Source of the DNA: Erysipelotrichaceae bacterium
GTDB lineage: Bacteria > Bacillota_I > Bacilli_A > Erysipelotrichales > Erysipelotrichaceae
Length of the DNA stretch: 64,000 nucleotides
Assembly (NCBI GenBank): GCA_031272515.1
Contig: JAISTR010000042.1
Span: 1 to 64,000, forward strand
Reading direction: 5' to 3'
Of the stretch, positions 1 through 64,000 are shown piece by piece. Made by a program: the position numbers and the translations under genes. The stretch's first letter is position 1; each line of letters opens with the position of its first letter. Under the pieces are notes generated by a model. It was not told the DNA's origin. It searched no databases and worked only from the letters and a program-made list of their open reading frames with translations.

Positions 1-132
1 GTCTTATTTATTGTTAATTGGTAATAAATACCAGTGTAAAAGGTATAGATTTTTTTAATTTTTGTGCAATAATAGTAGTATATTTAGAAAAACGAATTAA
101 GATTAATCGTTACATTACAAGGAGGCGTTAAT

Positions 133-1332
133 TTGAAGCAGTATGTGCTGAAGCCAAAGTATATCAAGGTTGGCGGTCTGATTGATGTAGTTAAGAAAAC
201 TGTCACTGAAGGAGTCGCTTTAATTGTCGAAGAGGAAGTCATCACCAGAATCGAACCCATCGGCAAACCGGATCCCAAAAAATACCGGATTTATGATTAT
301 ACGAAAAAATTTGTGATTCCTGGTTTGATCAACACCCACGTACACCTCTTCAATTTGGAAAACCGTTCCCTCCAGCAATATAATGAACTGTCGGTGGTGG
401 AAAAGGTCTTCCATGCCAGTGAAATCCTGACCCAGTATCTGGATCAGGGTGTCACCTATATCAGAACAGTCGGTTGCAATGGAACGCTGGACATCGATAT
501 CAAAAGAGCGATTGCCAAAGGTCTGATGGAAGGACCGGAAATCATGGCTGCCGGACCGGCTCTGTGCATTACTGGCGGTGACTCCTGGAAGTGGAGCATC
601 GAAGCGGACGGCGTGGATGCGGTTCGCCATGAGACCAGAAAACTGATCAAGCGCGGTGCGGATGTCATCAAGGTCATCGGCTCCGGCGGCGTATTAACCA
701 AGGATTCCAATCCCAATGTTGCCCAATACACGGTGGAGGAACTGAGAACCATCGTCGAAGAAGCTCATATGGCCGGCCTGAAAGTTGCCTGCCACGCCTT
801 TGGCTCCCAAGCAGTCCTCAATGCCGTGGCAGCTGGCGTCGACAGTGTCGAACATGGTGTCTACATGTGTGAGGATGGCGCAAAAGCCCTGGCGAAGAAC
901 CACATCTATCTGGTTCCGACACTGGTCTGCGAAAGCAACATCGCCAAGTCCAACAAGAAAGCCCGGATGCTGGGCATCGAACTGGCCCATGCACCTTCGC
1001 TGCATGAGGAACACCTCAAGAGCATTCAGCGCGCAATTGAATACGGCGTTACCCTGGCAGCCGGTACCGATTCCGGCTCTCCGCTGACCGGACATGATGT
1101 TTTGGTGGATGAGCTGAAAATGTACAATGCCTGCGGTCTGGATCCCATTGATGCCCTGGCTACCGCTACCATCAATGCCGCCAACTGTCTGGGCATCGGC
1201 GACCAGTACGGATCGATCGAAGTAGGCAAAATTGCCGACCTGGTCATCCTCAACAAGAATCCCCTGAAAGATTTGGCAGCGATCACTTCGATCCATGCCG
1301 TCTTCAAAAAAGGAAAACGCGTTCGTTCTTAA
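133..1332 (+). CDS. Metal-dependent amidohydrolase (imidazolonepropionase-like)
   Basis: A 399-residue amidohydrolase-superfamily enzyme that probably hydrolyses a cyclic amide or dipeptide-like substrate in the cytoplasm; the exact substrate cannot be read from sequence. Metal-ligand motifs are present in order: HVH at 69-71, a Lys in a DVIKV context at 180 (the usual carbamylated Lys), His221, His241 and Asp313 (AGTDSG). A short N-terminal beta-sandwich and the C-terminal IADLVIL strand are typical of the family. The start is TTG at 133, chosen because GGAGG lies at 121-125 with seven bases between. The upstream 130 bases are AT-rich. An inverted repeat follows the stop. It stands alone on its strand. 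Confidence 0.85.
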   Translation: MKQYVLKPKYIKVGGLIDVVKKTVTEGVALIVEEEVITRIEPIGKPDPKKYRIYDYTKKFVIPGLINTHVHLFNLENRSLQQYNELSVVEKVFHASEILTQYLDQGVTYIRTVGCNGTLDIDIKRAIAKGLMEGPEIMAAGPALCITGGDSWKWSIEADGVDAVRHETRKLIKRGADVIKVIGSGGVLTKDSNPNVAQYTVEELRTIVEEAHMAGLKVACHAFGSQAVLNAVAAGVDSVEHGVYMCEDGAKALAKNHIYLVPTLVCESNIAKSNKKARMLGIELAHAPSLHEEHLKSIQRAIEYGVTLAAGTDSGSPLTGHDVLVDELKMYNACGLDPIDALATATINAANCLGIGDQYGSIEVGKIADLVILNKNPLKDLAAITSIHAVFKKGKRVRS

Positions 1333-1341
1333 TAACCATTC

Positions 1342-1366
1342 AAAGGGAGCCATCCGGCTCCCTTTG
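1342..1366 (+). terminator. Hairpin after the amidohydrolase gene
   Basis: Perfect 10-bp stem (1342-1351 with 1356-1365) and a four-base loop directly after the stop codon. No long T-run follows, so intrinsic termination may be weak. Confidence 0.5.
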
Positions 1367-1385
1367 CTCTATCCGCTTCATAACG

Positions 1386-1394
1386 TGTTATAAT
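1386..1394 (+). promoter_or_regulatory. Extended -10 promoter TGTTATAAT
   Basis: TGT plus TATAAT ends only 11 bases before the ATG at 1406 (20 before the ATG at 1415). If used, the transcript has almost no 5' leader for the upstream start. Confidence 0.5.
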
Positions 1395-1405
1395 GAGGAA
1401 GAGCG

Positions 1406-1870
1406 ATGAAGACTATGACGGAATTAAAAAACAGAGTGATCCGGCGGGAAAACATCCCGTTGGGAGAACGGGTTTATTCAGAAAATACCAAACCACTGAT
1501 TATGCTGGGGGCCTTCTTTGTAATTGGCATTGTCCTGGTCTTTACTGATTTTATGATTCTGGGCTTCATCCTGGTCATTGTCAGTGCCTACTGGATTTTC
1601 ATTTCCCCGGACCAGCATCAAATTGTCATCTACGATCAGTATTTGGTCTGGAACAATCAAAACCACAAGGAACTTTGCACCATCATCTTCTTTGATGAAA
1701 TCGGTTCCTGGCATATTGAGCGCCAAGCCAATGGCCGCCGGGTTTTGTGTTTGGTGATGGACGATGAGGAAAAAATAGAAATCCCTTTGCTGGAAGATCA
1801 GAAGGTCAAGAAAATACTTCTGGACATGGCTCCGGAAACCTATCAGGAACATGAGGATCAGTTCGATTGA
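1406..1870 (+). CDS. Hypothetical two-helix membrane protein with PH-like tail
   Basis: A 154-residue protein of unknown function. Residues about 31-66 form two adjacent membrane helices rich in I, L, F and V. The remaining soluble part alternates hydrophobic beta strands and ends acidic, resembling the small bacterial PH-like proteins elsewhere in this window (52214-52708). The start is uncertain: ATG at 1406 or ATG at 1415, with GAGGAA at 1395-1400 fitting the second better. The 3' end overlaps the next gene by 20 bases, so the two are probably translated from one message. Confidence 0.6.
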   Translation: MKTMTELKNRVIRRENIPLGERVYSENTKPLIMLGAFFVIGIVLVFTDFMILGFILVIVSAYWIFISPDQHQIVIYDQYLVWNNQNHKELCTIIFFDEIGSWHIERQANGRRVLCLVMDDEEKIEIPLLEDQKVKKILLDMAPETYQEHEDQFD

Positions 1871-2408
1871 CTTTGAAACAGCCAACCAGTCCATGACCTC
1901 GGCCTGCAGTGTCGCAATTGTAACGATGGAAGACGGTGAAATCATTGACAGCTACAGCTCTCTGATAAAACCGCATCCATCGTTTTCGCATTTTTCCTCT
2001 TTCAACATCGGGATTCACCACATCTTTCCCCAAGATGTAGAAGAGGCTCCCGAATTCGATCAGGTCTATATTGAAATGCTGCCTTATTTGCAGGACCACC
2101 TGGTGATTGCCCACAATGCGCCTTTTGATATGGAGGTGCTCAAGCAATCCTGCTATCTCTACCGTTTGCCTTTGCCGGATTTCCGCTATGGCGATACGGT
2201 CCGTTTAGCCCGCCGCTGTTTTCCCTATTTACAAAACCACAAACTCAATACGGTCTGTGATTATCTGGGAATCCAACTGCAGCACCACGATGCCTTCAGT
2301 GATGCCAGAGGCTGTCTTTTGATTTTACTGAATGTCATGAATCTGTTGGAAACGTTTGATATCGATGAAGTCATTCAGCAGACATTATGGAAAATCAGCC
2401 GTTTTTAA
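1851..2408 (+). CDS. DnaQ-like 3'-5' exonuclease (DEDDh family)
   Basis: A 185-residue stand-alone exonuclease domain of the DnaQ/epsilon type. It likely trims 3' ends of DNA or RNA using two metal ions. Catalytic residues are visible: Asp7 and Glu9 in Exo I (SIDFET), Asp93 in Exo II (HNAPFD), and His146 with Asp151 in Exo III (HHDAFSDA). The length matches a single exonuclease domain with no polymerase or BRCT part. The start overlaps the upstream membrane-protein gene by 20 bases, and no strong ribosome site precedes it, which suggests translational coupling. It may be a proofreading or repair accessory enzyme; the substrate is not determined. Confidence 0.85.
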   Translation: MRISSIDFETANQSMTSACSVAIVTMEDGEIIDSYSSLIKPHPSFSHFSSFNIGIHHIFPQDVEEAPEFDQVYIEMLPYLQDHLVIAHNAPFDMEVLKQSCYLYRLPLPDFRYGDTVRLARRCFPYLQNHKLNTVCDYLGIQLQHHDAFSDARGCLLILLNVMNLLETFDIDEVIQQTLWKISRF

Positions 2409-2431
2409 GCCGCTTTTGACAGTCGAATCGG

Positions 2432-2460
2432 TTGCAAAAGCGGTTATTGCTGGTTATAAT
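2432..2460 (+). promoter_or_regulatory. tRNA promoter, -35 TTGCAA / -10 TATAAT
   Basis: TTGCAA at 2432-2437, a 17-base spacer, then TATAAT at 2455-2460, about 25 bases before the tRNA-Cys gene. Near-consensus sigma-70-type promoter for the two tRNAs. Confidence 0.75.
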
Positions 2461-2484
2461 AAGGAAGCAATCTTTCTTTGGTAT

Positions 2485-2558
2485 GGTACCTTAGCCAAGT
2501 GGTAAGGCAGTAGACTGCAACTCTGCGACCGCCGGTTCAAATCCGGCAGGTACCTCCA
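2485..2558 (+). tRNA. tRNA-Cys (GCA)
   Basis: A 74-base cloverleaf. The acceptor stem pairs 2485-2491 with the seven bases before the discriminator, and CCA is encoded. The anticodon loop is CTGCAAC with anticodon GCA, and the T-loop is GGTTCAAATCC. It is followed two bases later by tRNA-Leu. Confidence 0.95.
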
Positions 2559-2560
2559 AA

Positions 2561-2647
2561 GGGGATGTGGCGGAATCGGTAGACGCATCGGACTTAAAAT
2601 CCGGTGGTGGCAACACCGTAAGGGTTCAAGTCCCTTCATCCCCACCA
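2561..2647 (+). tRNA. tRNA-Leu (UAA)
   Basis: An 87-base class II tRNA with a long variable arm. The anticodon loop ACTTAAAAT contains TAA, the acceptor stem GGGGATG pairs with CATCCCC, and CCA is encoded. Co-transcribed with tRNA-Cys. Confidence 0.95.
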
Positions 2648-2656
2648 ATGAGCATT

Positions 2657-2685
2657 AAAAGCCTTATGAAAGGGCTTTTTATTTT
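2657..2685 (+). terminator. Intrinsic terminator after the tRNA pair
   Basis: A short stem of AAAAGCC and GGGCTTTT arms with a seven-base loop, followed by TTTTTATTTT. Confidence 0.75.
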
Positions 2686-2786
2686 CCAGAGAACCAATGC
2701 TGAAAATCAAACCGCTTTCATTTTCATTTTGCTTTTCCTGGTGATAATGAAAGTGTTAGAATAAAACAGTTGCTAAAGGAGAAGCT

Positions 2787-3623
2787 ATGCAAAAGTCGAC
2801 GATTGGAAAGATCTTATTGCTGAGTGCCACCATGATCTGGGGTCTGGCCTTTGTGATGGTGCAGTATGCCCTGGATGGCGGCTGGTCCACTTTTGCCTTA
2901 CTATCCGCCCGCGGCTTTTTGGGGGCACTGCTTTTTAGTGCCATTTCTTTTTCCCAGAAATGGTGGAAAAACAAAAAGCTGGTCCTCAGCAGTCTGGGTG
3001 CCGGCTTCATCCTGTTTGTCTCCTATGTCTGCCAGACCTATGGACAATACTATTCTTCGGTTTCCAATGCGGCTTTCATCACCGTCCTCTATGTGGTACT
3101 GGTGCCGGTGTTTGGCAGCTTCATTCATCATACCAAAATCAAAAGAAGGGTCTACCTCTCGGTAATTCTGGCGGTGGTTGGAACCTTCATCCTCAATTAC
3201 CAGGGGGAGTTTCGTCTTTATACCGGGGATATTCTCTTATTGGGCTGTGCAACCCTGTTTGCGGTGCACATCCTGATTATGGATCGCATGCAGGTCTATG
3301 ATTCTGTGGCGGTGACCGCCATCCAGCTCTGGGTGATGGGGATCTGCGGTTTCATCGGCATGCTCCTGATGGGGGAATGGTACGCTTCCCAGGCGGTTCT
3401 GCCGGTGTTTTTCTGTGCCTTTATGGCCAGCGGCGTCGCATTTTTCTTTCAGGCTTACGCCCAAAAGAGTGTGGATTCCTCCACGACTTCCCTGATTTTG
3501 ACCCTGGAAGCGGTATTCGGGGTTCTGTCCTCGGTTTTGATTTTACATGAAGCGGTGACTGCCAACATGTTGATTGGCGGCGGGATGCTGTTATTTGCGG
3601 TAATCTATGTCCAATTGGGCTAG
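2787..3623 (+). CDS. EamA/DMT-family transporter
   Basis: A 278-residue integral membrane protein of the drug/metabolite transporter superfamily with about ten predicted helices in two EamA repeats (roughly 6-135 and 148-277). The first helix has the family-typical MIWGLAFV and the second repeat the SLILTLEAVFGVL segment. It probably exports a small metabolite; substrates cannot be predicted. The start ATG has AAAGGAG six bases upstream, and an extended -10 (TGT TAGAAT, 2754-2762) precedes it. The stop codon region overlaps by four bases with the convergent yigZ-like gene, so no terminator separates them. Confidence 0.88.
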   Translation: MQKSTIGKILLLSATMIWGLAFVMVQYALDGGWSTFALLSARGFLGALLFSAISFSQKWWKNKKLVLSSLGAGFILFVSYVCQTYGQYYSSVSNAAFITVLYVVLVPVFGSFIHHTKIKRRVYLSVILAVVGTFILNYQGEFRLYTGDILLLGCATLFAVHILIMDRMQVYDSVAVTAIQLWVMGICGFIGMLLMGEWYASQAVLPVFFCAFMASGVAFFFQAYAQKSVDSSTTSLILTLEAVFGVLSSVLILHEAVTANMLIGGGMLLFAVIYVQLG

Positions 3624-4222
3624 TCCCGCTTGATTTCCAGTACAACTTCTTTGAGAAACTCCAAAGTCGATTGCCCTTTGGTAATCTCCATCAGGCTTTG
3701 CTGGAGTTCTTCATCTTTATAAAGGTATTCGATGGTGACCTGCTGGGCAAAGTCAGTCTGGTAAACAACCGTCGCCTTGAGCAGGTTTTCAATTTTGTTA
3801 TAAAGCGGATAGTCGCAGGTGATGCGGTACAGCTTGCCGGTAGCAATATCAAAGATTTCCGCTTTTTTTAAGGCTTGTGCGACACTGCTGCGGTAGGCCC
3901 TAATCAAACCGCCGGCACCCAATAAAACCCCGCCGAAATAGCGGACCACCACCGCCTGGATGTGGTCCATGTTTGCCATACGCAGCACTTCCAGCATCGG
4001 CAGGCCTGCCGTCCCGCCCGGCTCGCCATCATCACTGCTGCGCTGGGTATTCGCGTCCAGCAGCAAAGCGCTGCAGTGATGGGAAGCCTTGGGATGCAGC
4101 TTTCTGATGCTGCTCAAAATTTCCTTGGCCTCTTGTGCATTTTCGACCGGATTTAGGTAAGTGATAAAGCGGGAGCGTTTGATTTCCAGCTCGCTCTGGT
4201 AGCTCTGTTTGATTCTTGCCAT
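3620..4222 (-). CDS. YigZ/IMPACT family protein (UPF0029)
   Basis: A 200-residue member of the YigZ/IMPACT family. Residues about 12-125 form the conserved N-terminal domain, with the hallmark SSDDGEPGGTAG segment and YFGGVLLGAGGLIRAY. The C-terminal ~65 residues fit the ferredoxin-like DUF1949 domain. Eukaryotic IMPACT relates to translational control; bacterial members have no settled role. The length is full. It is encoded convergently with the EamA transporter, sharing four bases at the stops, and divergently from the DegV gene. Confidence 0.9.
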   Translation of the reverse strand: MARIKQSYQSELEIKRSRFITYLNPVENAQEAKEILSSIRKLHPKASHHCSALLLDANTQRSSDDGEPGGTAGLPMLEVLRMANMDHIQAVVVRYFGGVLLGAGGLIRAYRSSVAQALKKAEIFDIATGKLYRITCDYPLYNKIENLLKATVVYQTDFAQQVTIEYLYKDEELQQSLMEITKGQSTLEFLKEVVLEIKRD

Positions 4223-4283
4223 AAAGTTGTCACCTTTATTATAAGATTTTTTTGGGGAAAGATGCGGTTTCAGTGCGGTTCTG

Positions 4284-4292
4284 TGATATACT
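4284..4292 (+). promoter_or_regulatory. Extended -10 TGATATACT before degV gene
   Basis: TGA plus TATACT, 27 bases upstream of the ATG; no good -35 at 17 bases. Confidence 0.45.
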
Positions 4293-4319
4293 TCAAGAGG
4301 ACCTAAAAGGAGAACGCGT

Positions 4320-5183
4320 ATGAAAATCGCCGTAGTAACAGACAGTTCCAGTACTATTTATGATGAAACAGAAGTCGAGGGAGTGTTTAAAGTACCCTGT
4401 GTGATCTCAGATGACCGGGACAGCTTTTTGGAAGGATTGGAATGCACCACCGACCAGATATATACGATGGTCAATCAGGGGAGAATGTTTACCAGCTCGC
4501 TGCCGCCGATTGGCTTGATTGAAGAGCTCTTTACCAGATTGAAAGCAGAAGGTTATGAAATGATTTTTGCGGTACCAATCGGTTCCGGCTTATCCTCTTC
4601 CGGGGAAGCGATGCGCACCGGTGCCGCGACCGTCGGCATTGACTTTGATATGTTTGACTGCTATTCCACCGCCAAAGTGGAACTGGAATTGGCCTATGCC
4701 GCCAGACGTTTATTTGATGAAGGATTGAGTGTTGCTGAAGTCAAGGAGAAGCTGGAGGATGCCAGCACCAACTGCGGGACCTATGTGATGCCCATCGACT
4801 TCAAGCACCTGCTCAAAAGCGGACGCTTGACCAGAGGCGGTGCGGCTTTGGCTGGACTGCTTAAAATCCGTCCGATTCTCTATGTCGGCTGGCGCTCCAA
4901 GGGAAGACTGGATAAGCTGGTCAATACCCGCACCTTCTCCAAGATGTGCAATGAACTGGCAGAGATCTTCCGCAAAGCCGGGGTAGGGAAGGGCTACAAG
5001 ATTTGGATCTACCATGTCTGGAATCCCTCCGAAGCCAAGAAGGTTGTAGATACCCTGAAAGAGAAGATTAGCGATGCGGAAATCATGATGGACAATCTGA
5101 TTACCACTGTTGGCATTCATACCGGAATCGGGGCTCTGGCAGCCCAGTTCCTCAAAGTTTCCGGCTTGAAGTCAAAGCAATAG
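4320..5183 (+). CDS. DegV family fatty-acid-binding protein
   Basis: A 287-residue DegV-family protein. The N-terminal VTDSSS motif (residues 6-11), the TSLPP-like SSLPP at about 60, and the GSGLSSSGEAMR segment are characteristic of the fold that binds a free fatty acid. In Gram-positive bacteria some DegV/FakB proteins hand fatty acids to the kinase FakA. No FakA-like DAK gene is in this window, so that role is not demonstrated. The start has AAAGGAGAA eight bases upstream. It forms its own transcription unit, with an extended -10 in front and a strong terminator behind. Confidence 0.88.
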   Translation: MKIAVVTDSSSTIYDETEVEGVFKVPCVISDDRDSFLEGLECTTDQIYTMVNQGRMFTSSLPPIGLIEELFTRLKAEGYEMIFAVPIGSGLSSSGEAMRTGAATVGIDFDMFDCYSTAKVELELAYAARRLFDEGLSVAEVKEKLEDASTNCGTYVMPIDFKHLLKSGRLTRGGAALAGLLKIRPILYVGWRSKGRLDKLVNTRTFSKMCNELAEIFRKAGVGKGYKIWIYHVWNPSEAKKVVDTLKEKISDAEIMMDNLITTVGIHTGIGALAAQFLKVSGLKSKQ

Positions 5184-5200
5184 AAAAAGCAGAGAATCAT

Positions 5201-5229
5201 CCCGGGCAGAAAATTCTGCCCGGGTTTTT
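5201..5229 (+). terminator. Strong intrinsic terminator after degV gene
   Basis: Perfect 11-bp GC-rich stem (5201-5211 with 5214-5224) and a tiny loop, followed by TTTTT. Confidence 0.92.
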
Positions 5230-5241
5230 CATTCCCTGTCC

Positions 5242-5270
5242 TTGAACAAACCAAAGCAAAATGCTATGCT
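5242..5270 (+). promoter_or_regulatory. Promoter TTGAAC / TATGCT
   Basis: TTGAAC at 5242-5247, a 17-base spacer, TATGCT at 5265-5270. It drives the ATC-hydrolase-like gene and overlaps a palindrome just downstream. Confidence 0.65.
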
Positions 5271-5273
5271 TGT

Positions 5274-5289
5274 GTTAGCAAAAGCTAAC
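5274..5289. promoter_or_regulatory. Operator-like palindrome GTTAGC-AAAA-GCTAAC
   Basis: Perfect 6+6 inverted repeat with an AAAA centre. It sits four bases after the -10 box, where the transcription start is expected, and 16 bases before the ATG at 5305. The position suits a TetR- or MarR-type repressor. No regulator gene lies nearby. Confidence 0.5.
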
Positions 5290-5304
5290 TAATAGAGGGA
5301 AACC

Positions 5305-5886
5305 ATGAAACAGGAAAAAGAACTTCTTGCGTTTCTAAGCGGGGAGTATGGATCAAAGCAGGCGGATGAAATCCTGAAAAAAACAGATCTTAAGCTGAAG
5401 GACTTGCTGGAAAGAGCGAAAGACAAAAGTGCCAGCCAAATAAGAGTCTTGGGTGATACTATCTTGCCAAGAATTGCCCTTTATCAAATCCTGCTTACAA
5501 GAAAAGGGGAAGCGGAAGCTTTTGAAACAGTCCGCAAATACATGCTGGAGGTTGTCAGCGCAAAGATGCAGAAACGATATAAAGCTTTAGAAAAAATTCC
5601 GGGGTTTTTTTGGGTCTTTCGTCAGGGCATGGCGCAGGTACTCAAACGCAGTGATGCGTGGCAGACTGCGATTATACAAAATGACCGAAACGGCATTGTG
5701 TATCATATCAGCCGCTGTCTGTGGTTTGATGCCTGCAAAGAAAACGGCTGTCCGCACTTGTGCCGGGTGTTTTGCGAAAGCGACAACATCATCTATGGCG
5801 GATTGCGCAAAGTCCAATTTGCGCGAAACGGGACGCTGGTTCAAGGAAAACCCTGCTGTGATTTTAGTTTTGAAAAAAACAAATAG
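5305..5886 (+). CDS. L-2-amino-thiazoline-4-carboxylic acid hydrolase-like protein
   Basis: A 193-residue protein matching the pattern of the ATC-hydrolase-like family (PF14196 as I recall it). The C-terminal half has HISRCLWFDACKENGCPHLC, a second Cys in VFCESD, then the YGGLRKVQFARNGTL block and a final CCDFSF. Founding members take part in converting thiazoline acid to cysteine; many homologues are uncharacterised, so the reaction is uncertain. The N-terminal half is helical and charged. A palindromic operator candidate covers the expected transcription start, so expression may be inducible. Confidence 0.7.
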   Translation: MKQEKELLAFLSGEYGSKQADEILKKTDLKLKDLLERAKDKSASQIRVLGDTILPRIALYQILLTRKGEAEAFETVRKYMLEVVSAKMQKRYKALEKIPGFFWVFRQGMAQVLKRSDAWQTAIIQNDRNGIVYHISRCLWFDACKENGCPHLCRVFCESDNIIYGGLRKVQFARNGTLVQGKPCCDFSFEKNK

Positions 5887-5942
5887 AATCTCCTGAATCA
5901 CTTAGCGTATAATGAAATCACAAGGATAAGGGGTGAACAGCT

Positions 5943-6656
5943 GTGCAATTGAAAAATATTTGGTTCAGTCTGCTGCCGGAAGGCCCGCAAAAAGAATACA
6001 ACAAGGCCTTTCAAAAACAAACCATGGTTCTGACCTATTATCTGAGTCAGCAGGAAAAGGCCAAACAGGGTGATTACGGGGATTTTTCGATGCTGCACCT
6101 GATTGCAAGCGGGAATTACAACGCCGGCTTTGAGGACTGGATGGATGTAAAAAAAGATACGCTCTGCTTAACTTTCTATGTGAATACTTCAGCGTTCTTT
6201 CGCTTTTATAATGACCGGGATAAGCTGGAATACCTTTGTCAAATATTGCGGGATGCCAGCTTCGCGTTTGCGGACCGTTATCCGGCTTTGATGCAAAGCC
6301 TGCGCTCTTCGCTGGATGACTTTCGCCGCCAGGGTTTTAAAAACGAGTGGGTTTTGGACAGGGGCGAAGTCGGGAAGCTTAATCTCACCTATGAAGTCCG
6401 CTGCGTTTTGACGTGTGAGCATTACTATGCAATGTTCATTTTGTTTCAAGAGGGCAAAGAGGTTTATACCCAGGACATCTATCTGTCCATACCGAATGAA
6501 CTCTATGTTGAACTAAAACTGAAAAAGGTGGTCAGAAAACAGGACCGGCTCGAACTTTGGGGAATTGCCAAAAAGCCAATCCACACCATTTCCTTAAATG
6601 ACAAGGCTCTGGCAATTTCTTTGCAGAAGGGCAAAAAACAAAAAAAGGGCGCTTGA
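5943..6656 (+). CDS. Hypothetical protein
   Basis: A 237-residue protein I do not recognise. It has no signal peptide or membrane helix. It mixes aromatic-rich alpha segments (FEDWMDVKKDTLCLTFYVN) with a predicted beta-rich C-terminal half and a very basic tail (KGKKQKKG). The start is GTG at 5943, supported by AAGGGGTG ending eight bases upstream. A TATAAT at 5908-5913 is the likely -10 box. It ends in a terminator shared with the convergent sulfatase gene. No neighbour suggests a role. Confidence 0.6.
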   Translation: MQLKNIWFSLLPEGPQKEYNKAFQKQTMVLTYYLSQQEKAKQGDYGDFSMLHLIASGNYNAGFEDWMDVKKDTLCLTFYVNTSAFFRFYNDRDKLEYLCQILRDASFAFADRYPALMQSLRSSLDDFRRQGFKNEWVLDRGEVGKLNLTYEVRCVLTCEHYYAMFILFQEGKEVYTQDIYLSIPNELYVELKLKKVVRKQDRLELWGIAKKPIHTISLNDKALAISLQKGKKQKKGA

Positions 6657-6685
6657 CCAAATAAATGGTCCCGCGCTCTTTTTTT
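6643..6685. terminator. Bidirectional terminator
   Basis: Two-part stem (AAAGGGCGC with GCGCTCTTT and GACCA with TGGTC) with A-tracts on the left and T-tracts on the right. It lies between convergent genes ending at 6656 and 6684 and can serve both. Confidence 0.75.
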
Positions 6686-8615
6686 ACTCGATGGGAATCT
6701 TTTTTATCTGCCTAAAGCGGAAGTAGTCGCTCATCAAAATCAAGCGCGACACCGCCGCCAGATCGCGGCTGTGCTGATTGAGCTCAACCACCGCATTTTG
6801 ATCATACTCCTGGTCACTTACAAAGACGCCCTGTGAGGAACTGTAATAACCGAAACTGCACAGCCAGCTGCCATTGTCAAAGATGACCAGTCGCTCCTGC
6901 GTTGAGAAGTAATCGCTGCCCATATATAGGCGCGGGTCATAGTTGAGGTCAAAGAGATTGGCAATCGTGGGCACCAAATCCAAAGTCGAAGCCGGTTCAC
7001 TGTATACGGCAGCTTGTTGTCCTGGGGCATAGATGACCATCGGTGTGATGTCAATGCCAAAAGGAATTTCCCGGCGGTTCATATAAGGAGTGTAGTCATA
7101 GAGGTAGTCATAGGACATCTTGAGGGGATGGTGGTCCCCGTACATGATGATGACGGTGTTTTCCAGCTTGCCCTCAGCTTCCAGGGTCTCCAGTAAATAT
7201 TCCATGCCTTTATCCAGTTCCATGACTTTGGACTTGTAGCGCTGGATTTCAATCGGGGCATTGGGATAGAGTGCCTGCACCTCATCCAGATAGCGGTTGC
7301 CCAGGGTGCTGTCCTTGTCATAGGGCATATGCATGGAGGAGGTGATGATAAAGGACAGATAGGGTTCTTCTTTGGAGAAGATCTCATAGGCGTCCACCAT
7401 CAGCTCATAATCGCTCTGCCAGCCCTGAATCAAAGGAATCGAGAGGTCTTCCAGGTCATAGTAGGCTTCACTTCCATAATTGACATGCAGGATGTTGCGG
7501 GGATAGAACTCATCATCCCAGTTGTGATAGGAAGTCACCGTATAGCCTTCCTCTTTAAACAGATTGAAGATGGAAGTCGAATAGAGGTTGTTTTGATAGG
7601 TGTGGGGAATACAGGTGCTGTTGTCCGGAATCAGGGAATTGATGCCGATGGATTCCGATTCACCAGTCGCACAGGAAAACTGCGGGGAATAGAAACGGTC
7701 AAACCACATTCCCTGTGTAAACATCTTGTACAGGGTCGGTGTCAGCTCGCTGTCAATCCCGCTGTAGTCAAAGGCTTCCACCATGATATAGATGACATTT
7801 TTTCCACTCAGGATTCCGGTCATGTCATTGGGCTGATCAATCGGCCGGCTGAGCAGATACTGGTCAATGGCGGCGATGTTTTCATTGGTTTCGCTTTCTG
7901 CCAGAGCCTTCCATTCACCATCGTCAAACAGCCTGGCAGGCGGCTTTTGGTAAACGGGAATCTCCGGACGGTCAATGATATCCAGCAGTTCGTCCTCGCC
8001 GGTCTTGGGGTTGAGCAGAAAATGCATGTCGCGAAAGAAATAAACCAATAAGCCAAGCTCATGCACGCCTTCCCCGGAGTATTCCAGTTTCTGGTACACC
8101 TGGTCCGCCTGCACCAGCTGGTCGGTTTTCTTCAGCTTTAAAGCACCAAAGAACAGGGCATCCAAAAGGATGACTGTTACACAGAGCAGGGCAATTTTAT
8201 TGACCCTTAATTTGAACTTCACCAAGGGGTAGTGAGGCAGAAAGAAGGCAAAACCGGCTGGCAGCACGGTGATGAAATAATGGGGTTTCAGATAAGTGAG
8301 GAAGTCCCAGATATAGCCCTGTACATGCTCAGCCCCATAGGAGGCCAAACGCAGGGATAAATAGTAGCCCATGTATTCCTTGTAGCCGGCTTGCACGGCC
8401 GCATAGACACCAAACAAAACAATCACAATGAAGGCCAAACGCCGTGAGACCTTCAAAGAAAACCGGTCCAAAAGAAAGGCTAGCGACAGCGCAAAAGCGG
8501 CATCACTGAAAAAACAGCGCAAAAGCACATAGTGAAACACCGGCTGCTGTACCAATATCCGGAAGTAGACTTCAATAAAGAAAAAAGTAATGAAGAGCCA
8601 GGCTGACAGCACCAA
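6684..8615 (-). CDS. LTA synthase-like membrane sulfatase
   Basis: A membrane-bound alkaline-phosphatase-superfamily enzyme of about 643 residues resembling lipoteichoic acid synthases and glycerol-phosphate transferases. About five helices (residues 1-180) anchor it; the rest is an extracellular sulfatase-like domain. Visible motifs are NVIYIMVEAFD (metal-binding Glu, about 275), CATGESESIG with the likely nucleophilic Thr, SSMHMPYD, and MYGDHHPLK near the C-terminus. It probably builds or modifies a glycerophosphate polymer on the cell surface. The start is unclear. TTG at 8615 has no ribosome site, and the open frame continues upstream into the apbE 3' end, where GGAGG occurs 13 bases before an ATA codon. 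Confidence 0.8.
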   Translation of the reverse strand: MVLSAWLFITFFFIEVYFRILVQQPVFHYVLLRCFFSDAAFALSLAFLLDRFSLKVSRRLAFIVIVLFGVYAAVQAGYKEYMGYYLSLRLASYGAEHVQGYIWDFLTYLKPHYFITVLPAGFAFFLPHYPLVKFKLRVNKIALLCVTVILLDALFFGALKLKKTDQLVQADQVYQKLEYSGEGVHELGLLVYFFRDMHFLLNPKTGEDELLDIIDRPEIPVYQKPPARLFDDGEWKALAESETNENIAAIDQYLLSRPIDQPNDMTGILSGKNVIYIMVEAFDYSGIDSELTPTLYKMFTQGMWFDRFYSPQFSCATGESESIGINSLIPDNSTCIPHTYQNNLYSTSIFNLFKEEGYTVTSYHNWDDEFYPRNILHVNYGSEAYYDLEDLSIPLIQGWQSDYELMVDAYEIFSKEEPYLSFIITSSMHMPYDKDSTLGNRYLDEVQALYPNAPIEIQRYKSKVMELDKGMEYLLETLEAEGKLENTVIIMYGDHHPLKMSYDYLYDYTPYMNRREIPFGIDITPMVIYAPGQQAAVYSEPASTLDLVPTIANLFDLNYDPRLYMGSDYFSTQERLVIFDNGSWLCSFGYYSSSQGVFVSDQEYDQNAVVELNQHSRDLAAVSRLILMSDYFRFRQIKKIPIE

Positions 8616-8638
8616 ATACGAGCTGTAGCGGTATTGCC

Positions 8639-9739
8639 TTATTTTTTCCGTATGGCCTCCAAATCTGCCGTGAGCAGAACTGTAAACGTTTCATATTGAT
8701 AGCTGTCCCAATGATGCTCGGGGACATTTTGGTCATAGATCCATAAAAGGTCCACCTTGATTCCCTGGCTTTGCAATTCCTGAATTTTACTATCAGCAAA
8801 ATCAAAGCCGGCAATCACAAAGTAGGTGGAAAGCACATCAGCGATTCCCGCATCGGTGGTAATGACCGAGACCGAGCGGCAGGTGGTAACCGGCATCAGG
8901 GTGCGCGGGTCAATGATGTGCTGCTGGCGGTCGCCATTGACATCGACATAGTAGCGCTCGTAGTCGCCGCTGGTGGCAATAGACATCGATTCACCAAAGG
9001 CAAAGACCCCGATGTTGGCTCCCAGGTTGTCCGGTACGGTAATGCCGACATTCCAGCTCGACCCGTCGGCTTTGGTGTGGATGGTACGCACATTGCCGCC
9101 GCCGTTGACAAAACCGTACAAAACACCCGCTTCCTCCAGTTTCAAGGAAATCTGCTCAACCGCATAGCCCTTGGCAACAGCACCGACATCCAGGGAAGCC
9201 TCGAAAATGTCCAGGTAGACGGTGGAGGCGGCTTCATCGATGATGACATGCGACCAGCCGGTATACTGGTAGGCTTCCTCTAAAGCTTCCATATTCGGCA
9301 AGGGCCCGCCTTCGCCATCCTCATTGAGCAGGATGCCCGCTTCGCGGTAGCTGTGCCAGATCTTCAGTACCGGTCCCATGGTGATGTCACAAAACCCTTC
9401 GGTCTTGTCATACCACTCTTTCGCAAACAGCAGTAAATCGATGATCTTCCTATCGACCACCACCGGCTGTATGCCGGCATTGTCATTGATGGTTTTTAAA
9501 TTATTGAGACCGCTGTAGTCGTGGTAGATATCATACAGCCGGTGGTAGCTGGTCAACTCCTCTTTGAAAAGCGCAAACCACGCATCAAATTCCTCTTGGG
9601 AGTGCGCATAAGCGGAGAAGGTAAAGACCGTGTCAAAACTGTCCTGCAGGGTCGCATTTTTGTATAGTTCCAGTTTTTGTTTCTGACAGCCGGAGCATAC
9701 GCTAAAACAAAGCAAAACAACCAGTAGTTTTTTTAACAT
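8639..9739 (-). CDS. apbE: FAD:protein FMN transferase (ApbE), lipoprotein
   Basis: An extracytoplasmic flavinyltransferase that attaches FMN to Thr/Ser in SGAT-type motifs of partners such as RnfD and RnfG. A lipoprotein signal ends at a Cys in a VCSGC context, so the enzyme is anchored outside the membrane. Key motifs are DVGAVAKGYAVE, the flavin-binding region SIATSGDYERY, and HIIDPRT; the C-terminal TTDAGIADVLST carries metal-binding Asp. I start at ATG 9739, because AAGGA lies eight bases upstream; a GTG at 9757 would add six residues and overlaps the upstream stop. It lies divergent to the rnf operon, whose products are the likely substrates. Confidence 0.92.
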   Translation of the reverse strand: MLKKLLVVLLCFSVCSGCQKQKLELYKNATLQDSFDTVFTFSAYAHSQEEFDAWFALFKEELTSYHRLYDIYHDYSGLNNLKTINDNAGIQPVVVDRKIIDLLLFAKEWYDKTEGFCDITMGPVLKIWHSYREAGILLNEDGEGGPLPNMEALEEAYQYTGWSHVIIDEAASTVYLDIFEASLDVGAVAKGYAVEQISLKLEEAGVLYGFVNGGGNVRTIHTKADGSSWNVGITVPDNLGANIGVFAFGESMSIATSGDYERYYVDVNGDRQQHIIDPRTLMPVTTCRSVSVITTDAGIADVLSTYFVIAGFDFADSKIQELQSQGIKVDLLWIYDQNVPEHHWDSYQYETFTVLLTADLEAIRKK

Positions 9740-9753
9740 AGATGCGATCCTTA

Positions 9754-10164
9754 TCACACTTCGTATCCGGTTTTTTCTTTCAGGGTATTGATGACTGACT
9801 GCGCTTCTTCCTGTTCCACCGCATTCTTTTTAAAGCCGCGCAGAAAGACAGTCAGACGGTAGAACACCGGTTTTTCACCTTCACTGACCTGCATGCTGAT
9901 GACGGTGTTGAAGAGCACCTTCTTAATCAGCAAGCTGGAGATATTCGCAAAGGGAATACAGATTTTCCGCTTTACTTTCGGATGGAAGATATACCAGCCG
10001 ATGCATTCATACAGGATCAGGTTATTGGCGTCGGTGGTGACCATCGTATATATCTGATAGGACGAATTGAAAGCAATCCGCTGACTGGCGGTCAGAAAGG
10101 GTTTATCAAACCCCGGTCCTTCAATTTTTTCTATGGCTTGACGATCGCGATCATGTTGAGTCAT
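9754..10164 (-). CDS. Hypothetical PH-like protein, paralogue 1
   Basis: A 136-residue soluble protein of unknown function. It consists mostly of beta strands with a C-terminal helix, resembling small bacterial PH-like domains. The N-terminus (QHDRDRQAIEKIEGPGFDKP) parallels that of the neighbour at 10292-10699 (HQRDRNAVTRFEKVEFDLP), and both share a DxxxLILYE core, so they are tandem paralogues. The ribosome site AGGAGGA precedes the ATG. The stop nearly abuts the apbE start, so it is likely co-transcribed with apbE and the sulfatase. Confidence 0.65.
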   Translation of the reverse strand: MTQHDRDRQAIEKIEGPGFDKPFLTASQRIAFNSSYQIYTMVTTDANNLILYECIGWYIFHPKVKRKICIPFANISSLLIKKVLFNTVISMQVSEGEKPVFYRLTVFLRGFKKNAVEQEEAQSVINTLKEKTGYEV

Positions 10165-10291
10165 ATAGTTCTCCTCCTGTTTCCTTATTATAACAAAGAG
10201 TGCCTGAAAAAAGGACTCGTACTTAAAAAAAAGGCGAGAAAATCAAGAGAATTGACCTCTTTTTCTTGTGCTGTGGTTTTCCGTTGCTTCC

Positions 10292-10699
10292 TCACCGGTT
10301 TTTGGTGTTCTTTTCTAACAGCTTAAGCACCTGCTGCAGGTCCTGCTGCGCCGGACTGTCTTTTCTTAGACTTCTGAGATAGGTGTGAAATTCATAAGGA
10401 ACCGCTGCTTTGAGTACCTGGAAAGAAAATTGGATGGTGGTGGACAGCTTTCGCTGCCGTATCACCAGATCAGAAATTCTATCATAGGGAAGCAGATGCT
10501 TTTTTATGATCTTTACTGTCCATAAAGAAAAGGGTGAAGTCTCATAGAGAATCAGGGATTGGTCATCAGCAGACAAAAGCACATAGGTACCGGCATGGCT
10601 GTTGGGCTTGCCCGGATGAAAGGCAGCTGCCACCGGTAAATCAAATTCAACTTTTTCAAAGCGCGTGACCGCATTACGGTCACGCTGATGAAGCGACAT
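10292..10699 (-). CDS. Hypothetical PH-like protein, paralogue 2
   Basis: A 135-residue protein with the same plan as the gene at 9754-10164: an N-terminal QRDR motif, a DDQSLILYE strand, basic strand-turn segments and a helical tail. No signal peptide or membrane segment is seen. AGAGGAG precedes the ATG. It is the first gene of a four-gene minus-strand cluster with the second paralogue, apbE and the LTA-synthase-like gene, and lies back to back with rnfC. A link of the pair to the cell-surface or Rnf flavin genes is suggested only by position. Confidence 0.65.
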   Translation of the reverse strand: MSLHQRDRNAVTRFEKVEFDLPVAAAFHPGKPNSHAGTYVLLSADDQSLILYETSPFSLWTVKIIKKHLLPYDRISDLVIRQRKLSTTIQFSFQVLKAAVPYEFHTYLRSLRKDSPAQQDLQQVLKLLEKNTKNR

Positions 10700-10822
10700 G
10701 GCTGACTCCTCTTTTTTTGATATAATCTTACACTATCCGGTCAAGGTCTTGTCAGCATCTGCCTTACAAGCAAAAAAACCAAGACAAAATGCCGGACTTT
10801 GCCTTTGAAAACAGGGCTTCTA

Positions 10823-10831
10823 TGCTATAAT
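10823..10831 (+). promoter_or_regulatory. Extended -10 promoter of the rnf operon
   Basis: TGC plus TATAAT at 10823-10831. A weak -35 TTGAAA lies at 10805-10810 with a 15-base spacer, and the TGn extension probably compensates. A tiny ATG-GAT-AAA-CCC-TAG frame (10842-10856) falls in the leader. Confidence 0.65.
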
Positions 10832-10869
10832 GAACTCGTTATGGATAAACCCTAGAAAGGAATGAATTC

Positions 10870-12177
10870 ATGTCATTGTTATTAGGACCGATGAAGCAGC
10901 ATCTCGACGGTCATAAGGGCTTGACGGACCACAATGAAATCCTTGCACTCAAGGACGCAAAGCGGGTCTATATCCCGCTGATCAACGGTCAGTCCACCAA
11001 TGTCGAAGTGCTGGTAAAAGAGGGAGATCGGGTCTATGTAGGGACCAAGGTCGCACAGCGGAATGACAGCAGCATCGTGCCGCTTTTTTCCAGTGTGTCG
11101 GGGAAAGTGGTCGGGCAGGAAACCTTCTTGCACGCCATTTTAAAACCGGTGGCCCACCTTGTAATCGAAAATGATTTCAAGTATGAAACCAAGGCTCCAT
11201 TCAAACCGCTGGACTACACCAAGGCCAGTGAGGCAGAGCTGATTGACTTCACCATGAACGCCGGCATCGTTGGCTGCGGCGGCGCAGGATTTCCAACCTA
11301 TGTGAAGTACAAGTTTGCCAAGGATGTGCATACGATTTTAATCAACGGGGTGGAATGCGAACCCTATATCACCGCGGATTACCGCATCATGAATGAAAAG
11401 GGGAAGGAAATGGTCATTGGCATCAAAGCCATGATGAAGATGGCCAAGGCCCCCAAGGCGATCATCGCCATCAAAGCTTCCCACCCGGAACTGATTGCGA
11501 CTGTCAAGAAAGAGATTGAAGGCCATTCGGATATCTCTGTCTTCCCTGTACCGGATGTCTATCCGATGGGCTGGGAAAGAACGGTGGTCTTTCAGGTCTT
11601 CAAGAAACGCTATGACAAGCTGCCCGGTGAGGTTGGCGTGGTTGTCAACAATGTGACCACCGCCATCGCTTTGGGCACGGCTTTAGAGACCGGCATGCCG
11701 ATTACCGAAAAAATTGTGACCGTATCCGGTGACGGGGTGAAAGAGCCTCACAATGTCATGGTTCCGGTCGGGGTGCGGGTGAGTGAACTGGTCGCAAAGT
11801 GCGGCGGTTATGCCAGCGAGGACGTCCTGCTTTGTGCCGGCGGTCCGATGATGGGCAAGACCCTGACCAACGACCAGTTTGTGATTACACCTTATTCCAA
11901 TGCCATCACGGTGTTGATTACCAGACCAATCGACAAGGTTGCCTGCCTGCGCTGCGGACGCTGCTCTGACAACTGTCCCAGTTCGCTGCAACCGGTACGC
12001 ATCAATCAGTTTGAGGAAACCAAGAACTATGAAATGCTCAAGCGGCTGGCAGTCAACGACTGCATCGAGTGCGGCATGTGCTCCTATATCTGCCCAAGCA
12101 AGATCGATGTGACGGAAGGCATCCGGCGTGCCAAGCGTCTGGTTCAAACCAGAGCCGCTGCGGAGGTGAAGAAATGA
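10870..12177 (+). CDS. rnfC: Rnf complex subunit RnfC
   Basis: Peripheral subunit of the ion-translocating ferredoxin:NAD oxidoreductase, thought to bind NAD(H) and FMN on the cytoplasmic side. The 435-residue length fits the compact Gram-positive type. The glycine-rich GCGGAGFPT (136-143) and NGVECEPY (160-166) are typical of RnfC/NuoF-like folds. Two 4Fe-4S motifs are complete: Cys359/362/365/369 and Cys398/401/404/408. The start has AAAGG five to nine bases upstream, and the extended -10 promoter lies about 40 bases before. It is first in the operon and ends four bases inside the ribosome-site region of rnfD. Confidence 0.95.
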   Translation: MSLLLGPMKQHLDGHKGLTDHNEILALKDAKRVYIPLINGQSTNVEVLVKEGDRVYVGTKVAQRNDSSIVPLFSSVSGKVVGQETFLHAILKPVAHLVIENDFKYETKAPFKPLDYTKASEAELIDFTMNAGIVGCGGAGFPTYVKYKFAKDVHTILINGVECEPYITADYRIMNEKGKEMVIGIKAMMKMAKAPKAIIAIKASHPELIATVKKEIEGHSDISVFPVPDVYPMGWERTVVFQVFKKRYDKLPGEVGVVVNNVTTAIALGTALETGMPITEKIVTVSGDGVKEPHNVMVPVGVRVSELVAKCGGYASEDVLLCAGGPMMGKTLTNDQFVITPYSNAITVLITRPIDKVACLRCGRCSDNCPSSLQPVRINQFEETKNYEMLKRLAVNDCIECGMCSYICPSKIDVTEGIRRAKRLVQTRAAAEVKK

Positions 12178-13679
12178 AATTTACCTATCGTCCCAGCCCC
12201 AACTACCGTCAGCCTCGAAAAACCAGGGGCATCATGATGGAGCTGACCATCGGCTTGTTGGCGGTGGCTGCGTTTTCCTGTTTCTATTACTTTACCAAAA
12301 CCGATTACGGACTGCGGGTGATTGAACTGCTGTTTGTCTCGGTGCTGTTTTGTGTTTTGACCGAAGCGGTCTGGGCTTATTTCACCAAGGAGAAGGTCCT
12401 GGAGTACCTGAAGCATTCCTTCCCCTGGGTGACCGGTATCATCCTGGCCCTGATTCTGCCCATCAACGCGACCCTTTACGCCACGGCAATCTCCGCCGTT
12501 TTGGCCATCTTCTTTGGCAAGCTGGTGTTTGGCGGTTTCGGACAGAACGTCTTCAACCCGGCCGGGGTCGGACGGGCCTTCTTTATGACCAGCTTCGCCA
12601 CCTCGGTGGCGGCCGATGTGGTCAGTTCCCCAACCCCGATTACCACGATGAGCACCCTGGGCTGGGTCATCAAGGATTCCAGTCTTCTGAGCTCGACCCT
12701 GAGCCAGTTTGGCGGTTTGACCAACCTGTTTGTCGGGTTCTATCCCGGCTCCATCGGTGAGACCAGCGCCCTGGTCATTCTGATTGTCGGTGCCGTCTTA
12801 ATCTGGCGCAAGGTCATTGACTGGCGCATTCCGGTGGTCTATGTCGGCTGTATCTTTATCTTTACCGCTTTGGTTGGTGCGATGCAGGGCATGGGTCTAT
12901 GGTATCCGCTCTATCATGTGTTTACCGGCGGTGTGCTGTTTGGTGCCGTGTTCATGTTAACTGATCCGGTCACCAATCCCACGGCTCCCGGCGCAAGGGT
13001 TGTCTTTGGCATCGGGGCAGCCATCATTACTTTATTAATCCGCTTTCTGGGAAACCTCCCCGAGGGCGTGGTGTTTTCCATCCTGATCATGAACATGATC
13101 AACCCGATGATTGAAGCCTGGATGGATGGCAAGCAAATCCATACCATCAAGAAATCGATGGTGACCTCATCGATCCTGGTGGTTTTGGCTTTGGCCTTAT
13201 TTACTGGTGTAGGCTTGAGCTTAAAACCGAAGGCGGCCGAAGCAGAAGTGCCAGAGGAACCGGAAGAACCGGCCCTGGTATTCGGGCAGCCAATCGCCTT
13301 GAATTCCACCAGCCTGGACCCCTATAAGGGTGAGATTACCGGCACAAGTGAGAGCGGCAGCTATGTCGTCTACACCGTGAAGGTGAAAGGCTATGGCTTA
13401 GTGGATGATGACGGTTCGCATGGCTTGAGTTATGACTACAATATCTTTGACATTACGGTCGACCCGGCTGCCAAGACTTTGGTATCGATTGCGTATCAGC
13501 AGTTTGGCGATACCAAAAACATCGGCAGCAAGACCGAAAATGAGGATTACTACAAAGTCTTTGAGGGCTTGGATTTGACCAATTACGACAACATGGTCGA
13601 CACGGTCTCCGGGGCAACCTGTACTTCCAAGTCAATGATCAGTGCCGTCCGCATTGTCATGGACGCGCTGGGAGAGTAG
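12174..13679 (+). CDS. rnfD: RnfD with fused C-terminal FMN-binding domain
   Basis: Membrane subunit of the Rnf complex carrying a covalent FMN. Residues about 1-350 match RnfD with multiple helices and the FMN-site region DVVSSPTP (Asp148 to Pro155, likely flavinylated Thr154; a Pro replaces the usual Ala before Thr). Unusually, after a charged E/P-rich linker (354-368), residues about 370-501 add an FMN-binding domain ending in DTVSGATCTS, with Thr482 as the predicted flavin site. RnfD proteins I know end near residue 320-350. The added domain closely resembles the second domain of RnfG. The start at 12174 follows GGAGGTGAAGAA and overlaps the rnfC stop by four bases. Confidence 0.92.
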   Translation: MKFTYRPSPNYRQPRKTRGIMMELTIGLLAVAAFSCFYYFTKTDYGLRVIELLFVSVLFCVLTEAVWAYFTKEKVLEYLKHSFPWVTGIILALILPINATLYATAISAVLAIFFGKLVFGGFGQNVFNPAGVGRAFFMTSFATSVAADVVSSPTPITTMSTLGWVIKDSSLLSSTLSQFGGLTNLFVGFYPGSIGETSALVILIVGAVLIWRKVIDWRIPVVYVGCIFIFTALVGAMQGMGLWYPLYHVFTGGVLFGAVFMLTDPVTNPTAPGARVVFGIGAAIITLLIRFLGNLPEGVVFSILIMNMINPMIEAWMDGKQIHTIKKSMVTSSILVVLALALFTGVGLSLKPKAAEAEVPEEPEEPALVFGQPIALNSTSLDPYKGEITGTSESGSYVVYTVKVKGYGLVDDDGSHGLSYDYNIFDITVDPAAKTLVSIAYQQFGDTKNIGSKTENEDYYKVFEGLDLTNYDNMVDTVSGATCTSKSMISAVRIVMDALGE

Positions 13680-13688
13680 GTGAGGGCA

Positions 13689-14627
13689 ATGAAGAAAAAC
13701 AGAACCTTCTATTTAGCCGGCTTTTTGGCTGTCATCTCGATGGTGGCCGGACTGCTGCTTTGGTTTGTCAATGATTTGACCTACGACCGCATTCAGGAAG
13801 GCAAGATTGCCGCCGAGAAGAGCAACCTGGAGAAAATTTTCCCCGGAGCAAGTTTTGCGGAAGTCGACTTCACGGATGACACCGGGTTAATCGAAAAGGT
13901 CTTTGAAGCCAAGGATACCGGCTATATCTATAAGATTAATGTCAAGGGCTACAAGGATACCATCACCTTCATGCTGGGCATCAAGAATTCAGGAGAGATG
14001 ACCGGTTATGAAGTGCTGAGCATCAGCGATACCCCGGGCATCGGCATGCAGGTGGCGGAGGATGCCTTCAAGAACTCCATCATTGGCAAAGCCTCCAACG
14101 ACGGCATCGCTACCATCTCCGGAGCGACCATCTCCTCCTCCGCAGTCATCAACGGCATCAAGGCCGCCCAGGCGGATTTCAATGCCCGCTTTGGAATCAG
14201 CGGCGAGGGCAAAGAACCGGAACCGGAACCCTCAGTGGTTCTGGGAGCCAAGGTCGCCATCAATGATGCCTCCATCGACCGCTACAAAGGGGAAATCACC
14301 GAAAACACCGACACTGAATATGTGGTGAAGGTGAAGGGGTATGGCCTGGTGGATGATGATGGCTCCCACGGCCTTTCCTACGATTACAACATCATTCGCG
14401 TGACGATTGACCCAGAAACCAATACCATCACCGCCGTCGCTTTTGACAGCTTCGGGGATACCTCCGGTATCGGTTCCAAGGCGAATGTACCGGAATATTT
14501 GGATTTGTTCAAAGGCCTGTCCTTGGATGATACAAGTGTCGAAGTGGATACTGTATCCGGTGCCACCTGCACCTCCAAGTCCATCATCAGTGCCATCCGC
14601 ATCGTCATGGATGCGGCCGGGAAGTAG
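13689..14627 (+). CDS. rnfG: RnfG with two tandem FMN-binding domains
   Basis: Extracytoplasmic flavoprotein subunit of Rnf. One N-terminal helix (about 8-30) anchors it. The first FMN-binding domain ends in ISGATISSS (predicted flavin on Thr147). An E/P-rich linker (about 170-182) is followed by a second domain with VSGATCTS (Thr293). Ordinary RnfG has one domain of about 200 residues, so this 312-residue protein is extended. The second domain shares long identical runs with the RnfD tail, including KVKGYGLVDDDGSHGLSYDY. The start ATG at 13689 has GGTGAGG three bases upstream; the GTG at 13680 is less likely. Confidence 0.93.
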   Translation: MKKNRTFYLAGFLAVISMVAGLLLWFVNDLTYDRIQEGKIAAEKSNLEKIFPGASFAEVDFTDDTGLIEKVFEAKDTGYIYKINVKGYKDTITFMLGIKNSGEMTGYEVLSISDTPGIGMQVAEDAFKNSIIGKASNDGIATISGATISSSAVINGIKAAQADFNARFGISGEGKEPEPEPSVVLGAKVAINDASIDRYKGEITENTDTEYVVKVKGYGLVDDDGSHGLSYDYNIIRVTIDPETNTITAVAFDSFGDTSGIGSKANVPEYLDLFKGLSLDDTSVEVDTVSGATCTSKSIISAIRIVMDAAGK

Positions 14628-14636
14628 GTGAACAGC

Positions 14637-15278
14637 ATGAAAAAACTATCGATTTTTACAGACGGACTGATCAAGGAAAACCCGGTACTGGTGCAGTATC
14701 TGGGCATGTGTTCCGCCCTGGCCATTACCATCTCCCTCAACAATGCCCTGGGCATGGGTGTGACGGTTATTTTGGTCCTGTTGATTTCCAATATTGTGAT
14801 TTCGCTTTTGCGCAAGGTCATCCCGGATGAAATCCGGATTCCGGTCTTCATCGTGGTCATTGCGACCCTGGTGAAGTGCGCGGAGCTTTTGCTGGCGGCT
14901 TATACGCCATCCCTGTCCACCGCCCTGGGGGTCTTTATTCCCCTGATTGTGGTCAACTGCATCATTTTGGGCCGGGCGGAAGCCTTCGCCTCGAAAAACT
15001 CGGTGGGGGCTTCGATTCTGGATGCCCTGGGCATGGGCCTTGGTTATACCGCAGCGCTGACGGTGATGTCAGTGCTTCGCCAGTTTCTTTCCACCGGGAC
15101 CATCAACCTGCTCAATCCCTTCACCAATGACCTGATTTTTGAATTCGGGGTATCGGAAGGGTTTGCGGCCAAGTATGCGATTACCATCTTCAAGGAACCG
15201 GTTGGCGCGTTCTTGATGCTGGCGCTGATTGCGGCCTTTGTGACCTGGCTTAAGAGCCGGGGAAAGGAGAAGAAATAG
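14637..15278 (+). CDS. rnfE: Rnf complex subunit RnfE
   Basis: A 213-residue membrane subunit homologous to RnfA and NqrD, with about six helices. In the RnfA/RnfE pair, cysteines from both subunits are thought to hold a 2Fe-2S cluster within the membrane. Here they are Cys25 (YLGMCSALA) and Cys108 (LIVVNCIILG). The start ATG at 14637 is preceded by AGGTGAACAGC; the GTG at 14628 is an alternative. It is tightly spaced with rnfG before and rnfA after, so it is translated as part of the operon. Confidence 0.95.
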   Translation: MKKLSIFTDGLIKENPVLVQYLGMCSALAITISLNNALGMGVTVILVLLISNIVISLLRKVIPDEIRIPVFIVVIATLVKCAELLLAAYTPSLSTALGVFIPLIVVNCIILGRAEAFASKNSVGASILDALGMGLGYTAALTVMSVLRQFLSTGTINLLNPFTNDLIFEFGVSEGFAAKYAITIFKEPVGAFLMLALIAAFVTWLKSRGKEKK

Positions 15279-15851
15279 ATGAACCTGATCACCTTATTTT
15301 TGTCGGCCTTGTTGATCAACAACGTCGTCCTCAATCAGTTCTTGGGCATCTGTCCTTTCCTGGGCGTTTCCCGCAACAAGAGTTCCGCCATCGGCATGAG
15401 CTTTGCGGTCATGTTTGTGATTCTGGGCTCCAGCATTCTGACCTATTTTTTGTACCACTTTGTCTTGGTACCGCTGAAACTTGAGTTCATGGACCTGATT
15501 ACCTTCATTCTGGTGGTTGCCTGCTTCGTACAGTTTGTGGAGATGTATCTCAAGAAGATGCTGCCGTCCCTGTACCGTTCGCTGGGCATCTACCTGCCTT
15601 TGATTACCACCAACTGCGTGGTGCTCTATGTCTGTTTGGGCAATATCAGCGCCAACTACAACTTCATTGAGATGCTGGTCTATTCCATTGCTGTGCCGCT
15701 GGGCTTTGCATTGATTTTGATCATCTTCTCCAACATCCGCGAGCGCATGGAAAACGCGAAAATCCCGGCACCGCTGCGCGGCAATCCGGCTGCCCTGATC
15801 ATTGCCGCGATGATGGCTCTGGCCTTCTCCGGACTGGCCGGACTGGTGTAG
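15279..15851 (+). CDS. rnfA: Rnf complex subunit RnfA
   Basis: A 190-residue membrane subunit with about six helices, paired with RnfE. The typical N-terminal NNVVLNQFLGICPFLGVS contains Cys25, and PLITTNCVVLY contains Cys113; these are the expected 2Fe-2S ligands on its side. The length is standard. Its start lies directly after the rnfE stop with GGAAAGGAG upstream. The stop is followed after three bases by the ATG of a 59-residue Cys-rich protein. Confidence 0.95.
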   Translation: MNLITLFLSALLINNVVLNQFLGICPFLGVSRNKSSAIGMSFAVMFVILGSSILTYFLYHFVLVPLKLEFMDLITFILVVACFVQFVEMYLKKMLPSLYRSLGIYLPLITTNCVVLYVCLGNISANYNFIEMLVYSIAVPLGFALILIIFSNIRERMENAKIPAPLRGNPAALIIAAMMALAFSGLAGLV

Positions 15852-15854
15852 TGC

Positions 15855-16034
15855 ATGCAAATTGTATATGCCGTCCTCTTTCTGGCAGTGCTGGGCGGTT
15901 TGTTTGCGGGTTTGACTTATCTGAATCAAAAAACACCGCGGCCAGAGGGCTGCGAGAATCTGGTAGCGGAGTGCGGCGGCTGCGGCATACGCAGCTGTCC
16001 ACAGCATCCGGACTACAAAAAGGAGGAGAGCTGA
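15855..16034 (+). CDS. Small single-helix Cys-rich protein between rnfA and rnfB
   Basis: A 59-residue frame between rnfA and rnfB. Residues about 3-22 form one hydrophobic helix. The rest carries Cys33, Cys40, Cys43 and Cys48; the ECGGCGIRSC segment has the CX2CX4C spacing of the first Fe-S motif of RnfB (NCGSCGFTGC in the next gene). It ends in a basic/acidic tail. It starts three bases after rnfA stops, with no strong ribosome site of its own, and it ends two bases before rnfB starts, so coupled translation is likely. Its function is unknown; a membrane-attached iron-sulfur carrier for this Rnf is a reasonable guess. Confidence 0.72.
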   Translation: MQIVYAVLFLAVLGGLFAGLTYLNQKTPRPEGCENLVAECGGCGIRSCPQHPDYKKEES

Positions 16035-16035
16035 T

Positions 16036-16347
16036 ATGGGATTTCTGGTTCCTGTAACAATGATGCTGGTTTTGGGCGGCAGCCTGGGACTGGTCTTGGG
16101 TTTTGCGGCACAAGCGTTCCATGTGGAAGTGGATGAGCGTTTGGCCAAGGTCACCGGCATGCTGCCGGGGCTCAATTGCGGTTCCTGCGGCTTTACCGGC
16201 TGTGCCGGACTGGCGCAGGCATTAGTGGAGGGCAAGGTGGCGAAAGTCGGTGCCTGCCGTCCCTGCAAGCCCGATATCCGGGCTCAGATTGCCGATTACC
16301 TCAATGAAAATGCTCCGGAGGGAGCAGCGAAAGTCACAGCAGATTAA
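16036..16347 (+). CDS. rnfB: Truncated RnfB (Fes-domain only)
   Basis: A 103-residue protein homologous to the N-terminal part of RnfB only: a membrane helix (about 5-28) and the Fes 4Fe-4S motif Cys48, Cys51, Cys56, Cys74. Typical RnfB proteins are some 270-330 residues and continue with two or more ferredoxin clusters that take electrons from ferredoxin. Here the frame ends after a short helical tail and a terminator follows at once, so the truncation is genuine rather than a frameshift. AGGAGGAG precedes the ATG. It is the last gene of the operon. Confidence 0.88.
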   Translation: MGFLVPVTMMLVLGGSLGLVLGFAAQAFHVEVDERLAKVTGMLPGLNCGSCGFTGCAGLAQALVEGKVAKVGACRPCKPDIRAQIADYLNENAPEGAAKVTAD

Positions 16348-16369
16348 AAGGCGTTTGTACGCCTTTTTT
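16346..16369 (+). terminator. Terminator of the rnf operon
   Basis: Stem AAAGGCG with CGCC plus a TTTTTT run. It overlaps the rnfB stop codon, showing that no ferredoxin domain follows. Confidence 0.9.
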
Positions 16370-16382
16370 CTTAGGAGGAAAA

Positions 16383-16865
16383 ATGCGAAGAAAAGAATAT
16401 GAGAAAGACCTGGAATTTGGCTTGGAAATACTCAAACGCTCTGGCCATATGGCCTTGGCTACCTTCGGTAGGGATGGCTATCCTTATGTCATCTTTGTCT
16501 CCCCGGTGTACTATCAGGATAAAATCTACTTCCACTGTGCCATGGAAGGGGAGAAGATTGATAACTTAAGGAAAAACCCGAAGGTCTGCTTGAGCTGTTA
16601 CATAGATGAGGTGCTTAAACCCGAGTTTATCACCCTGCATTTTGACAGCCTGGTCATTCGCGGGACTGCCCGCGAGATTATTGATGAGAAGAGGAAAGAT
16701 GAAATCCTGCTGGTCTTATGCGAGAAATGGTTTCCCGATCATTTGGAAGCGGCGAAAAAAACGATAGCCGGTGAAGGCAAGCAGGTCAAGCCTGCCGGCT
16801 TCACCGGCATCTGGGAAATCACCATCGATGCACTTTCCTGCAAAAGCAAGCGTCATTTTTGGTAA
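16383..16865 (+). CDS. Pyridoxamine 5'-phosphate oxidase-like flavin protein
   Basis: A 160-residue single-domain protein of the split-barrel PNPOx-like/NimA-like class. Seen features are GHMALATFGRDGYPYVIFVS near the N-terminus, the barrel strand KIYFHCAMEGEKIDNLRKNP, and VCLSCYIDE. Related proteins bind FMN or F420 and reduce small molecules; the substrate is unknown. AGGAGG precedes the ATG. It follows the rnf terminator by only 13 bases, so read-through could couple it to the rnf operon. Its 3' end overlaps the convergent lipoprotein gene by 13 bases. Confidence 0.8.
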   Translation: MRRKEYEKDLEFGLEILKRSGHMALATFGRDGYPYVIFVSPVYYQDKIYFHCAMEGEKIDNLRKNPKVCLSCYIDEVLKPEFITLHFDSLVIRGTAREIIDEKRKDEILLVLCEKWFPDHLEAAKKTIAGEGKQVKPAGFTGIWEITIDALSCKSKRHFW

Positions 16866-17704
16866 TCTGCAGCCAACTCTAAAAAATAATCCATGAGTGC
16901 CTTTTTGCCTTCTTCATAGTTATCCGCAAAGCCCTCGCCATCGCTGCAGGCATAATAGTCCCCATCCGCGTATTCAATCAAAAAGCTGTAGCTTTCCGGC
17001 GGGGTTTCAATGAAGGTCACCTCTGAGGTGGTCCATTTGTCCAGGTTGTAGGTTTGTACCAAAACCTCAAGATCTTGCAGTACTTGATCATCCACCACCA
17101 CTTCAATCAAGGTGCCCTTGATATCCTGATTGTCATAAATGTCCAATAGGGTATGACCGTAGTCAAACAGCAGGTGGAAACTGTTGAGTCCCTCCTCATC
17201 CGGGAAAGTGATGGAGGCAGAGATGAGGGTATGGGCCTGGGGCAGATAGAGGTCTACCAGCTTGGCAAAATAATCCGCCAGGGCCTTATGTCTTGCATCA
17301 TAATCATCCGGATACATCTCATAGCCTTCCGCATGCAAAACTTCGCCATTGGCGTATTCAGCCGTCAAAGAAAAGGAATAGCCGTCGTAGATGCCCTGTT
17401 GGTACTTTGCATAACCGTTCCATTCATAGATCTTCTGGTCATTGATCAGTTCAGTTAGTTCTTCCAGGTGTTTGTCGCTGATGCGGGTAACCAGAAACAG
17501 GTCGATGCCGTTATAGCCGTTGGCCCTAAACCACAGCTGATCATTCTTGGTGGTGATGGCGTATTCATAGTAACCGTTGGAAAAGCCGCCATAGGCATAT
17601 TCAATTGCAACCACGGAAGAATCGATTTTTGCTTTTTTTTGACTGCAGGAAGTCAATGTCAAAGACAATAAAATGCTTAAAACCAGTACCAGCGTTTTCT
17701 TCAT
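16853..17704 (-). CDS. Lipoprotein, paralogue family member 1
   Basis: A 283-residue predicted lipoprotein: a basic start, hydrophobic segment and LTSC lipobox (Cys20). The mature part alternates beta-rich sequences with recurring patterns shared with the next two genes: an early AIEYAYGGFSNGYYEYAI segment, IYEWNGYAKY, HKALADYFAKLVDLYLP, and a C-terminal LMDYFLELA. No enzymatic motif is seen. AAAGGAGG precedes the ATG by seven bases. Three tandem copies suggest gene duplication and a role at the cell surface; the function is unknown. Confidence 0.72.
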   Translation of the reverse strand: MKKTLVLVLSILLSLTLTSCSQKKAKIDSSVVAIEYAYGGFSNGYYEYAITTKNDQLWFRANGYNGIDLFLVTRISDKHLEELTELINDQKIYEWNGYAKYQQGIYDGYSFSLTAEYANGEVLHAEGYEMYPDDYDARHKALADYFAKLVDLYLPQAHTLISASITFPDEEGLNSFHLLFDYGHTLLDIYDNQDIKGTLIEVVVDDQVLQDLEVLVQTYNLDKWTTSEVTFIETPPESYSFLIEYADGDYYACSDGEGFADNYEEGKKALMDYFLELAADYQK

Positions 17705-17723
17705 GTCCCATCCTCCTTTGTGC

Positions 17724-18584
17724 TTATTGATCCTGTGGATGCTCCTCTATTAAAGCGTTGAAATAATCCAGCAGAAGCTGCTTTACTTCATAGTAGTTTT
17801 CCGGCTGGCCATAGCTGCCACTGATGTAGTAGCTGATGCCATCCGCATAGGTGATCGAAAAGTCATAGTCTTCATCTGCAGGTTGTGCGGTTTTTAGCTG
17901 GCCGATGTCCCAATTGTACAGGTCATAAGGTTGTAGCAGGCTGGACAGCTCTTTACTGACACTTTGGTCCACCGTAAACCGGATGCTGGTATTCTCGGCA
18001 TCCTGATAATGGCACACAAAGACAAGATAGCTGTCCATATCCTTGACCAGCTGGAAGTGGTTGAGTCCTGGTTCGTCATAGAAGGTGACATGTAAAATGG
18101 TGATATAGTGCACCTCAGGCAGATATTGATCCACCAAAGCTTTCAGATATGCTACAAGTGCCGCATGGCCTTCTTCATAGTGGGCCGGATATTTCATGTA
18201 GCCGTGGGCGGTCAGGGTTTCTCCGTTTTCATAGAGCACTTCCAAAGTGAAGCTGCTGCCGTCCATAATCTGTGAATCAGACTTATCAAAGCCGTTCCAC
18301 TGATAGATTTTCTGCTGGTCGATGAGTTCCCCAATCTCCTGGAGATGCTTGGGATCAATCGGTGCGGATACATCGAGGTCCCAGCGGTTGGCACCGGTCA
18401 CCTGCAGCCACAGCTGGTTATCCTCTGCGACGATTTTGTAATCCCAATAACCGCCAAAAAAGCTGCCATAACTATAGGAAAAAGCGGTAACCTCGGAATC
18501 GATTTTACCGGGTTTTTGTGTACAGGCACTCAGATTGAGCACCAGGCAAACAATCAATAGGCATAACCAATGTCGTGTTTTCAT
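17724..18584 (-). CDS. Lipoprotein, paralogue family member 2
   Basis: A 286-residue lipoprotein with lipobox LSAC (Cys21), about 20 bases upstream of paralogue 1 in the same orientation, so they are probably co-transcribed. It repeats the family plan: AFSYSYGSFFGGYWDYKIV, IYQWNGFDK, HAALVAYLKALVDQYLP, then LNHFQLV and a final LLLDYFNALIEE. AGGAG lies eight bases before the ATG. No catalytic residues or known domain are recognised. Confidence 0.72.
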   Translation of the reverse strand: MKTRHWLCLLIVCLVLNLSACTQKPGKIDSEVTAFSYSYGSFFGGYWDYKIVAEDNQLWLQVTGANRWDLDVSAPIDPKHLQEIGELIDQQKIYQWNGFDKSDSQIMDGSSFTLEVLYENGETLTAHGYMKYPAHYEEGHAALVAYLKALVDQYLPEVHYITILHVTFYDEPGLNHFQLVKDMDSYLVFVCHYQDAENTSIRFTVDQSVSKELSSLLQPYDLYNWDIGQLKTAQPADEDYDFSITYADGISYYISGSYGQPENYYEVKQLLLDYFNALIEEHPQDQ

Positions 18585-18699
18585 TTCTCTTCTCCTGATT
18601 GATATCTCTACTTTGTCAGAAAAGCACCAAATAAGTCAAGCAAAGCCGCTTCCATTTCCAGATAATCCAGTGAAAATGGTTTTCATGTTTTTTCTTCTT

Positions 18700-19548
18700 T
18701 TATTCTTGCCGGTAGCTTATAAAAAAGTCGAGCAGGGTACCGGTTACCTCCTCATATTCAGGATAACCGATTTTGTGCTGAAAATATTTGCGCCAGCTGC
18801 CATTGTCATAGTAAAGATCCAGTTGGATTCCTTCACTGGTGGTGGTGATGAAATCTGTCCAGGCAAAGGCCTCAACATCGTTCATCAAAGCAAGCAGTTC
18901 ATCCAGATCTGTTTGGGCAACCTCAATTCGCACGAAAGTATTGTCCGGATTTTGAGAATCATAGCTGTAAAACCAGATACCTCCTTCATCCTTGATAAAA
19001 CCGAAGGAGTTGATGCCCTCGAGCGCTGATAAACCAAAATCCGCCTGGGTCAGATGGTCCTGGTTCACTGTATGTTCTCCTACCAGCGAATTCAGATAAA
19101 TGACCAGTGCCGAATGCGCCTCTTTAAAGCCATCCGGGTATTTATGGTCACCATCCGCTTCCAGCCACTCTTGAGAGGAAAAATACGCATACAAATAAAA
19201 GGAAAAAGAGGTGTCAGTTTTTTCCCCACCTTCATTAAACTGGTGCCAGGTATAGACCTTGTACTCATCCATAAGCTGATAGAGCGCTTCAACTTCTTTT
19301 GTGGAGATGGTGTAGTAAGCAGTAAAGTCATCGACGGAGCCGCAGTGATAGGTCAGGGTGTAGTCTTCCAGCTCATTTTTCAGAAGGAAATAACTCTCAT
19401 TCTTACAATCGGAGTCATGCCCGCTCAATTCATATCTAAAACTAATTATATCCCCAGCCATCATTTCTTTGGGAATCGGAAACACATCGCAGCCAGCCAA
19501 TAAAACCAAAGCCCAAAGGGCCAAAAAACCTTTGCGTATTCTCTTCAT
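18700..19548 (-). CDS. Lipoprotein, paralogue family member 3
   Basis: A 282-residue lipoprotein (LLAGC, Cys20) more divergent than the other two but with the same landmarks: ISFRYELSG early, VYTWHQFN, HSALVIYLNSLVGE, INSFGFI and LLDFFISYRQE at the end. I use ATG 19548 with AAGGAG seven bases upstream; an earlier start at 19584 would spoil the signal peptide. It has its own extended -10 promoter upstream (19652-19660). A ~115-base spacer separates it from paralogue 2. Confidence 0.72.
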   Translation of the reverse strand: MKRIRKGFLALWALVLLAGCDVFPIPKEMMAGDIISFRYELSGHDSDCKNESYFLLKNELEDYTLTYHCGSVDDFTAYYTISTKEVEALYQLMDEYKVYTWHQFNEGGEKTDTSFSFYLYAYFSSQEWLEADGDHKYPDGFKEAHSALVIYLNSLVGEHTVNQDHLTQADFGLSALEGINSFGFIKDEGGIWFYSYDSQNPDNTFVRIEVAQTDLDELLALMNDVEAFAWTDFITTTSEGIQLDLYYDNGSWRKYFQHKIGYPEYEEVTGTLLDFFISYRQE

Positions 19549-19651
19549 TGCTCTTCTCCTTATAAATTTATTAAATAGAATCAATTCTGTTTCGCGGTAT
19601 TTCTTGGTTCAAGCAAATTTTAAACATTACCACCCCCCGGTTGTTAAGACC

Positions 19652-19660
19652 ATTATAGCA
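19652..19660 (-). promoter_or_regulatory. Extended -10 TGCTATAAT (minus)
   Basis: Minus-strand TGC plus TATAAT about 100 bases upstream of lipoprotein 3. The intervening leader is T/C-poor and not recognised. Confidence 0.5.
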
Positions 19661-19725
19661 CATGATTTTGCTTTTTCCATATTTTTCTTCATTTTCTTCT
19701 TTATTTTCACTAAAGCGATTTTTCC

Positions 19726-19754
19726 TTTACAAAGCAACTTCGAAGTGTTATGAT
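19726..19754 (+). promoter_or_regulatory. rplK promoter TTTACA / TATGAT
   Basis: TTTACA at 19726-19731, a 17-base spacer, and TATGAT at 19749-19754 with a TGT extension. Transcription would start near 19761. Confidence 0.8.
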
Positions 19755-19760
19755 ATTACA

Positions 19761-19845
19761 CGCCACGTTTGTGGCAGGATTTTGCGTGGGAGGATGCGCA
19801 ACCATCCAATAAAACCACTGCATACCTCTAAGAAAAGGAGAAAGT
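19761..19845 (+). promoter_or_regulatory. Structured leader of rplK-rplA (putative L1 autoregulatory site)
   Basis: Hairpin GCCAC/GTGGC at 19762-19775, then an interrupted stem: GTGG (19786-19789) with CCAC (19814-19817) and GGATG (19792-19796) with CATCC (19803-19807). A stem with an asymmetric purine-rich internal loop is what L1 binds in 23S rRNA and in rplK leaders; the assignment here is inference. Confidence 0.5.
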
Positions 19846-20265
19846 ATGAGCAAAAGAGTTGCGAAGATTGCCAAGCTCCAATTCCCTGCGGGAGGAGCAA
19901 GACCGGGTCCGGGCTTAGCCGGTGTTGGCATCGCCATGCCCCAATTCTGTTCCGCATTCAACGATGCGACCAAGGACAGAGCGGGTGACATCGTCCCGGT
20001 CGTGATTACGGTTTATGAAGACAAGACCTTCGATTTTGTCACCAAGACGACCCCTGCTTCCGTCGTTTTGAAGAAAACTGCCAAGATCGAAAAGGGTGCC
20101 CACAACGCCAAGACGGAGCGGGTAGCCACCATTACCAAAGAACAGCTGCGAACGATTGCGGAATACAAGATGGTAGACCTCAACGCCAATGACGTCGAAG
20201 CCGCCATGCGCATCATCGCCGGCACTGCCCGCAACATGGGCATTGCCATTGAAGGGAATGACTGA
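19846..20265 (+). CDS. rplK: 50S ribosomal protein L11
   Basis: A 139-residue L11 of the ribosomal stalk base, binding 23S rRNA at the GTPase centre. The conserved [16 protein letters not shown] (residues about 15-30) and the C-terminal RNA-binding [10 protein letters not shown] are present. AAAAGGAG precedes the ATG. First gene of rplKAJL-rpoBC; the secE-nusG genes that usually precede it in Bacillota are not present here. Confidence 0.98.
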
Positions 20266-20267
20266 GT

Positions 20268-20951
20268 ATGCCGAAACATTCGAAGAAATATCTGGAAGCA
20301 CGCAAGAGTATTGACAAAAGCAAGCAATACTCCCCCGAAGAAGCCATCGAACTGGTCCAAAAGATCAACACTGCAAAGTTTGATGCCAGTGTCGAAGTCT
20401 CCTTCAATCTGAACGTCGATCCCCGCCATGCGGACCAACAAATCCGCGGTGCGATCGTACTGCCCAACGGTACCGGCAAGAGCCAAAAGGTACTGGTAAT
20501 CACCCAGGGCCCCAAGGAAAAGGAAGCCCAGGATGCCGGCGCTGACTATGTCGGCGGCAAGGAAAAGCTCGAGGAGATCAAAGGCGGCTGGTTCGACTTT
20601 GATGTCATCGTCGCGACCCCTGACATGATGGGTGAGCTGGGCAAACTGGGTAAGCTGTTGGGCCCCAAAGGCTTAATGCCCAATCCCAAAACCGGCACGG
20701 TGACCACCAATGTCGCCCAGGCCGTGGAAGAGATTAAAAAGGGTAAAGTGGAATACCGCGTCGACAAGGAAGGCAACATCAATGCCCTGATTGGCAAGGT
20801 CTCCTTTACCAAGGATCAGCTGACGGAAAACTACCGCACGCTCTACGATGTCATCGTCAGGGCCAGACCGGCAGCCGTCAAGGGTCAGTACATGAAGAAC
20901 GTCGTGATTTCCACCACCATGGGACCCGGCGTCCGCGTCAGTGCTGATTAA
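20268..20951 (+). CDS. rplA: 50S ribosomal protein L1
   Basis: A 227-residue L1, part of the mobile L1 stalk near the E site and the usual translational repressor of its own operon. The conserved [15 protein letters not shown] segment and GTGK in the RNA-binding region are present. The start lies two bases after the rplK stop, consistent with coupling. The length is normal. Confidence 0.98.
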
Positions 20952-20975
20952 CCAACAAATCAAAACCGAACAATA

Positions 20976-21075
20976 TACCAAAGACAGTAACGGCAAATGC
21001 TTAAAAATGTTACCGAGGTAAGGAAACAACACCTTTATGCTCATGTCTTTGTACATGAGCTTTGTGTATATTGCG
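20976..21075 (+). promoter_or_regulatory. L10 leader RNA upstream of rplJ
   Basis: The 143-base spacer before rplJ has the features of the ribosomal L10 leader: GTAAC (20987-20991) with GTTAC (21009-21013), AGGT with ACCT (21016-21034), and a strong 8-bp hairpin (21039-21046 with 21053-21060) followed by T-rich sequence. L10(L12)4 binding would control rplJL, and the last hairpin may act as an attenuator. Confidence 0.75.
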
Positions 21076-21094
21076 GTAATAGAAGGAGGAACAC

Positions 21095-21595
21095 ATGAAC
21101 CAACAGGTTCTAGAGAGTAAGCAGGCTCTGGTAACCCAGATTGCCGACAAGCTCAAAGCCGCCACTTCCAGCGTAATTGTGGAATACCGCGGTTTGACTG
21201 TCGCCGAGGTGACCGAGCTGCGCCGCAAGCTGCGCGCCGAAGAAATCGAATTCAAAGTATACAAGAATTCGATGGTCTCGCGGGCAGTGGAGGTTTCCGG
21301 ACTCAGTGATCTGAATGATGCTCTGACCGGACCCAATGCCTTCGCTTTCTCGAGCGATGCCGTCGCCCCCAGCCGGGTGCTGGCGGACTTCGCCCGCCGC
21401 CACAAGAAACTGGTGATCAAGAAAGGTGTCGTCGACGGCAAAGTCGTGAGCGCCGAGGAAATCAGTCAGCTGGCGAAACTGCCCAACAAGGAAGGCATGA
21501 TTTCGATGTTTATGGGCACCTTGAATGCCACGGTGATCAAATTCGCCTGTGCTGTGAAAGCTGTAGCGGAACAAAAGGAAGCCGCTGCCAATTAG
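21095..21595 (+). CDS. rplJ: 50S ribosomal protein L10
   Basis: A 166-residue L10, the base of the L7/L12 stalk. It has VIVEYRGLTVAEVTELRRKL typical of the N-terminal domain and a C-terminal helix for binding L7/L12 dimers. AGAAGGAGGA precedes the ATG. Preceded by a structured leader, followed by rplL after 12 bases. Confidence 0.98.
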   Translation: MNQQVLESKQALVTQIADKLKAATSSVIVEYRGLTVAEVTELRRKLRAEEIEFKVYKNSMVSRAVEVSGLSDLNDALTGPNAFAFSSDAVAPSRVLADFARRHKKLVIKKGVVDGKVVSAEEISQLAKLPNKEGMISMFMGTLNATVIKFACAVKAVAEQKEAAAN

Positions 21596-21607
21596 GAGGA
21601 ACCAATT

Positions 21608-21985
21608 ATGGCTAAAGTAACACAAGAGGATATTCTGGAATTTATCGGATCGGCAACGATCCTGGAACTCAATGAGCTGGTCAAGGCCATTGAAGAGAAG
21701 TTTGGCGTCACCGCCGCCGCCCCGGTAGCGGCAGCTGCCGCAGCCCCGGTGGAAGCCGATGTGGCTGCCGGTCCCACCGAAGTCTCCGTCTATGTGACTG
21801 AACCGGGTCAATCCAAGGTTGCGGTCATCAAGGTGGTACGCGAAGTAACCGGTTTGGGCTTGGTGGAAGCCAAGGGCCTGGTAGACAAGGCTCCGATTGC
21901 CATCAAGGAAAAGATTAAACCGGAAGAAGCAGACGAAATCAAGAAGAAACTGATTGAAGCCGGCGCGACTGTCGAGGTGAAATAG
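21608..21985 (+). CDS. rplL: 50S ribosomal protein L7/L12
   Basis: A 125-residue stalk protein that recruits translation GTPases. An N-terminal dimerisation helix is followed by the Ala/Pro-rich hinge (about 38-55) and the conserved C-terminal domain with [26 protein letters not shown] precedes the ATG. Confidence 0.98.
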
Positions 21986-22006
21986 TTCACCCTGGCTAAG
22001 CAATAC

Positions 22007-22024
22007 CGCTTGCGGCCTCAAGCG
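22007..22024 (+). repeat. Small hairpin between rplL and methyltransferase gene
   Basis: Perfect 6-bp inverted repeat CGCTTG/CAAGCG with a six-base loop. There is no T-run after it; it may be an RNA stability or processing element. Confidence 0.4.
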
Positions 22025-22040
22025 AAAAGGGGTTGTTTAT

Positions 22041-22637
22041 TTGGATCATTACTTTACAGACCCACACCAAACGGTGAAAAACCGGAAAGAAATACTCTTC
22101 CGGTTTTTGGGCGTTGAGTACCGCTTCGCCACTGCCGACCGCGTCTTCTCCAAGGATCACGTTGATCCGGGGACAAAGCTGCTATTGGAAACATTGGAGC
22201 CGACAACCCTGAGGGGCAGGGTACTGGACTATGGCTGCGGCTATGGTGTCATCGCGATTGTCTGTGCGAAGATGTCACAGCTTGTCATTGAAGCGAGTGA
22301 TGTGGTGGACCGGGCCCTGGTATTGACCAGACAAAATGCAACAATCAATGGCGTCGAGGTCAATGCTTTCCCGGTCAGTGATTTACCGCAAGCCCCTTGT
22401 TATGATCTGATTCTCACCAACCCCCCGGTACGGGCGGGCAAAGCCGTGATTTATCAGATGTTTGAAACCGCCAGGCAGCTGTTATTGCCACAGGGGTACC
22501 TGCGGGTGGTCCTGCGCAAGCAGCAGGGTTCCCAAAGCGCCCTCAAGGAGCTGTTGACCCGCTTTGGCAACAGTGAAGTCCTGGCATCCAAGAAAGGCTA
22601 TCAGATCTTGCAAGCCCAAAAAAGGCTTGACGGATAG
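22041..22637 (+). CDS. RsmC-like class I SAM-dependent methyltransferase
   Basis: A 198-residue methyltransferase of the RsmC/YbxB type that conventionally lies between rplL and rpoB in Bacillota. Motif I is VLDYGCGYGV (61-70) and motif IV is LTNPPVR (125-131); the NPPV form fits base N-methylation of rRNA guanine, though the target is inferred. The start is TTG at 22041 with AAAAGGGG about eight bases upstream. A short hairpin lies before it, and the rpoB promoter region follows. Confidence 0.9.
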   Translation: MDHYFTDPHQTVKNRKEILFRFLGVEYRFATADRVFSKDHVDPGTKLLLETLEPTTLRGRVLDYGCGYGVIAIVCAKMSQLVIEASDVVDRALVLTRQNATINGVEVNAFPVSDLPQAPCYDLILTNPPVRAGKAVIYQMFETARQLLLPQGYLRVVLRKQQGSQSALKELLTRFGNSEVLASKKGYQILQAQKRLDG

Positions 22638-22738
22638 AGAGTGAAATGTTATTATTATAAATTGCATAATCAAACCTTGTTTCGAATGGGTACTATACCA
22701 TTTTCGGACGACCGACCAGGCTTAGGAAGGATGGTATT

Positions 22739-25700
22739 ATGGAAAAAAAGCAGTCGTATGATGTAGTGAATTATGGAAAAAAGGCGCAGCGGCGGGATTA
22801 CACCAAAGTAAGCGGGTCTCTGCAGCTGCCGGATTTGGTAGAGATTCAAACCGCTTCCTACGAATGGCTGAAAACGGACGGCCTGCAGGAGGTGTTCGAC
22901 GAGATATATCCGATACAGAACTACTACGAGACCATCACCCTGAAATTTTTGGGATTTGCCTTCGGCACACCGCGGCACACCGCCAGCGAATGCAAGATTC
23001 GCGAAGCGAACTACACGGCGCCGTTACGGGCGAATCTGGAACTGGAAATCATCGACAACACCACCGGTGAAGTGATTCCAAAACAAGAGGAAGTATTTTT
23101 GGGCGATGTGCCGATGATGACCGATACCGGCACCTTTATCATCAACGGGGCCGAACGGGTCATCGTTTCCCAAATTGTGCGTTCCCCCGGTGCCTACTTT
23201 GATTTGGGCATTGAGGAGCGTACCGGTTTGGATCAGTTCTCCTCAGAGCTGATACCCTCAAGGGGAACCTGGCTGGACTTTGACACCGACTCCAAAAAGG
23301 GCGGGGTGTCCGGCCGGATTATCAACCTGAAGATTGACCGCAAGCGCAGCGTCTTGTCCACCATCCTGTTCAAGGCTCTGGGCATGGGCTTTAATGTGGA
23401 GCGCGGCGAGGACGTCACCGATTTAAGACCCCTGAAGGTCTTCCTGGAAGCCCTTGGCTGGCCGGTTTATGACGAGCTGACCATCAATGATAATGAACGC
23501 GAGTTCCTCAACCACTACGTGATGATCTACGCAGCGGTATTCGGGAATTATCCGGAGCTCTACAATACCCTCAACAATGACAAGGTCAAAACCGCCAATG
23601 AGGCGCTGTTGACCATTTATGAGAATCAGCGTACCGATGAAGTACCGACTTTGGATGGAGCCATCAACGTCATGAATACGAAGTTCTTCGATTCCCGGCG
23701 TTATGACTTGACCAAGGCCGGGCGCTTCAAGCTGGGCAAAAAGCTCGGGGTGCTCAACCGTATCGAGGGGCACCGGATTGCCGAGGATGTCAAGGATGCG
23801 ACCGGCAAGGTCGTCTATCCCAAGGGCACCCGCATCACCCGCACTGAGCGCAACAACCTCAAGGAATTATTGAAAGACGGGGCGCATACGACCCTGGTTC
23901 CCTTCAACCACCAGTTTTCCCATCCTGACGAAGTGGATGTGGACCCCAGCCATGTCTTTGCCTTGACCGGCAGAATCCTGGCGAAAACGGTGGAGCTGAA
24001 AAACAGTGTCTATGAAGCGGGAACGGTGCTGAGTGCTTCTGACCTGAAGGCTTTGGCCAAGGAAGTCACCAACATCAAAGTCTTTTCCAGCATCATCGCC
24101 AAGGAAGTAGAGCTTACCAAGGAGAATGCCGCAGCCGTACTCAACTACGGTCAGCGGATGTTTGCTTTGGGCAGGCTGCTGGTGGATGGCGAGGATTTTC
24201 TCATCAATGAAGAACCGCTGGTTCCGCTGTATATACCGGATTTGACGGTGCAGCGTTTATCCTCCAAGAATATTCAAACCGTTGTGGAAGCCGTCAGCGC
24301 CAAGCGCAAAGTCAGTGTCTGGCTGGTCGGTGCCGCGGTCCAGGAGATTTCCATCTTCCCGGACGACAACGATGACTCTCACATTATCAAAGTCATCGCG
24401 ACCGATCCCCTGATTCAAAAGAAGACGGTCATGATGTCTGATATGTATGCCTGTTTCTCCTACCTGCTGTGTTTATTGGACGGGGTTGGGGAAACCGATG
24501 ATATTGACCAACTGGGCAACCGCCGAATCCGCACGACCGGCGAACTGATTCAAAATCAGTTCCGCATCGGTTTGGCCAGGATGGAGCGGGTGGTCAAAGA
24601 GCGGATGTCCATTGCGGACGCCGCCTCCCTGACGCCCAAACAGCTGACCAACATCCGGCCTTTGACGGCCGCGATCAAGGAGTTCTTCTCCTCTTCGCAG
24701 CTCTCCCAGTTTATGGATCAGACCAACCCGCTGGCGGAGCTGACCAACAAGCGCCGGATTTCCGCCCTGGGCCCTGGCGGCTTAACAAGGGATCGTGCCG
24801 GCTTTGAAGTCCGGGATGTACACACCAGCCACTATGGCCGGATCTGTCCGATTGAGACCCCGGAAGGGCCCAACATCGGCCTAATTTCCAACCTGACCAC
24901 CTATGCGAAGGTCAACGAGTACGGGTTTATTCAAACCCCGTACCGCAAGGTCGAGGAAAACGGCGTGGTCAGTGAGGATGTCATCTACCTTTCGGCGGAT
25001 GATGAGCAGGACTTTGTCATCGCCCAGGCCAACGAAGTCATCGGCGGCCGTCTGGTCAACGAGGAAGTCGTTGCCAGAAAAGGCGGCGATACCATCATGG
25101 TACCGCGCTCGGAGATCGAACTGGCGGACGTCTCCCCGAAACAGATTGTTTCGGTGGCGACTGCCTGTATTCCTTTCTTGGAAAACGACGATGCTTCGCG
25201 GGCTTTGATGGGCGCCAACATGCAGCGTCAGGCCATCCCCCTGATTCAGCCCCATTCACCCTTCGTGGGCACCGGGATTGAGTACCGGGTGGCCAAGGAC
25301 AGCGGCAGCGGCGTCATCGCCACGGCCCCGGGAATTGTCACCTATGTGGATGCCAGCCAAATCATCGTCGATGAAGAGGACGGACCGCACTCCTATCATT
25401 TGGAGAAGTTCCGCCGTTCCAATTCCGGAACCTGCATCAATCAAATTCCGGTGGTTGCCAGGGGCGAGCGCGTCGAGCGCGGCGATACTTTGGCAGATGG
25501 TCCTTCGATGGACCATGGCGAACTGGCCCTGGGCCAAAATGTCACCATCGCCTATATGACCTGGTATGGCTACAACTATGAAGATGCCATCATCATGTCG
25601 GAGCGGCTGGTGAAGGAAGACGTATACACCTCGATTCACATCGAGGAATATGATATTGAAATCCGGGAAACCAAACTGGGACCTGAGGAAATTACCCGCG

Positions 25701-26881
25701 ACATCCCCAACGTGGCGGAGAGCGCCTGCCGTCATCTCGATGCCAGAGGCATCGTCATGATCGGCGCCGAAGTCAAGGAAGGGGACATCCTGGTGGGGAA
25801 GGTTACCCCCAAGGGCCAAAGCGAGATCTCCCCGGAAGAGAAACTCTTACTGGCAATCTTTGGCGAGAAGTCACGCGAAGTGCGCGACAACTCCCTGAAA
25901 GTACCCCATGGCGGAGCCGGCATCGTACAGATGGTGCGCTTCTTCAAGCGCAATGAAGGCCACGAACTGCCCCCGGGTGTCAATGAGGTCGTAAAGGTCT
26001 ATATCGTGCAGAAGCGCAAGATTTCCGAAGGCGACAAGATGGCGGGAAGACACGGCAACAAGGGTGTCATTTCCAAGATCCTGCCGGTCGAGGATATGCC
26101 CTATCTGCCGGATGGCACCCCGGTTGACATCATGTTGAATCCGTTCGGGGTTCCCTCGCGGATGAACATCGGCCAGGTGCTGGAAATCCATCTGGGTTTC
26201 GCCGCCAAGAAGCTGGGGGTGAAATTTGCGACCCCGGTCTTTGACGGCATCAACAACGAAGAACTCGATCAGATTATGCGCGAAGCGGATATGACCAAGG
26301 ATGGCAAGACCGTGCTCTATGATGGTCAGACCGGAGAACCCTTTGATGAGCGGATCTCGGTTGGCGTCATGTACATGATCAAGCTGGCGCACATGGTTGA
26401 CGATAAACTGCATGCCCGGGCAACCGGCCCCTATTCCCTGGTCACCCAGCAGCCGCTGGGCGGCAAGGCCCAAAACGGCGGCCAACGGTTCGGGGAAATG
26501 GAAGTGTGGGCGCTGTATGCCTATGGCGCCGCCACCACTTTGCAGGAACTGTTGACCATCAAGTCCGATGACATTAACGGCCGTACCAAGACCTACACTG
26601 CCATCACCAAGGGCAAGGACATTCCGGAACCGGGTATCCCTGAATCCTTCCGGGTGCTCAAGCATGAGCTGCAAGCCCTGGCGATTGACGTCCGCATGCT
26701 GGACGCCAATGACCAGGAGATCGATATGAAGAAGGCAGCTGCCGATGATGTGGCGGAAACTGCCGTGCTGGAAGAAAGCAGCGAGCCGCTCGCACCGCTG
26801 GTTCCCTTTGATGAAGAGGATGTCCCGGCGGAAGCGGCTGTGGCTGGCATTGATGCCGGCTTGCAAGATGAGAATATCTGA
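22739..26881 (+). CDS. rpoB: DNA-directed RNA polymerase beta subunit
   Basis: A 1380-residue beta subunit containing all core landmarks, including [47 protein letters not shown], and the [12 protein letters not shown] catalytic region. Two features stand out. Residue 670 is Asn at the position of E. coli His526, a site where changes give rifamycin resistance. The region between about 340 and 586 is roughly 100 residues longer than I expect for Bacillota and holds repeated beta-rich modules. The C-terminus is extended and acidic. GGAAGGA lies eight bases before the ATG. rpoC follows by 12 bases. Confidence 0.98.
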
Positions 26882-26893
26882 GGAGGTGCGTGA

Positions 26894-29800
26894 ATGAAGA
26901 TCAATGATTTTGCCTCAATCCAAGTGGGACTGGCGTCCCCGGAAAGAATCCTGGAATGGTCGTATGGTGAAGTAAAGAAGCCGGAGACCATCAACTACCG
27001 TTCTCAGAAACCGGAAAAGGACGGCCTGTTCTGCGAGAGAATCTTTGGTCCCACCAAGGACTGGGAATGCGCCTGCGGCAAATACAAGAAGGTCCGCTAC
27101 AAGGGTGTGATCTGCGACCGCTGCGGCGTCGAGATCACCAAAGCCAATGTACGCCGCGAGCGCATGGGCCACATCGCCCTGGCAGCCCCGGTTGCCCATA
27201 TCTGGTATCTCAAGGGCATTCCTTCCAGAATGTCGCTGCTGCTGAATATGACTCCGAAATCACTGGAGGAAATCAACTATTTTGTCAGCTGGGTGGTTAC
27301 CGACAAGGGCGACACCCCGCTGGCGGAAAAACAGGTATTGAGCGAGAAAGAATACCGTGAATTCACCGCCATGTACGGCTCCGGTTCCTTTGAAGCCAAG
27401 ACCGGTGCGGAAGCGCTGTTGACGCTTTTGCGCAATGTGAACCTGGATAAGGAGCACAAGGCGGTATTGGAAGATCTGAAGAATGCCGGCGGCGACAAGC
27501 GCAAGAAACTGATCAAGCGTTTGGAGACCGTGGAGGCGTTCCTGTACTCCGACAACCAACCGGAATGGATGATCCTGACCGTATTGCCGGTTATTCCGCC
27601 TGACCTGCGGCCGATGCTGCAGCTGGATGGCGGCCGCTTTGCGACCAGCGACCTCAATGACCTCTACCGGCGGGTTATCACCCGCAACAACCGCTTGAAG
27701 AAGCTGTTGGAGCTGGGTACGCCGGCGATTATCGTCCAAAACGAAAAACGGATGCTGCAGGAAGCGGTTGATGCCCTGATTGATAACGGGCGCCGCTCCA
27801 AGGCGATTACCGGAGCCGGCGGACGGGCTTTGAAGTCTTTGTCCCACTCGCTCAAAGGCAAGCACGGGCGCTTCCGTCAAAACCTCTTGGGCAAGCGGGT
27901 CGACTTCTCCGGCCGTTCGGTTATTGCGGTGGGCCCTGACCTCAAGATGTATGAGTGCGGGATTCCCCGTGAGATGGCCATCCAATTGTTTAAGCCGTTT
28001 GTTGCCAATGAAATTGTCAACCGCAAGCTGGCAGGAAATTCCAAGGCTGCGGAAAAACTGATTGACCGGCAGGATTCCCGGGTCTGGGACATCGTCGAAG
28101 ATGTCATCAAAGGCCACCCGGTTTTATTGAACCGGGCGCCGACCCTGCACCGTTTGGGCATCCAATCCTTTATGCCCAAGCTGGTGGAAGGACGGGCAAT
28201 CCGTCTGCATCCGCTGGTTACCCCGGCCTTCAACGCCGACTTTGACGGCGACCAAATGGCGGTCCACCTGCCTTTGTCGGAGGAAGCAAGGGCGGAAGCG
28301 GAAATCCTGATGCTGGGCTCCCACAATATTCTGGGACCCAAGGATGGCAAGCCGATCGTTACGCCTTCCCAGGACATGGTGCTGGGCAACTTCTACCTCA
28401 ACATGGAGGAGAGTGCCGAGGAATTCTACAGCAAGGCAGCCCTGCTGGAAGCCCTGGGTGATACCCAGGAAGCGGAGCTGTGGCGCCGGTATGGCGACAA
28501 TGAAGGCCGTATCTTCAAAAGCCGCAACGAAGCTTTGTTGGCATATGAGGAAAAACAAATCCACCTGCATACCCGGATTGGCGTGCGGGCTTCCTCGTTG
28601 AAGAAGACCTGCTTCACCGACGAGCAAAATAACAAACTCTTGATCTGCACGGTTGGCAAGCTGATCTTCGATGAGATGTTCCCGCCGGAGTTCCCGTTTT
28701 TGATCAATGCCGACACCGAGAACTTCATCGCCACCCCGGACCGTTACTTCGTGGATTCCAACATCAACCTCAAGGACCATCTGAAGAATACACCGGTCAA
28801 CCCGGACTTCAAGAAGTCCAACCTGGGGATTGTCATTGCCGAGATCTTCAAGCGCTGTCCGATGGATCAGACGGCGACGATCCTCGACAAGATCAAGGAT
28901 ATGGGGTTCCGCTACTCAACCGTAGCGGGCATGACCATGAGCCTGTCCGATATCATCGGTGCCCCCAACAAGGCCGAAAAAGTCGAGAAGGGCAAGGTGG
29001 AAGCAGCCACACTGATGCGCCTTTACAAGCGCGGCAAGCTGACAGCCCGGGAATGGGAGCGGCACTTGACGCAACTCTGGGGCGATATCAAGGATGACAT
29101 CCGCGAAGAGCTGATGGAAAACCTCCCCCGCAAAAACCCCATCAACATGATGGCGACCTCCGGTGCCAGAGGCAATGCCTCCCACTTTACCCAATTAGCC
29201 GGGATGCGCGGACTCATGGGCAAGCCGACCCAATCCAAATCCAAAAAAGATCAATCCTCGATTATCGAGGTTCCAATTTATTCCTCCTTCCGGGACGGAC
29301 TGAATGTGTCCGAGTTCTTTATCTCGACCCACGGCGTCCGCAAGGGCTTGACGGACACCGCTTTGAAAACAGCGGAATCCGGCTATCTGACCAGACGTCT
29401 GGTGGATGTAGCCCAGGATGTCATCGTCACCGAAGAGGACTGCCATACCTCCCGCAGCTATCTGGTGGAGGCCCTGACTGACCGCAAGGATGAAACCGAA
29501 ATCGAAAGCTTTGAAGCCCGGATTGTCGGCCGCTTTGCGAAGGAACAGGTCGTGGACCCCAATACCGGAGAGGTGCTGGTGGATGCTGATGAGTACATCA
29601 GTGATGAGATCGCCGACCGGATTGTCAAAGCCGGCATCGATCACATCCATATCCGCAATACCTTCACCTGCGAATCCACCTATGGTGTCTGTACCAAGTG
29701 CTATGGCCGCAATATGGCGACCGGCAAAATCGTGGAGGTAGGGGAAGCGGTCGGCATCATGGCTGCCCAGTCGATCGGCGAACCGGGCACCCAGTTGACC

Positions 29801-30805
29801 ATGCGTAACTTCCACACCGGCGGTGTTGCCGGCGGCAGTGACATCACCCAGGGTCTGCCCCGGGTCGAGGAGCTGTTTGAAGCCAGAAGACCGAAACTGG
29901 CGGCGATTCTTTCCAAGATCAACGGCACGATTGTTGAAATTCGCGATAATGAAGCCAACAACGGGCAGATTATTGTCGTAGCCAATGACAAGGAAACCAT
30001 CGAGCACAAGACTGAGCACAACCAGACGCTGCGCCAATGGATGAGCGTTGGTACCGAAGTCAAAGCCGGGGACAAGCTGACCGAAGGTCAGGTTGACCCC
30101 AAGGAACTCTTGGAAGTGGCGGGTATGCTCGATGTGCAAAACTACATCTTGAAGGAAGTGCAGAAGGTGTATGGTGCCCAGGGCATCGGCATCTCCGACA
30201 AGCACATTGAGATCATGATCCGGCAAATGCTGCGCAAGGTCATCATCATTGAAGCCAATGATACTTCCCTGAGCGCTGGCGTCCAGATTTCTTTGCCCAA
30301 CATCAACAACATCAATACCCAGGTCTTGACCCAGGGCTTGCAGCCGGCCAAGTTTGGCCCCTGCCTCTTGGGGATTTCCAAGGCCTCGGTGGAAACCGAT
30401 TCCTTCCTGTCGGCAGCATCCTTCCAGGAAACGACCAAAGTACTGACGGATGCGGCCATCAAGGGCAAGGTCGACCATCTCTTGGGCTTGAAGGAAAATG
30501 TCATCATCGGCAAGAAGATCCCGGCCGGAACCGGCAGCGGTGCCGAGCGTGACTCGACCAAGGCCATTGAAGAGATGGCGGCACAGCTGAAGGCGATTCG
30601 TCTGGAGAAGGCGGAGAAACTCAAGGTTGAAAACACCCTGCCGGAAGAGATGCTGCGGATGCGCCGTGATGAAGATGACGACGAAGACGATTATCTGGAT
30701 GACGAAGAAATCAAGGAAACCGCAGCGGATGAAGATGTGAGTGCGGATGTACCTTTGGAGGCGGAAGCGGAAGTTTCTGCCGTGAGTGACAATTCACTGG
30801 ATTAA
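26894..30805 (+). CDS. rpoC: DNA-directed RNA polymerase beta' subunit
   Basis: A 1303-residue beta' subunit. The N-terminal zinc site is Cys59, Cys61, Cys74, Cys77, and the catalytic NADFDGDQM motif is at 447-455 with the three Mg-binding Asp. The bridge helix and trigger-loop region around [20 protein letters not shown] is intact. The protein ends in a long acidic tail ([13 protein letters not shown] and on). AGGAGGTG precedes the ATG. Co-transcribed with rpoB; the operon ends here at a terminator instead of running into the str genes. Confidence 0.98.
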
Positions 30806-30810
30806 TACAA

Positions 30811-30853
30811 GCAAACAAAACACCGGAAGGAAACTGACGGTGTTTTTGTTTGC
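30811..30853 (+). terminator. Terminator after rpoC
   Basis: Long stem GCAAACAAAACACCG with CGGTGTTTTTGTTTGC. The arms are A/T-rich, so the T-run is inside the 3' arm. Confidence 0.75.
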
Positions 30854-30960
30854 GAATACAATGAACCGCTTTTAACCAGGGGAGTTACAATCAGAAAGAC
30901 TTTATAACCGCAAAAAAACCCCATCTTTTGCACAAGATTTACTCAAAAAGCACGGGAGTA

Positions 30961-30969
30961 TGCTACAAT
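30961..30969 (+). promoter_or_regulatory. Extended -10 TGCTACAAT
   Basis: TGC plus TACAAT about 60 bases before the TTG start of the 615-residue membrane protein. No convincing -35 at 17 bases. Confidence 0.45.
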
Positions 30970-31028
30970 ACAGTCGAAACCAAATTCCAAATCCCGGTTT
31001 TTTAGGATGTTGAAGGAGGGGAAACCGG

Positions 31029-32876
31029 TTGCGTTCCAAGCCTTGGCTCTTGTGTTTGATTTTCTCAGTGATTCTCTTCTACGATGCTCTGTCAGGATAT
31101 GGCAGTTTTTTACGTTTTTGGCGCGACAGCTACCAGCACCCCGATATCATGGGCAGCGATTATTCCCTGATAAAAGGGGAACCGGAAACCATCAATTCCA
31201 TTTCCCTCTACGTTGAATCCACAATCCGTGAAGAAAACAATATCGCCTTTGTCACAGCGTTTAGCCAGGCGCTTCTGGAAAGCGGTTTATCCGCTTACCA
31301 GACTGGGGAAAACGTCTTGTTTGTCTACAGTCAGGACTATGACTACCAGAAGCACATCATCTTGAAAACCGGCGATACCGCTGACCTGCAGGACTTCTTT
31401 GAATATGCCAACTCAGGTGTCTCTGATAGCCAAAGCCTGGTGGACCCGCTGGCCAGTGATGCCTTCACGATTTTACCGCTGCAGGATCTGACCCACAGTG
31501 AGCGCAACATCAATGGTTGGTATACCCTGACCGGAACCGGGGACATCAAACTCAAGCTGCAGCTGTTTGAAGAAAAAATGCATGAAAACTTCCCGGATGT
31601 GGTCTTTACCATCAATATCTCCAAGACGACCTTTACGCCCTTTGTGATGTTTTCAAAAAGCGACTTTACCCTGATTGTACTATTGGCAATCTGCACTTTG
31701 CTATGGGTCTCTTCCGGGGTCTTAAAGAACCTGGCGGATATCACCGAGGAGCGCCAGGAGGGACTTTCCACCCTGTCGATATGGGGCTATGGTATCCTGC
31801 GTTTGGCAATCGTCACCGCCTCCACCTACTTTGCGGTAAACCTGATTGGCTACTTCCTGTTTATCGGGACCGGTAATGGTGCGAACTTCTTCTTCATCAA
31901 GACACTCTTAAGCTTTCTGATGTATTGGGCTTGTCTGTTGGTATTCAGTACGATGTTCTGGTGGGTGATTCACTATGCGCCCCGGGATATCAAGGAGAAA
32001 GTCAGATTGCGCTTGGTGGCCTGGGTGGCAGGGGTAACGATTATCTGCCTGATTTTCACCGGCAACCTGATTGCCAATGGCTTATCCACCATCGCCTCGC
32101 TTTTGTCCTCATTCTCCAATGAAAGGGAATACCTGGGCAAGATCAACCAGCTCTACTCCACCTATGAGACCAAGCTGGGCTATTATGAGACCCCCTCCGA
32201 CAGCATGGATTCGGTGGTTAACCACCTGGCCAACCGCAACGGCTTCTTCTACTTCGGCAAAATCACCACCTACCAGAAGGCCAATGTCTATTCCACCACT
32301 CCGAATTACTTTGACGGAATCATGGAGGTGGATGTAGCCGATGGCAATGTATTGATAGTCATCAATGCCAACCATCCGCGCAGCTACCAGGAAGCCCAGG
32401 AAATCCTGGCCCTGGTCTATGGGGAAGCGATGTCCAAGGGCATGAGCTTTCAGATCAAGCCGGTGGATTTCTCCAAACTGACACTCTTTGAGACCGCCTG
32501 GAACTACAACCGCAATCTGGGGGAATATGACATCATCCTGGTGGAACCGCTGGATTTCTCCTATCTGCACCGGATTTTCGAAGACGGTTACTTCTATTAT
32601 GACGGCAACCTTGCCCAGGCCCAGAACTTTCTGGACAGCCTGTGCAAGCGCATGGGGGCCAAGCCTGCCATCCGCTTGCATTCCCTGCATGATGAGTACC
32701 TGAAGTCCCGTGCCAACGTGCTGACATCCTTTGAGGAACCGATCCTGTTTTTGTTACTGTCGGGTTTTGCCATGTACCTGGCCATCAGCCAGAGTGCGGT
32801 GGTTTTGATTGAGTACAACAAGAAGGTCAGCATCATTAAGACCCTGTGGGAGCGCATCCGCGGGGGTCAGAGCTGA
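31029..32876 (+). CDS. Bacteriocin-associated-type integral membrane protein
   Basis: A 615-residue membrane protein with an N-terminal helix (about 5-25), a large extracellular region, a cluster of four helices (about 212-370), a second extracellular region, and a last helix near 580-600. This topology resembles the large bacteriocin-associated or putative immunity membrane proteins (TIGR01654-type) and FtsX/MacB-like permeases; similarity is by topology only. No ABC ATPase partner or bacteriocin gene is adjacent. The start is TTG at 31029, with GGAGGGG six bases upstream. It is a single-gene transcription unit with its own promoter and terminator. Confidence 0.6.
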   Translation: MRSKPWLLCLIFSVILFYDALSGYGSFLRFWRDSYQHPDIMGSDYSLIKGEPETINSISLYVESTIREENNIAFVTAFSQALLESGLSAYQTGENVLFVYSQDYDYQKHIILKTGDTADLQDFFEYANSGVSDSQSLVDPLASDAFTILPLQDLTHSERNINGWYTLTGTGDIKLKLQLFEEKMHENFPDVVFTINISKTTFTPFVMFSKSDFTLIVLLAICTLLWVSSGVLKNLADITEERQEGLSTLSIWGYGILRLAIVTASTYFAVNLIGYFLFIGTGNGANFFFIKTLLSFLMYWACLLVFSTMFWWVIHYAPRDIKEKVRLRLVAWVAGVTIICLIFTGNLIANGLSTIASLLSSFSNEREYLGKINQLYSTYETKLGYYETPSDSMDSVVNHLANRNGFFYFGKITTYQKANVYSTTPNYFDGIMEVDVADGNVLIVINANHPRSYQEAQEILALVYGEAMSKGMSFQIKPVDFSKLTLFETAWNYNRNLGEYDIILVEPLDFSYLHRIFEDGYFYYDGNLAQAQNFLDSLCKRMGAKPAIRLHSLHDEYLKSRANVLTSFEEPILFLLLSGFAMYLAISQSAVVLIEYNKKVSIIKTLWERIRGGQS

Positions 32877-32909
32877 CAGTATAAGAAAAGACAAAAACTA
32901 TAGACAATC

Positions 32910-32948
32910 ACAGCGATAGCGGACAAAAGTACCGCTGTCGCTGTTTCA
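32910..32948 (+). terminator. Hairpin terminator
   Basis: 13-bp imperfect stem (32910-32922 with 32932-32944) of ACAGCGATAGCGG and CCGCTGTCGCTGT. A weak TTTCATTTC tail follows. Confidence 0.65.
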
Positions 32949-33003
32949 TTTCAACACCATTATGACAAAGCAGTGTCTATCGGTGGCACTGGATTTCACT
33001 TTG

Positions 33004-33012
33004 TGGTAGAAT
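33004..33012 (+). promoter_or_regulatory. Extended -10 TGGTAGAAT before MATE gene
   Basis: TGG plus TAGAAT, 29 bases upstream of the ATG. Confidence 0.5.
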
Positions 33013-33041
33013 CATACCATTGAACCAAAGGAGAAAACTGG

Positions 33042-34415
33042 ATGTCAAAAATGGAAAACAAACTGTATGAGGGAGATGTACTGAAGACGCTGATTATCTT
33101 TTCCCTTCCCTTTTTGGTTTCCAACATCGTCCAGTCCCTGTACAATGTCGCCGACATGTTAATCGTCGGTAACTTCAGCGGTCCGGTGGCTATGTCCGGT
33201 GTCAATATCGGCGGCCAGGTGACCTTTATTTTGACCAATGTCATCATCGGTCTATGCGTGGGTGCCACGGTTTTAATCGGCCAGTATGTCGGCAGTCAGA
33301 ATGAAGACGGGCTCAAGAAGGTGGTGGCCACAATCATCACCTTATTGATTGTTTTGGCAGGCATCATCACCGTTGTTGTGCTTTTGACCAAGACCCAGAT
33401 TCTGACCTTAATCAATACTCCGGCGGAGTCTTTTCAGGAAAGCGAAAACTACCTGACGACCACCGCCAGCGGCATTATCTTTATCTTTGGCTACAATGCT
33501 TTGGCTGCCATTCTGCGGGGCATGGGTGATTCCAAGCATCCGTTCTACTTCGTTTCAGCAGCCTGCATCACCAATATTATTTTGGACCTGTTGTTTGTGA
33601 AGGGCTTTGGCTGGGCGGCTTTCGGTGCCGCTTTCGCCACCGTCATCTCCCAGGCGATGAGCTGTATCCTGTGCATCATTTACCTGATGCGCAACAACTT
33701 CCTGTTTGACTTCCGTTTAAAGTCATATAAAATCGACAGGCAGCAGCTGAAACTGATTGTCAAAATCGGACTTCCCAACTGTATCCAAAACGGGGTTTCC
33801 TCGATGTCCTTTTTGTTTATCACCTCGATTGTCAACAAGGTCGGCGGCATGATTGCCTCGGCAGCGGTCGGCGCTGCCGGCAAGTTCAACAGCTTTGCCT
33901 TCATGCCCACCAATGCCATCAGCGCCTCCGTCTCCACCATGAGCGCCCAAAACATCGGCGCCAACAAGATGGACCGGGCCGTCAAAACCGCCATCATTGG
34001 TACCATCTTTGCGGTCACCATCACCTATTCCTTCATGGTTTTCACCCGCATGTACCCGGCCCAGATCCTGTCCTTGTTTGGTAATGACCCCGACATGATT
34101 GCGGCTGGCGTGGAATATCTTTCGACCTTCACCTTCGACTTCCTGTTTATCCCCATTATCTTTTGCATCAACGGGTTCTTGATTGGCGGCGGCCATACGG
34201 TGTTCTCCTTGATCACCTCCCTGGTGTCCTCCATCTTTTTGCGGGTGCCGGTCTGCTACTTCTTTGGCGTGGTCATGGGCTGGGGCATCAAGGGCGTCGG
34301 TCTGGGCGCTCCGGCAGCCAGTGCCGGGACCCTGGTTATCATCATCGGCTTCTTGTTGAGCGGACGCTGGAAGCATAATGTCGTACGCGCAACACCAATT
34401 ATTTCGGAAAGCTAA
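33042..34415 (+). CDS. MATE family efflux transporter
   Basis: A 457-residue twelve-helix multidrug and toxic compound extrusion transporter, expected to export cationic drugs or metabolites in exchange for Na+ or H+. The two-lobed pattern of six plus six helices is clear. Typical segments are LPFLVSNIVQSLYNVADMLI near the N-terminus, GMGDSKHPFYF in the first lobe, and AAVGAAGKFNSFAFMP in the second. AAAGGAG lies eight bases before the ATG. It is a single-gene unit flanked by terminators. Substrates are not predictable. Confidence 0.92.
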   Translation: MSKMENKLYEGDVLKTLIIFSLPFLVSNIVQSLYNVADMLIVGNFSGPVAMSGVNIGGQVTFILTNVIIGLCVGATVLIGQYVGSQNEDGLKKVVATIITLLIVLAGIITVVVLLTKTQILTLINTPAESFQESENYLTTTASGIIFIFGYNALAAILRGMGDSKHPFYFVSAACITNIILDLLFVKGFGWAAFGAAFATVISQAMSCILCIIYLMRNNFLFDFRLKSYKIDRQQLKLIVKIGLPNCIQNGVSSMSFLFITSIVNKVGGMIASAAVGAAGKFNSFAFMPTNAISASVSTMSAQNIGANKMDRAVKTAIIGTIFAVTITYSFMVFTRMYPAQILSLFGNDPDMIAAGVEYLSTFTFDFLFIPIIFCINGFLIGGGHTVFSLITSLVSSIFLRVPVCYFFGVVMGWGIKGVGLGAPAASAGTLVIIIGFLLSGRWKHNVVRATPIISES

Positions 34416-34446
34416 ACAGAAGAAAGACTTGATTCTTCTGTTTTTT
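34416..34446 (+). terminator. Terminator after MATE gene
   Basis: Stem CAGAAGAA with TTCTTCTG and an eight-base loop, then TTTTTT. Confidence 0.85.
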
Positions 34447-34511
34447 CTGCTAAACTGAAGTACAGAAGGAAGACAAGGAAAGAGGAAGAACAAAACCACA
34501 GGAAGACAGGG

Positions 34512-34889
34512 ATGTCTTTTTTTGCCAACTGTGGGTTTCCGAGAGGGGAATCAGTGGATGTCTCTTTCGGAAAGGTTGTTTGCATGCACGATTCTTATTT
34601 TGACGGTGGGGTCATATCCCTGATTGGTCTCTGGATTACGACCTGGCTGATCTGCGTCTTTACCCTGGGGATTGGTTTTCCCTGGGCAATGTGCAGATAC
34701 TTCCGCTGGGAGGTGAACCATACCGTGGTCGATGGCCGTAGACTGCAGTTTGACGGTACTGCGACAAGCCTGTTTCTGCATTGGATCAAGTGGTTTTTCT
34801 TGATGATAATCACGCTTGGCATCTATGGCTTATGGATGCGGATCCGTTTGAAGCAGTGGAAGACACAGCACATCAGTTTTGCGGCTTAA
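34512..34889 (+). CDS. DUF898-like small membrane protein
   Basis: A 125-residue protein with two membrane segments (about 33-60 and 87-110) and the YFDGG...GLWITTW and TLGIYGLWMRIRLKQW blocks that typify the DUF898/YjgN family, whose role is unknown. The N-terminal 24 residues carry a FFANCGFPRG segment that looks like half of a zinc-ribbon, so the first ATG may be right; a later start at Met25 is possible. It begins a small cluster of three membrane-protein genes between the MATE gene and the str operon. Confidence 0.65.
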   Translation: MSFFANCGFPRGESVDVSFGKVVCMHDSYFDGGVISLIGLWITTWLICVFTLGIGFPWAMCRYFRWEVNHTVVDGRRLQFDGTATSLFLHWIKWFFLMIITLGIYGLWMRIRLKQWKTQHISFAA

Positions 34890-34921
34890 GTAAAACACAT
34901 TGGGGTTGAAAAGGGGAGAAT

Positions 34922-35365
34922 ATGAAGATTTTCAAGAGCGGAATGCTGGTTGTTATCATGATTGCCATCGGCATTGTCAACTGGCTTATTTCCTTGCACG
35001 AGCGGACCATTATCCCGGCATGCATCATCATCCTGATCCTGCATGCCGGCCTGGCCCTGCTTCTTTGTCGCTTCTTAAACCGAGCACAGCTGAAGACAGC
35101 CATCTTTTTGTCCTATCTGGTGCAGCTGGTTTTGGTGGCAACAGTGCTGTTTTCCAAATTATCTGATACTGCCATCAGCTGGATGATTTACTATGGGGGT
35201 TTATGGTATCTGGCGACCGCCTTGAATGAGCTGCTTTTGACCTTACTTGGCAAGACTGCCTCCCTGGACGGGGAGATGCTGCACATCATCGCCTTACTGT
35301 TAACCCAGATCCTGATTCCCTTGTCCTATTACTTTGTAAACAGCCTCATCAAAAAAGACCTTTAA
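34922..35365 (+). CDS. Hypothetical four-helix membrane protein A
   Basis: A 147-residue membrane protein with about four helices. It is paralogous to the next gene: both have a GIVNWL/GIVVWF first helix, FLNRAQLKTA versus FLTLAQIKIA, and YYGG in the middle. No functional motif is recognised. AAGGGGAG precedes the ATG. The next gene starts 24 bases after its stop, so both are co-transcribed. Confidence 0.62.
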   Translation: MKIFKSGMLVVIMIAIGIVNWLISLHERTIIPACIIILILHAGLALLLCRFLNRAQLKTAIFLSYLVQLVLVATVLFSKLSDTAISWMIYYGGLWYLATALNELLLTLLGKTASLDGEMLHIIALLLTQILIPLSYYFVNSLIKKDL

Positions 35366-35389
35366 TCGTTGTCTGATTCTGGAGGAACC

Positions 35390-35842
35390 ATGAATATTCT
35401 GAAGTACTTTACCCTGATCATAATCAACGCCTTCATCGGCATTGTGGTCTGGTTTTTATTAAACATCGAGAGCGACAGCATCCTTTGGGTTGCTGGTGTC
35501 ATCCTTTGTTTGCATATCCTGGCTGCTGTTTTTGTCACCCGTTTTTTGACCCTTGCCCAAATCAAAATAGCAGTCTGCCTTGCGGTTATCCTGCAGCTCA
35601 TCATTATTCTGGGCATCTTTTTACTGCCCATTCATGAAGACATGATTGAAGTAGCCCTGTACTATGGCGGCTTCTTTGATCTGACCTTTATCCTGGTTTA
35701 TTGGATTGCCGAGCTGGTGCAGCAGTTCTATCCGCTGCAAAGCGAAAGCATCGGCATGGTGACCTTTGTTTTTGTCAGCATCGTGATTCCTTATGGCTAC
35801 TGGTTTTTGAAGAAACAGCTCAACCGCTTTCTCAGCCATTAA
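35390..35842 (+). CDS. Hypothetical four-helix membrane protein B
   Basis: A 150-residue paralogue of the preceding gene with four predicted helices, the AQIKIAVCLA segment and a YYGGFF motif. The start ATG at 35390 is chosen because GGAGG ends four bases upstream; the frame extends to a TTG at 35369. Followed by a terminator. The function is unknown. Confidence 0.62.
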   Translation: MNILKYFTLIIINAFIGIVVWFLLNIESDSILWVAGVILCLHILAAVFVTRFLTLAQIKIAVCLAVILQLIIILGIFLLPIHEDMIEVALYYGGFFDLTFILVYWIAELVQQFYPLQSESIGMVTFVFVSIVIPYGYWFLKKQLNRFLSH

Positions 35843-35871
35843 GCGTACACCCATAATTCTATGATGCCGAT

Positions 35872-35897
35872 TTCCGCTATTTTGGCGGTTTTTTTCC
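35872..35897 (+). terminator. Terminator before the str operon
   Basis: Short GC stem CCGC/GCGG with a run of seven T. Confidence 0.75.
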
Positions 35898-35906
35898 GCT
35901 TTTTAC

Positions 35907-35935
35907 TTGACATCCCCCCCAAGCTTTGGTAGAGT
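35907..35935 (+). promoter_or_regulatory. str operon promoter TTGACA / TAGAGT
   Basis: Consensus TTGACA at 35907-35912, a 17-base spacer, then TAGAGT at 35930-35935 with a TGG extension. Confidence 0.8.
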
Positions 35936-35953
35936 AATATAGCTTATGAAGAA

Positions 35954-36016
35954 AAGTTGTTTCCGCAAGGAAACACTTCTTTGGCAAAGAAAATGGCACA
36001 CTCGGTAATGTGTGCA
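35954..36016 (+). promoter_or_regulatory. Structured leader of rpsL (two hairpins)
   Basis: First hairpin: GTTTCC with GGAAAC closing a GCAA (GNRA) loop, extended by AAG/CTT at 35954-35978. Second: GCACAC with GTGTGC at 35996-36015. Both lie between the promoter and the rpsL ribosome site, so autogenous control by a str ribosomal protein is possible but unproven. Confidence 0.45.
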
Positions 36017-36038
36017 AGAAAGGAGAATCAATCAAGCA

Positions 36039-36449
36039 ATGCCTACGATTAATCAGATGGTGCGCAAAGGCCGTGAAAACAAGAGCTGGAAGTCCAAGGC
36101 TCCGGCGTTAAACAAAGGTCTCAACACGCTGCATCGCCGTGAGACCGATATTTCCTCACCGCAAAAGAGAGGGGTCTGCACCCGGGTCGGAACCATGACC
36201 CCGAAGAAACCGAACTCTGCCCTGCGTAAATACGCCCGGGTTCGTCTCTCCAACCAAATGGAGGTGACCGCCTACATACCCGGCATCGGACACAACCTCC
36301 AGGAACACAGCGTCGTGCTGATCCGCGGCGGCCGGGTCAAGGATTTACCGGGTGTCCGTTATCACATCATCCGCGGGACGCTGGATTGCGCCGGCGTGGA
36401 TGCACGCAGACAAGGCCGTTCCTTATATGGAACCAAGCGGCCCAAGTAA
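36039..36449 (+). CDS. rpsL: 30S ribosomal protein S12
   Basis: A 136-residue S12 in the decoding centre. The [17 protein letters not shown] region keeps the Lys normally altered in streptomycin-resistant mutants, and [14 protein letters not shown] is intact, so no streptomycin-resistance change is seen. The start ATG at 36039 follows AAAGGAG; an upstream TTG would add nine residues. Confidence 0.98.
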
Positions 36450-36465
36450 GGGAAGGTGAATTGAA

Positions 36466-36936
36466 ATGCCAAGAAAAGGACATGTAGCGAAACGGGATGT
36501 ACTGGTCGACCCGATCTACAAATCAAAACTGGTGACCAGATTGATCAACAAGATTATGCTGGATGGCAAGCGCGGGATCGCCCAAGCAGTGCTCTACAAT
36601 GCGTTTGATCTGGTGGAAGAAAAGACCGGCAGACAGCCGATGGAAGTCTTTGAACAGGCGCTGGACAATGTCATGCCCGCCCTGGAACTCAAAGCCAGAC
36701 GGGTCGGCGGTTCCAACTATCAGGTACCGGTGGAAGTCTCCAATGAAAGAAGACTGACGCTGGGACTGCGCTGGCTGGTCAACTATGCCAGGCTGCGCCA
36801 TGAGAAATCCATGGAACAGCGGCTGGCCAACGAAATCATGGATGCCGCCAATGGCACCGGCGCTTCCGTGAAGAGAAGAGAAGACATGCACAAGATGGCG
36901 GATGCCAACAGAGCGTTTGCGCACTATAGATGGTAG
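36466..36936 (+). CDS. rpsG: 30S ribosomal protein S7
   Basis: A 156-residue S7 of the 30S head, with the N-terminal [18 protein letters not shown] and [14 protein letters not shown] typical of the family. GGAAGGTG precedes the ATG, 16 bases after rpsL. The C-terminus AFAHYRW is complete. Confidence 0.98.
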
Positions 36937-36975
36937 TGACTATGGCTTTGTATCTAGCAGAAAGGAAGGGATAGG

Positions 36976-39054
36976 ATGGCACGTCAATTTTCACTGGCCA
37001 ATACCCGCAACATCGGGATTATGGCCCATATTGATGCCGGCAAGACAACGGCAACCGAGCGTATCCTATTCTATACAGGAAGAACCCATAAGATTGGGGA
37101 AACCCATGACGGGACCGCCACCATGGACTGGATGGCCCAGGAACAGGAGCGTGGAATCACCATCACCTCCGCCGCCACCACCGCCCAATGGAAGGGGACC
37201 CGCATCAACATCATCGATACCCCGGGCCACGTCGACTTCACCGTTGAAGTCGAGCGCTCCCTAAGGGTATTGGATGGTGCGGTCGCAATCCTCGATGCCA
37301 AAAGCGGGGTCGAGCCGCAGACGGAAACCGTCTGGCGGCAGGCGACCACCTATGGGGTCCCAAGAATTGTCTTTGTAAACAAAATGGATGCAACCGGCGC
37401 AGATTTCTATATGTCGGTACGCTCCATTGCCAACCGGCTGGGAGCCAAGGCGGCCCCCATCCAACTGCCAATCGGGGTCGAGGATAAGTTTATCGGCTTT
37501 GTCGATCTGGTGGAGAAGAAAGCCCACTATTTCGAGGATCTCTCACACAAGGAAGACAAGGTGACCGATGAGATTCCCGAGAGTATGGTGGAACTGGTCA
37601 AGGTCAACCGCGCTGCTTTGATAGAAGCGGTGGCGGACTATGACGATGAGGTGATGATGCTGGTACTGGAGGAAAAAGAACCGAGTGTCGAAGAGCTCAA
37701 GCGGGCGATTCGCGCCGGCGTCTGTAAAGGCGACTTCTTCCCGGTACTCTGCGGAGCTGCCTATAAAAACAAAGGAGTGCTGGCCCTGCTGGATGCGGTG
37801 GTGGATTATCTGCCCTGTCCGCTGGATGTCCCCTCCATCAAAGGCGTACTGCCGGATGGCAGTGAAGCCTTCCGTCACCCCAGTGACGAAGAACCCTTTG
37901 CGGCCCTGGCCTTCAAGGTCATGACCGACCCCTTCGTGGGGAGACTGACTTATTTCAGGGTCTATTCCGGAATCGCCAATTCCGGCTCCTACATCTACAA
38001 TGCCACCAAGGATGTCCGTGAACGCTTCGGGCGCATCATGCAGATGCATGCCAACAACCGTCAGGAAATCCAGGAAGTGGATGCCGGGGACATTGCCGCC
38101 GCCGTCGGCCTAAAGAACACGACGACCGGGGATACCCTGTGTGATGAGAAGGCGCCGATTATTCTGGAATCCATGGTCTTCCCGGAACCGGTCATCAATG
38201 TTGCGATTGAACCCAAGACCAAAAATGACCAGGACAAGATGGGCATTGCCCTTGCCAAGCTGGCGGAGGAAGACCCGACCTTCCGTACCTATACGGACGA
38301 CGAGACCGGGCAGACCATCATTGCCGGCATGGGAGAGCTGCACCTCGATATCCTGGTGGACCGCATGCGCCGTGAATTCAAGGTGGAAGCCAACATTGGT
38401 GCACCGCAGGTGGCGTACCGGGAAACCATCCGCAGCTCTGCGGAATGCGAAGGACGCTTCATCCGCCAAAGCGGCGGCCGCGGCCAATACGGTCATGTCT
38501 GGATCCGCTTTGAACCCAATGAAGGCAAGGGTTTCGAGTTTGTGGATGCGGTGGTCGGTGGAACCGTCCCCCGTGAATATATCCGTCCGGTACAGGAAGG
38601 CTTGGAAGCAGCCCTGTCCGGCGGGCTGGTCGCCGGTTATCCGGTCATCGACATCAAGGCAACCCTGTTTGACGGGTCCTCCCATGAAGTCGATTCCAGC
38701 GAAATGGCGTTTAAGATTGCGGCCTCCCTGGCCCTGCGTGAAGCGGCCAAGAAGTGCCAGCCGGTGCTCTTGGAGCCGATCATGAACGTCGAAGTCGTAG
38801 CACCGGCCGAATACCTGGGCAGCGTGATGGGGGATGTATCCTCCCGCCGCGGCCAGATACAGGACCAGGAGGAACGGGGCAATGCGGTTGCCGTGAAGGC
38901 GATGATCCCATTGTCCGAGATGTTCGGTTATGCGACCGACCTGCGTTCCTTCACCCAGGGACGCGGCAACTACACGATGCAGTTTGACCACTACTCGGAA
39001 GTGCCCAAGAGCATTGCCGAAAAGGTGGCCAAGAAAAATGCTTCGGAGAAATAG
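36976..39054 (+). CDS. fusA: Elongation factor G
   Basis: A 692-residue translocase GTPase. G-motifs are AHIDAGKTT (residues 17-25), [15 protein letters not shown] and [10 protein letters not shown]. Downstream domains include [14 protein letters not shown] and the domain IV motif [20 protein letters not shown] precedes the ATG. Normal length; part of the rpsL-rpsG-fusA-tuf unit. Confidence 0.98.
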
Positions 39055-39061
39055 TTTCGTA

Positions 39062-39090
39062 TTGATTTATTGCTTGTCATGCCTTAAAAT
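39062..39090 (+). promoter_or_regulatory. Internal tuf promoter TTGATT / TAAAAT
   Basis: TTGATT at 39062-39067, a 17-base spacer, TAAAAT at 39085-39090, about 50 bases before tuf. It would allow tuf to be made in excess of fusA. Confidence 0.6.
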
Positions 39091-39139
39091 AAAGTGTGAC
39101 TGAAAAAGACAAATTCACTGTAAGGAGGAACTTTGCACC

Positions 39140-40324
39140 ATGGCAAAAGAAAAATTTGACAGATCGAAAACCCACGTCAATATCGGAACCATCGGCCACG
39201 TTGACCACGGAAAAACAACGCTGACGGCTGCGATTACCCACGTTCTGGCGAAAAAAGGTCTGTCCAAGATCGTCGATTACGATCAAATCGACGGCGCACC
39301 GGAGGAAAAGGCACGTGGTATCACGATTAACACGTTCCACGTAGAATATCAAACCGAGAAGCGCCACTACGCGCACGTTGACTGCCCGGGTCATGCCGAC
39401 TATGTCAAGAACATGATCACCGGCGCAGCCCAAATGGACGGCGCGATTCTGGTGGTCGGCGCCAATGACGGCCCGATGCCGCAAACCCGCGAGCACATTC
39501 TGCTGGCTCGCCAAGTAGGGGTTCCCTACATCGTTGTTTACCTCAACAAGACCGACATGGTCGACGACCCGGAACTGATTGACCTGGTTGAAATGGAAGT
39601 CCGTGAACTGCTGTCCGAATACGAATTCGACGGCGACAACATTCCCATCATCCGCGGTTCTGCCCTGAAGGCGCTGGAAGGCGATGCCGATGGCGAACAA
39701 TCCATCATGGATCTGATGGATGCCTGCGACACCTACATTCCGGATCCGGCTCGGGAAACCGACAAGCCGTTCTTGATGGCTATTGAAGATGTCATGACCA
39801 TTTCCGGCCGCGGCACCGTTACCACGGGCCGGGTGGAAAGAGGCCAACTGAAGCTGGGTGAAGAGGTCGAAATCGTCGGTATCCGTCCGACCCGCAAGAC
39901 CGTCGTAACCGGCATCGAAATGTTCCGCAAAACCCTGGATTCGGCTATCGCCGGCGACAACATCGGCGCCCTGTTGCGCGGTGTCAACCGTGACGAAGTC
40001 GAACGCGGACAAGTCCTGGCAAAACCGGGATCGGTTACCCCGCATTCCCAATTCAAAGCGCAAGTATACGTTTTGACCAAAGAGGAAGGCGGACGCCATA
40101 CCCCGTTTGTGACCAACTACCGCCCGCAATTCTATTTCCGTACCACCGATGTTACCGGTATCGTAAAACTGCCGGCCGGTGTGGAAATGGTTATGCCGGG
40201 GGACAACGTCGAGCTCGAAGTCGAACTGATTTCGCCGATCGCGGTCGAACAAGGAACCCGCTTCTCCATTCGTGAAGGCGGCCGTACCGTTGGTTCGGGA
40301 TCGGTTACCAGCGTTGTGAAGTAA
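39140..40324 (+). CDS. tuf: Elongation factor Tu
   Basis: A 394-residue EF-Tu that carries aminoacyl-tRNA to the ribosome. G-motifs are GHVDHGKTT (19-27), DCPGHADY and NKTD (Thr rather than the more common Cys in NKCD). The switch I RGITIN segment and the C-terminal barrels are complete. GTAAGGAGG lies 14 bases before the ATG. It can be transcribed from the str promoter and from an internal one, and it ends at a strong terminator. Confidence 0.98.
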
Positions 40325-40343
40325 GAAATATTAGAAATACATT

Positions 40344-40376
40344 CTGCCCGGTTATAACCGGGCAGTTTTTGTTTTC
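40344..40376 (+). terminator. Terminator after tuf
   Basis: Perfect 10-bp stem CTGCCCGGTT with AACCGGGCAG and a two-base loop, then TTTTTGTTTT. Confidence 0.92.
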
Positions 40377-40390
40377 GGGGAGGAATTTTG

Positions 40391-41755
40391 ATGAAGAAGA
40401 GGTTTGTAGTGCTGCTTTTGGCTTTATTGGTATCCTGCAGTAAGCCAAGCAGTTCTGTGAAGAGTGAAGGGTCAATGTCTGACCAGGCTGCCATCGCCAC
40501 AAAGGAGATCTATGAGCTTTTGGCAGCCGGGGATAAAGATTCCATCACCGAGCTGCAAGAGCGCACCAGTGACAGCTATCTGGCACAGATTTTTGACACC
40601 AGCAGCCTCAATTGGCCCAAAGCACACGGCTACAAGGCGTTTTTAGCGTGGGGTGCGGGGGAGAGCGGTTGTGATGCGAGCGGTTGTGAAGTGCGATGGA
40701 CGCTGGTTTTTGTAGAGGGCGGAGTGATTCTGGATGCCAGCTTTGATCCTGACTTGAAACTGACTTCCTTGAAATTCACCCCGGGCACCTTGAAGAAGGA
40801 TGAGGCGGATTGCCAGTGCCAAAAAGAGAGTGTGATTGTGGATGCTGGAAGCTATCCTTTGAATGGAATGTTGACTTACCCGGCACAGGGTTCACCCAAG
40901 GCGGTGATTTTGATTCTGTCCGGGTCTGGCGGCAACAACATGGATGAGGATATCGGGGTAAATTATCCCTTATTGGAGCTCTCTGAATTTCTGGCTGGTG
41001 AAGGGATTGCTTCTTTGCGCTTTGACAAGCGCACCTACCAATATGCCAGCGACATGGCGCTGATCAGCTACAAACTGTCGCTGGAGGATGAGTATCTTCA
41101 AGATGCCAGGGCGGCGCTTGAATTGCTTTATGACAACCCCGACTTAAAGGGGATCCCCATCTATCTTCTCGGACACTCCCAGGGCGGCAGTCTGTTGAGC
41201 CTTGTGGTGGATGAAGCGCATCCGGCGGATGGTTACATCATCCTGGCCGGCACCAGCCGCCCGCTCAACGAAGTTCTTTTAGAGCAGCAGCTGATGTCAC
41301 TAAAACAGGCAGGCTGGAGCCAGGAGGATCTGAATAAATACCAGGACAGCCTGGCTGGCAGTTATCAGCGCCTGGATGAGATTTTAGCAATGAGCGAGGA
41401 TGAGGTCTATGGCTTGCAGGAAAACGTCTTCTGGCTGCCGGCTTACTATATCTGGTATCTCAATCACCACGATGTGGCGGCAGCGCATCTAAAGGATGAT
41501 CTGCCGGTGCTGCTTTTGCAGGGGGAGGCGGATCAGCAGGTGACGATGAAGGACTTTGAAATCTGGAAGAAAAAACTGGCCGGACTCTCTGACTTTACCG
41601 CGATTTCTTTCCCCGAACTCAATCACCTCTTTGGGGATTATCCTTACCAAGAGGAAGACCTGCAGGAACTGGTTTCGGTGGAATACCAGTACCGTACGCC
41701 TTTTTGTTATGATGTTGTAGAAGCAATTGTGGAATGGGTGAATGCGCATGAGTGA
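40391..41755 (+). CDS. Alpha/beta hydrolase lipoprotein with DUF3887-like N-domain
   Basis: A 454-residue predicted lipoprotein (LVSC lipobox, Cys16). Residues about 30-140 resemble the small DUF3887 domain found in front of secreted hydrolases, containing a pair of close Cys (94 and 99). Residues about 148-453 form an alpha/beta hydrolase: GSGGNN oxyanion loop, nucleophile GHSQGG (Ser263), GEADQQV acid region and LNHLF catalytic His. The substrate is unknown; surface esterase or peptidase activity is plausible. The start ATG at 40391 follows GGAGGAA. The 3' end overlaps the next gene by eight bases. Confidence 0.82.
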   Translation: MKKRFVVLLLALLVSCSKPSSSVKSEGSMSDQAAIATKEIYELLAAGDKDSITELQERTSDSYLAQIFDTSSLNWPKAHGYKAFLAWGAGESGCDASGCEVRWTLVFVEGGVILDASFDPDLKLTSLKFTPGTLKKDEADCQCQKESVIVDAGSYPLNGMLTYPAQGSPKAVILILSGSGGNNMDEDIGVNYPLLELSEFLAGEGIASLRFDKRTYQYASDMALISYKLSLEDEYLQDARAALELLYDNPDLKGIPIYLLGHSQGGSLLSLVVDEAHPADGYIILAGTSRPLNEVLLEQQLMSLKQAGWSQEDLNKYQDSLAGSYQRLDEILAMSEDEVYGLQENVFWLPAYYIWYLNHHDVAAAHLKDDLPVLLLQGEADQQVTMKDFEIWKKKLAGLSDFTAISFPELNHLFGDYPYQEEDLQELVSVEYQYRTPFCYDVVEAIVEWVNAHE

Positions 41756-42803
41756 GACGAAATTCTATGAAACCATCGTGGTCGGCGGCGGTCCCGCCGG
41801 CTGTGGGCTTGCCAGCCAGCTGTTGGCGCAAGGCAAGGATTTGCTGTTAGTTGATCAGAAGGATGACCAGGGTCAGCCGGCCAAGCTCTGTGCCGGGCTT
41901 TTGACCGTACGGGCCCAAAAGCTCTTGGCCAAATTGGGCTGGTCGCTTCCCAAGGAGGTGCTGGTTTCCCCGCAGATCTTCTCGGTGAATACCCTGGATG
42001 TTGAAACCGGCATCCGGAAAAATTATTACCGGCATTATTTAAACTTGGACCGCAGCCGCTTTGACCAATGGCTGCTCAGCCTGATTGATCGACAACACCG
42101 TACTCAGGGCCGGGTGACTGAGATTGAAAAAGAAGAGGAACGCTACCTCGTTACAATCAGAAGCAAAGAAGGAAAACAAACCCTGGCCTGCCGTTATCTG
42201 GTAGGGGCGGACGGGGCTTTTTCGCTGGTTAGAAGACAGCTGTTTCCTGGTAAAGAACTCCCCACACTGGTGGCTTTGCAGGAAGAAGCCAAGTCACTGG
42301 CCAAAAAACCGTTCTATGCCTGTTACTATGATCCCATTACCGCACCTTCATGCAGCTGGTCTTTGACCAAGGATGAGCGCTTGATTTACGGCGGGGTCTT
42401 TATGAAGGAGGACTGCCGCAAGAACTTCTTAAAGCAGAAGGATCGCCTGAAGGTGGAACTGCCGCAACAAGAGGTCAAGGAGTTGCAAGCCTGTCTGGTG
42501 ATTAAGCCAAAACGCTTCAGGGACTTCTTTTTGGGAAATGCCTCGGTGTTTTTAATAGGCGAAGCTGCCGGGCTGATCAGTGCCTCCTCCTTTGAAGGCA
42601 TCTCCTATGCTTTGCAAAGCGGCTTGCTTTTGGCGCAAAGCTATCAAAAAAGCGATATCCGCAAAGCTTACCGGCGCGCCAGCTTTAAAATGCGCTGGCT
42701 GCTTTGGGGGAAGGTGCTCAAGGCCAGGATTCTCGATTCACCCCGCTTAAGAAAGTGGCTGATGCAAAGTGGCATCGGCAGCTTCACCCCCAAGGGCAGT
42801 TGA
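41748..42803 (+). CDS. FAD-dependent oxidoreductase, geranylgeranyl-reductase type
   Basis: A 351-residue flavoprotein. The dinucleotide motif GGGPAG (13-18) is followed by DQKD, the YLVGADGAFSLVRRQLF block, and a second FAD motif LIGEAAGLISASSFEGISYA. This pattern matches the geranylgeranyl reductase/tryptophan halogenase-like superfamily that reduces or hydroxylates lipids and aromatics; the substrate is unknown. The start ATG at 41748 overlaps the hydrolase stop, so translation is coupled. An upstream GTG at 41742 is less likely. Confidence 0.82.
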   Translation: MSETKFYETIVVGGGPAGCGLASQLLAQGKDLLLVDQKDDQGQPAKLCAGLLTVRAQKLLAKLGWSLPKEVLVSPQIFSVNTLDVETGIRKNYYRHYLNLDRSRFDQWLLSLIDRQHRTQGRVTEIEKEEERYLVTIRSKEGKQTLACRYLVGADGAFSLVRRQLFPGKELPTLVALQEEAKSLAKKPFYACYYDPITAPSCSWSLTKDERLIYGGVFMKEDCRKNFLKQKDRLKVELPQQEVKELQACLVIKPKRFRDFFLGNASVFLIGEAAGLISASSFEGISYALQSGLLLAQSYQKSDIRKAYRRASFKMRWLLWGKVLKARILDSPRLRKWLMQSGIGSFTPKGS

Positions 42804-42808
42804 GGGTG

Positions 42809-42817
42809 TGCTATAAT
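42809..42817 (+). promoter_or_regulatory. Extended -10 TGCTATAAT, leaderless-type spacing
   Basis: TGC plus TATAAT ends eight bases before the ATG at 42826, so the transcript would begin at or next to the start codon. Confidence 0.6.
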
Positions 42818-42825
42818 CTTCTGGT

Positions 42826-43488
42826 ATGGAAACCCTGGATCATATCAAAGCCATCCTGTTTGACTTGGACAATACCCTGATACAAAGGCAGAAAAGCGCT
42901 TATGCGTTTTTTTGTGACATCGTTGAGCGCTGCTATCCGGGCTTAGAGGAAGCAGAGAAGCTGAAGCGGGCAGATGAACTTTACCTGTGGGATGGACATG
43001 GCTATACCCCCAAGAATGAGCTGTTCTACAATCTTCTAAACAAGTACGGCTTTGTCTGTCAGCCCAAGGATTTGGCTGACCTCTGGGTGAGTGACCTGTG
43101 GAAATACACCAAGTGTTTTCCCCAAAGTAAACACGTTTTGTCCACCTTAAGGAAAAAATACAAAATCGGCTGCCTGACCAATGGCAATCCCCACAGCCAG
43201 CGCCGCAAACTTGAGGTCAGCGGACTGCAGGATGCCTTTGATGGCATCCGCGTTTCCGGCGAGTATGGCAAGGGCAAGCCGGACCCGGAGATCTATCTGG
43301 TATTGGCAAAGGATTTGGGTGTCAAAGCCAGTGAATGCCTGTTTGTCGGGGACTATATTCAAACCGACATCGTCGGTGCCTACAATGCCGGGATGACGGC
43401 TGTGTGGATTGAGCCGGAAATCTTAAGCAAGACCGATTATCCGGTACAGCGGATTTTTGTGATTGAGGACCTGCTGGATTTCCTTTAG
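42826..43488 (+). CDS. HAD-superfamily hydrolase
   Basis: A 220-residue HAD phosphatase with motif I DLDNTL (Asp13/Asp15), motif II LTNGNP, motif III Lys in GKGKPDPEIY, and motif IV FVGDYIQTDIVGA. The helical cap between motifs I and II suits a small phosphorylated metabolite. The extended -10 lies only eight bases before the ATG and no ribosome-binding site can be fitted on such a transcript, so translation may be leaderless. The preceding FAD oxidoreductase ends about 20 bases upstream. Confidence 0.88.
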   Translation: METLDHIKAILFDLDNTLIQRQKSAYAFFCDIVERCYPGLEEAEKLKRADELYLWDGHGYTPKNELFYNLLNKYGFVCQPKDLADLWVSDLWKYTKCFPQSKHVLSTLRKKYKIGCLTNGNPHSQRRKLEVSGLQDAFDGIRVSGEYGKGKPDPEIYLVLAKDLGVKASECLFVGDYIQTDIVGAYNAGMTAVWIEPEILSKTDYPVQRIFVIEDLLDFL

Positions 43489-43534
43489 GATTCAATTGGT
43501 GACTAAAACAAATCCCTTTGTTTCAATCATCTCT

Positions 43535-43563
43535 AAAAGAGCAAAGTATTCCGCTCTTTTTTT
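43535..43563 (+). terminator. Terminator after HAD gene
   Basis: Stem AGAGC/GCTCT with a ten-base loop and a run of seven T. Confidence 0.8.
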
Positions 43564-43617
43564 GCCTGTTTGACTGTCTCAATCGGTGTTTTCCGGGGTT
43601 TCTTTTTGGCTTCAACC

Positions 43618-43626
43618 TGTTATAAT
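43618..43626 (+). promoter_or_regulatory. Extended -10 promoter of the mgtE pair
   Basis: TGT plus TATAAT. The mgtE start is 170 bases downstream, leaving a long leader that contains a possible peptide frame and a run of eight T (43694-43701). Confidence 0.6.
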
Positions 43627-43633
43627 GGAAAGG

Positions 43634-43741
43634 ATGAAACAACAAGGAAATTCGATTTTTAAACAGAGTCAAAGCAGCACTCGTTTAGAGCGATTTTTTT
43701 TGAGCCGGAAATCTGACCTGTGCCTTTCTTTGCGAAGGTGA
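43634..43741 (+). CDS. Possible 35-residue leader peptide upstream of mgtE
   Basis: The mgtE leader contains an ATG at 43634, seven bases after TATAAT, opening a 35-codon frame rich in Ser, Arg, Phe and Leu that ends at 43741, before the mgtE ribosome site. The rest of the 307-base gap holds the HAD terminator, the promoter, a run of eight T inside this frame and a GTGAT/ATCAC hairpin (43737-43750). Leader peptides control some magnesium transporter genes in enteric bacteria; whether this one is translated is unknown. Confidence 0.3.
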   Translation: MKQQGNSIFKQSQSSTRLERFFLSRKSDLCLSLRR

Positions 43742-43795
43742 TTGTCATCACTGCGCAGACATCCAATCACGATCCCGAGCGATCAAGGAGGCACT

Positions 43796-45136
43796 ATGGA
43801 CGAACTGAAAACCATCCTGAGTGAACTGATTGCCGCGAAGGATATCGAGGCAATCAAAGAACTCTTTACCGAAAGAAATATCGTCACCATCGCGGAAGCG
43901 GTAGGGGACTTGACTGTAGAAGAAGCGGTGTTTTTATTCAAGGTACTGCCAGTCGATGACAGCGCCGACCTTTTCGCCTATCTGCCCATCGAGAAGCAGC
44001 AGAAACTGGTGCAGCTTTTAACCAGCTCCCAGCTCAAGGGAATCCTGGAACACGTCTATACCGACGACATCGTCGACTTTCTGCAGGAACTGCCCTCTGC
44101 CCTGGTGAAAGACCTTCTAAAAAACACCACCAAGGAAAACCGCGAAGAAATCAACCGTTTGTTGTCCTATCCCGATTCCTCCGCCGGCTCCATCATGACC
44201 ACCGACTATGTCGAACTCAAGGATGAGGACACGGTCGCACAGGCGATGGAGAAAATCCAGGTTACCGGCCGGCAGGCGGAAGAGGTCAACCAATGCTTTG
44301 TGCTGGATGACTACGGAGCTCTTTTGGGCTTAGTGTCTTTGCGCGATATCCTGTTTGCCCCGGAAGAGGAAAAAATCAGTGAACTGATACAGGAGGATGT
44401 GGTCAAGGTCTACACCCTGGATGACCAGGAGGAGGTCTCCCGCATCATGCGCCGCTATGACGTCACGATGGTGCCGGTTCTGGACAAGAGTCAGCGTTTG
44501 GTCGGCATGATTACCGCCGATGATATCATCGACATCATGGAAGAGGAAGCGACCGAAGACATCCATAAGATGGCCGGGGTTTCCTCGATTGACGGCTCCT
44601 ATCTGCAGACTACGTCCTGGCAGATGGCAAGAAACCGTTTGACCTGGCTTTTGTTATTGATGGTTTCCTACGCCTTCTCCTCGATGATTATCACCGCCAA
44701 TTCCCATCTTTTGACGGCACTGCCAACCCTGATGACCTTTGTGCCGATGCTGATGGATACCAGCGGCAATGCCGGCTCCCAGGCTTTGGCAATGGTGGTG
44801 CGCGGCATCGTGGTCGATGATCTGACGATCAAGGACTTCTTCAAGGTCTTGTGGAAGGAATTCCAGGTGGCTTTGATTTGCGGGGTGATTCTGTTTGCGG
44901 TGAACATCCTGCGCATCATTCTTTTTACCAAAGCCGGATTTGACATGGCTTTTGTGGTATCGCTGAGTGTCTTTTTGGTGGTATTAACAGCCAAGCTGGT
45001 CGGCGGTTTACTGCCGCTTTTGGCCCTGTTTTTCAAACAGGACCCGGCGGCAATGGCATCGCCGTTAATTACCACCTGCTGTGATGCCCTGTCCTTAACG
45101 ATTTATTTCACGCTGGCGACGCGTCTGTTATTTTGA
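43796..45136 (+). CDS. mgtE: Magnesium channel MgtE, copy 1
   Basis: A 446-residue Mg2+ channel subunit. The cytosolic N-domain (about 10-120) of helical repeats is followed by two CBS domains (about 130-255) that sense cytosolic Mg2+, a connecting helix EEATEDIHKMAG, and five membrane helices with FVPMLMDTSGNAGSQ. The pore Asp of the last helix (Asp432 in Thermus MgtE) is kept at Asp430. I use ATG 43796 with AAGGAGG four bases upstream; the frame extends to 43742. A second copy follows eight bases after the stop. Confidence 0.95.
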   Translation: MDELKTILSELIAAKDIEAIKELFTERNIVTIAEAVGDLTVEEAVFLFKVLPVDDSADLFAYLPIEKQQKLVQLLTSSQLKGILEHVYTDDIVDFLQELPSALVKDLLKNTTKENREEINRLLSYPDSSAGSIMTTDYVELKDEDTVAQAMEKIQVTGRQAEEVNQCFVLDDYGALLGLVSLRDILFAPEEEKISELIQEDVVKVYTLDDQEEVSRIMRRYDVTMVPVLDKSQRLVGMITADDIIDIMEEEATEDIHKMAGVSSIDGSYLQTTSWQMARNRLTWLLLLMVSYAFSSMIITANSHLLTALPTLMTFVPMLMDTSGNAGSQALAMVVRGIVVDDLTIKDFFKVLWKEFQVALICGVILFAVNILRIILFTKAGFDMAFVVSLSVFLVVLTAKLVGGLLPLLALFFKQDPAAMASPLITTCCDALSLTIYFTLATRLLF

Positions 45137-45144
45137 GGTGAACC

Positions 45145-46491
45145 ATGGAAATTACGACAGCCCTGTTGGCGGAATACATCGCCCAACGGAAAATTCAAAT
45201 CCTGCGCTCCCTGTTTGGGGAATACAACATCGTCAATCTGGCCGAGTGTGCCCAGGCACTTGGCATCGAGGACATCCTGTTTCTTTTGAAGATTTTGCCC
45301 AAGGACATCTCCGGTGCCCTGTTTTCCTATTTTTCGATTGAGAAGCAGCAGGAAGTGATTGAAATCTTCAACTCTGCGCAGATCAAGGAAATCCTCGACA
45401 ACCTGTTTACCGATGATATCACGGAAATGTTAAGTGATTTGCCGGCAAACCTGCAACGCAAGGTCCTGCAGGCGGTTTCGGCAGAAACCCGCAAGGAAAT
45501 CAACGAAATTCTGAGCTATCCGGAAAACGAAGCCGGCTCGCTGATGTCCACTGACTTTGTGGAGATCAAGAATACCGATACCATCAAAAAGGCAATCGAG
45601 CGCATCAAGCAGCAGGGCAAAATCGCCGAGACCGTGACCCAGTGCTATGTCATCGATGACAAGCGCCGTCTGGTAGGTGCCCTGGCCCTGCAGGATATCA
45701 TGTTTGAAAATCAGAAGGAGAAGGTTGCGGACCATATGGACAGCGATGTCATCTCCGTCTTAAACCATACTGACCAGGAAGAGGTCTCCCACACCATGCA
45801 GCGCTACGACCTGCTGGTGGTGCCGGTGGTCAATGATGAGAACTGCCTGATCGGGATCATTACCGTCGATGACATCATGGATGTCATCCAGGCGGAGGTG
45901 ACCGAGGACATCCATAAGATGGCCGCCATCCGGCCGCTGGATGATTCCTACCTCAAGGTCCCGGTGATGCATATGGCGATGAGCCGGGTGCCCTGGCTGC
46001 TGTTTTTGATGGTGTCGGCCACCCTGACCGGGATGATTTTGACCCGCTATGAAACGGTATTGGCAACGGTCCCAGCCCTGGCAGCCTTTGTGCCTACGAT
46101 CATGGGGACTGCCGGCAATGCCGGCCAGCAGTCCGCGGTCATGGTGATTCGCGGAATCTCTGTCGATGGCATGAAATTCTCCGATTTGTTTTCGGTTGTG
46201 AGCAAGGAATCCAAGATTTCTTTCTATATCGCCGGGATTTTGTTTCTGGTCTCGCTTTGCAGGTCGGTGTTTCTGCCGCCCAACGCTGCCTTGAATATTG
46301 CGGTAGTGGTTTCGGCAGCGATTGCCACAGCGATTCTCTTTGCGAATGTACTGGGGGGAATCCTGCCCTTGATTGCCCTGAAGCTGAAAGTGGACCCGGC
46401 GGCGATGGCTGCTCCGTTAATTACGACTATTGTGGATGGTGTCACCCTGGTGGTTTACTTCTTTCTCTGCACGGCATTTCTGGGCTTATAA
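45145..46491 (+). CDS. mgtE: Magnesium channel MgtE, copy 2
   Basis: A 448-residue tandem paralogue with the same N-domain, CBS pair (about 133-250), EVTEDIHKMAA connector and five helices. The signature reads FVPTIMGTAGNAGQQ, different from copy 1, and the pore Asp is conserved at Asp431. MgtE is a homodimer in known cases; two co-transcribed copies (GAGGTG ribosome site, eight-base gap) raise the possibility of a heterodimer or of two channels with different Mg2+ thresholds. Ends at a terminator shared with the tRNA cluster. Confidence 0.94.
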   Translation: MEITTALLAEYIAQRKIQILRSLFGEYNIVNLAECAQALGIEDILFLLKILPKDISGALFSYFSIEKQQEVIEIFNSAQIKEILDNLFTDDITEMLSDLPANLQRKVLQAVSAETRKEINEILSYPENEAGSLMSTDFVEIKNTDTIKKAIERIKQQGKIAETVTQCYVIDDKRRLVGALALQDIMFENQKEKVADHMDSDVISVLNHTDQEEVSHTMQRYDLLVVPVVNDENCLIGIITVDDIMDVIQAEVTEDIHKMAAIRPLDDSYLKVPVMHMAMSRVPWLLFLMVSATLTGMILTRYETVLATVPALAAFVPTIMGTAGNAGQQSAVMVIRGISVDGMKFSDLFSVVSKESKISFYIAGILFLVSLCRSVFLPPNAALNIAVVVSAAIATAILFANVLGGILPLIALKLKVDPAAMAAPLITTIVDGVTLVVYFFLCTAFLGL

Positions 46492-46521
46492 ACCGGGAAA
46501 ACTAAAAACAAACTGAATATA

Positions 46522-46565
46522 AAACACACAGGCCCTCGCGATTGCGAAGGCCTGTGTTCTATTTT
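46522..46565. terminator. Bidirectional terminator between mgtE2 and tRNA cluster
   Basis: Long stem ACACAGGCC with GGCCTGTGT plus inner CGC pairs. A-rich on the left and T-rich on the right, serving both convergent units. Confidence 0.85.
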
Positions 46566-46579
46566 GCTTAAAGTTTTCT

Positions 46580-46653
46580 TGGAGCAGATGAGGGGAATCG
46601 AACCCCCGTAGCAACCTTGGGAAGGTTGAGTTCTGCCATTGAACTACATCTGC
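46580..46653 (-). tRNA. tRNA-Gly (CCC)
   Basis: A 74-base cloverleaf on the minus strand with encoded CCA. The anticodon stem CAACC/GGTTG encloses TTCCCAA, anticodon CCC. Last gene of the four-tRNA unit. Confidence 0.93.
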
Positions 46654-46694
46654 GTATTGCCACGCTGGCGACGGTGTAAACCGGAACTGTCTTT

Positions 46695-46768
46695 TGGAGC
46701 AGGTGAGGGGAATTGAACCCCCGCTTCAACCTTGGCAAGGTCGTGTTCTACCACTGAACTACACCTGC
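46695..46768 (-). tRNA. tRNA-Gly (GCC)
   Basis: 74 bases with encoded CCA. The anticodon loop TTGCCAA gives GCC. Nearly identical in arms to the neighbouring tRNA-Gly(CCC), suggesting duplication. Confidence 0.95.
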
Positions 46769-46779
46769 ATCACTTTAAA

Positions 46780-46855
46780 TGGCGGTCCAGACGGGACTCG
46801 AACCCGCGATCTCCTCCGTGACAGGGAGGCATGTTAACCACTACACCACTGGACC
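46780..46855 (-). tRNA. tRNA-Asp (GUC)
   Basis: 76 bases. The acceptor GGTCCAG pairs with CTGGACC, CCA is encoded, and the anticodon loop CTGTCAC gives GTC. Confidence 0.95.
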
Positions 46856-46875
46856 AGCTGCACTTAATTTGAATT

Positions 46876-46966
46876 TGGCGGAGAAGGAGGGACTCGAACC
46901 CTCGCACCGGTCTCCCGATCTAGCACGTTAGCAGTGTGCCCTCTTCACCAACTTGAGTACTTCTCC
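46876..46966 (-). tRNA. tRNA-Ser (GCU)
   Basis: 91-base class II tRNA with a long variable arm and encoded CCA. The loop CTGCTAA gives anticodon GCT. First gene of the cluster. Confidence 0.94.
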
Positions 46967-46988
46967 AAATCTTTGACAGTGCTTTACT

Positions 46989-47017
46989 ATATTACCATAG
47001 CCAAAGCGCTTTGACAA
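46989..47017 (-). promoter_or_regulatory. tRNA cluster promoter TTGTCA / TAATAT (minus)
   Basis: On the minus strand TTGTCA (47012-47017), a 17-base spacer and TAATAT (46989-46994) with a TGG extension, about 22 bases before tRNA-Ser. Confidence 0.75.
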
Positions 47018-47033
47018 GGGGTTTTCACCCAGA

Positions 47034-47080
47034 AAAGACCGGCGGGATTTGCGGCTTTTTAGTTCCGCAACCCCGCCGGC
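47034..47080 (-). terminator. Terminator after deoD
   Basis: Long GC-rich stem CCGGCGGG(G)TTGCGG with the matching CCGCAAATCCCGCCGG on the minus strand, followed by TCTTTTC. Confidence 0.8.
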
Positions 47081-47093
47081 AAGACGTCTTGAA

Positions 47094-47813
47094 TTATTGC
47101 TTCGCCGCAAACTCCAGGGCAATTTCCATCATGTTGGTGAAGGTGTTCTGACGCTCTTCAGCGGTGGTTTCAATATGGTCGACCAGCGAATCGGAGATGG
47201 TCAGGATACAGGCGCCTTTCTTGCCAGTCACTTTGGCATTGCAGAAGAGGGCGAACGATTCCATCTCAACACAGGCACAGCCGAACTTGTTGACGATGTC
47301 ATCGAAATAATCGGGAGCGGCGCCAACCCGGTAGAAAACATCACTGGAATGGGTGTTGGTACGCACGACCGGAATGCCAAGCTCCTTGGCACAATCCGCC
47401 AAAGCTTCTGTCAATTCCTTGTCCGGATAGGTCATGTCGCCTTCATAGCCGCAGCAGGTCTTGGCATAGCTGGATTCACTCCAGGCACCATCGACCAAAA
47501 CCACATCCAGGACCTTGGCTTTGTCGGTGTAGGCACCGGCAGAACCCAAACGGATGATGTTGTCGACATCGTATTGGGTAAAGAGTTCATAAGAGTAAAT
47601 GCCGATGGAGGGCATGCCCATGCCCGAGCCCATCACGGACACCGGTTTGCCTTTGTAGGTACCGGTGTATCCGAACATATTGCGGATCGAGTTGAACTGT
47701 ACGACATCTTTCAAATACGTATCGGCGATAAATTTCGCCCGTAATGGATCCCCCGGCATCAGGACGGTCTTGGCGATCATCCCTTTTTCAGCAGCATTGT
47801 GTGGTGTTGACAT
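47094..47813 (-). CDS. deoD: Purine nucleoside phosphorylase (DeoD type)
   Basis: A 239-residue enzyme that splits purine (deoxy)nucleosides with phosphate to base and (deoxy)ribose-1-phosphate. The N-terminal MPGDPLRAKFIAD phosphate-binding loop, SGMGMPSIGIYSYEL, RLGSAGAY, VEMESFAL and the catalytic SDSL region are typical of the hexameric DeoD type. GGAG precedes the ATG, and an extended -10 (TGA TATAAT, minus) lies at 47845-47853. It is the catabolic partner of the guanine deaminase encoded downstream on the other strand. Confidence 0.96.
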   Translation of the reverse strand: MSTPHNAAEKGMIAKTVLMPGDPLRAKFIADTYLKDVVQFNSIRNMFGYTGTYKGKPVSVMGSGMGMPSIGIYSYELFTQYDVDNIIRLGSAGAYTDKAKVLDVVLVDGAWSESSYAKTCCGYEGDMTYPDKELTEALADCAKELGIPVVRTNTHSSDVFYRVGAAPDYFDDIVNKFGCACVEMESFALFCNAKVTGKKGACILTISDSLVDHIETTAEERQNTFTNMMEIALEFAAKQ

Positions 47814-47844
47814 TGAATTTTTTCTCCTTTTTTTGTCTGTCTAA

Positions 47845-47853
47845 ATTATATCA
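47845..47853 (-). promoter_or_regulatory. Extended -10 of deoD (minus)
   Basis: Minus-strand TGA plus TATAAT, about 30 bases before the deoD ATG. Confidence 0.55.
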
Positions 47854-47910
47854 TAGCCACCTCTTCCTGAAAGGGGAATGTGTTGTCGGAAAGACTGAAA
47901 TATTGTATAA

Positions 47911-49086
47911 ATGAGAATGATGAAGCGACCCTCATTGACAAAGATGATCCTGATTGTGGCTTTACTGCTGACGCTCTTTGGCACCGGTATTTTGTATGTC
48001 GCCTTTAAAGTGCTCTTCTGGCTGCAGCTGGTTTTCACCCAAGTAAATCCGTGTGTGTATTTCCTTTTGGCAGGCTTATGGATTGTTATTCTGGTGCTGC
48101 CGCTATTGCCAATTGCTTTATCATTCAAAAAAACTCTGGCCTGGCTTAACGGGCTTTTAATGGGGATGATTTTCTATCTGCTGTTGTTTTTTCTGTTATC
48201 CGATTTGTTGTTGGGCTTTTTTAAACTGGTCAGACTTATACCCGCACCGCTTCCAGATAGCATCACAATCAGCACCGGTTGGGTGATCATGGTACTGACA
48301 GCCAGCTTACTTTTATATGGGGTCTATAACGCCAGGCAAATCAAACAGAAATCCTATAAACTAACAATCCCGCACAAAGAAACCACACTGGATCATCTCA
48401 ACATCGTTTTGATTTCCGACCTGCACCTGGGACACTTGAATGATGCCGCCTGGGTTAAAAAAATCGTCACCAAAATCAATGCCATTCATCCGGATTTGGT
48501 TTTGATGGCTGGAGATCTGTTCAATGACAATTTCAATGCGATCACAAACCCGGATCAAATACAGACCAGTTTCAAAAGCATCCAAAGCGCCTTTGGTGTG
48601 TATGCCTGCATGGGTAACCACGATGGCGGCAGCACATTTAAAAATATGCTGGACTTTCTGGCGCGAAGCGATATAAAAGTGCTGCAGGATGAATGCGCAA
48701 AGCTGGATAACAGGTTTTTAATTTTGGGAAGAACAGAATCCTCTCCCATAGGTAAACAGTCAGAGCCAAGAAAAGAGCTCCCTGCACTGATGGCAAAACT
48801 GGATACCCGTTTGCCCGTCATTGTTTTGGACCATAATCCCGGCAATATTCAGGAATATGGCAGACCATTCGACTTGATTCTTTGCGGGCATACGCATGAA
48901 GGCCAGCTGTTTCCAATCAACCTGATTGTGTCACTTTTATATGAGGTTTCCTATGGGTACCATCAAAAAGACAGCCATTCGCCACACGTGATTGTCACCT
49001 CTGGAGCCGGGGTATGGGGCATGCCGCTAAGAAGCGGCTCCCATAACGAGATTGTCTGTATTCATGTACGCTTTAAGCAAGCGTAA
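47911..49086 (+). CDS. Membrane-anchored metallophosphoesterase (YkuE-like)
   Basis: A calcineurin-like phosphoesterase of up to 391 residues. Four N-terminal helices (about 8-140) anchor it. The catalytic domain has ISDLHLGH (Asp/His pair), MAGDLFND, GNHDGG and CGHTHEGQLFP, giving the full five-motif metal site; the GHTHEGQ form is common in YkuE-like enzymes that act on lipid or cell-wall pyrophosphates. ATGs at 47911, 47917 and 47920 are possible; TATAAA at 47906-47911 lies so close that the transcript may be leaderless from 47920. Confidence 0.88.
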   Translation: MRMMKRPSLTKMILIVALLLTLFGTGILYVAFKVLFWLQLVFTQVNPCVYFLLAGLWIVILVLPLLPIALSFKKTLAWLNGLLMGMIFYLLLFFLLSDLLLGFFKLVRLIPAPLPDSITISTGWVIMVLTASLLLYGVYNARQIKQKSYKLTIPHKETTLDHLNIVLISDLHLGHLNDAAWVKKIVTKINAIHPDLVLMAGDLFNDNFNAITNPDQIQTSFKSIQSAFGVYACMGNHDGGSTFKNMLDFLARSDIKVLQDECAKLDNRFLILGRTESSPIGKQSEPRKELPALMAKLDTRLPVIVLDHNPGNIQEYGRPFDLILCGHTHEGQLFPINLIVSLLYEVSYGYHQKDSHSPHVIVTSGAGVWGMPLRSGSHNEIVCIHVRFKQA

Positions 49087-49158
49087 ACTGCTTTATCGCT
49101 TGAGTTTCAAAGCGGTTTACCGGATAATACAATTAAGCAAATACCACAAGGAGAACTT

Positions 49159-50436
49159 ATGAAACTCTATCAGGGAAATATTTTGACCACCCCCGCTCTG
49201 GGCGAACTTACCGCGATTGAAAGAGGGATCATTGCGGTGGATGAAGAAGGGGTGATTGCCGGGGTATATGAAACCATACCCCAACAATACCGGGACTTGG
49301 AAATCACCGATTTCGGCGATCAGCTTATCATACCGGGCTTCTGTGATTTGCATCTGCACTCCAGCCAGGCACCGATCCAGGGCCTGGGGCATGATGAGGA
49401 TGGGACCTGGTTTACCAAGTACTGCTATCCGATTGAAAAAAAATATGACGATTTGCCCTATGCCCATAAAATCAACCGGGATTTGATTGAGAACCTGTAC
49501 AAGCATGGCATCCTGCATGCCAACATCATGACCACTACCAACTATGCTTCGCTGATGGATTTGTTTGAGCAGTATGTAAATAGCGGCTTATGTGCCACCA
49601 TCGGCAAGATGAACTCCGATTATCCGGCCTTCGGCACTGCCAATGAGGACACTAAGACCTCCATCAAAGAGACCCGGGAATTCATCAAAGAGACCAAGGG
49701 CAAAAGCCCAAGGGTACAGCCCTGCCTGGCACCGGAGTTTGTGCCGGCTTTAAGCAGCGAAGTGATGTCGTTTCTGGGAGAGTTTGCGAAAGAAGAGCAG
49801 CTGAAGGTGCACTCCCATATGTGTGAAGGGGACTTTGATAACGAGATGGTCGCGAAGCGTTTTCGTAAGGAAAAGCTCTATGGCAGGGTCTATGAGCGCT
49901 TCGGCTTATTTGGCGATACGCCTACCGTGATGGCGCACTGCATCACCATCACCCCAGAGGAAATAGACTTAATGGCCAAGAAGGGGGTATTTCTGGCGCA
50001 TTGTGCCAATTCCATCCTCAACAGTCCCTCAGACCGGGAACTATTGGCCATACGCCGCTTTATCGACGCCGGGGTGCCGGTTGGCTTAGCCAGCGACAGC
50101 GGCGGCTCCTTTACCCTGTCAATGCTGGAAACGATGCGCTCCGCCATCTTTATCTCCAAGCAGGTCAAAGGCTACAAGGCCTTTAGTGCCCTTGAGGTCT
50201 TCTATCTGGCGACCAAAAGCGGCGGTGCCTTCTTTGAAAAAACCGGGGCGATTGAGCCGGGTTACTTCTTTGATGCCCTAATCGTGGATGACAAGCGGCT
50301 TTGTCGCTTCGAGGAGGTGTCCTACACCCTGCAAGAGCGTCTGACCCGCTTTGTCTATTGCGGCGAGGCCCAGGATATCACCCACCGCTATGTACACGGA
50401 CAAAAACTCTGTCTGAAAAGTGAGTTTCCCGTATGA
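49159..50436 (+). CDS. guaD: Guanine deaminase-like amidohydrolase
   Basis: A 425-residue amidohydrolase matching guanine deaminases: PGFCDLHLHSSQAPIQGLG with His65 and His67, WFTKYCYPIE, a zinc-ligand His in HSHMCEGDF, VMAHCITI and the catalytic ASDSGGS. The probable reaction is guanine to xanthine plus ammonia. Some residues around the base-binding site differ from well-known GuaD, so a related deaminase is possible. AAGGAG precedes the ATG. It overlaps the next gene by four bases (ATGA) and lies near deoD, which supports purine salvage. Confidence 0.82.
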   Translation: MKLYQGNILTTPALGELTAIERGIIAVDEEGVIAGVYETIPQQYRDLEITDFGDQLIIPGFCDLHLHSSQAPIQGLGHDEDGTWFTKYCYPIEKKYDDLPYAHKINRDLIENLYKHGILHANIMTTTNYASLMDLFEQYVNSGLCATIGKMNSDYPAFGTANEDTKTSIKETREFIKETKGKSPRVQPCLAPEFVPALSSEVMSFLGEFAKEEQLKVHSHMCEGDFDNEMVAKRFRKEKLYGRVYERFGLFGDTPTVMAHCITITPEEIDLMAKKGVFLAHCANSILNSPSDRELLAIRRFIDAGVPVGLASDSGGSFTLSMLETMRSAIFISKQVKGYKAFSALEVFYLATKSGGAFFEKTGAIEPGYFFDALIVDDKRLCRFEEVSYTLQERLTRFVYCGEAQDITHRYVHGQKLCLKSEFPV

Positions 50437-51941
50437 ACTATTACCTGGGAATCGATGTCGGGACTTCCCTTTCCAAAGGGGTTTTGATTGATCAAAGCGG
50501 TACACTCATCAGCAGTGCGGAAGTCGCCCACGAAGTACAAAACCCCAAACCGGGATACTATGAGATGGATGCGGACAAAGTCTGGTGGCATGACACCTGC
50601 CAGCTTTGTAAGAGTTTACTAAAGCAGTCCAAAATTTCTCCCCAGGATATCAAAGGGGTGGGACTGAGTGCCTGCTCCCCCTGTGTTTTGCCGGTGGATG
50701 ACAAGGGCAGGCCGCTGCGTCCGGGAATCCTTTATGGCATCGACAGCCGGGCAATGCCCCAGATTGAAGCGATGAAAAGCTACTATGGCGAAAGGGCCAA
50801 AGAGCTCTTTCGCGGGCAGGAGATCTGTACCTCGGATGTGATGCCCAAGATCCTTTGGATTAAGGAAAACGAACCGGAAGTCTTTGATCAGACCGCAAAG
50901 TTTCTGACCGCTTCTTCCTATATGACCTATAAGCTCACCGGGCAGATGGTTCTGGACCGCTTTGTCGCCCGCAGTTTTTATATGCCCTGCTATAAAGAAG
51001 ACCTCAGTATCGACCCTGACCTTTGCCAAGAGCTGTACTGTAGGCCAGACCAACTGCCCAAAGCCTTGGAGGGCTATCAGATTGCCGGTACAATAACCCA
51101 GGAAGCTGCAAAGGCAACCGGGCTGGCTGTCGGCACCCCGGTTTTACCGGGGAGTGATGACTCTGCGGCTGAGGCTGTAAGCACCGGGGTATTAACCAAT
51201 GGGGATCTGATGATTCAGCTGGGCTCCACCATGTATATGATCTATTGCACAGACCAATTATTCTCTGATAACAGGCTCTGGAATGGCGATTATTTAAGCA
51301 GGGGCAGCTATTGCATCAGCGGCGGTACCAACAGCTGCGGCAGTCTGACCCGCTGGCTGCGGGACACTTTGTGCTTTGATTTGTTAGAGCAAGAGCAGCA
51401 GGGGGGAGAGAATGCCTATCAGGCGATGGCAAAACTTGCAACAGCGATAGAGCCTGGCAGTGATGGCATCATTTTGTTACCTTATTTGGCTGGCGAGCGC
51501 ACCCCGCTAAACGACCCCCTGGCCAAGGGTTTGTTGTTTGGCTTAAGCGACCGCCATAGCCGCGCGCATATCATACGCGCTGGCTATGAGGCCGTCGCCT
51601 TCAGCATCGCCCAGCATCTCGACATCCTAAAACAGCACGGGGCGTTGATCGAAGAGCTTTTTGTGAGCGGCGGCGGGGCTTTGAATGCACTTTGGTGTCA
51701 GATTATTGCCGATGTCTGCGGAGTGCGGGTCAAGTGTGCGAAAGTGACCATCGGTGCCAGCTATGGCGATGCCTTGATGGCTTTGGTGGGGGAAAAGGGA
51801 AACCCGCAGACTTTGAAAGAAATGATTCAGGTCGACAAAGTCTATTTGCCCAATCAAGATCTTTATGACCGTTATCAAAGCATCAAGCAGCGCTTTACAA
51901 GACTCTACCTCGCTACCAAAGATCTCATGCATGAATCCTGA
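50433..51941 (+). CDS. FGGY-family carbohydrate kinase (xylulokinase-like)
   Basis: A 502-residue sugar kinase with the N-terminal LGIDVGTSLSKGVLID, the C-terminal FVSGGGALNALWCQIIADV, and the middle PYLAGERTPLNDPLAKGLLFG block of xylulokinase-like FGGY enzymes. It would phosphorylate a ketose or sugar alcohol with ATP; the sugar is not predictable. Its ATG overlaps the guanine deaminase stop, so they are translated together. Pairing of a purine deaminase with a pentulose kinase is unusual. Confidence 0.82.
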   Translation: MNYYLGIDVGTSLSKGVLIDQSGTLISSAEVAHEVQNPKPGYYEMDADKVWWHDTCQLCKSLLKQSKISPQDIKGVGLSACSPCVLPVDDKGRPLRPGILYGIDSRAMPQIEAMKSYYGERAKELFRGQEICTSDVMPKILWIKENEPEVFDQTAKFLTASSYMTYKLTGQMVLDRFVARSFYMPCYKEDLSIDPDLCQELYCRPDQLPKALEGYQIAGTITQEAAKATGLAVGTPVLPGSDDSAAEAVSTGVLTNGDLMIQLGSTMYMIYCTDQLFSDNRLWNGDYLSRGSYCISGGTNSCGSLTRWLRDTLCFDLLEQEQQGGENAYQAMAKLATAIEPGSDGIILLPYLAGERTPLNDPLAKGLLFGLSDRHSRAHIIRAGYEAVAFSIAQHLDILKQHGALIEELFVSGGGALNALWCQIIADVCGVRVKCAKVTIGASYGDALMALVGEKGNPQTLKEMIQVDKVYLPNQDLYDRYQSIKQRFTRLYLATKDLMHES

Positions 51942-51942
51942 T

Positions 51943-51961
51943 TGTGAAAAAATTTTCACAA
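51943..51961. repeat. A/T-rich hairpin after FGGY kinase gene
   Basis: Inverted repeat TGTGAAAA with TTTTCACA directly after the stop. It lacks a T-run, so it could be a weak terminator or an operator. Confidence 0.4.
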
Positions 51962-52075
51962 AACTTGATTTTTCATAAAAAAAGTGGCGGAACTTCAAAA
52001 ATAAGCGGTACGCTTTTTGCGCGCTTCGTGTAGAATAGAGGAAAGATCTGTGGGAAGATCAGAGAAGAGGGCAAG

Positions 52076-52186
52076 ATGTACGAGATTGTTGTCACCGGGG
52101 CCACCAACGAGACTACGACCTGGTTGAGCCTGGGGCTGTTGGCAGGGGGCGTCCTGATTTGGTTTCTCGCCAAAAAAAGGGCATAA
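52076..52186 (+). CDS. 36-residue single-helix peptide resembling a sorting-signal tail
   Basis: A short frame of 36 residues. The first 15 are polar (IVVTGATNETTT), then an 18-residue hydrophobic stretch WLSLGLLAGGVLIWFLA and the basic end KKRA. This is the layout of a sortase anchor tail, but the LPxTG motif is reduced to VTGA and there is no secreted domain. AGAGGG lies five bases before the ATG. An extended -10-like TG TAGAAT (52029-52036), a GATCT/AGATC inverted repeat in the leader and a terminator right after the stop argue for a genuine transcript. The function is unknown: a decayed surface-protein tail, a small membrane peptide or a toxin-like peptide are options. Confidence 0.5.
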   Translation: MYEIVVTGATNETTTWLSLGLLAGGVLIWFLAKKRA

Positions 52187-52187
52187 A

Positions 52188-52211
52188 AAAAGTGTTTCGC
52201 ACACTTTTTTT
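52188..52211. terminator. Bidirectional terminator
   Basis: Stem AAAAGTGT/ACACTTTT with loop TTCGC and T/A tracts on both sides, between the 36-residue frame and the convergent 52214-52708 gene. Confidence 0.88.
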
Positions 52212-52213
52212 CT

Positions 52214-52708
52214 TCACTTCTTCTTCGCAAAGGGATTTCTGAATTTGAACTTGGCGTTCTTGTTTTTTTCCTTTTGAATCGCCAGGGCTTCCTTTTCGGG
52301 TATGACCTTGTTGAGGGCGGTGTAGGCCTTGCGTATTTGGAAGGTGGTCACATAGAGGGCGCCTTTGTTGGTAAGAAACTCAATCGCATCCGCTCCGGAG
52401 TTGCCCTGCTTGTTGGTCCACTGGTTGATCTCTGTATAGGGCAGCACCAGCTGTTCGGGCTGGTTTTGATTCTGCAGTAATACCACGCCATCCGCTCTTA
52501 CTTCCATCACCGCAAAATCCTTGATGACATAATAGACAAAAATTGCGGCTGCCAGAAAGAACACACCAATCAGAATCGTCCAGATATTCCATACCGCAAT
52601 CAAGGCAATGCCCAATAAGCCGCAAACCACAATCGAGAGCTTTGGTTTATACATGATTGTCGCAATCAAATCAGAGGAAAGGATTTTTTCGTTTTCGGTT
52701 TCGCTCAT
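52214..52708 (-). CDS. Hypothetical two-helix membrane protein with PH-like domain
   Basis: A 164-residue protein. Two helices (about 25-65) are followed by a beta-rich segment (VRADGVVLLQNQNQPEQLVL, IEFLTNKGALYVTTF) and a helical, very basic tail (KEKNKNAKFKFRNPFAKKK). The architecture resembles bacterial PH-domain membrane proteins. ATG 52708 is used with GAGG six bases upstream; an ATG at 52735 lies inside the promoter. The function is unknown. Its divergent neighbour at 52799 has a similar two-helix plus beta plan. Confidence 0.65.
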   Translation of the reverse strand: MSETENEKILSSDLIATIMYKPKLSIVVCGLLGIALIAVWNIWTILIGVFFLAAAIFVYYVIKDFAVMEVRADGVVLLQNQNQPEQLVLPYTEINQWTNKQGNSGADAIEFLTNKGALYVTTFQIRKAYTALNKVIPEKEALAIQKEKNKNAKFKFRNPFAKKK

Positions 52709-52733
52709 GAGAACCTCACTTTTCTGCCCGCTC

Positions 52734-52766
52734 ATTATAGCATGTACCCGCAGACTTTGCTATAAT
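52734..52766. promoter_or_regulatory. Mirror-image divergent extended -10 promoters
   Basis: Plus strand TGCTATAAT at 52758-52766 and minus strand TGCTATAAT at 52742-52734 form an inverted repeat with a 15-base centre. They would fire in opposite directions toward 52799 and 52708, so polymerases would compete. Confidence 0.6.
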
Positions 52767-52798
52767 GATTAAGCGAATTCTAGAAACGAGGTTTACCA

Positions 52799-53308
52799 AT
52801 GACAACGATCCTGGCAGCTTTGGCTTTGGGGGTATTCAGCCTTGTAATGGCCATCGTGCAATTGCGGCGCTATCGTGAGGCTTTGAAAAAAGCCAATACG
52901 AACGACAACTTTCAGCTCTACGATTATTCCCGCAATTTTCTACTCATGATTGGGGCGATGATGGTCTTTGATGCGATTGGGTTCTATCTGGGTTTCACCC
53001 AAAAGGATGAGACCAACATCGCCTTATCCATCGTTCTGCTTTTTCTGTTACTATCCACCTTTATTCAGACCTTTGTGGCTTCCCGGCTTTACTACAACAA
53101 CACGACCTGTTTCTATAACGGCAAGCCCTACCGTTATAAAAACATCAAGGAATTTGGCCGCAAGTCGGGCCTGCCTTTCTCGCGGATGCAGATGATTCTT
53201 TATACCGGCGAGAAAGTGCTGATCCATAAGAAGGCAGCTGACAAGATTTTGGAAATGATGGAATTAAGAGCCCAGGAAAAACTGGAGAGAAAGGGGAAGA
53301 AAGCATGA
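52799..53308 (+). CDS. Hypothetical three-helix membrane protein
   Basis: A 169-residue protein with helices near 2-22, 46-66 and 75-98, then a soluble tail (YRYKNIKEFGRKSGLPFSRMQM and on) that ends in a basic helix. Not recognised. Its ATG lies about 32 bases after an extended -10. The stop overlaps the nagA start by four bases, so it is the first gene of a nagA unit. It may be a partner of the divergent PH-like gene, but only position supports this. Confidence 0.62.
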   Translation: MTTILAALALGVFSLVMAIVQLRRYREALKKANTNDNFQLYDYSRNFLLMIGAMMVFDAIGFYLGFTQKDETNIALSIVLLFLLLSTFIQTFVASRLYYNNTTCFYNGKPYRYKNIKEFGRKSGLPFSRMQMILYTGEKVLIHKKAADKILEMMELRAQEKLERKGKKA

Positions 53309-54438
53309 TTATTAAAAGCAGGCGGGTTTGGCTGGATGAAGCCTTTCGTCCCGCTGCCCTAGAAATCACAGATGGCAAAATCAGTCGTATTCTGGATTAT
53401 GAAAGTGCTGCGGACGTCGACTATGGTGAAGACAAAATTTTACCGGGACTGGTTGACATTCATAACCACGGCTACCATGGCCGTACCTCCAATACCGCCA
53501 CCAGAGAATGGCTAAAAGAGTGGTGCAGCTATCTGCCCACAGAAGGGGTCACCTCCTTTCTGGCAACCACCTCCACCTACCATACCGAGACCATGGTCAA
53601 TGCCTTCGGGGTGATTGCGGATGCGATCGAAAAGCCGCCAAAGGGTGCCCAGATTCTGGGGATTTATTCGGAAGGACCCTTAATCTCGAAAGAATTCAAG
53701 GGTGCCCAGGATGAACGTTTCTTGGTCAAACCGGATGTTGATACCTTCAAGGCCTGGCAAGAAAAAGCCAGGGGAAACATCATCTATGTGGCGATCGCCC
53801 CGGAGTGTGATGACAACTTTGCCTTAATCAAATACTGCGCAAAAGAAGGGATTGCGGTTGCCGCCGGGCATACCGGGGCGAAACTCGACCTGCTTAAAAA
53901 AGCGCACAAAGCCGGCATCAAATCCTTCACCCATACCTACAACGGCATGCGGGGATTACACCACCGGGAACCGGGGGTGGTCGGAGCCGCCATGCGCTTT
54001 GAGGACGTCTATTGCGAACTGATCGGGGATGGCGTCCATGTCCACTATGACGCCGCCTGGATTTTGGCGAAGATCAAGGGCAAGGACAAGGTGGTGCTGA
54101 TCACCGACTCCGTCGCCATCAAGGGCTTTCCCCCGGGTAGTGTATATGAAGCGGAAGGACGCAAGTCCATCATCGATGAAAACGGGGTTGGACATCTGGC
54201 CGACGGCACAATTGCCGGCAGTTCCAACCGCATGTGCGATTTGGTGCGCAAGCTGATTGAAGAGGCGAAGGTCGATGAGGTGACAGTCATCAATGCCGCC
54301 ACCATCAACCCGCTCAAGCTGATCAATAAAGCAGAGCACAAGGGTTATCTCAAGGAAGGATTCGATGCGGATATTACCGTATTGGATAAAGATTACAAAG
54401 TCGTGAGCACCTACGTGAAAGGTGTAAAAGTTGCTTAG
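53305..54438 (+). CDS. nagA: N-acetylglucosamine-6-phosphate deacetylase
   Basis: A 377-residue amidohydrolase that removes acetate from GlcNAc-6-phosphate, feeding amino-sugar and cell-wall recycling. Seen motifs are HNHG (His53, His55), YSEGPLIS (metal Glu; LEGPF is commoner), AAGHTGA, THTYNGMRGLHHREPG, and the catalytic ITDSVAIKG. It overlaps the upstream membrane-protein gene by four bases and is followed by a PTS IIA gene after 19 bases, consistent with amino-sugar uptake and use. nagB is not in the window. Confidence 0.95.
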   Translation: MIIKSRRVWLDEAFRPAALEITDGKISRILDYESAADVDYGEDKILPGLVDIHNHGYHGRTSNTATREWLKEWCSYLPTEGVTSFLATTSTYHTETMVNAFGVIADAIEKPPKGAQILGIYSEGPLISKEFKGAQDERFLVKPDVDTFKAWQEKARGNIIYVAIAPECDDNFALIKYCAKEGIAVAAGHTGAKLDLLKKAHKAGIKSFTHTYNGMRGLHHREPGVVGAAMRFEDVYCELIGDGVHVHYDAAWILAKIKGKDKVVLITDSVAIKGFPPGSVYEAEGRKSIIDENGVGHLADGTIAGSSNRMCDLVRKLIEEAKVDEVTVINAATINPLKLINKAEHKGYLKEGFDADITVLDKDYKVVSTYVKGVKVA

Positions 54439-54457
54439 CGAAGCAGGAGGAAAAACA

Positions 54458-54871
54458 ATGATTGGAATTGTATTGATCAGCCATGGTGAAATGGCAGCGG
54501 GGATTTTGAACAGCTGCGGGATGTTCTTTGGAGAAGACGGCCTGTCACAGGTAGTCGCTTTGGGCTTGCAGCCGCAGGACAGCCCGGAAGTCTTTGATGA
54601 GAAACTGGCGAAGGCGATTGCGGAAGTGGACAGCGGGGATGGCGTTATCATCTTTGCGGATCTGCTGGGGGGAACCCCCTGCAACCGTTCGGCGATGGTA
54701 CTCAAGAAAAATGTACAGGTCATTACCGGAATGAATCTGCCGGTGGTGATGGAAGCCTTGGGCTTACGCCAAGGCAGCAATGACATTGATGTCGATGGCT
54801 TGATCAACACCGCCAGGGAAGGCATCGCCAGCTTAAATCAGCTGATGAAGGGCGTCGGCGACGTCGAGTAA
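54458..54871 (+). CDS. PTS mannose-family IIA component
   Basis: A 137-residue EIIA of the mannose family. It accepts phosphate from HPr on His9 (VLISHGEMA), and it keeps VIIFADLLGGTPCN and the VVMEAL segment. The start ATG at 54458 follows GGAGGAAAAACA. IIB, IIC and IID components are absent here, so it must work with components encoded elsewhere or act as a regulator. Co-transcribed with nagA. Terminator follows. Confidence 0.9.
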   Translation: MIGIVLISHGEMAAGILNSCGMFFGEDGLSQVVALGLQPQDSPEVFDEKLAKAIAEVDSGDGVIIFADLLGGTPCNRSAMVLKKNVQVITGMNLPVVMEALGLRQGSNDIDVDGLINTAREGIASLNQLMKGVGDVE

Positions 54872-54877
54872 GGCAAC

Positions 54878-54901
54878 AAACCGGGAAAACCCGGTTTTTT
54901 T
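54878..54901 (+). terminator. Terminator after PTS IIA
   Basis: Stem AAACCGGG with CCCGGTTT and an AAAA loop, then TTTTT. Confidence 0.92.
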
Positions 54902-54967
54902 ATGCACATCTTTCAAAAAATCCCGGAATAGGATAAGATAGAGAAAACAGAATTTCGGGAGGGGAAG

Positions 54968-55195
54968 ATGGAATCACTGATACAAAAGGAACGCAAAATT
55001 ATTCTGGACAAGCTCTGCAGCAAATACGGGTTTACTTTAGTGAAAGAGAGTTATGACAAGATCATGAACGGGATCTTTCGCAGTCCGCTGGAGTTCACCT
55101 ATGCTCTATACCGGGCAGAGGGGATGGATCCGGAACTGGCTGATACCAGGCTGTTTCAAAAGGTATTGACAGAAGTGCAGGAGCACTGGATTTAA
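54968..55195 (+). CDS. Small hypothetical protein
   Basis: A 75-residue acidic/helical protein without signal or membrane segment (for example KIILDKLCSKYGFTLVKESYD, then FRSPLEFTYALYRAEGMDPE). Not recognised. GGAGGGG precedes the ATG, and a short hairpin terminator follows the stop, so it is a genuine single-gene unit. Confidence 0.6.
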   Translation: MESLIQKERKIILDKLCSKYGFTLVKESYDKIMNGIFRSPLEFTYALYRAEGMDPELADTRLFQKVLTEVQEHWI

Positions 55196-55203
55196 GGACA
55201 AGA

Positions 55204-55226
55204 AAGGCGGGAAACCGCTTTTTTGG
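55204..55226 (+). terminator. Short terminator
   Basis: GCGG/CCGC stem with a GAAA loop and TTTTTT. Confidence 0.7.
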
Positions 55227-55250
55227 TAGTGCCAAATTGTTGGGGGGTGA

Positions 55251-55285
55251 GTAAAGTGGAGAAAGCGTAGCGATTACCGCTTTAC
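55251..55285. repeat. Alternative-stem inverted repeat before the TPR array
   Basis: GTAAAGTGG (55251-55259) can pair with CCGCTTTAC (55277-55285). The same 3' arm can instead pair AAAGCG (55262-55267) with CGCTTT (55278-55283). Mutually exclusive stems are seen; a regulatory role is only a possibility. The remaining spacer to 55433 shows no further gene. Confidence 0.35.
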
Positions 55286-55433
55286 TGTTTTGGATGAGAG
55301 ATACTATAGTGTCTTTGAGACTTTGAAGCAGGTGTTGATAACTGGTAATCCTGCCTGTTTCATAACAAACTTTGCTTTTCTTTGAAAATGATGGTTTAAT
55401 GCATTGTAGAAGCAGCACAAAAGGGGTGACAAT

Positions 55434-57296
55434 ATGGCAAAGAAACAAAGTGAAAAGGATTTGCGGGATTTGGCAGAGGAACTAATCGAAAAAGCCCGAA
55501 GCATTTTGGATGAAAGTGATGATCCGGACCGTTTTTTTGAAGCGGAAGAAATCGCCAGGAAAGCCATACAGACCCAGCGCGACGAGGAGACTGTTTCCTT
55601 CTACGCGTTTTTTCTGCATGAGTACCGGCAGGACTTCAAACAGGCAGAACCGCTCTATAAAGAAGCGATTGCCGGCTATCAAAAACTGGCAGCTTATAGT
55701 CCGCAGGACTATAGGCGTAAACTGGCAGATCTCCACAACAATCTGGGTGAGGTGTACCGGATTACCAACAAGCCAAAAGCAGCCCTGAAAGAATATGAAG
55801 AAGCTTTAACGATTTATCGCCAACTGGCAGAGGATTTACCGCTGGACTACAATCCGCTTGTCATGACGGTGCTTATTAACATGTCGGTTATTTACACTAC
55901 TGTGGGTCAAATCCAAAAGGCACTACACATTCTGGAAGAGGCTTTGGCAATCGGACGCGAGCTGGTCAAGCTGGATGAGGATGCGTTTTCAAAAGACCTG
56001 GCGCGAACCCTCAACACCATGGGCAATGTGCACCTCGAAAATGGTGACCTGCAAAAAGGCCGGCTTTGCTTTGAAGAAGCTTTGGCGATTTACCGCAAAA
56101 AGGCAGAAAAAGATCCACAAGCCTTTCAATACAGTTTGGCTTCGGTTCTGGTTAATATCGGCACCCTGCATGACAATCTGAATAATTTGGACAAAGCGCA
56201 GAGCTATTACGAAGAAGCGCTAAAACTCAACCGCAGCCTGGTTGAAAAAAACCCGGAAGTCTTCAGTCCGGAACTTGCCTTGAATCTCAATAACCTGGCA
56301 ACTCTGTATCAGCGCCAAAACAAGATGGACCAAGCCGATGCCGCCTATAAAGAGGCAATTGCGATTTATCATAAACTGGCAGCAACAAATCCCGATGCCT
56401 ACCTCCACTTTTGTGCCAAGACCCTTGGCAGCATCGCCCGCTTTCATTCACAAATCGGCAAACTTCAAGAGTCTTTGGATGAGTGGAAACAATCGGTTGT
56501 GATCTTTCAAGAGCTAATAAAAACCAATCCGCAAGCGTATCAACCAATCTTGGCACAAACCCTGAACTATCTGGCCTTTCTAGAGGACAAGCTTCGCCAG
56601 CCTGAAAACGCAAAACGCTCCTATAAACAAGCTCTGAAGATCTTTTTGGAGCTTGCCAAAAAAGAGCCGGAGACCTATGAAACCGTTTTGGCCGCCACCC
56701 TCCATTATCTCGGGGTTTTGCATTGTCAAACCGCCGAACTGCAGGAAGCACTGAAAGCACTGAAGGAGGCTTTGGAAATCCGCCAGCGGCTTGCTTTGTA
56801 CAACTTTAGCCAAAATGTGCAGGCGGTTGCGGAAACACTCAACAGCCTGGCGATTGTATACAAAAATTTACACCGGACCAGTGAAGCGCTGGATACTTAC
56901 CAAAGAGCGCTGGTAATCAACCGCGAAATTGCCCAAAAGAATCCCGTAACCAAAGGCAACATCGCCGTCACGCTTTGCAACATGGCCCTCATTTATAAAG
57001 CCGATGGTCAGTATGATCAAGCGCTGCAAGCTTTAGAAGAAGCCCTGGAAATTTATAAGGGGATTACAAAGGAGAATCCGCAGCGCTATTTGATGGATTT
57101 GGCCGGCTCCTACAACAACCTGGCCAGCATCTATGATGATCTGGGTGAAAGCGGGAAGTCTTTGGAATTATTGCAGGAAGCACTGCAGCTGGTAGAGCCC
57201 TATGCCAAAAAATTCCCGAATTCCCAATATAGCGGCTTGTACGAAACGATTGCGGACAACTGCAATCTGATGGCAAAGACCCTGAAGGGGGAATGA
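55434..57296 (+). CDS. Tetratricopeptide repeat protein 1
   Basis: A 620-residue soluble protein made almost entirely of about eleven TPR-like units with a ~50-residue period (pattern A..Y.EAL.IY..LA..NP..Y...LA.TLNNL..LY...G). The N-terminal ~65 residues are charged and shared with the two downstream copies. No signal peptide, membrane helix or enzymatic domain. It likely serves as a protein-binding scaffold. GGGGTG lies seven bases before the ATG. Its stop overlaps the ATG of the decayed second copy. Confidence 0.85.
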   Translation: MAKKQSEKDLRDLAEELIEKARSILDESDDPDRFFEAEEIARKAIQTQRDEETVSFYAFFLHEYRQDFKQAEPLYKEAIAGYQKLAAYSPQDYRRKLADLHNNLGEVYRITNKPKAALKEYEEALTIYRQLAEDLPLDYNPLVMTVLINMSVIYTTVGQIQKALHILEEALAIGRELVKLDEDAFSKDLARTLNTMGNVHLENGDLQKGRLCFEEALAIYRKKAEKDPQAFQYSLASVLVNIGTLHDNLNNLDKAQSYYEEALKLNRSLVEKNPEVFSPELALNLNNLATLYQRQNKMDQADAAYKEAIAIYHKLAATNPDAYLHFCAKTLGSIARFHSQIGKLQESLDEWKQSVVIFQELIKTNPQAYQPILAQTLNYLAFLEDKLRQPENAKRSYKQALKIFLELAKKEPETYETVLAATLHYLGVLHCQTAELQEALKALKEALEIRQRLALYNFSQNVQAVAETLNSLAIVYKNLHRTSEALDTYQRALVINREIAQKNPVTKGNIAVTLCNMALIYKADGQYDQALQALEEALEIYKGITKENPQRYLMDLAGSYNNLASIYDDLGESGKSLELLQEALQLVEPYAKKFPNSQYSGLYETIADNCNLMAKTLKGE

Positions 57297-57557
57297 GGAT
57301 GTCAGAGAATTACCAGAAAGAACAGGCTGACGCCTATTTAGAGGCAGCTCGAAAGTTGTTAAAGGACAGTGAAAATCAAGATCGCTTTAACCAGGCAAAG
57401 GCGTATTTTCAAAAGGCGGTTGAAACCGACTGCAGTGCCATCACCCTGGCCAACTACGCCCATTTTCTCCATTTCTATTTTCACGATTTTCATCAAGCCG
57501 AATTCACGCTGGTACACGGCGATTGAAGCGTCCTATAACAGCTTGAAACAAAGCTGA
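57293..57557 (+). pseudogene. Decayed TPR protein fragment (frameshifted)
   Basis: An open frame of 77 residues from 57293 (Met at 57299 fits the ribosome site better) reproduces the N-terminus of the TPR proteins (DRFNQAKAYFQKAVETD, HFYFHDFHQAE) but then ends in FTLVHGD and a stop at 57524-57526. In another frame, bases 57503-57557 read NSRWYTAIEASYNSLKQS, the next part of the shared sequence. A small indel thus split the gene, and everything after is lost. It is a remnant between two intact paralogues. Confidence 0.7.
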
Positions 57558-57603
57558 GAGTTTTTTTGCTTTAAAAACAGAAAAGAAGACGGGGGGAGAA
57601 GAA

Positions 57604-59331
57604 ATGACCAATAAACAAAAAAAGCCTGAGAAAGACTTGTTGGAGCAGGCGGAGCAGTATATACACCAAGCCCGGACCATTTTGCATGAAAGCACCGATC
57701 CAAAACGCTACGAGCAGGTACGCGAACTCTCGCAAAAAGCTTTGGATACGCTGTGCAATGAGGAAACCCTTTCCTTTCATGCGATTTTCTTGCATGAATA
57801 CCTGAATGATTTCAAACAGGCAGAACGACTGTATCAAGAGGCAATCAAGCGGTATCGAGAGTTGGTAGCCTACAGCCCGAATAACTACCGCAATAAACTG
57901 GCGGACCTGCTCAATAATCTGGGTGAGGTGTACCGTATGAGGGACCAGCCGGATAAAGCACTCAAAGAATATGAGGAAGCACTGGCAATTTATCGCAATC
58001 TGGCTATAGACCTGCCCTTGGTATATCGACCAAATGTCGCAATGGTACTCAATAACATGGGGATTGTCTGCAGTCAATTAGACCAGCCGCAAAAAGCGCT
58101 GGAGATCTTGGAAGAAGCCATAGAAATCGAGCGTGAGCTGGTCCAGCTGGATGCTGAGGCATATCGGCAACAGCTGGCCGGAACCCTCAGTGTGCTGGGG
58201 ATTGTCTACCATCATGATGGCAGTTATGAGAAGGCACAAGCAGTTTACAGGGAAGCTTTAAGACTTTATCGCAGCCTGTACAAGAAACATAAGGAACCAA
58301 TCCGCTCCAGTTTGGCTATGTTGCTGCTCAATATGGGCAACCTTTACATAGACCAAAACCAATGGGAGCAAGCCCAAAGCGCTTATATGGAATCATTAGA
58401 GATCAATCAAGAGCTGGCACAAGAGAATCCTGCAGTCTATCAGCCGGAATTGGCCAAGAACTTCCATAACCTGGCAGCTTTGTATAAAGAAACCGGCAAC
58501 ACTTTTCAAGCCATTGAAGCTTATACAGAATCGCTGATTCTTTTTCGAAAGCTCGAAGCAGAAAACCCGGGCACATACCTGATTAATATCGCCGCGATGC
58601 TGACAAATTTGGGACAGCTTCATTATCACCAGGAACAACTGGATGATGCCCTTAGGGAAATGGATGAAGCGGTTGGACTCTATCGAAGTCTTAACGAAGC
58701 CGACAGCGAGCATCAAGCTTCGCTGGCAATCGCACTCAATCAACTCGGTATTATGCACCATTCCCTTGGCATGTCAAAGCAAGCGGTGGCAGAAATTGAG
58801 GAAGCTTTAACAATTCGCCAAAAGCTGGCACAAGACAATTCGCTAGAGCATCTTAAGGATGTTGCAGTTACACTCACCTCACTGGCAATCATCTGCAAAA
58901 GCATTGGCGACAATTTAAAGGCGTATGAGGCCTATCAGCACAAGCTTTCCATCACCCGCGAAATTGCCAAAGAGCTTCCGCAAGAGATTGCCGAAACGGC
59001 CAAAACGCTAAGCAGTATCGGCGCCATATATAAAAACAGCAACTTATTTGAAGAAGCCCGGGGTGTCTATGAAGAAGCTTTGACCATCTATCGCAAGCTG
59101 GCAGAAAAAAATCCCCAAACCTATCAGCCGGAGGTTGCCGGCAGCCTCAATAACCTCTCCGGTGTCCTGGACGATTTAGGGCAACGCCAGAAAGCCCTGC
59201 CGCTTTTAAAGGAAGCCCTGCAACTGCTCGAACCCTATGCGAAAAAAGACCCAAATAGTCAGTATGCAAGGTGGTATGAGGTCATGCTGGAAAATTACAC
59301 CATTATGTCAGGTGAGAAGGAAAGTACCTGA
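57604..59331 (+). CDS. Tetratricopeptide repeat protein 2
   Basis: A 575-residue TPR protein parallel to the 620-residue copy. The N-terminus (KPEKDLLEQAEQYIHQARTI and on) and C-terminus (LLKEALQLLEPYAKKDPNSQY) correspond to those of copy 1, with about ten ~50-residue TPR units between. GGGGGGAGAAG precedes the ATG. No further domain. The pair with a decayed middle copy indicates tandem duplication and loss; binding partners are unknown. Confidence 0.85.
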   Translation: MTNKQKKPEKDLLEQAEQYIHQARTILHESTDPKRYEQVRELSQKALDTLCNEETLSFHAIFLHEYLNDFKQAERLYQEAIKRYRELVAYSPNNYRNKLADLLNNLGEVYRMRDQPDKALKEYEEALAIYRNLAIDLPLVYRPNVAMVLNNMGIVCSQLDQPQKALEILEEAIEIERELVQLDAEAYRQQLAGTLSVLGIVYHHDGSYEKAQAVYREALRLYRSLYKKHKEPIRSSLAMLLLNMGNLYIDQNQWEQAQSAYMESLEINQELAQENPAVYQPELAKNFHNLAALYKETGNTFQAIEAYTESLILFRKLEAENPGTYLINIAAMLTNLGQLHYHQEQLDDALREMDEAVGLYRSLNEADSEHQASLAIALNQLGIMHHSLGMSKQAVAEIEEALTIRQKLAQDNSLEHLKDVAVTLTSLAIICKSIGDNLKAYEAYQHKLSITREIAKELPQEIAETAKTLSSIGAIYKNSNLFEEARGVYEEALTIYRKLAEKNPQTYQPEVAGSLNNLSGVLDDLGQRQKALPLLKEALQLLEPYAKKDPNSQYARWYEVMLENYTIMSGEKEST

Positions 59332-59377
59332 AGCTGAAAAGAGTTGCCCTCCATCATCCTTTTGTGTATATGTCACA

Positions 59378-59406
59378 TTGAAAACAGCAGGCTGATTTGT
59401 TATATT
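59378..59406 (+). promoter_or_regulatory. Promoter TTGAAA / TATATT
   Basis: TTGAAA at 59378-59383, a 17-base spacer, TATATT at 59401-59406 with TGT extension, ahead of yqeY. Confidence 0.75.
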
Positions 59407-59432
59407 GGAGGAAGAAGAAAGAAGGGAACACA

Positions 59433-59876
59433 ATGAGCCTGTCCAAACAACTGCGCCAGGAGAAACTGGCAGCCTTCAAAGACAAAGATATCATCAAGAA
59501 TAATCTGCTGAGCTTAGTTTTGGCCGCTTTGACCCTCAAGGAAAAAGAAGAGGGCAGACAGCTGACTAAGCAGGAGGAATTTGCGATTTTGCAGAAGGAA
59601 TTAAAACAAACCAAGGAATCGCTTTCTTTGACCCCGGTTGAACGGACGGATTTGATTGCACAGGCCAACCGCAAAATTGAAATTCTGAATTCCTATCTGC
59701 CCGCGCAGCTAAACCCGGAAGAATTGCTGGCTGCTTATCAGAAATATATCCAAGAAAGCGGTGTGGAACCCTTAAAGAAAAACCGCGGGATCATCACCAA
59801 AGCTTTGTTGGAGCTCTACAGCGGTCAGACCGATGGCAAGAGTGTGAGTGCATTATTGAATGAGGTGCTGCAATGA
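59433..59876 (+). CDS. yqeY: GatB/YqeY domain protein
   Basis: A 147-residue YqeY-family protein that resembles the tail domain of GatB (amidotransferase) and may bind tRNA; its role is not settled. An all-helical N-terminus (MSLSKQLRQEKLAAFKDKD) is followed by LNSYLPAQLNPEEL and the C-terminal GIITKALLELYSGQTDGK. The start ATG at 59433 follows GAAGGG; the frame extends to 59397. It overlaps the next gene by four bases. Confidence 0.9.
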   Translation: MSLSKQLRQEKLAAFKDKDIIKNNLLSLVLAALTLKEKEEGRQLTKQEEFAILQKELKQTKESLSLTPVERTDLIAQANRKIEILNSYLPAQLNPEELLAAYQKYIQESGVEPLKKNRGIITKALLELYSGQTDGKSVSALLNEVLQ

Positions 59877-60787
59877 ACAAACAACCGGTACTGGTTATAT
59901 TGGCAGGGGGAATGGGAAGCCGCTATGGCGGCCTTAAGCAGATTGACACCGTTGGCGACAATGGTGAGTCAATCATTGATTTTTCCATCTATGATGCAAT
60001 CCAAGCCGGGTTCAAACGGCTGTTTCTGATTATCCGCAAAGAGCATCAGCAAGCCTTTGAAGACAGCCTGGTCAAGAAGATTCGGGATTTTATTGAGGTG
60101 ACCTACTGCTTTCAGGAAATGGATGATTTGCCCTCCGGTTTTAGTGTGCCGGAAGGAAGGGAAAAACCCTGGGGAACCACCCATGCCCTGTTGGCCATCC
60201 GCAAACAAATCGATGCGCCTTTTGCGATCATCAATGCCGATGACTTCTATGGCCGCTCCGCCTATAAGACCATCTATGACTACCTGACAAGTGAAATCGA
60301 GGATGACCGCTTCTGCATGGTAGGCTATCGTTTAAAGAATACCTTGAGTGATTCCGGCAGTGTGACCCGCGGGCTCTGTCAAGTAACGGACGGGTATTTG
60401 AGCGGGATTTTGGAATTGCAAAAAATCATTTCCAAGGATGGGGGTGCCAGCTACCAAGACGGAAACGGTGACTGGATTTCATTACCCCCTGACAGCCTGG
60501 CTTCGATGAACTACTGGGGCTTCACCCCGAAGATCATCGATTACTTCCAGGTCATCTTCAAGAGTTTCTTAGAGAGGGAGCTGGTGGGTAATCCTTTGAA
60601 ATGCGAGCATGTGATTCCCACAGCCGTCGGGGAAATGATTGCCACCACCAAGGCGAAGGTCAAAGTGCTTTCCTCAAAGGACCGCTGGTTTGGGGTAACC
60701 TACCGGGAAGACAAGCCGATGGTACAGGAAAGAATCAGGGAATATAAAACACAGGGACTCTATCCGCACGATTTGTGGAAGAAATAG
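59873..60787 (+). CDS. Sugar-phosphate nucleotidyltransferase-like protein
   Basis: A 304-residue GT-A-fold nucleotidyltransferase. The signature LAGGMGSRYGG (residues 11-21) is the NTP-binding loop, K at LKQID follows, and INADDFYG is the metal-binding region. The order and the late NYWGFTP are typical of a family with UDP-/CDP-sugar transferases, but the sugar is unknown. Start overlaps yqeY by four bases (ATGA). Probably feeds surface-polymer synthesis. Ends at a terminator. Confidence 0.82.
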   Translation: MNKQPVLVILAGGMGSRYGGLKQIDTVGDNGESIIDFSIYDAIQAGFKRLFLIIRKEHQQAFEDSLVKKIRDFIEVTYCFQEMDDLPSGFSVPEGREKPWGTTHALLAIRKQIDAPFAIINADDFYGRSAYKTIYDYLTSEIEDDRFCMVGYRLKNTLSDSGSVTRGLCQVTDGYLSGILELQKIISKDGGASYQDGNGDWISLPPDSLASMNYWGFTPKIIDYFQVIFKSFLERELVGNPLKCEHVIPTAVGEMIATTKAKVKVLSSKDRWFGVTYREDKPMVQERIREYKTQGLYPHDLWKK

Positions 60788-60804
60788 AAACTGCGTGTTC
60801 ATGC

Positions 60805-60838
60805 AAAAGGCATCGCCCACAAGCGATGCCTTTTGTTC
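60805..60838. terminator. Bidirectional terminator
   Basis: Perfect 12-bp stem (60805-60816 with 60823-60834), A/T tracts on both sides, between convergent genes. Confidence 0.88.
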
Positions 60839-60853
60839 TATGTCTCTATTTCG

Positions 60854-62008
60854 CTAAAACAGATTTTTAAACAGTCCCAAAGAAGATAACAGTGTCCCCA
60901 GGGTGGACCCCAGATTGGCCATGATTACAATCAACAGGATCCGCAAAAAGCGGTTGGTGTAAAACCCCTTCAGGGTAAATTCCTCAGAGAGGGCTTCCAT
61001 ATCCCGGACTGTGGGTTTTTTGATCCAGGCTTCCACCAGCCCCGCAAAAAAGCCAACGGCCACAAAAGGATTGAGGGCGGAGAAGGGCGATAACAGAAAC
61101 GATGTCAGAATCGTTAAGGGGTGTGCCAAAGCCAAAGCGGTGAACAGGGCGCTGGCACAGGCATTGATAATCACCCAGGTACCCAGCGACTTCAAGCCGT
61201 TTTGAAACCCGTTTACAAAACCCAGGGCGATCAAGCCGACAATCAGCAGAGGGATAATCCAGACCGCCAGTTTCGATGACAGTGACTTGGGGGGAATGCT
61301 TAAATACTCATCAATCGGTTCCTCATCATTTAAATGGGACAGGATACCAGGGATGTGGGCTCTGCCCAAAACGGCCGCTATCTCGGTGCCATAGGCGCGC
61401 TTGATGTTATAGGCCAGCACTTTGTCGCGCTCATCAATCAGCACCTCACCGACCTTGGGAAAGCTCTTGCGCACTTGCGAAAGGGCGCTCTCCAGCATAT
61501 CCTCCTCCATCATCTTTTCCAACTGTTCCTCGCTGACCTTGTCCTCATCCCCAAAGGAGAAGACCAAAGTCACAAGCAGTTTGAGTTTTTCAAAAAAGGT
61601 CAGCTTGCGCCAGACCCGCAAAAAGGTCGTAGCCACCGGACGGTCTGCCAGCACCAGTTTGGCACCGGTTTGCTTGGCGATGCGGATACCGGCAAGCATC
61701 TCCCCGCCCAAATCGGAACCCAGATGGTTCGCCATCTTCTTCTGATACTGGGAAAGGATCAGGTTGGCCAAAAGAAAGCCGGTCCGCTTTTGTTTGATTA
61801 CCTCGACGATGTCGGTATTCTGAAAGCGGGCCGGGTCCTGTATTGACTGGTAGCGATCCTGGTCCAGTTCAACCGCAATCGCATCAAAGTGCTGCGACAG
61901 CAGCACTTCTTCGGTCAAAGCCTTGCTCTGATTGGATACATGGGCTGTACCAATCAGCGTCAGCTGTTTGTTTAAGTAGGTGACATGAAAGACGTTTGTT
62001 TCATCCAT
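60854..62008 (-). CDS. TraB family membrane protein
   Basis: A 384-residue TraB/PrgY-like protein. N-terminal LTLIGTAHVSNQSKALTEEV and VELDQDRYQ match the TraB/GumN-like protease fold (GTAHVS with conserved His). About four helices at the C-terminus (residues about 245-380) embed it in the membrane. In enterococcal plasmids TraB/PrgY blocks self-induction by peptide pheromone; in other bacteria its role is unknown. ATG 62008 is used. TGG TATACT ends seven bases upstream, and no ribosome site is found on such a short leader. Confidence 0.85.
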   Translation of the reverse strand: MDETNVFHVTYLNKQLTLIGTAHVSNQSKALTEEVLLSQHFDAIAVELDQDRYQSIQDPARFQNTDIVEVIKQKRTGFLLANLILSQYQKKMANHLGSDLGGEMLAGIRIAKQTGAKLVLADRPVATTFLRVWRKLTFFEKLKLLVTLVFSFGDEDKVSEEQLEKMMEEDMLESALSQVRKSFPKVGEVLIDERDKVLAYNIKRAYGTEIAAVLGRAHIPGILSHLNDEEPIDEYLSIPPKSLSSKLAVWIIPLLIVGLIALGFVNGFQNGLKSLGTWVIINACASALFTALALAHPLTILTSFLLSPFSALNPFVAVGFFAGLVEAWIKKPTVRDMEALSEEFTLKGFYTNRFLRILLIVIMANLGSTLGTLLSSLGLFKNLF

Positions 62009-62015
62009 AGGTATT

Positions 62016-62024
62016 AGTATACCA
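62016..62024 (-). promoter_or_regulatory. Extended -10 TGGTATACT, leaderless-type spacing (minus)
   Basis: TGG plus TATACT on the minus strand ends seven bases before the TraB ATG. It lies just before the stop of the ABC gene ending at 62031. Confidence 0.5.
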
Positions 62025-62030
62025 CCAAAG

Positions 62031-63878
62031 TCAATCCGAACCCTGGAACTGGCTGTTGTAGAGTCCGGCATAGAAGCCGTCTGCCGCCATCAGCTCACTA
62101 TGGCTGCCAACCTCCACGATATCGCCGTCGTTCATGACCAGAATCAGGTCGGCGTCACGGATGGTGGAAAGGCGGTGGGCGATGATGAAGGAGGTACGTC
62201 CCTTCATCAGGTTTTCCATGCCTTTTTGAATCAGCACTTCAGTCCGGGTATCCACCGAGGAGGTCGCCTCATCCAAAATCAGGATCTTGGGATCTGCCAA
62301 GAAGGCTCTGGCGATGGTCAATAGCTGCTTCTGGCCGGCGGAGATATTGGAGCTCTCTTCGTTGATGACGGTTTGGTAGCCTTCAGAGAGGGTGCGGATG
62401 AAGTGGTCCACATAAGCCCCATCCGCTGCCTTCATGACTTCTTCATCCGTGGCATCCGGCTTGCCATAGCGGATGTTCTCCATGATTGTGCCCGCAAACA
62501 GCCAGGCATCCTGCAAGACCACCCCAAACAGGGAGCGAAGGTCATTGCGGGTGAAGTCCTTGATGTCATAGCCATCCACCATAATCGAACCGGAGTTGAG
62601 TTCATAGAAGCGCATCAAGAGCTTGATGATGGTGGTCTTGCCAGCCCCGGTCGGACCGACAATCGCGCATTTCTTGCCTGCGCCGATATAGGCGGAGAAG
62701 TCGTGGATGATGATCTTTTCCGGGTCGTAGCCGAAGGTCACATTCTCAAAGGCTACCGTACCCTGGAGGGTTTCAACATCCGCACAGCTGGCGGTCGTCT
62801 GTACTTCCTCCGGTTGGGATAAGAAGGCGAAGACCCGCTCGGCAGCGGCCATGGCCGACTGCATGATGTTGGTGATTTGGGCGACTTGGGAAATCGGCTG
62901 ATTGAAATTGCGGATGTATTGGGCGATTGCCTGCATGTTGCCCAGGGTAATGGTCCCAGCCACCACCAGCATGCCGCCAAAGAGAATCACACAGACATAG
63001 GCGAGGTTGCCGACAAAACCGGTCAAAGGCATCATCAAGCCGGAGATAAACTGCGAGCGCCAGCCGTTTTGATAGAGGGCGTCATTGACGGTTTCAAATT
63101 CCTGGTTTGCCTTGTCTTCATAGTTGAAGGCCTTGATGACGGTATGGCCGCCATACATCTCTTCCACCTGGCCGTTGACCTGTGCCAGGCTTTCCTGCAG
63201 TTGCCGGAAGTAGCGCTGGGAGAAACGGATGACAAAGGACAGCAGGGTCATGGAAATCGGCAGGACCAGTAAGGCAATCAAAGTGAGCTGCCAGGAAATC
63301 CGCAGCATCATCACCAGGTAGCCAATCAGGGTCACCACTGAGGTGATGATCTGGCTTAAAGACTGGCTCAGGGTCTGGGAGATGGTATCGATGTCATTGG
63401 TGACAATTGAGGAAATCTCGCCGTGGGTCTTGCTGTCATAGTATTTCAGCGGCAGCTTCTTCATCTTCTCGGAAAGCTGCTTGCGCAGTTGGTAGGTATA
63501 CTTTTGGGAGACCCCGGCCAGCACGTAGTGCTGAATGTAGGAAAGCAGGGCGGAGAATCCGTACAGTAATAACAGGAACAGGGCAATCTCGGCAATCTTG
63601 TCGAAGTTGATGCCACCGGTACCGCTGTATTTCAAGGTTAAACCGGTCACCAGTTCATCGGTGATTTTAGAGAGGATGTCCGGCCCCATCACCGAAATCA
63701 AAGTCGATCCGATTGCTAAGACCAGGGTGAAAAGAAAGGTCAGGTAGTAGGGCTTTAAGGAGACAAAGAAGCGGCGCAGGGTACCGGAGAAATCCTTGGC
63801 GGTCTCAAAGTTGCTGCGGCCTCCCGGACCTCCTGGACCCGGACCGAATCTGGGCCCGCCTTGGGGACGGTTGCTCAT
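62031..63878 (-). CDS. ABC exporter subunit with fused ATPase
   Basis: A 615-residue half-exporter. A Gly/Pro-rich N-terminal tail is followed by about six helices (about 35-320), then the ATPase domain with Walker [11 protein letters not shown]-loop VVLQDAWLF, signature [10 protein letters not shown], Walker [10 protein letters not shown] and H-loop IAHRLS. It is typical of heterodimeric multidrug/lipid exporters. The start ATG 63878 follows AAGGAGGAA by nine or ten bases and overlaps the stop of the upstream partner gene by four bases. Downstream is the TraB-like gene. Confidence 0.93.
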
Positions 63879-64000
63879 GCGGCGAGTTCCTCCTTGGACA
63901 GTTGCGAATAGGCGATTTCCTGATATACCTTGCAAGTTTCCAGCAGGTCCTTGTGGGTGCCCTTGCCCACCAGTTTGCCTTCATCCAGCACCAGAATCTG
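63875..64000 (-). CDS. ABC exporter partner subunit (C-terminal fragment, off window edge)
   Basis: An incomplete frame read from the window end to the stop at 63875-63877. The 41 visible residues ([20 protein letters not shown] and on, ending in KEELAA) are the typical C-terminal end of an ABC ATPase, after the H-loop. It overlaps the next subunit by four bases (ATGA), so the two halves are translationally coupled and probably form a heterodimeric exporter. The 5' end lies outside this window. Confidence 0.88.

Follow-up and report, generated by a model that had tools for sequence, protein, structure and literature searches.

The window analyzed here is a stretch of 64,000 nucleotides from an Erysipelotrichaceae bacterium (GenBank assembly GCA_031272515.1, contig JAISTR010000042.1, positions 1 to 64,000). 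It carries one rnf operon on the forward strand (10870-16347), in which rnfC, rnfD, rnfG, rnfE, rnfA, an unannotated small gene named rnfX here, and rnfB follow one another, with apbE divergent upstream. The features are given below, each with the basis of its assignment in parentheses.

8639..9757, minus strand: apbE, flavin transferase, divergent from the rnf operon (profiles)
10870..12177, plus strand: rnfC, 435 aa, NADH/FMN module with both [4Fe-4S] motifs (profiles, ligand check)
12174..13679, plus strand: rnfD, 501 aa, with an extra C-terminal FMN_bind domain (profiles, ligand check)
13680..14627, plus strand: rnfG, 315 aa, two FMN_bind domains with two SGAT flavinylation motifs (profiles, ligand check)
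14628..15278, plus strand: rnfE, 216 aa, [2Fe-2S] ligands Cys28 and Cys111 (profiles, ligand check)
15279..15851, plus strand: rnfA, 190 aa, [2Fe-2S] ligands Cys25 and Cys113 (profiles, ligand check)
15855..16034, plus strand: rnfX, 59 aa, a transmembrane helix followed by N-x2-T-x2-P-x2-C-x6-C-x2-C-x4-C (open reading frame, profile)
16021..16026, plus strand: Shine-Dalgarno sequence AGGAGG of rnfB, within the 3' end of rnfX (sequence)
16036..16347, plus strand: minimal rnfB, N-terminal transmembrane helix, one PF04060 [4Fe-4S] domain and a short tail (open reading frame, profiles, model)
~16346..16367, plus strand: intrinsic terminator hairpin overlapping the TAA stop of rnfB and followed by a T run (-13 kcal/mol, z = -3.0)

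The rnf operon and its genome

Membership of the locus in the Rnf family is borne out by RnfC, RnfD, RnfG, RnfE and RnfA, all of which are present with their cofactor ligands: C25 and C113 of RnfA, C28 and C111 of RnfE, eight cysteines of RnfC, the flavinylation threonine of RnfG and the threonine of RnfD are intact. The same core ligands are almost fully conserved among relatives, which differ widely in how many FMN domains RnfD and RnfG carry.

The genome (2.13 Mb, 97% complete) encodes RnfB and RnfC once each and a single RnfA/RnfE pair, and no second RnfB or second Rnf was found in it. Its other PF04060 protein (C54:130915) is no RnfB and adjoins HydABC-like hydrogenase genes. A HydABC-like hydrogenase cluster of the same genome (L004, 6567-14516) includes a PF04060-containing, ferredoxin-type protein of 396 aa. 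Pyruvate:ferredoxin oxidoreductase (PFOR) is also encoded.

A minimal RnfB

RnfB of the window is 103 aa long. A transmembrane helix is predicted at residues 4-27 (mean pLDDT 91 in the structure model), and the PF04060 match covers residues 43-76 (41.2 bits, cut-off 23) with the cluster cysteines Cys48/51/56/74; an extra Cys77 is not conserved. An earlier note on this DNA had described just such a protein, and the open reading frame, profile and model all agree with it. Likewise upheld is its claim that the protein ends before the polyferredoxin part: no polyferredoxin domain (2-7 [4Fe-4S] clusters) was found in the rnfB frame, which stops at residue 103, or in the rnf operon, and the next gene (16383-16865) encodes a pyridoxamine-oxidase-like protein by profile search. 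The terminator that the note placed over the rnfB stop is present as listed above; this hairpin is not among the terminators given by a consensus scanner.

The TIGR01944 rnfB profile reaches 61.8 bits, aligning at its positions 8-91 of 190 alone, against a cut-off of 68.7. The window protein thus falls short of the score and lacks the polyferredoxin, the two properties that define the curated RnfB family, and the curated profile misses the gene because the polyferredoxin part is absent. It does have the N-terminal helix and a B8-type iron-sulfur domain with its four cysteines, aligns with residues 1-101 of the solved RnfBs 7zc6, 9eri and 8ahx, and has Acetobacterium woodii RnfB as the top structural match of its model. 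Judged by homology and gene position, it is an RnfB, in a shortened variant.

In A. woodii, residues 30-100 of RnfB form the mobile B8 domain, from which the [2Fe-2S] cluster of RnfA/E receives its electrons; growth and activity are lost when its cysteines are mutated (PMC11889175). The window RnfB is exactly helix plus B8, i.e. the shuttle part of RnfB. Since it corresponds to the B8 region of A. woodii, the essential shuttle is kept and the docking arm alone is gone.

Short RnfB across Bacilli

A gene about one third the length of a standard Firmicutes rnfB could be a pseudogene, a truncation or an assembly error, and the earlier note had named an error at position 16340 as a possible refutation. 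At this place in the operon, around 40 of 60 relatives, spread over two families, have RnfB frames that stay open for 92-163 aa (71 aa in one that runs into a contig end), which also sustains the note's view of an intact gene with no frameshift or lost part. Nine relatives have RnfBs of 260-298 aa, and the remainder have no match or unrelated PF04060 proteins of at least 369 aa. Similar length, the same cysteines and the tail motif are common to more than 100 distinct operons, and the ribosome-binding site and terminator of the window gene are intact. This conservation and these expression signals refute the degenerate or artefactual origin, and an assembly error is excluded along with it.

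Whole-genome searches covered the window's phylum (Bacillota), where a short-RnfB profile matched 125/392 genomes; true RnfBs among the matches were nearly all short, with four long ones. For a comparison of operons, loci with rnfA, rnfE and rnfB were deduplicated, some genomes having been present in two collections beforehand, and 142 short and 9 long RnfBs remained among 151 distinct operons. The conservation of length that the note had wished to see in related genomes is therefore there, although such counts across relatives are not independent owing to common descent. In a tree of RnfA plus RnfE, the nine long-RnfB operons form one clan (support 0.98) apart from every short one, so the split between short and long RnfB is old. 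A short RnfB of ~90-150 aa is the rule in the sampled GTDB Bacilli genomes and is a lineage trait.

Several variants were seen alongside. RnfBs of 184-192 aa with two tandem B8-type iron-sulfur domains and no polyferredoxin occur in one family, f9 (L090, L113, L114). Another Rnf type (L220, L222, L224, L226) has a divergent RnfC of 404-407 aa and an RnfG of 496-669 aa with several FMN domains, together with a short RnfB and no RnfX. A Bacilli-type rnfX and short rnfB also occur in metagenome-assembled genomes titled 'Leptotrichiaceae bacterium' (L176, L206), which are possibly misnamed or mis-binned.

RnfX, a small protein encoded between RnfA and RnfB

The lineage trait and the small gene next to rnfB had both been overlooked in the earlier note. 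The rnfX gene starts 3 nt past the rnfA stop, and its 3' end contains the rnfB ribosome-binding site. Its product has the invariant residues N24, T27, P30, C33, C40, C43 and C48. No Pfam or NCBIfam family covering RnfX was found, and no counterpart was matched among solved structures. The RnfX profile matches 177/395 genomes of the class; of the 80 carriers with a name, almost all belong to the Erysipelotrichaceae or elsewhere in the Erysipelotrichales, among them Holdemania, Holdemanella biformis, Faecalicoccus, Allobaculum and Solobacterium.

Among the first relatives, RnfX was present in 36/36 short-RnfB operons with rnfA assembled versus 0/9 long ones. Wider sampling found it in 123 of the 142 distinct short-RnfB operons and absent from 19, with the long ones still at 0/9. 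Because of these 19 operons RnfX is not strictly required, and the strict rule that a short RnfB needs RnfX was rejected. RnfX-like orphan proteins also occur far from rnf genes, often without the first cysteine, in recurring neighbourhoods that differ by lineage (L087, L088, L097, L103, L105, L108-L111, L115, L121, L123).

RnfX probably either helps to assemble a cluster or serves as an auxiliary subunit for electron input. As the latter, its four cysteines would hold an iron-sulfur cluster at the membrane surface, and electrons would pass from ferredoxin through RnfX to B8, the small protein standing in for the polyferredoxin. Accompanying most short RnfBs and no long one, RnfX rather than B8 could in this way take over docking. 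In favour of such a split input module are the distribution across operons and the position of RnfX, which within rnf operons lies between rnfA and rnfB. The four cysteines are intact in 133/140 members, and K/R follows the helix in 147/152, so the cysteine end is probably cytoplasmic, like B8. Yet the first cysteine is missing in six members, the structure model combines a confident helix with a loose cysteine tail (pLDDT ~58 in the cysteine region), 19 short-RnfB operons do without RnfX, and the orphan relatives sit far from any rnf gene. The association with short RnfB is moreover confounded by descent, the long operons being a separate clan. We regard an input role for RnfX as unlikely.

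Alternatively, RnfX may serve maturation outside electron transfer and, by analogy with NqrM, supply iron to the [2Fe-2S] cluster buried in RnfA/E. In general anatomy it resembles NqrM, a maturation protein that is likewise small, bound to the membrane and encoded together with the complex it serves (PMC12174285, PMC6209661), and rnfX lies directly after rnfA. Weak matches to the FeoB-associated cysteine-rich family PF12669 were obtained for 13/30 RnfX members (best E 0.0013, below the cut-off); the window's own RnfX had none. Patchy absence also agrees with an accessory role that a paralogue could take over, and several genomes have orphan copies. Against this, similarity to NqrM was not detectable: the PF04400 profile gave no match at E<=1 in 30 RnfX members and none in the window's own genome, for which reason identity of RnfX with NqrM was rejected. 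RnfX is also missing from long-RnfB operons, though the same [2Fe-2S] cluster is needed there. A maturation role is thus conceivable at somewhat less than even odds, and ferredoxin could dock directly on B8 under it as well. Between the two roles, that of assembly factor is slightly preferred over that of auxiliary input site, because RnfX is patchily absent and orphan relatives exist.

Route of electron entry

In the A. woodii complex, the distal clusters of the RnfB polyferredoxin are taken to be the place where ferredoxin docks (PMC11889175), and a 2025 review gives this C-terminal polyferredoxin, with 2-7 [4Fe-4S] clusters in solved structures, as the ferredoxin acceptor (PMC12174285). Where electrons enter a complex without it has to be judged from sequence, gene content and the published structures of other Rnf complexes, from which all statements on electron flow below are inferred.

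The missing domain might be a separate protein that is encoded elsewhere and joins the complex, and the earlier note had made such a gene its other possible refutation. Several 4Fe-4S proteins of the genome do match the C-terminal positions of RnfB. The best of them, however, encoded on a different contig, is an ordinary soluble 2[4Fe-4S] ferredoxin of 57 aa that stands on its own and is the expected donor, and none of these proteins is linked to rnf. Within 3 kb, another 4Fe-4S dicluster open reading frame was absent at 161/162 short-rnfB loci and present at 1. A detached ferredoxin domain is accordingly very improbable, and the 57-aa protein is likely itself the soluble donor to RnfB.

The complex might instead have abandoned ferredoxin, with electrons from NADH (via RnfC) or another carrier leaving by way of the extra FMN domains of RnfD and RnfG for acceptors outside the cell. 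The known ferredoxin dock is indeed lost, the window RnfD and RnfG do carry extra FMN_bind domains, and a role in supplying external acceptors has been proposed for multi-flavinylated RnfG (PMC8238504). Several short-RnfB relatives nevertheless have an RnfD of 364-380 aa and an RnfG of ~170 aa with no second FMN motif, so extra FMN domains are not a general cause of RnfB shortening. B8 and all RnfC cluster ligands are still conserved, and ferredoxin and PFOR are encoded. We consider this route quite unlikely. Ferredoxin is assumed as the electron donor from gene content, toward which the HydABC-like hydrogenase genes, PFOR and the free ferredoxin were counted.

The flank of the fourth cluster cysteine sets short RnfBs apart. 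It is followed by K/R in 117/137 of them, with a mean charge of +1.6 over 8 residues, and by PxGG-like residues with charge 0 in 7/7 long and 3/3 solved RnfBs, i.e. a basic C-(K/R)-P in the short form versus C-PVGG in the long. A basic flank would suit docking of an acidic ferredoxin at B8 itself, as far as sequence allows us to infer; basic flank and short length reflect common descent and are not independent observations. No co-adaptation was seen in RnfC: its C-terminal tail, the part in contact with RnfB in A. woodii, has kept its length.

Clusters of the order rnfDGEAB with a short RnfB and no rnfC nearby were found at L221, L223 and L225, where the short RnfB is the sole cytoplasmic iron-sulfur subunit. 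Two of them have the order cydA-cydB-rnfD-rnfG-rnfE-rnfA-rnfB with an RnfB of 99 aa (L221, 2500-7951; L225, 830-6253), and the encoding of a cytochrome bd oxidase with the Rnf core there hints at electron flow from ferredoxin to oxygen.

Our preferred reading, to which we assign a probability of roughly 60%, is that electrons enter a lineage-specific Rnf through the product of the window's rnfB gene, an RnfB cut to the helix and mobile B8, and that soluble ferredoxin reduces B8 directly. Direct reduction best explains the data because the core is intact, the arm is not encoded nearby, a donor is encoded, the flank is basic and rnfC-less loci exist. A reduced soluble 2[4Fe-4S] ferredoxin would dock on B8 and reduce its one cluster; B8 would swing to RnfA/E and reduce the membrane [2Fe-2S] cluster; and electrons would move on through RnfG and RnfD to RnfC and NAD+, with ions pumped, as in standard Rnf. 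Encoded immediately ahead of RnfB and so made before it, RnfX would be an accessory small protein with its cysteine motif probably on the cytoplasmic side, acting either in the assembly of the cluster of RnfA/E (or of B8) or as auxiliary input site. Of the earlier note's interpretation, the intact minimal RnfB stands, and of its two alternatives, docking of ferredoxin on the first cluster or another partner carrying the electrons, the former has the better support and would be the likelier route.

For the Rnf of anaerobic Bacilli at large, we lean modestly towards a one-cluster input in which ferredoxin reduces B8 directly, polyferredoxin is dispensable and RnfX takes part in the complex or its assembly. 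The polyferredoxin given in reviews as the acceptor is absent from most Rnf-bearing members of a whole bacterial class. The carriers are anaerobic gut and sediment bacteria, among them the gut genera Holdemania, Holdemanella and Faecalicoccus and relatives of Solobacterium. A natural minimal complex makes the clusters that the pump needs directly testable and offers a compact system for structural work on the gating of the [2Fe-2S] cluster by B8, and an unannotated small-protein family is added to a bioenergetic operon. In the openly available literature searched, no description was found of an RnfB with one cluster across a whole class and a small gene beside it, nor was biochemistry of any short-RnfB complex.

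Comparison with known systems

The iron-sulfur domain of the corrinoid iron-sulfur protein is the same domain (PF04060) as that of RnfB, and the closest two structures superpose on the RnfB model with an rmsd of 1.2-1.3. Its cluster takes electrons for corrinoid reactivation. Unlike RnfB, the corrinoid protein is not membrane-anchored and belongs to no ion pump.

NqrM (DUF539, PF04400), which acts in Na+-NQR maturation, resembles RnfX in being small, membrane-bound and encoded with its complex, but no profile similarity was found between them, and RnfX is encoded between rnfA and rnfB. The FeoB-associated cysteine-rich membrane protein (PF12669) shares with RnfX the small size and the helix followed by a cysteine-rich tail; RnfX differs in its place in rnf operons, its specific N-x2-T-x2-P-x2-C motif and scores below the family cut-off.

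The flavinylated Rnf variants of Meheust et al. 2021 (PMC8238504) share the multi-flavinylated RnfG. In the part of that paper available, the survey is keyed on the presence of KEGG RnfB, and neither RnfB length nor a small extra gene is mentioned. Multi-flavinylated RnfG is thus already known.

Standard Rnf (A. woodii, Clostridium tetanomorphum, Azotobacter vinelandii) shares with the window operon the gene order CDGEA..B, which the long-RnfB relatives have too, the full set of core cofactor ligands, the RnfB membrane helix and the B8 iron-sulfur domain. Its RnfB continues with 2-7 further [4Fe-4S] clusters and has the C-PVGG flank, whereas that of the window ends after B8 with one cluster and short RnfBs have the basic C-(K/R)-P. 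To the standard set the window operon adds rnfX and the extra FMN_bind domains on RnfD and RnfG.
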